A DNA stretch of 21,803 nt from a virus, in IMG/VR virus record IMGVR_UViG_3300049595_000548, positions 1 through 21,803 of that record. One strand, 5' to 3'. Below, one piece after another: positions 1 through 21,803 of the stretch. Each line of letters begins with the position of its first letter. Position 1 is the first letter of the stretch. The notes beneath the pieces are model-generated. The model did not search any database. It worked only from the letters and a program-made list of their open reading frames with translations, and was not told where the DNA came from. The position numbers and the translations under genes were made by a program.

Positions 1-173
1 CAGGGCTTCTTTTTTGTCTGCCACGAACTTTCTCTTTGCCACAACTCGTCAATACATTTCCATTGTGTTGCAGAGTATTGCTCGCGCACATACTGTCTAA
101 CTGCTGTTATTGCTACTTTCTCATCTTGTTCAACATAAGTTGGCGCAAGTAATAGGAGTAGTTTTTCTAGCAA
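1..173 (-). CDS. Hypothetical protein, partial (3' end beyond left edge)
   Basis: An open frame runs from a TTG codon at 173 to the left edge without a stop, giving 57 codons. An AGGA motif lies five bases before the TTG, and the gene follows the ERF-like gene after 12 bases, in line with the tight packing of the region. The visible part begins with a Leu-rich helix and continues as a charged, mostly helical sequence with several aromatic residues (QYVREQYSATQWKCIDELW). I do not recognise the family. Because no ATG is present and the gene is incomplete, both its start and its reality are moderately uncertain. Its place beside a recombination-type gene suggests early-region DNA metabolism, but this is inference. 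Confidence 0.5.
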   Translation of the reverse strand, partial: MLEKLLLLLAPTYVEQDEKVAITAVRQYVREQYSATQWKCIDELWQRESSWQTKKKP

Positions 174-185
174 TAGATTCCTAAC

Positions 186-833
186 CTAGTTGGATGGCGT
201 AGCCCAAGGGTCATAATCTGCGCCTTTCTTGGCTCTCACCAAGTTATAGAACATAGACGATTCGCCTTGTTGCTTTGTTTTTTGCAAATCTGCAATGAAA
301 TGTGAAATTTGTTTCATAGAGAAATCTTCAAGTGTTTTGCACTTGTATTCCTCACACGCCCATTTCATTACATCCTCAAAGCTAAATTCCAATCGTTGTG
401 CGATTTCTTTTAGCATTGAGATTGCAAAACCTATTTGTTTTTCTGTTGCTTTAGCACGACCCATAGGGCCATCTGAAACATTTACTGGTCGAGATTCTTT
501 AGCAACAACTCGTTCCATTTCTTCGCGTGATGGTCTTGGCTCATTCTTACGAGTTGAAAGACCAAGAGTTGCAATGCACCTGCCAATAGCAGAAGTGCTA
601 CAAGTCTCTAATGGAAAGTTCTTTGTGGTCATTGATGCCCCAACAGTTTCTTGAGCATAATCAGTTGCACTAGGAAACTGGTCAGTAGCATTCTTATACG
701 CTGATGCTTTCACAATGTAAGAAGTATCAGAATGGTAAACAAGTTCAGTTTCTAAACGACCATTTGGGTACAGCGACCAAAATTCGGCAATTCTTTCTTG
801 AACGGTGGCATACGAACTCAAATCGAAACCCAT
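186..833 (-). CDS. ERF-like single-strand DNA annealing protein candidate
   Basis: A 215-residue protein. Its N-terminal 110 residues resemble a family common in actinobacteriophages that I associate with ERF/Sak-type single-strand annealing proteins: a helix (VQERIAEFW), a short beta region (LETELVYHSDTSYIVKASAY), a segment TDYAQETVG and a conserved helix CSTSAIGRCIATLG followed by PSREEME. The small-residue helix SAIGRCIATLG is typical of ERF-like proteins. The C-terminal half (about 130-185, KATEKQIGFAISMLKEIAQRL) looks like a separate helical, possibly DNA-binding, domain. If correct, it would coat and anneal single strands in phage recombination and replication. The ATG at 833 follows the previous stop directly (TAAATG) and has GAGAGG upstream. 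Function comes from remembered family likeness, so confidence in the gene is high and in the role moderate. Confidence 0.72.
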   Translation of the reverse strand: MGFDLSSYATVQERIAEFWSLYPNGRLETELVYHSDTSYIVKASAYKNATDQFPSATDYAQETVGASMTTKNFPLETCSTSAIGRCIATLGLSTRKNEPRPSREEMERVVAKESRPVNVSDGPMGRAKATEKQIGFAISMLKEIAQRLEFSFEDVMKWACEEYKCKTLEDFSMKQISHFIADLQKTKQQGESSMFYNLVRAKKGADYDPWATPSN

Positions 834-977
834 TTAGAAGTCCTCTCCGCAGGTGCAATTGTATTGATAGCACGTTGAGCATCTTGCTTCTGCTAAATCA
901 GCTTGAATTGAAAGCCATTTAACTTTAGCTTTATCCGATAGTTTGTCCCAGATTTCTGGGTCAGTAATATTAGGCAT
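834..977 (-). CDS. Small Cys-rich protein, 47 aa
   Basis: A 47-codon gene opens with ATG at 977, with AGGA six bases upstream, and its TAA is directly joined to the ATG of the ERF-like gene (TAAATG). The N-terminal 30 residues are acidic and helical (TDPEIWDKLSDKAKVKWLS). The C-terminus carries four cysteines in 11 residues, CSTCYQYNCTC, a CX2C plus CXC arrangement that could bind zinc or be redox active. I do not recognise a family. The ribosome site, the exact join to the next gene and the coding-like composition support a real gene. Its place at the boundary between membrane/lysis genes and the DNA-metabolism gene gives no firm hint of role. Confidence 0.7.
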   Translation of the reverse strand: MPNITDPEIWDKLSDKAKVKWLSIQADLAEARCSTCYQYNCTCGEDF

Positions 978-988
978 TTCTGTCCTTT

Positions 989-1012
989 CCCTGTTATACA
1001 CAATATAAAGGG
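989..1012. repeat. Interrupted inverted repeat, possible operator or hairpin
   Basis: CCCT (989-992) pairs with AGGG (1009-1012), and TTATA (994-998) pairs with TATAA (1004-1008). G993 is bulged and the loop is CACAA. It sits in the 50-base gap between the stop of the 88-residue membrane protein gene and the 47-residue gene, close to the latter's ribosome binding site. No T-run follows on the minus strand, so it does not look like an intrinsic terminator. It could be an operator or an mRNA stem-loop, or chance in AT-rich DNA. Confidence 0.3.
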
Positions 1013-1027
1013 TGGGTCTGACAAATA

Positions 1028-1294
1028 CTAGACTTGAGGGACTTTCAGCGTGTCCTCAAGAATCTGCACACGAGCATCTATTTTTTCCAACTTTGTTTCA
1101 ATCCTTTTAATCATCCTAATAGCATCAGGCAAAGATTTACCGCCATTTGCTGTGGGGGAAATAGGGTAAGTCGCTTTATCAATATAATTCTGAATCGGTT
1201 TAACAACCACATATTTAACAATCACAAAAACAACTGCCCCAATAGCCGATAAAGCACCAGCAATCTGGCCAGCCATAATAATTGCTTCAGTCAT
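1028..1294 (-). CDS. Small membrane protein with coiled-coil tail, holin-like
   Basis: An 88-residue protein with one clear membrane segment at about residues 8-31 (small and Val/Ile-rich, GALSAIGAVVFVIVKYVVV), then a YIDKATYPISPTANGGKSLP linker and a heptad-like charged helix (about 55-84, IKRIETKLEKIDARVQILED). This layout of short N-terminus, one transmembrane helix and cytoplasmic coiled coil occurs in small phage membrane proteins near lysis genes, some annotated as holins or holin partners. The linker matches a family I remember from actinophages, without assigned function. Its ATG overlaps the stop of the upstream 59-residue membrane protein gene by eight bases (ATGACTGA), so the two are probably translationally coupled. 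The role in lysis is inferred from context. Confidence 0.72.
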   Translation of the reverse strand: MTEAIIMAGQIAGALSAIGAVVFVIVKYVVVKPIQNYIDKATYPISPTANGGKSLPDAIRMIKRIETKLEKIDARVQILEDTLKVPQV

Positions 1295-1466
1295 CAGATT
1301 CCCTAATAGGCAACGTTACGAGCCATATTACAAGACCACCGAAGATAAGAAAACCAGTTACTTGTTTCGCGCTGCCGTCAAGTGTAAAAAAAGCGATAAG
1401 TAATCCGACATATACCCAAGTGTCATTTGTCATAGCAACAACATATTTTCTAAACCAGTTCAACAT
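1287..1466 (-). CDS. Small two-helix membrane protein, 59 aa
   Basis: A 59-codon gene starts at ATG 1466, directly after the TAA of the secreted protein gene, with AGGAAA before the start codon. It ends in a TGA inside the start of the next gene. The product has a short basic amphipathic N-terminus (MLNWFRKYVV) and two hydrophobic stretches at about residues 17-29 (WVYVGLLIAFFTL) and 37-52 (VTGFLIFGGLVIWLVT), separated by a short polar DGSAKQ turn. The C-terminus is acidic. The shape is a small hairpin-type inner-membrane protein, compatible with a holin, antiholin or holin partner. I recognise no family. It fills an otherwise unexplained gap and overlaps or abuts both neighbours, which argues strongly for coding. 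Confidence 0.75.
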   Translation of the reverse strand: MLNWFRKYVVAMTNDTWVYVGLLIAFFTLDGSAKQVTGFLIFGGLVIWLVTLPIRESDD

Positions 1467-2468
1467 TTATTTCCTAAACCTTTGACTTTGTGATACAGAA
1501 ACAGATGCAATAGAAGCAATTTGAGTAACAACAATTGCGCCCACAACAACAGCCTGTGATTCCTCGCGTTGTTCTTGAGTCATATCAGAACCAACATTCA
1601 AAATCGCTTCTGTTGCTGCAAAAATTTGTGCAGCACCTGGTATATCTGCAAGCGCAGTTGGTATCTCTAATTCTATTGTATTTTCTGTAATGTAAAGCTC
1701 ATCAATTATTTGTTGTTCTTGCTCTACACTTAATTCAGGTTCTGCGATTGGAGTTTCAATTGTTTCTGGTTCAACTATTTGCTCAACTATCTCTGGTTCT
1801 AGCATTGCTGTCTGTGTCGGCTCTGGCGTTGGTAATGTCTCTGGAATTACCTCAACAAAAATCGCTTCGTCATTTGAGTTATCTGTTACTGGTTCTTGGG
1901 TTGGTAATGGCGTTGGTTCTTGTGTGGGGGTTGGTGTAGGTGAAACTTCTGTCGGTGTTGGTTCGGGTGTTGCGGTGGGAGATGGCTCACTTGTGGGAGT
2001 CGGCTCTACTGTCGGCTCTGGGGTTGTTGTTGGTGTTGGCGTGGCTGTTGGAATGGTTGTAACGCCAGACCAAGTTAAAAGATAACTACCTGTTGGTGTT
2101 TGAGTGTAATTACTTGCCATCCAAGCAAAAGAAGTAGCGCGAATAAAATAAAAACCTGTTTCAATAGGTGCTGTAATTATTGAAGCTAAAACATTTGTGC
2201 CAGAGTGCAGACCATCATCATCAGCTCTTAATTTTGTTGCACCTTGCCAAAGCTCAATCCAAGAATCAATAAACCCAGGATTAGTTTGAGGTGTTCCATT
2301 AGTTGTATATACAGTTAAAGTTGTTGGTTCTGTTGCCTCAACAGGAATATCAACATAAGGGGTTTGTGGGTCTAAAACAATAGTTGTTTCGTCAGCAAGC
2401 GCTGGAGACATAACAAAACCCAGTAAAAGTATTGAAAGAGTTAAGCGCAGTTTGGTGCGCCTAGTCAA
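1467..2468 (-). CDS. Secreted/membrane-anchored Pro/Thr-rich surface protein
   Basis: A 333-residue protein with a clear signal peptide: basic MTRRTKLR, a hydrophobic core and an ALA cleavage site at about 23-25. Residues 26-135 form a beta-rich domain resembling the bacterial pre-peptidase C-terminal (PPC) fold: WIELWQG, LRADDDG, ETGFYFIRA and GSYLLTW match the usual 'elyd.. Ddd .. aGtYyirv .. gsYtL' pattern. A Pro/Thr/Glu-rich stalk follows (about 139-245), then an acidic helical region and a C-terminal hydrophobic segment (306-326) ending in RFRK. This suggests export and anchoring with the PPC-like domain outside. No LPXTG motif is seen. The start is TTG, with GGAAG five bases upstream; the first internal ATG would destroy the signal peptide. 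It lies just after the endolysin gene. Superinfection exclusion or an accessory lysis role is possible but unproven. Confidence 0.75.
   Translation of the reverse strand: MTRRTKLRLTLSILLLGFVMSPALADETTIVLDPQTPYVDIPVEATEPTTLTVYTTNGTPQTNPGFIDSWIELWQGATKLRADDDGLHSGTNVLASIITAPIETGFYFIRATSFAWMASNYTQTPTGSYLLTWSGVTTIPTATPTPTTTPEPTVEPTPTSEPSPTATPEPTPTEVSPTPTPTQEPTPLPTQEPVTDNSNDEAIFVEVIPETLPTPEPTQTAMLEPEIVEQIVEPETIETPIAEPELSVEQEQQIIDELYITENTIELEIPTALADIPGAAQIFAATEAILNVGSDMTQEQREESQAVVVGAIVVTQIASIASVSVSQSQRFRK
1884..2054 (-). repeat. Degenerate Pro/Thr/Glu codon repeats
   Basis: This part of the surface protein gene encodes residues 139-195, built from degenerate TPTP, EPTP and SEPSP units. It forms an extended, probably unstructured stalk. 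At the DNA level it reads as recurring ggt/gtt/ggc triplets and could vary in length by slippage or recombination. The units are too short and irregular for a CRISPR array. Confidence 0.7.
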
Positions 2469-2870
2469 TTATGCTTCCAGAACTTCTTTCGGGTCAATGT
2501 CTTGACCTTTTGACCAACGAATGTTGTCACGGTTTTCAAAATGTAAATGTGGGCCAGATGAGTTGCCAGTATTACCTGATTCCCCAATATGTTGATTCTT
2601 TGTTACTTTGTCACCAATTTTTACAAGTGCTTTTGAAAGGTGCGCATAAATTACCCAAGATTTTTTATCGTTGAGTACAACTTCTTGAACCAAATGAATA
2701 CCGTAGGCTTTGCCCCAGTTGGCGTTAGCGATAACACCATCAGCGACAGCAACAATGTCAGTTCCTTGAGGAACAGCAAAATCAACGCCAGTATGATAAC
2801 CCTTTGACCACATCTTGCCTTTTTTCTTATATGCAGTTGTAATTTTGCCATCTTTAATGGGTAAAGCCAT
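2469..2870 (-). CDS. M23-family peptidase, probable endolysin
   Basis: A 133-residue metallopeptidase of the M23 (LytM/lysostaphin) type, consisting of the catalytic domain only. The zinc site is visible: HTGVD supplies His26 and Asp30, and HLH supplies His110. His77 in YAHLS and His108 are the expected catalytic histidines. Glycines around GNTGNSSGPHLHFE match the family. It would cleave peptide cross-bridges of peptidoglycan. There is no signal peptide and no wall-binding domain, so release through a holin is expected. This fits its position two bases after the stop of the holin candidate and directly before the secreted Pro/Thr-rich protein. Alternatively, a virion- or tail-associated wall hydrolase is possible, but the location beside membrane proteins favours an endolysin. 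Confidence 0.9.
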   Translation of the reverse strand: MALPIKDGKITTAYKKKGKMWSKGYHTGVDFAVPQGTDIVAVADGVIANANWGKAYGIHLVQEVVLNDKKSWVIYAHLSKALVKIGDKVTKNQHIGESGNTGNSSGPHLHFENRDNIRWSKGQDIDPKEVLEA

Positions 2871-2872
2871 TG

Positions 2873-3127
2873 TTATCTTCCACCCTCAGATTTTTTATTA
2901 GCTTTTTTAAATATTGCATCTACTTCTTCTTGTGTAAGTTTTCCGTCATCTAAAAAGGCTTTGGCAAGGTCGGTTGCAATTTTTGACACAGCGAGCGCTC
3001 CCGCAATAATTGCCGAATTTAATGGCTCTACTGAAATGAAAGCTCCAGCACCAATTGCAGGTAAAGCTGTTACTAAAAATAATGCAAAACTTCTAAAAAC
3101 TACGTCTTTAATTATTGCTGGTTTCAT
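2873..3127 (-). CDS. Putative holin
   Basis: An 84-residue protein with a hydrophobic segment at about 12-32 (FRSFALFLVTALPAIGAGAF) and a second, weaker one at about 36-55 (LNSAIIAGALAVSKIATDLA). A charged, helical C-terminus follows (DDGKLTQEEVDAIFKKANKK). Two membrane helices with a short hydrophilic tail, placed directly upstream of a peptidase lacking a signal peptide, are characteristic of phage holins, and the tail resembles r1t-type holins. It would form the membrane lesion through which the M23 enzyme passes. Its ATG overlaps the preceding stop by four bases (ATGA). The assignment rests on topology and context. Confidence 0.75.
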   Translation of the reverse strand: MKPAIIKDVVFRSFALFLVTALPAIGAGAFISVEPLNSAIIAGALAVSKIATDLAKAFLDDGKLTQEEVDAIFKKANKKSEGGR

Positions 3128-3438
3128 TTATTTTCCTCTGCTACTAAGGGAATCATATCTAGCCATAAATTTTCTTCTTGATGCCAATGCCAAGCCCCAG
3201 CAGGTGTATCTGTTGGTTTTGGGATGGGTGGTATCCATTGATTTGATGAAGCGTCTAAAATCCAATTTGAATAAGGTTTTGGGGGAGACCAAACCTCATC
3301 AACTTTAATCCACCCGATACCTATTGAAGTATCAGTTATGTCAAACATTCCATCTACAACATCTTTTTCGTTGTATAACGAAACGTCAAGAATGTTGTTG
3401 TTTTCACCAATTATGGCGATTCGTCTTGTGTTCGTCAT
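3124..3438 (-). CDS. Tail-fibre-assembly/chaperone-like protein
   Basis: A 104-residue protein. The N-terminal half is beta-like (RIAIIGENNNILDVSLYNEKDV). The C-terminal half carries WSPPKPYSNWILD, then WIPPIPKPTDTPAGAWHWHQEENLWLD. This PPKP-x-W plus 'W.PPiP.Pt' plus 'W.e..lW' pattern is recurrent in small phage proteins near fibre genes, including those of T4-like cyanophages, and is often annotated as a tail fibre assembly or attachment factor. It lies downstream of the glycine-rich tail proteins but is separated from them by the plus-strand gene, with only 22 bases between the two divergent starts. The function is inferred from family pattern and position. Confidence 0.65.
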   Translation of the reverse strand: MTNTRRIAIIGENNNILDVSLYNEKDVVDGMFDITDTSIGIGWIKVDEVWSPPKPYSNWILDASSNQWIPPIPKPTDTPAGAWHWHQEENLWLDMIPLVAEENK

Positions 3439-3460
3439 TCCTTTAGTTTAGCATTAAGAA

Positions 3461-4141
3461 ATGAGCCAAATAACCTTTCGACCTATAAAAGATTTTGAAC
3501 ATATAGCAATACCACCAAAACCAGCAAAATTAGAAATTCCAAATTGGTACAAAGATATGCCAACCGACATCAACGACAAAGAATCTATTGATAGATTTAC
3601 TTCAAAAAGGTGTATGCCTTTATTAGACGGATTAACAAATGGTTATTACCTATATAACTATGCTGACATTCACGTCAAAGTTGAAAATGGTTGCTCTAAA
3701 TTACAATGGACTCATTCTTCACCAGTTATTGACACTCATCAGCGAAGCCAAGTACCTGGAGTTCCTTTACCAATAGGTTATTACAAAGATGAGGCTTTTA
3801 AATTTTTTAATCCAATTAGTATTCAAACACCAAAAGGGTACAGTTGTTTGTTTACACACCCTACTTTAAGATTTGATTTACCATTTTTTAGTTTTCCTGC
3901 AATTGTAGACACAGACGAATACAAAACAGCAGTTCATATACCCTTTTTAATAAAAAAGAATTGGACTGGAACTATCAAAAAAGGCACACCAATAATTCAA
4001 GTTTTTCCTTTTAAGCGTGAAGATTGGCAATCAGCTTACAAAGATGAAGCTGTTGATAACGATAAAATGATTTCATTTCTTAAAACTTTTATTCATAGTG
4101 CTTACAAGAAAACTTTTTGGCACAAAAAATACTTTAATTAG
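3461..4141 (+). CDS. DUF6065-like phage protein, lone plus-strand gene
   Basis: A 226-residue protein and the only plus-strand gene seen. The pattern matches a phage protein family I recall as DUF6065, seen in aquatic phages: PPKPAKLEIPNWYKDMP near the N-terminus, CMPLLDGLTNGYYL at about 51-64, GYSCLFTHPTLRFDLPF at about 126-142, VDTDEY at about 149-154 and GTPIIQVFPFKREDW near 175-189. The family has no function I can state with confidence. The start is ATG with a weak TAAGAA site. A poor promoter-like pair (TTGTGT 3426-3431, TAGCAT 3449-3454, 17-base spacer) lies upstream but would leave almost no leader. Its 3' end overlaps the oppositely directed glycine-rich gene by eight bases (TTAATTAG). 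The orientation suggests a later-acquired, separately transcribed gene. Confidence 0.75.
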   Translation: MSQITFRPIKDFEHIAIPPKPAKLEIPNWYKDMPTDINDKESIDRFTSKRCMPLLDGLTNGYYLYNYADIHVKVENGCSKLQWTHSSPVIDTHQRSQVPGVPLPIGYYKDEAFKFFNPISIQTPKGYSCLFTHPTLRFDLPFFSFPAIVDTDEYKTAVHIPFLIKKNWTGTIKKGTPIIQVFPFKREDWQSAYKDEAVDNDKMISFLKTFIHSAYKKTFWHKKYFN

Positions 4142-4973
4142 TATATTTAATAATCACAATTCCGTTGCCACCACGACCACCGCCAGTTGTTTGCTGACCA
4201 CCACGACCACCGCCAGAACCAGTACCATCTTTTCCTGAAGTTCCGTGTTGAGCAGGACCGTTTGCTGAACCAACCCATTGTCCACCAATACTTGAACCAC
4301 CTAAAGATGGTGTGCAATTGTAAGAGTTACCGCCACCACCGCCACCACCGCCAGCATAAAATAAAGAAGTTCCTGTAATCGAATACGCTAAACCTGCGCC
4401 ACCTGAACCGTTTTGTGTTTGACCTGTGTTGTTGCCAACTCCTCCAGCGCCTCCACCACCTCCAGCGCCACCACTTGTACCATTTTGTGCAACACCGTTG
4501 CCGCCTGCTGAACCTTGACCTGCTGTACCAGAACCGCCATTGTGTGCGTTGCCGCCGTTTCTAATTCCAGCGCCACCACCTGAGCCACCATTGCCACCAT
4601 TTTGACCACCATTGCCACCATAACCACCACCAACAGCAATTTGATTATCAAACTGGCTACTTCCACCTTGAGTATTTCCATTACCACCTGCACCGACTGT
4701 GATTGCGTAAGTTGTTCTTGGTGTAACTGTGTATGCAGCAGAATAAATTAAACCGCCAGCACCACCACCGCCACCTGCGATTCCAGTACTTGCTGCGCCT
4801 CCACCTCCACCACCAGCAACAACTAACAATTCAACAGCATTAACCCCACCAGGACAAAGAAAATTTCCATTTGCTGAAAAAGTTTCAACATAACTATTCA
4901 AGATTGGAGTATTGTTATATGTCAAAGATTTCTCAGACATAAAAGAATTAAACGAAAGCCTTTTTATACCCAT
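4134..4973 (-). CDS. Glycine-rich tail/adhesin protein (copy A)
   Basis: A 279-residue protein. A short N-terminal part (IKRLSFNSF) precedes a region starting with FLCPGGVNAVELLVVAGGGG that continues as almost uninterrupted Gly-rich sequence with Asn, Gln, Ser and Ala. It ends in GGNGIVIIKY. This is the phage 'glycine-rich domain' type found in tail fibres and adhesins, where Gly-rich runs can pack as polyglycine-II helices, as known for S16-type gp38 adhesins. The two hydrophobic beta strands at start (ELLVVAG) and end (IVIIKY) bracket the domain. It is a paralogue of the gene immediately upstream. A role in host recognition is inferred. The ATG at 4973 has a weak ribosome site but is supported by alignment of IKRLSFNSF with IKRFSRQNF in the paralogue. 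Confidence 0.82.
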   Translation of the reverse strand: MGIKRLSFNSFMSEKSLTYNNTPILNSYVETFSANGNFLCPGGVNAVELLVVAGGGGGGAASTGIAGGGGGAGGLIYSAAYTVTPRTTYAITVGAGGNGNTQGGSSQFDNQIAVGGGYGGNGGQNGGNGGSGGGAGIRNGGNAHNGGSGTAGQGSAGGNGVAQNGTSGGAGGGGGAGGVGNNTGQTQNGSGGAGLAYSITGTSLFYAGGGGGGGGNSYNCTPSLGGSSIGGQWVGSANGPAQHGTSGKDGTGSGGGRGGQQTTGGGRGGNGIVIIKYTN

Positions 4974-4982
4974 AACATAATC

Positions 4983-5825
4983 TTACTGTGTGTATTTCAA
5001 AATAATAATTCCATTACCGCCAGCAGCACCACCGTTACCCCCAGCGCCACCACCACCACCTAAACCATTTGTACCAGCATTTCCGCCAGCATTTCTATTT
5101 GAGTTTCCACCGCCACCTGTGCCACCTGCTCCAGTGTTTTGATTATTACCAGTAGTTCCACAACAACCAGCTCCACCACCTGCATAAGTTACAGATGAAC
5201 CAGAAATAGAATAAGCGATACCATTACCCCCATTTGTGCCACCGAGTTGATTACTGGTTTGACCAAAGTTACCAGCGCCACCGCCACCGCCACCGCCACC
5301 TGGACTGCCGTTTTGTGGGACAGAGTTACCCCCACCATATCCTTGACCTATCATCCAATAACCTGAATAGTGAACGTTTCCACCATTTGCAGCGCCACTT
5401 CCGCCACCTGAACCAGCGTTTTGTGAGTTGTTTCCGTTTGCGTAACCTGTGCTACCACTTCCACCGCCATAAGCAGTTTGGTCGCCAAAAATAGAACCGT
5501 TACCATTAGCACCACCACCACCACCAGTACCAACTGTGACTGTGTAACTTGTCGCATTTACTGGGAATGATGCATTATAAATAACTCCACCTGCTCCACC
5601 GCCACCACAACCAATATTTCCAGCACCATTAGCTCCGCCACCGCCACCGCCAACTAAAAGAATTTCAACAGTTCTTACGCCTTTTGGTCTTTGCCAAGTT
5701 GTCGTGCCAGAAGTAAAAGTTAAAAGTTGCGAGCCTTGAAAAGATAAAGATTCATCTTTTGGATTAAAAAAAGTGTTTGCCTCAGATGGGTGTATAAAAT
5801 TTTGCCTTGAAAATCTTTTAATCAT
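4983..5825 (-). CDS. Glycine-rich tail/adhesin protein (copy B)
   Basis: A 280-residue paralogue of the next gene downstream. The N-terminus (IKRFSRQNFIHPSEANTFF) is followed by LTFTSGTTTWQRPKGVRTVEILLVGGGG, a typical entry into the phage glycine-rich domain. A long Gly/Asn/Ser/Ala-rich region follows, with a Tyr/Trp-containing insertion VHYSGYWMIGQGYGG in mid-domain, ending in GGNGIIILKYTQ. Gly-rich loops are probably displayed at the tail tip for receptor contact (inference). The ATG at 5825 overlaps the stop of the upstream short gene by eight bases (ATGATTAA), so the genes are coupled. A Cys pair, AGCCG, lies late in the domain. The terminal strands match copy A better than the loops do, a pattern expected if loops evolve faster. 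Confidence 0.82.
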   Translation of the reverse strand: MIKRFSRQNFIHPSEANTFFNPKDESLSFQGSQLLTFTSGTTTWQRPKGVRTVEILLVGGGGGGANGAGNIGCGGGGAGGVIYNASFPVNATSYTVTVGTGGGGGANGNGSIFGDQTAYGGGSGSTGYANGNNSQNAGSGGGSGAANGGNVHYSGYWMIGQGYGGGNSVPQNGSPGGGGGGGGAGNFGQTSNQLGGTNGGNGIAYSISGSSVTYAGGGAGCCGTTGNNQNTGAGGTGGGGNSNRNAGGNAGTNGLGGGGGAGGNGGAAGGNGIIILKYTQ

Positions 5826-6138
5826 TTTCCCAGCCTAAAAGTTCAATTAAGTGTTGTAAATTGTTGTCTTGCATATATCTTACACAATCCAATTTCCAGT
5901 CATTTCCATAAAAAATTATTCCGTCTTTTTCGTTATGTAAAAGTAAATAAAAATCAACTTGAGGGTCAAAAGACTTAAAAAACCCAATTTTGTTATCTAA
6001 ATCCTCAATCAATACTTCCCAAGCATCAACATCTTCAACTGTCATATCGTTAGGAATGTCAGTAATTAAAGGCAAAATGTTATCTTCTAAATAACCACCC
6101 TTGAAAAATATGTTTAAGTTACTTTTATATTTAGGCAC
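5818..6138 (-). CDS. Short tail-region protein, paralogue of the next gene upstream
   Basis: A 106-residue acidic protein with no recognised family. It shares an FKGG motif near the N-terminus and the block DMTVEDVDAWEVLIED with the 115-residue protein encoded just upstream, which has FKGG and DMKLEDVDFWEVIQE. Both then have an aromatic beta region (DFYLLLHNEKDGIIFYGNDW here) and a helical end. The start is GTG at 6138, overlapping the previous stop by eight bases (GTGCCTAA), and its end overlaps the Gly-rich gene by eight bases. Lying between small tail proteins and adhesins, it could be a tail-tip component or a folding partner for the adhesins; neither is shown by sequence. Confidence 0.75.
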   Translation of the reverse strand: MPKYKSNLNIFFKGGYLEDNILPLITDIPNDMTVEDVDAWEVLIEDLDNKIGFFKSFDPQVDFYLLLHNEKDGIIFYGNDWKLDCVRYMQDNNLQHLIELLGWEND

Positions 6139-6478
6139 TTAGCTTGTCCTGCTCAAAAGGATAACTTATATTATTTTTTTTACAATAAGTTTCTGCTAAT
6201 TTGTTAGCATTTTTGCCTGAAAAAAACTCAATATAAATATTTTTATTTCTAATCAAATATGCTTCACCATAAGGTTGATAAGCGGCATAAATACCGTTAC
6301 CGCCGCCACTTTCTTGGATTACTTCCCAAAAATCAACATCTTCTAATTTCATATCATTTTTTCCAAACCAAGCAATTGGGGTTGGTTCAAATCTTGTTAA
6401 TGGGTGTTGTTCTAACCAATTTTCGTCAAAGTGGATACCACCTTTGAAAATTTGCTCAGTAGTTCTAAAAATTGACAT
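6131..6478 (-). CDS. Short tail-region protein, paralogue of the next gene downstream
   Basis: A 115-residue protein of unknown function. Visible features are IFKGG (about 10-14), a proline/aromatic stretch (LTRFEPTPIAWFGKN), the block DMKLEDVDFWEVIQE shared with its neighbour, a Gly/Tyr loop (GGGNGIYAAYQPYGEAYLI) and a lysine-rich C-terminal helix. The ATG at 6478 has a strong AAGGAG site. It belongs to the operon-like run of tail-tip genes, four bases being shared pairwise or more between most members. The shared FKGG and EDVDxWEV motifs show that it and the following gene arose by duplication or entered as a pair. Confidence 0.75.
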   Translation of the reverse strand: MSIFRTTEQIFKGGIHFDENWLEQHPLTRFEPTPIAWFGKNDMKLEDVDFWEVIQESGGGNGIYAAYQPYGEAYLIRNKNIYIEFFSGKNANKLAETYCKKNNISYPFEQDKLSA

Positions 6479-6488
6479 TTAGAACTCC

Positions 6489-6839
6489 TTATGCGGTTAT
6501 TTCACAACCGTATGCATTAAATGTTAGGCTTGCGTTTCCAGCGTAGCAGGCAAGAATGTCTGCGCCGTCAAGAGTAATACCTAAAGTTAAAGCAATAGTG
6601 TCATTTGCTGGAATTGTTGCATCATAAGCAATGTAATGTTGATTGTTTACCGCTGTTCCATCTGGTCTAACTGCTAAACGATAAGTTGTTGAAGTTGCAC
6701 CACGGTTACAAACTGTCACAGTCGAAATAACAGATTGAGTTGCAGTTCCTGTTGCAGTTCCTGCTTGATAAATTGTTTCAGTTGCAGCCACCGCAGAGGC
6801 AGCAGCAATCTGTCCTAAAACTTTATATGTTGTTGGCAC
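6489..6839 (-). CDS. Small virion/tail protein, beta-rich
   Basis: A 116-residue protein of the type MPTTYKVLGQ...STVTVCNRGATSTTYRLAVRPDG...NQHYIAYDATIPANDTIALTLGITL...ASLTFNAYGCEI. I recognise this pattern from many aquatic and actinobacterial phages, where it lies among minor tail genes without known biochemical function. The sequence predicts a compact beta-sandwich. The start is GTG at 6839 directly after the upstream TAA (TAAGTG), with GGAG five bases before it, so the non-ATG start is well supported. It is probably a tail-tip or fibre-associated structural subunit. Confidence 0.75.
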   Translation of the reverse strand: MPTTYKVLGQIAAASAVAATETIYQAGTATGTATQSVISTVTVCNRGATSTTYRLAVRPDGTAVNNQHYIAYDATIPANDTIALTLGITLDGADILACYAGNASLTFNAYGCEITA

Positions 6840-7109
6840 TTATGCTCCCATTAAAAGAAAATTTGTTTCAAAACCGCTTGAACCGCCACCACCAGAGGTA
6901 AAAGCTACCCAAGCAACTCCATTATATGTGTATAGCGTGGAATCATCAGTTAGGTAAGCAAACATTCCTTGTGATGGGGTTGGAATTGCTGAGCTTCTTG
7001 CAGCAGTTCCAGCGAATACCATTATTGACTGGTCTTGCAAATAACCTTGAACTTGAGCAGCCGTTAAAATATCGCCTGCTGTAAACGTTTTTCTACCTAA
7101 ACCTGGCAT
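6840..7109 (-). CDS. Small minor tail protein
   Basis: An 89-residue protein with the recurrent phage pattern FTAGDILTAAQVQGYLQDQS, MVFAGTAARSSAIPTPSQGM and AYLTDDSTLYTYNGVAWVAF. The block 'AGd.LTA..v...l.dQsvm.Fa...aR..aiptP.eGm.ayl.D...l..YnG.aWv' occurs in tail fibre or tail-tip proteins, often as the head of longer fibres. Here it stands alone and ends in a GGGGSSG linker and a short tail, so it could be a trimmed adaptor for a receptor-binding protein. AAAGGA precedes its ATG. The 39-base gap upstream (7110-7148) contains only short weak inverted repeats (for example TAAGAT/ATCTTA) and no clear terminator. Confidence 0.75.
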   Translation of the reverse strand: MPGLGRKTFTAGDILTAAQVQGYLQDQSIMVFAGTAARSSAIPTPSQGMFAYLTDDSTLYTYNGVAWVAFTSGGGGSSGFETNFLLMGA

Positions 7110-7148
7110 TTAAATCCTTTCATCATCATAAGATGAGTTTATCTTAGT

Positions 7149-8372
7149 TTACCCAAGTCCATAAGCATTTAAAGCCCCAAAGACAGGGTCATCAAGAACA
7201 AACGGACTGAAATCCAAAGTATCAAGATTGAAAGTCACTTTATGAGTGAAGTTACCAACATTATGACTGATGCCAATAATGCGAGCATATTTTTCAATAG
7301 GAGCGCCAATATTATTAGGCGTAAATTTAATTTTTACAATGTCTGTTAATTCTAAAGCAAGTATTTGATTTTGTTGTCCAGTAGTTAGTTCTGCTAATTC
7401 TATTGAAATTGAATCAAATCTATATTCTGGGTTTGCATATTTTGCCAAAAGAGCATCAGCAATGTTTGCTACATCTAAATCAGAATTGTTGAGTAAGTTA
7501 TCTATTTCGTAAGTTGTGATTCCATAGAATGCTTGTGAAGTTAAATCATCAACAATTTGACTTGCTCCACCAAGTCTTGTTAAAGAAATTCTGTTATACA
7601 GAAGTTCAGAGCCGTAAACAACAGATAAATCGGTAAAATTAATTCCAGAATTATCGTCAGCAAAAGATACTGCACCTGTGCTACTTGGGCCAACTGAAGC
7701 ATCTTGAAAGTTTAAGTAACCATTCTTGCCAATAAATAAAGAACCTTGTTCACTTTGAGTAACTTGATTTAAATAATCTAAAACAATAGTTCCATTATCA
7801 ACAACATCTGCTTGCATTTGATATTGACCTATATCAATGTTTCTTTCAGTTAAAGACCAATCAACTTCAGGTCTAGAAAGAACAGCATTAACCCTATCTC
7901 CAGAGTTTTGAACAACTGCTGTGTGCGCAGTCATATTTTGTTGAGCTAAAAGTGAAAACTTGTCAGCAACTTCTGCTGTTGTTGTGTTATCCCCACTTGG
8001 GTTGTAGGCCAGATTCCAGTCTTGAACAATTCCTTGATAAACAGCAGAACCACCTGCAAATATCCTCAAACCACGTCTAGGTAAAAGTTGTTCAGAATAT
8101 GGGCTTGCAGTATTTAATGGGTCAAAAAGACGAGTTGTGTTATCAAAAGTTACAGAAGCTAAACCAGAGTTATATCTGTCCAACAAACGGCTTGAACCAC
8201 GATTAGTTGAGTAGCCAATAACGTATGGTGTTACATCAGCCCAAACTAAACCACCAAGAATTGCATCAGGTGAATCTAATACACCCAATGTTGGTGAATC
8301 TAAAGTAAAAAAAGGTTGTAAGCCTGCATTTGGGTCTATTTCAATTTCAATAGTTTTTGATGGCAGACTCAT
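7149..8372 (-). CDS. Minor tail protein (distal tail/baseplate hub-like)
   Basis: A 407-residue protein immediately downstream of the tape measure, where siphophages encode distal tail and hub proteins. Visible features are an N-terminal strand region (KTIEIEIDPNAG), VWADVTPYVIGYSTNRGSSRLLDRYNSGLASVTFDNTTRLFDPLN, which is characteristic of actinophage minor tail proteins, a RRGLRIFAGG...YQGIVQDWNL strand pair, and a C-terminal LTDIVKIKF...KYARIIGISHNV...HKVTFNLDT that resembles hub/gp27-like barrels. It probably forms the ring that joins the tube to the tip complex. The ATG directly follows the tape measure stop (TAAATG). The location and motifs are convincing; which of Dit or hub it corresponds to is less certain. 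Confidence 0.8.
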   Translation of the reverse strand: MSLPSKTIEIEIDPNAGLQPFFTLDSPTLGVLDSPDAILGGLVWADVTPYVIGYSTNRGSSRLLDRYNSGLASVTFDNTTRLFDPLNTASPYSEQLLPRRGLRIFAGGSAVYQGIVQDWNLAYNPSGDNTTTAEVADKFSLLAQQNMTAHTAVVQNSGDRVNAVLSRPEVDWSLTERNIDIGQYQMQADVVDNGTIVLDYLNQVTQSEQGSLFIGKNGYLNFQDASVGPSSTGAVSFADDNSGINFTDLSVVYGSELLYNRISLTRLGGASQIVDDLTSQAFYGITTYEIDNLLNNSDLDVANIADALLAKYANPEYRFDSISIELAELTTGQQNQILALELTDIVKIKFTPNNIGAPIEKYARIIGISHNVGNFTHKVTFNLDTLDFSPFVLDDPVFGALNAYGLG

Positions 8373-10724
8373 TTATGACCTAGCGAAAACTTGACCAGAT
8401 GAACGTTCGTATTTTTGGATGGCATCAACAATTTCTTTACCAACTTGTGCGCCAGAAGTGCCAACACCTGCATTAACAACTATGTTAAAAGTGCTACCCA
8501 TTTTTGCTGAATTAGCTCCAGATAAAGGTACTACCATTTCTGGTCCTGCCTCGCCAATTAAAGCACGCGTAGGTCCGAGCGCAATTCCCCCTTTAGCCAT
8601 TCTTAAAGTTTTATTTTGAATTGCAAAAGCCATAGCTTGATATCCGCCAGCAGCAGTTCCAAATTCTTTATTGATTGCAGAAGCCTTGGCAAATTGATTT
8701 GCAGTTAAAAGTTTTCCAGGTTGAACTTTGTTTCCTGTGTCAGTTTGTTTGTCTTTAACAATAGGTTCTGCACCACCAGTAGCACCAGCGCTTGAACCTG
8801 TGGTCAGTCCATCAACAATTAATTTAAGGTCTGCTCTAGCGCTTTCTAATGCTGCTTTGATACCAGCAACCATTGCCTCTGCTTGTTTAACACCAGCATC
8901 ATAAAAAGCAACAGCACCGAACTCCCCAACTTGGTCAGCAACAGTAAACACAGAATCAACAAGAGTATTTATTTGCTCAACAACTGTTGAACCGCCAATG
9001 ATGATGCTGTCAGCAATCTTTGAACCAGCCTCAAAACCTGCATCCAAAACTTGACGGATAGCACGTTCGTTTAAGCCAAGAACAACAAGTTGTTTAACTT
9101 TGTCAGCAAACGCAGTAGCTTGAGTTGCTTGGTCTGCAAGTCCTTTTAAGAAATCCTCAGATTCGGCTGCTTTACCAAAATTCAAAATGCCTGTGATTGT
9201 GCTTCCAATTGCGTTTTTGAAATCATTAAATTTGCCTTTAACATCCTCAAGAGCTGATTCGGCTTTGCGTAAAGAATCTTCAAGATTATCAACAATAACT
9301 TGAGCGGCTTTTTTAGCAGCATCTTTAGCCTTGTCCATAGCAGTAGAAGATTCGTTTAATCCTTGGTTCATTTCGTCAATGGCAGGAACAACTTGGTCAG
9401 CAACGTTCATACCTAAAGTGTCTGTTTGTGCTGCTAAAGCACCCATTGAGTTTTTGGCTTCAACTGCGCTGAAAGATAAGCGACCAAAAGCTACTTCTGA
9501 AATTTCACCGATTTCTTCAATGTCTACGCCGAAGAATTTTAAGCCTCTAATAACTTTGTTTATAGTTTGGATGAAAAAGTTTAATCCTTTGATTGCATAA
9601 TTTATTGCACCCTCAACGAATCCAATGAATGCGTTTCCTAGTTTTGCTATTCCTTGACGGAATGTGTCAGAGGTTTTCCAAGCCCTGATAACAACTATTG
9701 ATAAAGCAACAAGACCTGCGATTACTAAACCAACAGGGCTAAGTAAAAATGTAAGATTTAATATTCTGAAAACATCAATAAATGTTTTGATAGAGCCAAT
9801 CAACGTTCCAAAAATAAATAACAATGGTCCAACAGCGGCAACAAATAAACCTATCTTCAAAGCAACATCAATAACTTTTGGACTCAAATTAGTCATATAG
9901 TCAGCAAAACGCTGCACCAAAGGTACAACATCTGCTCTTAAAACATCAACCAATTGAAGAACAACTGGAAGAAGCGCTGTACCAATCTGGGCTTTAACGT
10001 TAGAAACTTCTGCTTGTAAAAATTTCATTTGATTAGCAAAACCTTGAGAGGTTCTTGCCACGTCACCTTGCTGTAATGCTGTGTCTTTCAAAATTAAAGC
10101 ATAAGCGGCCTGTGATTTTATAGCGATAGGTAAAGTTCCAGAAGTTGTTTTAATTAAACCAAGTCTTAATGCTTCTTCTTTTAGACGTGCATCAGTAAGA
10201 GCAACACCGAAACGTTTTAATGGTTCAGTTTCACCTGAAAGACCTGAACGTAAAGCAGTTAGTGCATCATCAATTGGAACGTTGTTAAAGGAAGCCATAT
10301 CTGCGGCAAGTTCAACAAGATTTTGTGACATCTCTTGTGCTTGCTTTGAACCAAGACCAAATGCTCTGAAAAGGTTTCCGTAGGTTCCAGCAGCTTCAAG
10401 TGCTTGTTGTTGTGAAATACCAAAAGCAGCACTTGTTGTTCTTGACCAATCTTGAACTGCTCTGGCGTTAGAACCGAAAACAGCATTAGTTTTAGAAATA
10501 GATTCTTGAAGTGTTGAACCTGCTTGAACAAGTTTGTATATACCAGCGCTTGCAACAGCCAAAGGAACTGTGACGTTTCTGGTGAGACTTGTTCCTACTG
10601 CTTTGAAACCCTCACCAACAGCAGCAAATTTACCTAAACTGGTTTTAGCTCTGTCAAATTCTCTTATTGCAGACTTGATTCCTTTGTCATCAAATTGCGT
10701 GAGAATCGGGACAATAATTGCCAT
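8373..10724 (-). CDS. Tail tape measure protein
   Basis: A 783-residue protein, the largest in the window, after the tail chaperone genes as in other siphophages. Residues about 60-240 show the phage tape measure pattern: AVFGSNARAVQDWS, FGISQQQALEAAGTYGNLF, LAADMASFNNVPIDDALTALRSGLSGETEPLKRFGVAL and GFANQMKFLQAEVSNVKAQIG. Two strongly hydrophobic stretches follow at about 290-315 and 320-348, then long heptad-like helices and a C-terminal segment with GGIALGPTRALIGEAGPEMVVPLS, also typical. It sets tail length and probably enters the host envelope during DNA delivery. At about 0.15 nm per residue, the expected tail length is near 117 nm (inference from the family rule). The ATG shares one base with the upstream stop (TAATG). 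Confidence 0.93.
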   Translation of the reverse strand: MAIIVPILTQFDDKGIKSAIREFDRAKTSLGKFAAVGEGFKAVGTSLTRNVTVPLAVASAGIYKLVQAGSTLQESISKTNAVFGSNARAVQDWSRTTSAAFGISQQQALEAAGTYGNLFRAFGLGSKQAQEMSQNLVELAADMASFNNVPIDDALTALRSGLSGETEPLKRFGVALTDARLKEEALRLGLIKTTSGTLPIAIKSQAAYALILKDTALQQGDVARTSQGFANQMKFLQAEVSNVKAQIGTALLPVVLQLVDVLRADVVPLVQRFADYMTNLSPKVIDVALKIGLFVAAVGPLLFIFGTLIGSIKTFIDVFRILNLTFLLSPVGLVIAGLVALSIVVIRAWKTSDTFRQGIAKLGNAFIGFVEGAINYAIKGLNFFIQTINKVIRGLKFFGVDIEEIGEISEVAFGRLSFSAVEAKNSMGALAAQTDTLGMNVADQVVPAIDEMNQGLNESSTAMDKAKDAAKKAAQVIVDNLEDSLRKAESALEDVKGKFNDFKNAIGSTITGILNFGKAAESEDFLKGLADQATQATAFADKVKQLVVLGLNERAIRQVLDAGFEAGSKIADSIIIGGSTVVEQINTLVDSVFTVADQVGEFGAVAFYDAGVKQAEAMVAGIKAALESARADLKLIVDGLTTGSSAGATGGAEPIVKDKQTDTGNKVQPGKLLTANQFAKASAINKEFGTAAGGYQAMAFAIQNKTLRMAKGGIALGPTRALIGEAGPEMVVPLSGANSAKMGSTFNIVVNAGVGTSGAQVGKEIVDAIQKYERSSGQVFARS

Positions 10725-11284
10725 TATTTAACCACCAATAAGTTTCTGTTTACTTTCGCTGATGCTTCTTGTAAAGAACGTTCAATACTATTATCAATCA
10801 AATTCTGATTTTTCAAAGCGGCAGGCCAAACAAAGCGAGATGCTCCGTGAATGTTATTTAAGTTACGAATCAATGCCGTGCCTTGACCACTCAATCTGTA
10901 ACCAGTTGGTCTACGAGCAGATGGTTTAGAACGACCAGAAGAACGACCAGTAGTTTTCTTTCTACCAGCCATATCAGCAATAGCCAAACCACGACCTTTA
11001 ACTACAACTTTTAATAAAGCTGTTGGTGTGTTACCTCTAGGTTTTTTTGTGCCTGTTTTGACTTCAGTTTTGTTATCAGATTTTCTAAAAGCAGTTGCCC
11101 CACTATGGGTAAAACCAGATAGGGGAACAGATTTAGGTAAAGCATTCTCAATACTTTTAGCAAAAGGTAAAGAAGCGTTTTTAATGTCGGAATTTAATTG
11201 TGTATACAAAGTTTTATCTAATGTTCTAAGTTCCATTAGAGTTTCTCTTAGACCACGAACTTCTGTTGAAAGCCCAATAGCCAC
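10724..11284 (-). CDS. HK97 gp10-like tail completion/minor structural protein candidate
   Basis: A 186-residue basic protein. The N-terminal helix (EVRGLRETLMELRTLDKTLYTQ) followed by FAKSIENALPKSVPLSGF, a Lys/Arg/Ser/Gly-rich middle and a C-terminal ASRFVWPAALKN then a long helix resemble HK97 gp10-type tail completion proteins, which usually have an N-terminal helix, a variable loop and a '..pfl.PAl' ending. That group normally sits before the tail terminator; here the gene lies after the chaperones and just before the tape measure, so the match is tentative. The start is GTG at 11284 with GAGG five bases upstream, just after the stop of the -1 frame chaperone extension. An alternative is a lineage-specific minor tail protein. 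Confidence 0.6.
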   Translation of the reverse strand: MAIGLSTEVRGLRETLMELRTLDKTLYTQLNSDIKNASLPFAKSIENALPKSVPLSGFTHSGATAFRKSDNKTEVKTGTKKPRGNTPTALLKVVVKGRGLAIADMAGRKKTTGRSSGRSKPSARRPTGYRLSGQGTALIRNLNNIHGASRFVWPAALKNQNLIDNSIERSLQEASAKVNRNLLVVK

Positions 11285-11286
11285 AA

Positions 11287-11693
11287 TTACCTCTTATTTT
11301 GTTCGGATGCTCTCCAACGCAAGTACATTCCTAATGTAAAAAGCATACGGTCAGACTCTTGTAAAAGCAAAGAGGGAGCAATCCCAGTTTCACAAGCCAA
11401 ATAAGCGATATACCAATGCTCAGAGTTTTCTCCGAGCGGCTTTATTTTGGGTCTGAGTCGCTTACACCAATTTCATCAACTTCATCTAACCAATTATCAA
11501 ACTCTTTTTTAGTTGCATTGGTTCTTTTCTCAGAATGCCAAGCAAGAAAAAGCAGGTCTGTAAGTTTGAACTCTGATTCGAGTTTTGCTACCGACCTGCT
11601 GTACTTTTCTTCAAACGCAACTAAGTCTCTTGCTGAACAAACTATTTCTTTAGAATTACCATCATTGTAATTCACGCGCAGGTTGATTTTCAT
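11287..11693 (-). CDS. Tail assembly chaperone GT, -1 frameshift product
   Basis: This is the long form of the chaperone, made when ribosomes slip back one base at CCCAAAA (11451-11445). The 83 residues of the short form then continue for 52 more in the -1 frame to a TAA at 11289-11287, giving 135 residues. The added part reads IKPLGENSEHWYIAYLACET then GIAPSLLLQESDRMLFTLGM and a short basic end. The block 'AYLA.ETGIaPs.Ll.e..rMl' is typical of the T-domain of lambda gpG/gpGT-type chaperones, in which the G part binds the tape measure and the T part recruits tube subunits. The extension has no ATG start of its own in a sensible place. Coding character, family likeness and the slip site all agree. 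Confidence 0.85.
11419..11436 (-). promoter_or_regulatory. Frameshift-stimulating hairpin
   Basis: On the minus strand, CTCGGAG (11436-11430) and CTCTGAG (11425-11419) form a 7-base-pair stem with one G-U pair and an AAAA loop. It starts eight bases after the slippery heptamer, close to the spacing usual for structures that pause ribosomes at -1 sites. Confidence 0.6.
11442..11693 (-). CDS. Tail assembly chaperone G (short form)
   Basis: An 83-residue acidic protein placed between tail tube and tape measure, the classical position of gpG. It has an N-terminal strand pair (MKINLRVNYNDGNSKEIVC), ARDLVAFEEKYSRSVAKLES and KLTDLLFLAWHSEKR, with TKKEFDNWLDEVDEI near the end. The 'D.vafE.kf..s......l....W.a....' motif is common in siphophage G-type chaperones. 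It keeps the tape measure soluble and helps tube assembly. AAAGGAAA precedes the ATG. The gene ends in CCA AAA TAA, where the slippery heptamer C CCA AAA allows synthesis of the longer form. Confidence 0.85.
   Translation of the reverse strand: MKINLRVNYNDGNSKEIVCSARDLVAFEEKYSRSVAKLESEFKLTDLLFLAWHSEKRTNATKKEFDNWLDEVDEIGVSDSDPK
11445..11451 (-). promoter_or_regulatory. Slippery heptamer for -1 ribosomal frameshift
   Basis: The minus-strand sequence C CCA AAA (11451-11445) fits the X XXY YYZ rule in the zero frame and stands immediately before the G stop codon. After slipping, both tRNAs re-pair on CCC and AAA, and the next codon is ATA (11445-11443). Confidence 0.8.
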
Positions 11694-11709
11694 TTGTTTC
11701 CTTTTTTAA

Positions 11710-12120
11710 TTACGCAGCAGTTCCGCGAACTACTGAGCCAGATACAGGCCAAGTAACAGAAAGTGTAGCAATATCGCCAACGCTTGATGCGAATGGTGAG
11801 TATTGGGTTACCAATGCTGTCATTGTGTAAGTTGGGTTTGTTGAAGTTACTGTTCCACTTGTAGGTTTGATTACAACTGTTGCAATTGAACCTAGTAATG
11901 GGTTAAGTGTTGCATCAACTGAACCTGCACCGAAATCTTGCATAAAGTTTAGTGTTAGTGATGCTTGTTTTAATCCACCGATTCTGGTTCTCCAAGTTGA
12001 ACCAAAAGCTGTGGTCTCTAAATCGTCAGCCTCTTGTGACAATTCAACTGAGTTAAGATTTACAGAGAAATCTGAACCGTTGATTTTGACATCATAGTCT
12101 GTTGCAGCAAATTTTGCCAT
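11710..12120 (-). CDS. Major tail protein (tail tube subunit)
   Basis: A 136-residue protein with the tail tube pattern of actinophages: AATDYDVKINGSDFS at the N-terminus, VELSQEADDLETTAFGSTWRTRIGGLKQASLTLNFMQDFGAGSVDATLNPLLG in the middle, and TALVTQYSPFASSVGDIATLSVTWPVSG at the end. The 'e.d.T.fG...r....gl....l.l.f..d......d..l' block is the hallmark. The sequence predicts almost entirely beta structure, as expected for a hexamer-forming tube. A TAGGAG site precedes its ATG by a usual distance. It stands between the terminator and the chaperone genes, and the absence of a sheath gene nearby supports a siphovirus tail. Confidence 0.9.
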   Translation of the reverse strand: MAKFAATDYDVKINGSDFSVNLNSVELSQEADDLETTAFGSTWRTRIGGLKQASLTLNFMQDFGAGSVDATLNPLLGSIATVVIKPTSGTVTSTNPTYTMTALVTQYSPFASSVGDIATLSVTWPVSGSVVRGTAA

Positions 12121-12132
12121 TTGTTATTACTC

Positions 12133-12540
12133 CTAGTCTGCGTAGCAAAGAACTGTAAACTCTGCTGTTAGATATGTTACCTCACCAACAGGTAGTTGGC
12201 CGTAGTTTCTCATCTCACTAACTCTTGTATCGAACACAACTCCACCAAGAGTTTTGTCACCCTCAATTGCTCGTTTGATGCTTGAAGTGCCTGTGCTTGA
12301 AACATAGGCATCAAGATTTGATTGCGCAGTTCTTTCATCTACCCTGCCAACAATGACAAGGACATTGAAAACATAAGTCTGCATTCCTCTTTTGAAAGTG
12401 TCGTCATAAGAAACACTTGATGGCATAACAACAGCAATAGGTGGATTTGGATTATCTGGCATAAAAGCTGAAGTTCTTAAACCTGCGATAGTTCCAAGTC
12501 TTGTTGCAAGCCCAGTTCTAATTGAGGATACGGATGCCAT
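12133..12540 (-). CDS. Tail terminator-like protein
   Basis: A 135-residue protein with SSIRTGLATRLGTIAGLRTSAFMPDNPNPPIAVVMPSSVSYDDTF, then MQTYVFNVLVIVGRVDERTAQSNLDAYVSSTG, and a last strand TYLTAEFTVLCYAD. Helix-then-strands with a central 'v.v.v...d...aq..ld' and a C-terminal '..y.a..f.v.v.' strand are typical of siphophage tail terminator/neck proteins, which stop tube growth and join the tail to the head. The position before the tube gene agrees. The ATG shares one base with the connector's stop (TAATG). Distinction from a head closure protein is by pattern only. Confidence 0.75.
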   Translation of the reverse strand: MASVSSIRTGLATRLGTIAGLRTSAFMPDNPNPPIAVVMPSSVSYDDTFKRGMQTYVFNVLVIVGRVDERTAQSNLDAYVSSTGTSSIKRAIEGDKTLGGVVFDTRVSEMRNYGQLPVGEVTYLTAEFTVLCYAD

Positions 12541-13145
12541 TAAATAAAGTTTCTCAATCTTCTGTAAGGCATTACAAGTTGTGCAACGTCTGGGTCAAGT
12601 TGTGATGAAACACGGATAGCACCAAGGTCACCAAAACCTGCAACACCTAAAGGACTGTCTAAACGTTTGTAAATTCTTGATGACTGGATAACGCAAGCCT
12701 GTTTAATTGCGATAGGTACAGATGGCCAACCATAAGTTCCTTGAACTTTGATTAACGCTTCTCCACCCTCAATAGGCCACAGGTAGTCGCCAACAGCACG
12801 GATTGTTGTAAAAGGCCAAGGAATGCCATCAAGAACACCATTCAAAGGTTCAAGTTGGTAATCATCAGTTCCCCAAGTGGTATCAAAAACACCATCAGCG
12901 TCTTGAGCTGTTGTGATTGTTACTGTTCCGTTTGCAAGGTCGTCTACTTCTACAACAAAATCATCTTGGGCAACAAAGTATCTTGTAGCAGTTCCAGATG
13001 AATAAAATTGGCGTGCGGCATAGCCGTCTATAAGTCTTGATGCAGATTCAATTGCCATCTCTAAAAGAGAATCGTCAATAGAATCTGTGATGCGTAAGGC
13101 TGCTTTCACTTCGCTGAGTGAGGCATAGCCGTTTGTTATAGCCAA
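12540..13145 (-). CDS. Head-tail connector (HK97 gp6-like adaptor)
   Basis: A 201-residue protein beginning YASLSEVKAALRITDSIDDSLLEMAIESASRLIDGYAARQFY, the classic N-terminal helical domain of gp6-like adaptor proteins. A beta-rich insertion (YFVAQDDFVVEVDDLANGTVTITT) and a final IKQACVIQSSRIYKRLDSPLG helix follow. The usual ending is '...DPDV..Ll.pyrr', seen here as LDPDVAQLVMPYRRL. It forms the ring below the portal. The start is TTG at 13145, five bases after AGGAG, with no better ATG upstream. It is separated from the capsid gene by the glycan cassette, whereas related phages usually have these genes next to each other. Confidence 0.88.
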   Translation of the reverse strand: MAITNGYASLSEVKAALRITDSIDDSLLEMAIESASRLIDGYAARQFYSSGTATRYFVAQDDFVVEVDDLANGTVTITTAQDADGVFDTTWGTDDYQLEPLNGVLDGIPWPFTTIRAVGDYLWPIEGGEALIKVQGTYGWPSVPIAIKQACVIQSSRIYKRLDSPLGVAGFGDLGAIRVSSQLDPDVAQLVMPYRRLRNFI

Positions 13146-13171
13146 AATAACTCCTAAGTCTTAGTCCTAGT

Positions 13172-13684
13172 TTAGACTACTGGCTGACCCCAATGACCTT
13201 TATATTTAATGAGAAAGTCGTTCTCTAAAACTAGGTTGTTACGACCAAATAATACTTCTTTTCTTTTAGACTTTGCATCAGTCAAATTATCAAAAGCCAC
13301 ACGAACATTCTTTGCAGTTTGAGCATATTTTTGAGTCCAAGACAATTCCAATTCAATAACCTCTTTTTTATCTTTAGGGTAAGGAATATCAATTTGTTCT
13401 AAAACCTTGCGCTCATAAATACCTAAATACATTCCATAAATACCAGGGTCAATACTAAAAGCAATAGAACCTTTCTCGTCTAACATCTCAAAAAGTCGGT
13501 CATCTTTAACCACAACAGAATCAGCCAAATACATAAAACGTTCAATATTTGTATTCTTCATAATCCAATTGAACTTACCTAGCTCAAAAGTGAAATCAGA
13601 TAAAACTAAAACAGGTCTTTTAATTGAAGCCAAACATTGTGCCAGCCAGTTCTCTCGCCCTGGGGTTGTACCAACAACAATCAT
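13172..13684 (-). CDS. Glycosyltransferase-like protein, small
   Basis: A 170-residue protein. It begins MIVVGTTPGRENWLAQCLASI, like the first beta-alpha unit of GT2-type enzymes, and continues RPVLVLSDFTFELGKFNWIM and IERFMYLADSVVVKDDRLFEML, where LADSVVV takes the place of a DxD-type segment. SIAFSIDPGIYGMYLGIYER and a C-terminal GRNNLVLENDFLIKYKGHWG match a family I remember from actinophages, often labelled glycosyltransferase. It is shorter than a full GT-A domain, so it may be a minimal transferase or a partner protein. Its ATG overlaps the cytidylyltransferase stop by four bases (ATGA), tying it to the cassette. Catalytic activity is not certain. Confidence 0.7.
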   Translation of the reverse strand: MIVVGTTPGRENWLAQCLASIKRPVLVLSDFTFELGKFNWIMKNTNIERFMYLADSVVVKDDRLFEMLDEKGSIAFSIDPGIYGMYLGIYERKVLEQIDIPYPKDKKEVIELELSWTQKYAQTAKNVRVAFDNLTDAKSKRKEVLFGRNNLVLENDFLIKYKGHWGQPVV

Positions 13685-14106
13685 ATTTTTTGTTTAATCA
13701 ACGTACTAGAAATCCCTTTAGTGTAAGGAATGTAAATCAAACTAATGTTCCTTTCATCTAACCAATCTTGGTCAAACTGCATCTGCTTGTAATAATCTTT
13801 TCTTGCCCAATCAGAACCAATAGCAATGACATCAGGTTTGCAATCCTCAATAGCAGGCTTTGAATCAGCACCACCAATATTAGGAACAACAAAGTTTACA
13901 AACTTGCAAGCATCTAAAACAACAAAGCGTTCTTGATAATTCAAAATAGGTGTTGTCTTTTTGTATTCATAAATAAATTCATCTGTGTTAAGTGCAACAG
14001 TTACAGTTCCACCAATACCTGCAATCTCAGCGCAACGTTTCAGAAAGTTGATATGACCTGCGTGAAATAAATCAAAAGTGCCACCTGTATATACACGCAA
14101 TGCCAT
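13681..14106 (-). CDS. Cytidylyltransferase-like nucleotidyltransferase
   Basis: A 141-residue protein of the nucleotidyltransferase superfamily (TagD/RfaE C-domain/glycerol-3-phosphate cytidylyltransferase type). The ATP/CTP-binding motif GGTFDLFHAGHINFL is at about 8-22 with the HAGH signature at 15-18, VTVALNTDEFIYEYK follows, and the second signature ISST is at 132-135. The family joins a nucleotide to a phosphorylated sugar or polyol, making an activated donor such as an NDP-sugar or CDP-polyol; the substrate here cannot be told. It is likely to supply the donor for the neighbouring glycosyltransferases. The ATG shares one base with the radical SAM stop (TAATG), so expression of the two is coupled. 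Confidence 0.87.
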   Translation of the reverse strand: MALRVYTGGTFDLFHAGHINFLKRCAEIAGIGGTVTVALNTDEFIYEYKKTTPILNYQERFVVLDACKFVNFVVPNIGGADSKPAIEDCKPDVIAIGSDWARKDYYKQMQFDQDWLDERNISLIYIPYTKGISSTLIKQKI

Positions 14107-15047
14107 TACAAATCCTTTTGTTTAGGCATATCGCAAGAAGCACATTTGGAAAGAAATTTGCCCTCGGAATGATTCTTTCTAATCTCAACATAAAGAGGAC
14201 TATTAACAAGTTCTTTCAAACCTAAAGATTTAACATCACCAAGGTTGTAATCACCTTCATAATCTAAACAACACAAAGCAACAGTTCCATCCCAAAGAAC
14301 AGTCACACTCGACCAAAGCCTATGACAACGATAATGAGAAGTATCTTGACCAACAGCCCAGTTATGTAGCTCTATATCAATTCGTTTAGGAATATTTAAT
14401 GAAGCCAACCAATCCTTGAACTCTTTTTCCTCAGCTTCGTTTGACAAACCTGTTCGAATGTAATCAACGCTTAGAACATTCAAGTATTCAGGTTTATCTG
14501 CAACAAGTTTTTCAATATTGGCAAAATATTTTTCAACAGGAATACCAGGTCTAGTTTCGCTGAACTCTCTCTTAGGTGAAAGACTCAAGTTTACATCTGT
14601 GATTCCTGCTTCACCCCATTCATCTAAACGCTTGGCTGTAAGAGGCCAGCCGTTAGTATGAATATAAATCTTTGCGAAACCAACATTTCTTGCATATTTA
14701 GCGAAACCTGCAAGACGCTTATCCATAATAGGTTCACCAAAATTACGCAAATCAAGCATTTTGAAACCAAGTTCTGAAGCATCATCAAGAAGTTTCTTGA
14801 TAAGAGTTTCATCCATAAATCCTTTATCGCGTTCCATTGTCGGATGAGGACAAAACGTGCAAGCAAAGTTGCAATGATTAGTAGATTCAAGTCTTAAAAG
14901 AACATCCTCAAAAGATTTTAAGATTCCATCAACAGAATTACGTTTTTCATTCCAATTAGGTGGAAATTTGGCATCAACTTGTTCATAATCAAAAGATGCT
15001 CTGCGTTTAACTGCTGATTCGTGAATAAAAACTGAATTTAATCCCAA
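14106..15047 (-). CDS. Radical SAM protein with SPASM-like domain
   Basis: A 313-residue radical SAM enzyme. The 4Fe-4S site CX3CX2C is at Cys59, Cys63 and Cys66 (HCNFACTFCPHP), followed by the SAM-contact GEP at 104-106 and HTNGWP at about 130-135. The C-terminal part is SPASM-like: Cys241, VLWDGTVALCCLD (Cys259/260), NLGDVKSLGLKELVNSP and Cys302/Cys305 (KCASC), giving an auxiliary cluster. SPASM enzymes modify peptides, and others in the group act on sugars or other substrates. In a cassette with glycosyltransferases a sugar or glycan modification is likely but not shown. The start is TTG at 15047 with AGGAGA nine bases upstream, overlapping the GT2-like gene by ten bases; no ATG is in place. 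Confidence 0.85.
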   Translation of the reverse strand: MGLNSVFIHESAVKRRASFDYEQVDAKFPPNWNEKRNSVDGILKSFEDVLLRLESTNHCNFACTFCPHPTMERDKGFMDETLIKKLLDDASELGFKMLDLRNFGEPIMDKRLAGFAKYARNVGFAKIYIHTNGWPLTAKRLDEWGEAGITDVNLSLSPKREFSETRPGIPVEKYFANIEKLVADKPEYLNVLSVDYIRTGLSNEAEEKEFKDWLASLNIPKRIDIELHNWAVGQDTSHYRCHRLWSSVTVLWDGTVALCCLDYEGDYNLGDVKSLGLKELVNSPLYVEIRKNHSEGKFLSKCASCDMPKQKDL

Positions 15048-15676
15048 CCTAATCGTCTCCTACGTTTAATATCCCATTTTCCCTCAGAAAAATCCTGGTT
15101 GTTTATCTTTGAAGTGAAATATTGACTGTTTGCTGTGAAACTTAAATCGTTTTCTCTATGAAATCCAGCTTTAAGTGTAGATGAGTTGTCGTGAGCAATA
15201 GGAATAAAGGAACGTTCTATTCTGCAACCATTAAATTCTGCCCTGCGTTCATAATCTGTGTCCTCAAAATAAGCTGGAACAAAAGATTCATCAAATAACC
15301 CAACTTTTTCAACAATTTTTGAGCCGATACTAAAAGCACACCATTCTGGACTTCCATTTGAAAGCAATAAAGTGTCAGGATTTGATTGTTCAGCAAAAAG
15401 TTTTAGCGAATCACCACCCCATTCAATATCAAAGTTAGCAATCAACCAATAATCGCTGTTTGGGAGTGATTTGATTCCAAGATTCCAAGAAACAGGGACA
15501 CCAAGATTGCTTGGGAACTTCAAATGCCAAATCTTTGACACCCATTGATTCCAAGTCGGTGACCAATCTGATTGTTTTGCCCCATTATCAATAATGATTA
15601 AGTCTTTAACTGCATAGTTGATTGACCCAATCATCCTGTCTAAGAGGTCATATCTTGTTAAAACAGGCACAATCAT
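15038..15676 (-). CDS. GT2-like glycosyltransferase
   Basis: A GT-A fold transferase of 212 residues. MIVPVLTRYDLLDRMIGSI forms the first beta-alpha unit, DLIIIDNGA the second strand, NLGVPVSWNLGIK the typical loop, LIANFDIEW the metal-binding region (Asp83 to Glu85 in place of DxD), and VGLFDESFVPAYFEDTDYERRA the acceptor-side motif. All are in GT2 order. The enzyme would transfer a sugar from an NDP donor. The start is uncertain: I chose ATG 15676 because it begins exactly at the first strand, but it lacks a ribosome site; TTG at 15688 (GGGGA upstream) or 15703 would add 4 or 9 residues. The gene lies after the GT4 gene with a 53-base gap that also holds a five-codon mini-frame. Confidence 0.82.
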   Translation of the reverse strand: MIVPVLTRYDLLDRMIGSINYAVKDLIIIDNGAKQSDWSPTWNQWVSKIWHLKFPSNLGVPVSWNLGIKSLPNSDYWLIANFDIEWGGDSLKLFAEQSNPDTLLLSNGSPEWCAFSIGSKIVEKVGLFDESFVPAYFEDTDYERRAEFNGCRIERSFIPIAHDNSSTLKAGFHRENDLSFTANSQYFTSKINNQDFSEGKWDIKRRRRLGWD

Positions 15677-15729
15677 TGCTGGTATCAAGTTACTTATCCC
15701 CAATCATTAACTTCGCTAATTTTGCCCTT

Positions 15730-17004
15730 TTAAGCCTTTTTAGAGGCATCAGAAGCCACTCTGGCAAATATGCTGTCTAAAGTAGGTTTCCAATGCTTTT
15801 CGTAAACTAAATCAGCATCATATTGCTTAGCAAACTCAACAGCCTTTTGAGAAGTACCACGACCTCTGTTATACGCCTGTGTTAAAGCCTCAACTATTTC
15901 TGGAACAGATGGAATATGAAACCAAGATTTCTGTGGCGCATCCCAATATGGTTGCCCACTAATTTTCCAACCATCTTCTGCACAAAGTTCAGCAGAAGCA
16001 GCAAAATCGGAAACAATAACAGGAGTACCACACGCTTGCGCTTCAACAGTTGGAATACCAAAACCCTCACCCATACTTGTTGCTAATAAAACATCAATAT
16101 CAGAATATATGGCTGCAAGAATTTCTTGATTGATTCCAGCTCTTAACAAATAAGCATCAGGGAAAATAACTTTCTCAAGTGGAATACCACAAGACAAAAT
16201 TAAATCAGTCAATCTAATTCCACCCATAGAACCAGATGGGTCAGTATGCAAATACAAAACTGCATCATCATATTTTTTAGCAAACATAGAAAACGCCAAA
16301 AGGTTTTCACCAAACGCTTTACGAACAGGTGACACACCTTTGTTCGCTGCATTCATTCCAACAATAAATTTATCTTTACTAATTTTCATAAAATCGCGAC
16401 CAGTAAAAGTATCACCATTCGGAGTTTTGAAAGTTGGAGTTGGTTTGAAAACTTTTTCAATTCCGTGAGGAACATACCAAGATTCAATTCCAACATTCTC
16501 TAACATTGCTTTACCAAATTCGCTCATAGCAATTGGATAAACAAAAGGCAAACGACACCACGCAGCAACTTCAGGTGGTGCAGGAACGTGGTCAATCGGA
16601 GTCCAAGAAGCAACAGGGAACTCTGCCCACTTTTCACCTTTGAACACCCAAACATCAAACAAAGTCATCAATAAATGTTCAGCATCTTTATCACGTTGAG
16701 ACCAATCGTGCATATGTGCAGGAATGACATCATTAGACCATTGCTCCATCCCTCTTGGATAAACAGGGATTCCACCAGCAGGAGAGTTCCACATAGTTGC
16801 AGATGCCTCTAAACCATAGTTTGCAGCAACAGCAACTTCATTGCCGTCTGCTTTAAGTCTTGTTATCGCTTGAGCAGTTTGCTGACCATAACCAGTCGCA
16901 GCCCAAGGTGCATTAGAAACCCAGAGTATTCGTCTTGGGTGTTGTACAACATTTTGTACATTTTTATTTTGTTTTGCTAAAGCTCTTTTTTGTTCACGAT
17001 TCAC
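15730..17004 (-). CDS. GT4-family glycosyltransferase
   Basis: A GT-B fold retaining transferase of 424 residues. The N-terminal domain begins RILWVSNAPWAATGYGQQT, and the C-terminal domain carries FIVGMNAANKGV, YLHTDPSG and the EX7E signature GEGFGIPTVEAQACGTPVIV, the donor-binding motif of GT4 enzymes. The likely donor is a nucleotide sugar; the acceptor is unknown, and the capsid or tail proteins are candidates. Start: an ATG at 17016 has no close ribosome site, while GTG 17004 has GGAG six bases upstream and gives an N-terminus of MNREQKRALAK. I prefer GTG. The N-terminal 20 residues are very basic. This is the first gene of the cassette after the capsid gene and two stem-loops. Confidence 0.88.
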   Translation of the reverse strand: MNREQKRALAKQNKNVQNVVQHPRRILWVSNAPWAATGYGQQTAQAITRLKADGNEVAVAANYGLEASATMWNSPAGGIPVYPRGMEQWSNDVIPAHMHDWSQRDKDAEHLLMTLFDVWVFKGEKWAEFPVASWTPIDHVPAPPEVAAWCRLPFVYPIAMSEFGKAMLENVGIESWYVPHGIEKVFKPTPTFKTPNGDTFTGRDFMKISKDKFIVGMNAANKGVSPVRKAFGENLLAFSMFAKKYDDAVLYLHTDPSGSMGGIRLTDLILSCGIPLEKVIFPDAYLLRAGINQEILAAIYSDIDVLLATSMGEGFGIPTVEAQACGTPVIVSDFAASAELCAEDGWKISGQPYWDAPQKSWFHIPSVPEIVEALTQAYNRGRGTSQKAVEFAKQYDADLVYEKHWKPTLDSIFARVASDASKKA

Positions 17005-17029
17005 GCAGGACTCCATAAGAACGCAGGGT

Positions 17030-17057
17030 GTCTCCCACCTTATTACAGATGGGAGAC
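17030..17057. promoter_or_regulatory. Stem-loop in the capsid-GT4 gap, 1 of 2
   Basis: GTCTCCCACCT (17030-17040) and AGATGGGAGAC (17047-17057) pair over 11 positions with one mismatch, around the loop TATTAC. No T-run follows on the minus strand, so it is not a classical terminator. On the GT4 leader RNA it lies just before the gene's start and could limit readthrough, protect mRNA ends or act as an attenuator. Confidence 0.6.
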
Positions 17058-17068
17058 GAGTATGTCTA

Positions 17069-17092
17069 GGACACGGCCTGCGCTCCGTGTCC
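17069..17092. promoter_or_regulatory. Stem-loop in the capsid-GT4 gap, 2 of 2
   Basis: GGACACGG (17069-17076) and CCGTGTCC (17085-17092) form a perfect 8-base-pair GC-rich stem with an 8-base loop, about 28 bases after the capsid stop codon. It lacks a U-tract on the minus strand. It may stabilise the 3' end of the abundant capsid message, or pause transcription so that the cassette is expressed less than the capsid. Confidence 0.6.
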
Positions 17093-17119
17093 CAGAACTT
17101 TTTTCAAATCAGACTCGGA

Positions 17120-18304
17120 TTAGGAGTTTGCTGACTTGAAGTATTTAACGTGACTTGTTTGGATTAGGTTTCCATCCACGCGGAAAGTCGCACGGAAGGT
17201 AACTAAATCAGATGAGAAAGCAAAATCATCTGAGCGGTCCAACTTCAATCCACCAACTTGTCTTACATAATACGAAGGAAGATTTCCGAATAACACGGGC
17301 TTAGCTGCTGATGCTGCTGAAGCCATTGCTGGGTTTTCGAATATTGGATAACCAAGTAGCAAGTCGCGAGCATCTGCTGAAAGAGATGGTGTGAACAAGT
17401 ATTGTCCAGCGTTATCTTTCAACTTACGCACGTTTGCAATAGATGCAGAGTTCATTTGGAAACCAGTTCCTGGAAGTCTGCGACCCATTGTGTCAATGCT
17501 GTAAACAAGGTCAATCAAGTTATCAGCAGTTGGATTTAATGCAGTTCCAGTTACAGCAGAACCTGCACGGTTTACAATTCCGTTTGGTTGTACTGTTCCT
17601 GTGCCTATTGTTAAGGCTTCGTTTACTGCGTAACCCATTGCGTTACCTGTTTGAGCTGCTAAGAAACCAAGAATATCTACGCCAGCATCTTCAATCAATT
17701 CGCGTGAAACTTGGGTCAAGAATGAGTACTTGAATGCACCAAGAGTTACGAAAGAGTTGAATGTTGGGTCAGATTCTCCGATTGCGTTGCCCTCTGAAGT
17801 TACAGTTCCAGTTGAGTATGCACTCAATGATGGAATTTGTAGGTTTTCGCCACCAGCTGTATTCAAGATGGTTGAGGTTTCTAGCATTGGGCCAACTGTT
17901 CTAGCCAACATAATTACTTGGTCATAGAAAGAAGTTGGAACTGGTGAACCAGTTGAACCCTTAGTTACATCACGCTTTTCGAAATCGTATGAACGGATTT
18001 CACCGCGTGCCATAGCACGGATTGCTTCTGCATCATCTTTTTCGTTGCGTACTTCTGCAACTGGGCGTGCTTGGTTTTCTAAACCTTTCATTGCTTCAGC
18101 AGCGCGAAGTTCGCGGTCTGCATCTGCTTTTAAGGTTTCGATTACCTTTGCGCGTGAATCTAGGTCAGCAGAAATACGTTCGTATTTTGCGTTTTCCTCA
18201 GCAGTTAAATCGCGCTTTTCTGCTGCTGCTCCGTCAAGAAGTGCTTTGGCTTCTGCCCAAGCATTTTGACGTGCTTCGTGCTGTTGTTTAATGTATTCAG
18301 ACAT
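17120..18304 (-). CDS. Major capsid protein (HK97 fold)
   Basis: A 394-residue HK97-type capsid protein. Residues 3-75 are a charged coiled-coil delta domain (NAWAEAKALLDGAAAEKRDLTAEE), normally removed by the prohead protease; the mature chain probably begins at about 100-115. The mature part has STGSPVPTSFYDQVIMLARTVGPMLETS, then LSAYSTGTVTSEGNAIGESDPTF, the FKYSFLTQVSRELIEDAGVDILGFLA spine helix region, and the C-terminal GNLPSYYVRQVGGLKLDRSDDFAF...FRATFRVDGNLI, all typical of the family. It forms the icosahedral shell. An AAGGAG site lies directly before the ATG. The gene stands between a terminator-like hairpin upstream and two stem-loops downstream, so its message level may be set separately. 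Confidence 0.95.
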   Translation of the reverse strand: MSEYIKQQHEARQNAWAEAKALLDGAAAEKRDLTAEENAKYERISADLDSRAKVIETLKADADRELRAAEAMKGLENQARPVAEVRNEKDDAEAIRAMARGEIRSYDFEKRDVTKGSTGSPVPTSFYDQVIMLARTVGPMLETSTILNTAGGENLQIPSLSAYSTGTVTSEGNAIGESDPTFNSFVTLGAFKYSFLTQVSRELIEDAGVDILGFLAAQTGNAMGYAVNEALTIGTGTVQPNGIVNRAGSAVTGTALNPTADNLIDLVYSIDTMGRRLPGTGFQMNSASIANVRKLKDNAGQYLFTPSLSADARDLLLGYPIFENPAMASAASAAKPVLFGNLPSYYVRQVGGLKLDRSDDFAFSSDLVTFRATFRVDGNLIQTSHVKYFKSANS

Positions 18305-18364
18305 TCTGAATCTCCTTATAGGATTGATTTGTGTTTATGCAATCTGCGAGGCTCACTCGACAGT

Positions 18365-18397
18365 AAAAATGGTGGTGGCATCCACGCAACCACCATT
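18365..18397 (-). terminator. Terminator-like hairpin upstream of the capsid gene
   Basis: AATGGTGGT (18368-18376) and ACCACCATT (18389-18397) form a perfect 9-base-pair stem. On the minus strand the stem is followed by T residues (18369-18365, partly within the stem). It stands between the 60-residue gene and the capsid gene and would stop, partly or wholly, minus-strand readthrough. The U-tract is short, so attenuation is as likely as full termination. Confidence 0.55.
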
Positions 18398-18411
18398 AGT
18401 CTAACAAACTT

Positions 18412-18594
18412 TTAACGTATCTCTTTTACTTCTTGAATCCTTGTTTCTTTAACAGGTTCAAACTTTTTTGTTTCAACTGGTTTATCAATATTGATTACAG
18501 CTTCAGCCATAGCATCTGCTAAATCAGCAATGATTCCTGCTTCTGGATAACCTGCTGTTTTAAGAATTGCGTCTTTAACTTTTGCCTTATCCAT
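18412..18594 (-). CDS. Small protein between protease and capsid genes, 60 aa
   Basis: A 60-residue protein. The N-terminal half is helical (MDKAKVKDAILKTAGYPEAG), then IADLADAMAEAVINIDKPVE and a charged, disordered-looking C-terminus ending VKETRIQEVKEIR. Small proteins of this type occur between protease and capsid genes in actinophages; I know no proven function. The ATG at 18594 is chosen over upstream non-ATG codons because AAGG lies nine bases before it and the gene then overlaps the protease stop by eight bases (ATGGATAA). It could take part in capsid assembly; it is too small to be a typical scaffold. Confidence 0.75.
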   Translation of the reverse strand: MDKAKVKDAILKTAGYPEAGIIADLADAMAEAVINIDKPVETKKFEPVKETRIQEVKEIR

Positions 18595-20209
18595 TGTGAG
18601 TCGCCTTGAAAAGTAAATCAAGATGCTTACGTTTAATTTCTAATGAAGCTAGTTCGTCTTTCACGATTTCGTCAATCATTGAGATTGGCTCAATAGGTTG
18701 CGCATCAGCCATTGGTGAGTCCTTTCGTAATTTTGAAACGATTTCTATTATTAAATCTGCTTGGTCACCTGATAATGGTTCGCCATCCTCAAGTTTTCCA
18801 ATAACAAAATCCAACATATCGGCATCCATACCAAGGACTTGTGCCAAGGTATCTAATGAACGAACTGAAGCAGTTGTTGCTTCGTATGCTGGAAATCCTG
18901 TAACAATAGAAACTTCGTGTAAACGAATTTCTTTTAATTCTCTTGTTGTTCCATCAGCAGACCAAGAATCTCCGCCAGATGGTACTGAGAAACCAAAAGA
19001 CATTGCGTGAACATCTCCACGTTTCATAAGCACAGCCAAATCGCGACCTGCTGTTGTATCAGGCAAAGTTGCTTCAGCAAGCAAACCTTTTGAATCTTCT
19101 GTAAGTCTTAAAGTTTTTGAGCGAGTAGATGCAAGCACTTCATCCATATTGTGATTCTTGAAAAGTTTTACTTCGTTGCGTGATTTAAGTGAACGTTTGA
19201 AAGCGTTTGGCATAATTCGTTCGATAAAAGGAAGTGGCTCAGAGTCGCTGTTAAATACTGCGGCATAACCAGTAAATCTCATACCATCTGCTTCAGCGTT
19301 TTCAACTCTTAATTCAAAATCAACATCTGTTTTAATACGTCTTTCAACTTTATTCACGTTGTTTTCCTTATCTGTCTTATTTGATTTTACATTGATACTT
19401 AACCACCTAGATTTATTTTCTTCGGCATCTAATTGATTAACAACTTTTTGGGCATAATCTAAAGTTCTTTGCGCTGCAAGTTTGGATGGGCCACTTCCCC
19501 AAAGTAAATGAGCTACAAGCCCAGCACCAGGATATTCGGGGTCATCAGAATTACTGTTCTTTGGCGCATCTAAATCAACAAGATGACGAGCAATCCAAGG
19601 AGCAATCCTGCGCCACTTATCCTCAGACACACGACCATCAGCCATATCTCTTGCTTCTTGTTTAGTTTTATCAGTTAAACCATCTCCACCAAAACCTTGA
19701 CGATTGTATTCAAGACCTTTACGAGCAGCTTCACGCATATAAGCTGGTGGCGATATATTTACTTGACGTTCTTGGTCATCATCTGAAGTGTTCTCAGGTA
19801 AATCATCAATCTTAGTTAATGTAGAAAATTTGTGACCTACAAGAGTTTCTGTTTCATTCCAACCATTACCTTGTGGTCTATAAATTCTGATTAAAGCAGC
19901 AGGGTCATCAGGTGTAGCTTGAATAGAAAAATCTGATTCAGGAACTCCAAGAGTTCCCTCTTTCATAACATATTCGATACGACCACGAGCACGACCACCA
20001 CTAGAGTTCCAAGATACAAAATCGCCCTCTTTTAATTCACCTGGTTTAGCGCGTTCTCCACCTGGTTCAATTTCTTCAGCAATAGAAACAGCAACCATCT
20101 GGTCAATTGCATCTTGTTTAGTTGTATGGCAACCAATAACTTCGCCATCTTCTTTGACAGTTGCCCAACCTGAACAATCAGGTGATGAATCAGTTATGAA
20201 ATAAGGCAT
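18587..20209 (-). CDS. Multidomain prohead protease (HK97/S78 type)
   Basis: A 540-residue protein from ATG 20209, which shares one base with the preceding stop (TAATG). A TTG 15 bases upstream is less likely. Domains: residues 10-45, a short CSGWATVKEDG/GCHTTKQDA unit; about 62-115, a small beta domain resembling DUF2945/Hva1-Tudor (GDFVSWNSSGGRARGRIEYV); about 150-265, a helical domain (SPPAYMREAARKGLEYNRQG, ARDMADGRVS, GLVAHLLWGSG) that I have seen fused to phage proteins; about 288-450, the S78 prohead protease with His353 (FKNHN) and Ser404 (HAMSFGF) as the probable catalytic residues and LHEVSIVTGFPAYE as the conserved end. The protease cuts the capsid delta domain. HK97's own protease is about 225 residues, so some 290 N-terminal residues are additional. 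Confidence 0.92.
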   Translation of the reverse strand: MPYFITDSSPDCSGWATVKEDGEVIGCHTTKQDAIDQMVAVSIAEEIEPGGERAKPGELKEGDFVSWNSSGGRARGRIEYVMKEGTLGVPESDFSIQATPDDPAALIRIYRPQGNGWNETETLVGHKFSTLTKIDDLPENTSDDDQERQVNISPPAYMREAARKGLEYNRQGFGGDGLTDKTKQEARDMADGRVSEDKWRRIAPWIARHLVDLDAPKNSNSDDPEYPGAGLVAHLLWGSGPSKLAAQRTLDYAQKVVNQLDAEENKSRWLSINVKSNKTDKENNVNKVERRIKTDVDFELRVENAEADGMRFTGYAAVFNSDSEPLPFIERIMPNAFKRSLKSRNEVKLFKNHNMDEVLASTRSKTLRLTEDSKGLLAEATLPDTTAGRDLAVLMKRGDVHAMSFGFSVPSGGDSWSADGTTRELKEIRLHEVSIVTGFPAYEATTASVRSLDTLAQVLGMDADMLDFVIGKLEDGEPLSGDQADLIIEIVSKLRKDSPMADAQPIEPISMIDEIVKDELASLEIKRKHLDLLFKATHNG

Positions 20210-20478
20210 TAGAGAACCTGCCAAGAAACGTGTAAAGAATGGTTTGAATCAGAAATTGCCCATAAAGAATTACCTGGTTGTAAAACCATTTGATAATCGT
20301 CAGCATTGTCTAAATGTATTCCATTAGAAGTAGTGACTGCACTTGAACCACCAAACCAAATATATTGATTTGATTGCTTCTGAGCATTATGCAAAATTAT
20401 TTGAGTTGGATTAGTTTGAGGAGCAATGATTTGAACGGCTGCTGTGCCAACTGTGAATTGCGCTGTTTGAAAAGTCAT
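20209..20478 (-). CDS. Small beta-rich structural protein, 89 aa
   Basis: An 89-residue protein, mostly beta strand by pattern: FQTAQFTVGTAAVQI, PTQIILHNAQ, NQYIWFGGSSAVTTSNGIHL, DYQMVLQPGNSLWAISDSN and a final LHVSWQVL. The series 'g..v.lhN.....vyiGgs.vtts.G..l......l...pgd.lyai......v.v...' is recurrent in actinophage virion gene clusters. No biochemical role is known to me; a decoration or head-associated protein is plausible from its place between portal and protease. It shares one base with both neighbours (TAATG on each side), indicating strict translational coupling. Confidence 0.75.
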   Translation of the reverse strand: MTFQTAQFTVGTAAVQIIAPQTNPTQIILHNAQKQSNQYIWFGGSSAVTTSNGIHLDNADDYQMVLQPGNSLWAISDSNHSLHVSWQVL

Positions 20479-21803
20479 TATTCAACCTGGTAAACACTTG
20501 ATGGGTCTTGCGCATCAATTTGAACAATTTGTTGAAGTTGTGTAGATGGAACGCCTGTGTGTGTGATTGCTGGAAGCCCTAGTGCTAACAGAACGCTTGC
20601 AGGGTCATAACCAACTTGAACAAGTTTGGCAGCCATTTGAACTCTTTTATCTTGCTCAATAACATCTGCTTCAGCCAAATTGATATTTGCTAGAGGTACA
20701 CGGAATTGGTCACCTGCATCAACAGGTCTCAAATCCTCAAATCTACGAACATCATTCACAGAATAAAAACCTGCTTGTAAACCAATTGAGTAACCTTGGA
20801 TTCTTGTTGTGTAATCACCACGAAGCAAACCATCAACATTGAACTTTAGAAATGCCTCTGTTGGTAAAAGTGTTGAGTAAGCATATTCAATTTTTTCAAT
20901 GTACGGTCTTAAAGTATGTGTAACAAAGTTAATGCTGTTTTGTTCAACAGAAGCATAAGACATTGCTCCAGGTGTTGAAACTTGAATCATATGCAAAGGT
21001 ACACGGAACATTCTTGCTACTGATTCCACTTGGAACTTTTGTGAATCAAGCATTTGTGCTTCGTCAGGATTTACGCCAGTTTTAACATACTTAGCACCAG
21101 CAGAAAGAACACCAGTCTTGTGTGCTTTCTTAAAACCTTTGTGTGCGTTATCAAATCCTGCTTGTAAATCTTTGGCTTGTTCTCTTGTTAAAGCACCAGG
21201 AAATTCAATAACTCCTTGTGTTGTTGCACCTTGTCCAAAGAAACGTGCAGCAAAAGATTGCAATGCTGAAGCTAAGCCAAGGTTCTCTCTAAGTTCAGTT
21301 ACTCGTGACGTGCCACGCAATGCACCAGGTTTACGAATTTCTGTAATGTGCAACATATCTCTTGCTGGAACAACACCTGCATCACCATTATCAATTAAAT
21401 ATTCAACTTCACGAGTTCTAGGGTTTCTTTGAACTTGCACTCTCATAGGGTCAAGGCAAACAAGGTTTGCGACATCTCCACGACCATCACGATAAATACG
21501 AGTAAAAGAGTTACCGTCAATTAAAAGTGAAATAAGAACTTGTTGATAATGTTCGCTTCTCAATAAAGTTACATCTGGTTTCATAACCCATTCAGGTCTA
21601 GGTCTGTAAGGAACACGGCTACCATCTCTACGGATGAAAGCATCAATTGGAAGTGTTGAAATAGTGTCAGAAATTAAAAGCACACAAGCATAAAAAGTAC
21701 CAATAGTCATAGACGTTGATTCGTCTATGTTTGCGCCTGAATCTGTTGTGTAAGCAAAAGTGTCGCCTGCACCCCAAATAGATTGAAATGATATTGCGCG
21801 ATT
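20478..21803 (-). CDS. Portal protein (HK97 family), partial at the N-terminus
   Basis: The frame is open to the right edge, giving 441 residues; the visible part begins NRAISFQSIWGAG and an internal ATG at 21710 is not the true start. The family pattern is clear: TSMTIGTFYACVLLISDTISTLP, RSEHYQQVLISLLIDGNSFTRIYRDG, VVPARDMLHITEIR, FFGQGATTQGVIEFPGALTREQAKDL, SGAKYVKTGVNPDEAQMLDSQKF, VESVARMFRVPLHMI, then PYIEKIEYAYSTLLP and FNVDGLLRGDYTTRIQGYSIG. The protein forms the dodecameric ring through which DNA enters and leaves the head. Probably only 15-20 residues are missing. A large terminase gene is expected just beyond the right edge by the usual gene order. Confidence 0.95.
   Translation of the reverse strand, partial: NRAISFQSIWGAGDTFAYTTDSGANIDESTSMTIGTFYACVLLISDTISTLPIDAFIRRDGSRVPYRPRPEWVMKPDVTLLRSEHYQQVLISLLIDGNSFTRIYRDGRGDVANLVCLDPMRVQVQRNPRTREVEYLIDNGDAGVVPARDMLHITEIRKPGALRGTSRVTELRENLGLASALQSFAARFFGQGATTQGVIEFPGALTREQAKDLQAGFDNAHKGFKKAHKTGVLSAGAKYVKTGVNPDEAQMLDSQKFQVESVARMFRVPLHMIQVSTPGAMSYASVEQNSINFVTHTLRPYIEKIEYAYSTLLPTEAFLKFNVDGLLRGDYTTRIQGYSIGLQAGFYSVNDVRRFEDLRPVDAGDQFRVPLANINLAEADVIEQDKRVQMAAKLVQVGYDPASVLLALGLPAITHTGVPSTQLQQIVQIDAQDPSSVYQVE

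Follow-up and report, generated by a model that had tools for sequence, protein, structure and literature searches.

A modular putative glycan island between capsid and connector in an aquatic phage group, with an optional radical SAM gene and a structured leader RNA

Gene content of the capsid-connector interval

The window analyzed here, a whole stretch of 21,803 nucleotides, comprises positions 1 to 21,803 of the IMG/VR virus record IMGVR_UViG_3300049595_000548. Five complete minus-strand open reading frames lie at 13172-17004 between the capsid gene and the gene of a gp6-like connector, as the first-pass annotation had stated (Table 1). That annotation named a GT4 and a GT2-like glycosyltransferase, a radical SAM protein (rSAM), an HxGH cytidylyltransferase (CyT) and a small glycosyltransferase-like protein (gtX). 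We confirmed the families of GT4 (Pfam and phrog_2170), rSAM and CyT, and that of GT2 by phrog_29879 only; the GT2 protein is 42% identical to a gene product of the Pontimonas phage phiPsal1 annotated as GT2. The gtX protein fell into no sequence family, but its model has a GT-A fold.

All five genes had been described as coupled by overlaps. This is the case at GT2/rSAM (TTGGGATTAA, 15038-15047), at rSAM/CyT (TAATG, 14106) and at CyT/gtX (ATGA, 13681-13684), whereas GT4 and GT2 are separated by a 26-bp gap without overlap. The GTG start codon of GT4 at 17004 is backed by relatives, one of which (L076) has ATG there. All five cassette genes are intact and under purifying selection, with dN/dS values of 0.025-0.19 against the related contig L006.

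Table 1. Features of the capsid-connector interval in the window
Feature	Position	Strand	Evidence or remark
Major capsid protein (MCP; HK97 fold), upstream border	17120..18304	-	PF05065 3.5e-55, phrog_10
Structured RNA, cassette leader, 121 nt	16999..17119	-	covariation, fold z
RNA hairpin 1	17065-17096	-	invariant loop AGCGCAGG (17077-17084)
RNA hairpin 2	17030-17057	-	
CCTGCG copy 1	17022-17027	-	
CCTGCG copy 2	17004-17009	-	overlaps first base of GT4 start codon
GT4 glycosyltransferase, constant gene	15730..17004	-	PF13692/PF00534, phrog_2170 2e-37; 43/43 complete intervals
GT2-like glycosyltransferase, constant gene	15038..15703	-	phrog_29879 4.3e-42; 43/43 complete intervals
Seam, module junction	15038..15047	-	GT2 stop overlaps rSAM start
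rSAM, Twitch-type auxiliary domain, optional	14106..15047	-	PF04055 1.3e-10, PF13186 2.3e-14
CyT, HxGH cytidylyltransferase-like, accessory	13681..14106	-	PF01467 7.4e-16
gtX, minimal GT-A glycosyltransferase-like, accessory	13172..13684	-	AlphaFold model pLDDT 86.6
gp6-like head-tail connector, downstream border	12540..13145	-	PF05135 2.8e-06, phrog_442 1.4e-18

The island in related phages

Related phages had been said usually to carry nothing between these two genes. The related contigs contain 43 complete capsid-to-connector intervals, and the results contradict this: GT4 and GT2 are present in every one of them and no interval is empty. The site is normally filled in this phage group; therefore, only the rSAM gene is unusual. 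An adaptor gene directly after the capsid gene was seen in distant capsid relatives only, such as Streptomyces phage Shawty (32% MCP identity).

About ten accessory combinations occur over the 43 intervals, all together with GT4 and GT2. CyT and gtX are found without rSAM in 14 intervals and with rSAM in 3 plus the window; other sets consist of extra GT2s and a methyltransferase, of an NAD epimerase and a methyltransferase, or of one methyltransferase. The accessory genes of relatives (methyltransferases, NAD epimerase, extra GT2s and a GT17) are of sugar-modifying types. The radical SAM partner, called unusual at first pass, is indeed limited to a minority of relatives, but radical SAM cassettes beside glycosyltransferases were already known from pelagimyophages (PMC7029224).

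The closest comparisons locate the exchanges precisely. L022 differs from the window by a single-gene indel comprising exactly rSAM, with flanks 96% identical, and in L025 one methyltransferase replaces three genes between flanks that are 92% identical; synteny of the window with both breaks at the seam. rSAM is also cleanly missing from L026. The seam of the relatives is the same or closely similar, and the next gene there is rSAM, CyT or a member of the families U0, U4 or U7. At least 15 changes of accessory type were counted on a capsid tree of 57 rows, and 4 changes of rSAM, a number equal to that forced by the starred branches of the tree alone. rSAM is a clean, separable insert; therefore, CyT and gtX work without it in most relatives.

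The same five genes also occur together in other phage backgrounds (L008-L010, with rSAM at 75-76% identity), in agreement with the proposal of a coupled glycan-type unit; linkage is kept in the relatives surveyed, where the genes were not found scattered. A recent arrival of rSAM in this comparison was rejected because, at synonymous sites, rSAM has diverged from L010 (0.71) no less than the other four genes have (0.59-0.67). Taken together, the sequences describe a linkage pattern of a constant GT4-GT2 pair plus swappable accessories.

A first scan of genome contigs for a cellular source of the cassette gave no match, and a second gave only relatives of 23-29% identity, mostly from Rhizobiales, whose neighbours included few and weak cassette matches (CyT-like in L159, GT2- or GT4-like in five other loci). 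By these scans, there is no close cellular source for the cassette among the genome contigs searched.

The radical SAM protein resembles a sugar-alcohol dehydrogenase

Among ten family members, with identities as low as 22%, the three cysteines of the rSAM core motif CNFACTFC (CX3CX2C, SAM cluster) do not vary. In the same ten proteins, the auxiliary cysteines C241 and C259 are invariant and C302 and C305 nearly so. These four auxiliary cysteines are of the Twitch type, and the full SPASM set is not present. The best PDB relative is BtrN (profile 2.8e-12, Foldseek 3.2e-12), a cysteine of which aligned with C259, and the rSAM model superimposes on BtrN through the core plus the auxiliary domain (VIA-align, Z 21.0, 2.6 A over 218). 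BtrN is a two-electron dehydrogenase of an aminocyclitol and has four auxiliary cysteines (PMC9012708). Because rSAM carries four auxiliary cysteines and its model fits BtrN best, the comparison speaks for an enzyme that oxidizes a sugar or polyol rather than one that modifies a protein.

Next in the fold ranking come SuiB, ChlB and anSME, whose substrates are peptides or proteins, so that rSAM could instead modify an amino-acid side chain in a virion protein, in the manner of RiPP maturases or anaerobic sulfatase maturases, with the glycosyltransferases acting separately or on the modified residue. We regard this as quite unlikely, given that BtrN is clearly first (Z 21.0 vs 18.2 for the next enzyme), that four auxiliary cysteines are fewer than a full SPASM set, that no sequence family beyond the rSAM and SPASM domains matched above its curated cut-off, and that the neighbours of rSAM are sugar-handling genes in most close relatives. 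In L011-L014, the same rSAM family (69-70% identity) occurs without CyT or gtX, with a 2OG-Fe(II) oxygenase next to it and an SDR gene nearby; therefore, the rSAM substrate need not be a CDP-sugar.

CyT and gtX

CyT contains the HxGH nucleotidyltransferase motif (FHAGH) and aligned with glycerol-3-phosphate cytidylyltransferases. It scored below every NCBIfam equivalog cut-off, including that of TagD (TIGR01518, 77.8 bits vs 165.4), and at the signature RTxGIS(T/S)T it reads YTKGISST, with the tyrosine at the arginine position invariant in 12 homologues. The fold search with gtX returned GT-A enzymes as best matches at modest Z (6p61, 10.2; TarP, 9.8), with many other GT-A rows close behind, and its BFVD matches include a glycosyltransferase of mycobacteriophage Che8. 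Of a possible DxD metal motif in gtX, only D55-S56 is invariant in 16 homologues, with no second aspartate.

A structured RNA at the capsid-GT4 junction

The junction between the capsid gene and GT4 folds into a two-hairpin RNA with a fold z of -4.87. Across 35 distinct sequences, hairpin 1 is paired in 99.7-100% of cells, in a MAFFT alignment that is poor at this hairpin for L078, L085 and L091, most of whose cells there are gaps. Double changes were found in 14 of the 29 pairs of the structure. In 44/45 sequences, the invariant loop is complementary to the hexamer close to the start codon, a pairing that varies on one side only (G-U), with no double changes. This complementarity at the GT4 start suggests that the RNA acts as a translational valve for the cassette.

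Rfam 15 gave no match in the window (best score in the region 15.1 bits vs a threshold of 67), and all occurrences found of the RNA lie at the MCP-GT4 junction in this phage group. Two scans of viral contigs for the loop plus short-stem pattern gave mostly chance matches among those listed, of which the RNA model verified four contigs that were known before and one more, L322, in the same context. Matches of the model to the opposite strand (E 0.1-0.9) were discarded as mirror images of the same hairpins. An intrinsic terminator was likewise rejected, since hairpin 1 is not followed by a T run and terminators in the scan were no more frequent than in shuffles. With more than 40 distinct sequences and strong covariation, the junction RNA is a candidate new cis-regulatory family.

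Inverted-repeat arms flank the invariant 8-base centre and the element adjoins a variable island, as would be expected of a DNA site for module-swap recombination. Hairpins behind abundant mRNAs are often protective, and the element might equally protect the 3' end of the capsid mRNA. We doubt, though with some reserve, that either of these roles replaces that of a switch. The many one-sided G-C/G-U changes point to pairing in RNA, the module swaps lie behind GT2 and not at the junction, and the loop complementarity near the start is kept in nearly all sequences.

A model for the island

We propose, with a probability of about 0.5, that the window carries a modular glycan island in its rSAM version, which makes a virion glycan with one oxidized sugar or polyol and is controlled by an RNA valve. 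The island is fixed between capsid and connector in an aquatic phage group related to phiPsal1. During late expression, the constant pair GT4 and GT2 most likely assembles a short core glycan on a virion protein, and the swappable accessory set would extend or decorate it. In the window, CyT would use CTP to activate a phosphorylated small sugar or polyol, gtX, possibly with GT2, would add the activated residue, and the Twitch-type rSAM, like BtrN, would oxidize one hydroxyl of the added residue to a carbonyl. Accessory swaps that keep the borders and GT4/GT2 would alter the surface chemistry of the virion. The junction RNA, with its loop paired at the GT4 start codon, probably holds translation of the cassette below the capsid level.

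None of the five cassette proteins has a membrane segment or hydrophobic stretch, and a search of nine related records, the complete phiPsal1 genome among them, found no base-modifying enzyme of the thymidylate-synthase type; because of these two results, a virion protein is the likeliest acceptor. The cassette also lies inside the structural gene block in all relatives. A cassette that changes the host cell surface, as in superinfection exclusion, is the reading given to glycosyltransferases in pelagimyophage hypervariable regions, which combine them with radical SAM cassettes (PMC7029224), and the host genome of phiPsal1 encodes many cell-wall glycosyltransferases (PMC6106888). The structural position and the lack of membrane segments argue against such a role, as does the lack of a Pfam match to the flippase-type proteins that serotype conversion (gtr) needs, and we consider it unlikely here. 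DNA modification, here as a defence against host nucleases, has been suggested for glycosyltransferases of Nanopelagicales phages (PMC10202952). It is very improbable for this cassette, whose position is late and structural and whose related records, the same nine, hold no thymidylate-synthase or hydroxymethylase homologue.

More tentatively, a pseudoknot-like RNA switch between capsid and cassette could rule a swappable virion-glycan island by limiting how much glycosyltransferase is made, with rSAM placing a carbonyl on a capsid or tail glycan in some members. If true, this would add a new structured RNA class and a virion modification, a carbonyl on a glycan, not described before. The window type, with rSAM, and the L022 type, without it, form a matched pair, so the role of rSAM is directly testable. 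One fixed site at which sugar-modifying enzymes are exchanged while the capsid and the transferase core are kept may give a base-pair view of how surface chemistry changes, and the group with this exchange site consists of phages of aquatic bacteria.

Comparison with known systems

A close known counterpart is the cultured phage phiPsal1 (MG835450), which shares the location between capsid and gp6 connector, GT4 (44% identity), GT2 (42%) and the structural gene order. Its cassette reads GT4-methyltransferase-GT2, with the methyltransferase on the opposite strand and without rSAM, CyT or gtX, and in place of the two-hairpin RNA there is a hairpin that, with its T run, resembles an intrinsic terminator. 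Two phages of other lineages carry related sets: Synechococcus phage S-CBS4 has homologous GT4 and GT2 and a U5-type methyltransferase, but between portal and protease, and in Microcystis phage Mae-JY09 a homologous GT4, a glycosyltransferase-like gene and an NAD epimerase adjoin the capsid gene; the accessory types of both phages also occur in relatives of the window. rSAM, CyT and the RNA element were not found in either.

Pelagimyophages resemble this group in that similar phages differ in whether they carry radical SAM genes, in a region where glycosyltransferases lie as well; they are large myophages, however, with the region around tail-fibre genes, GT8-type enzymes and no fixed capsid-connector island (PMC7029224). 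Serotype-conversion systems use a membrane flippase and a membrane-bound transferase, whereas the window cassette has neither by Pfam and the hydrophobic-segment check. BtrN, the 2-deoxy-scyllo-inosamine dehydrogenase (4M7T), shares the CX3CX2C core and the four-cysteine Twitch domain with rSAM at 24% identity over 218; it belongs to an aminoglycoside pathway. In mycobacteriophages, phage glycosyltransferases glycosylate capsid and tail-tube subunits (Freeman et al. 2023, as cited in PMC12619734). The gtX model resembles a glycosyltransferase of Che8. The window GT4 is not close to these systems by sequence, and glycosylation is predicted here from the genes. As far as we could see, modular accessory swapping with a radical SAM enzyme is not reported for mycobacteriophage glycosylation.

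The cassette and its borders

The window, a phage record from IMG/VR (contigs of this collection are fragments), is 21,803 bases long, and its minus strand holds nearly all of the genes. The five-gene set that the first-pass annotation had placed between the capsid and connector genes was borne out: all five reading frames were intact, the gene overlaps it had listed were correct on inspection, and a gap of 26 bp lay between GT4 and GT2. All five genes were under purifying selection, with dN/dS values of 0.025-0.19 against the related contig L006.

Features of the window
Feature	Position	Strand	Remark
Prohead protease	18587-20224	-	long N-terminal extension with Hva1_TUDOR domain (PF11160)
Major capsid gene	17120-18304	-	one border of the cassette
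RNA element	16999-17119	-	two hairpins, 121 nt; starts directly behind the capsid stop codon and runs slightly beyond the start codon of GT4
GT4	15730-17004	-	intact
GT2-like	15038-15703	-	intact
Radical SAM (rSAM)	14106-15047	-	intact
HxGH cytidylyltransferase-like (CyT)	13681-14106	-	intact
gtX	13172-13684	-	intact; 170-aa protein
gp6-like connector	12540-13145	-	other border of the cassette
Two tandem glycine-rich paralogues	4134-5825	-	45% identical over 219 aa
Lone plus-strand ORF	3461-4141	+	phrog_7084
Pro/Thr-rich protein	1467-2468	-	333 aa; C-terminal segment hydrophobic

Outside the cassette, the glycine-rich paralogues are probably tail adhesins; they had no BLAST match at that place in the close relatives L006 and L007, to which the tail gene upstream of them is only 56% identical. 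Homologues of the plus-strand ORF (33-36%) were found in the rSAM-bearing loci L010-L013. The Pro/Thr-rich gene adjoins an M23-like peptidase and a putative holin, as judged by sequence inspection.

The site is occupied in relatives and its contents are exchanged

Related phages had been said usually to have nothing at this site. Related contigs were fetched with a capsid alignment (A1), independently of cassette content, and those with the whole capsid-to-connector interval were counted, leaving out duplicates and the Pontimonas phage phiPsal1. GT4 and GT2 were present in 43/43 of these intervals and none was empty, which contradicts that claim. The accessory genes, typed by Pfam, varied: two extra GT2-like genes with a methyltransferase (15 of the 43), CyT with gtX (13), an NAD epimerase with a methyltransferase (6), and rSAM with CyT and gtX (3), while a single methyltransferase, a GT17 gene between CyT and gtX, and other sets were seen once each.

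Pairwise comparisons located the exchange. Contig L022 gave an 89% alignment with the window through the end of GT2, resuming at the first base past the rSAM gene, so that the difference in content over the aligned stretch was exactly that gene. In L025, one methyltransferase replaces rSAM, CyT and gtX between flanks 96% and 92% identical to the window. The modules join at the GT2 stop, TTGGGATTAA, inside which the next gene begins; this seam, or one very like it, precedes rSAM, CyT or the accessory families U0, U4 or U7. Mapped on a capsid tree (57 rows), the accessory type changed no fewer than 15 times; for the rSAM label the count was 4, the number forced by the starred branches alone.

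The complete five-gene set is also carried by L008-L010, which represent other phage backgrounds; identity of the rSAM protein is 75-76% there. Synonymous divergence between the window and L010 was no smaller for rSAM than for the other cassette genes, so rSAM is no recent arrival in that comparison. The same rSAM family occurs without CyT or gtX in L011-L014 and L106; in L106 it is accompanied by a protein that reads, on inspection, like a sugar nucleotidyltransferase. In L012 and L014 the rSAM gene shares an overlap with one for a 2OG-Fe(II) oxygenase, and SDR and tetrapyrrole-methylase-like genes lie close by; this grouping is another oxidative module, without CyT.

An RNA element at the capsid-GT4 junction

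The junction sequence folds far better than its shuffles (z -4.87). Hairpin 1 was paired in 99.7-100% of cells (35 distinct sequences), and double changes occurred in 14 of the 29 pairs of the whole structure, against 4.9 in shuffles and far above slid controls, the alignments of the most divergent members being imperfect. G-U variants were frequent, which speaks for pairing in RNA over DNA. The loop, AGCGCAGG, was invariant, and in 44/45 distinct sequences its hexamer CGCAGG was complementary to six bases located at the start codon of GT4 (in the window, those ending at the first base of that codon). A second complementary copy lies 3' of hairpin 2 in most sequences (92.4% of cells), so that two alternative long-range pairings are possible. 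Because this part showed one-sided changes only, a switch is offered as a hypothesis. No Rfam family matched the element. Among the matches listed for a covariance model, it occurred only at the capsid-GT4 junction of the window's phage group; the model did not find it in L008-L010, phiPsal1, S-CBS4 or Mae-JY09.

Predicted activities and target

CyT aligns along its length with glycerol-3-phosphate cytidylyltransferases, although it scored far under the equivalog cut-off and has an invariant Tyr where the RTxGIST signature of those enzymes has Arg. The confident model of gtX (pLDDT 86.6) shows a minimal GT-A domain; the protein has D55-S56 without a full DxD, and its viral look-alikes include a Che8 glycosyltransferase.

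The rSAM protein carries the motif CNFACTFC. With four conserved auxiliary cysteines (C241, C259, C302 and C305), its auxiliary domain is of the Twitch type and not a complete SPASM domain, despite the Pfam SPASM call. Its best solved relative was BtrN, by profile (2.8e-12), by Foldseek rank and by VIA-align (Z 21.0, rmsd 2.6 over 218 residues; next structure Z 18.2), and peptide-acting enzymes ranked behind it. BtrN carries out a two-electron oxidation of an aminocyclitol hydroxyl, and its auxiliary cluster probably takes up an electron (PMC9012708). The likeliest reaction of rSAM would therefore be oxidation of a sugar or polyol.

We favor the reading that this is a virion-glycan island, in which GT4 and GT2 would form a constant transferase core, the accessory genes would supply exchangeable finishing enzymes for the glycan, and the leader RNA would limit translation of the cassette. 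The main rival is that the cassette modifies the host surface, an interpretation published for pelagimyophage glycosyltransferases (PMC7029224). The virion is suggested as the target by the position of the cassette, by the lack of membrane segments in its proteins, by the precedent of glycosylated mycobacteriophage virions (a statement cited in PMC12619734), and because no thymidylate-synthase-type gene was found in nine related records.

Comparison with known phages

The open-licence papers searched appear to contain no description of the fixed modular island, of the clean rSAM indel or of the RNA element. Radical SAM genes in marine phages, also in glycosyltransferase-bearing regions, are already known. 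Streptomyces phage Shawty and like distant capsid relatives are without the cassette, whereas Microcystis phage Mae-JY09 has GT4 and an NAD epimerase adjoining its capsid gene, and Synechococcus phage S-CBS4 has GT4-GT2 with the same methyltransferase family as phiPsal1, but elsewhere within the structural block. The site and the transferase core are already known from the cultured phiPsal1 (MG835450), which has GT4, a methyltransferase and GT2 there. At its capsid-GT4 junction (about 6910-6978, plus strand), a long terminator-like hairpin followed by a T run replaces the RNA element of the window, which is consistent with a common need for less cassette than capsid product.
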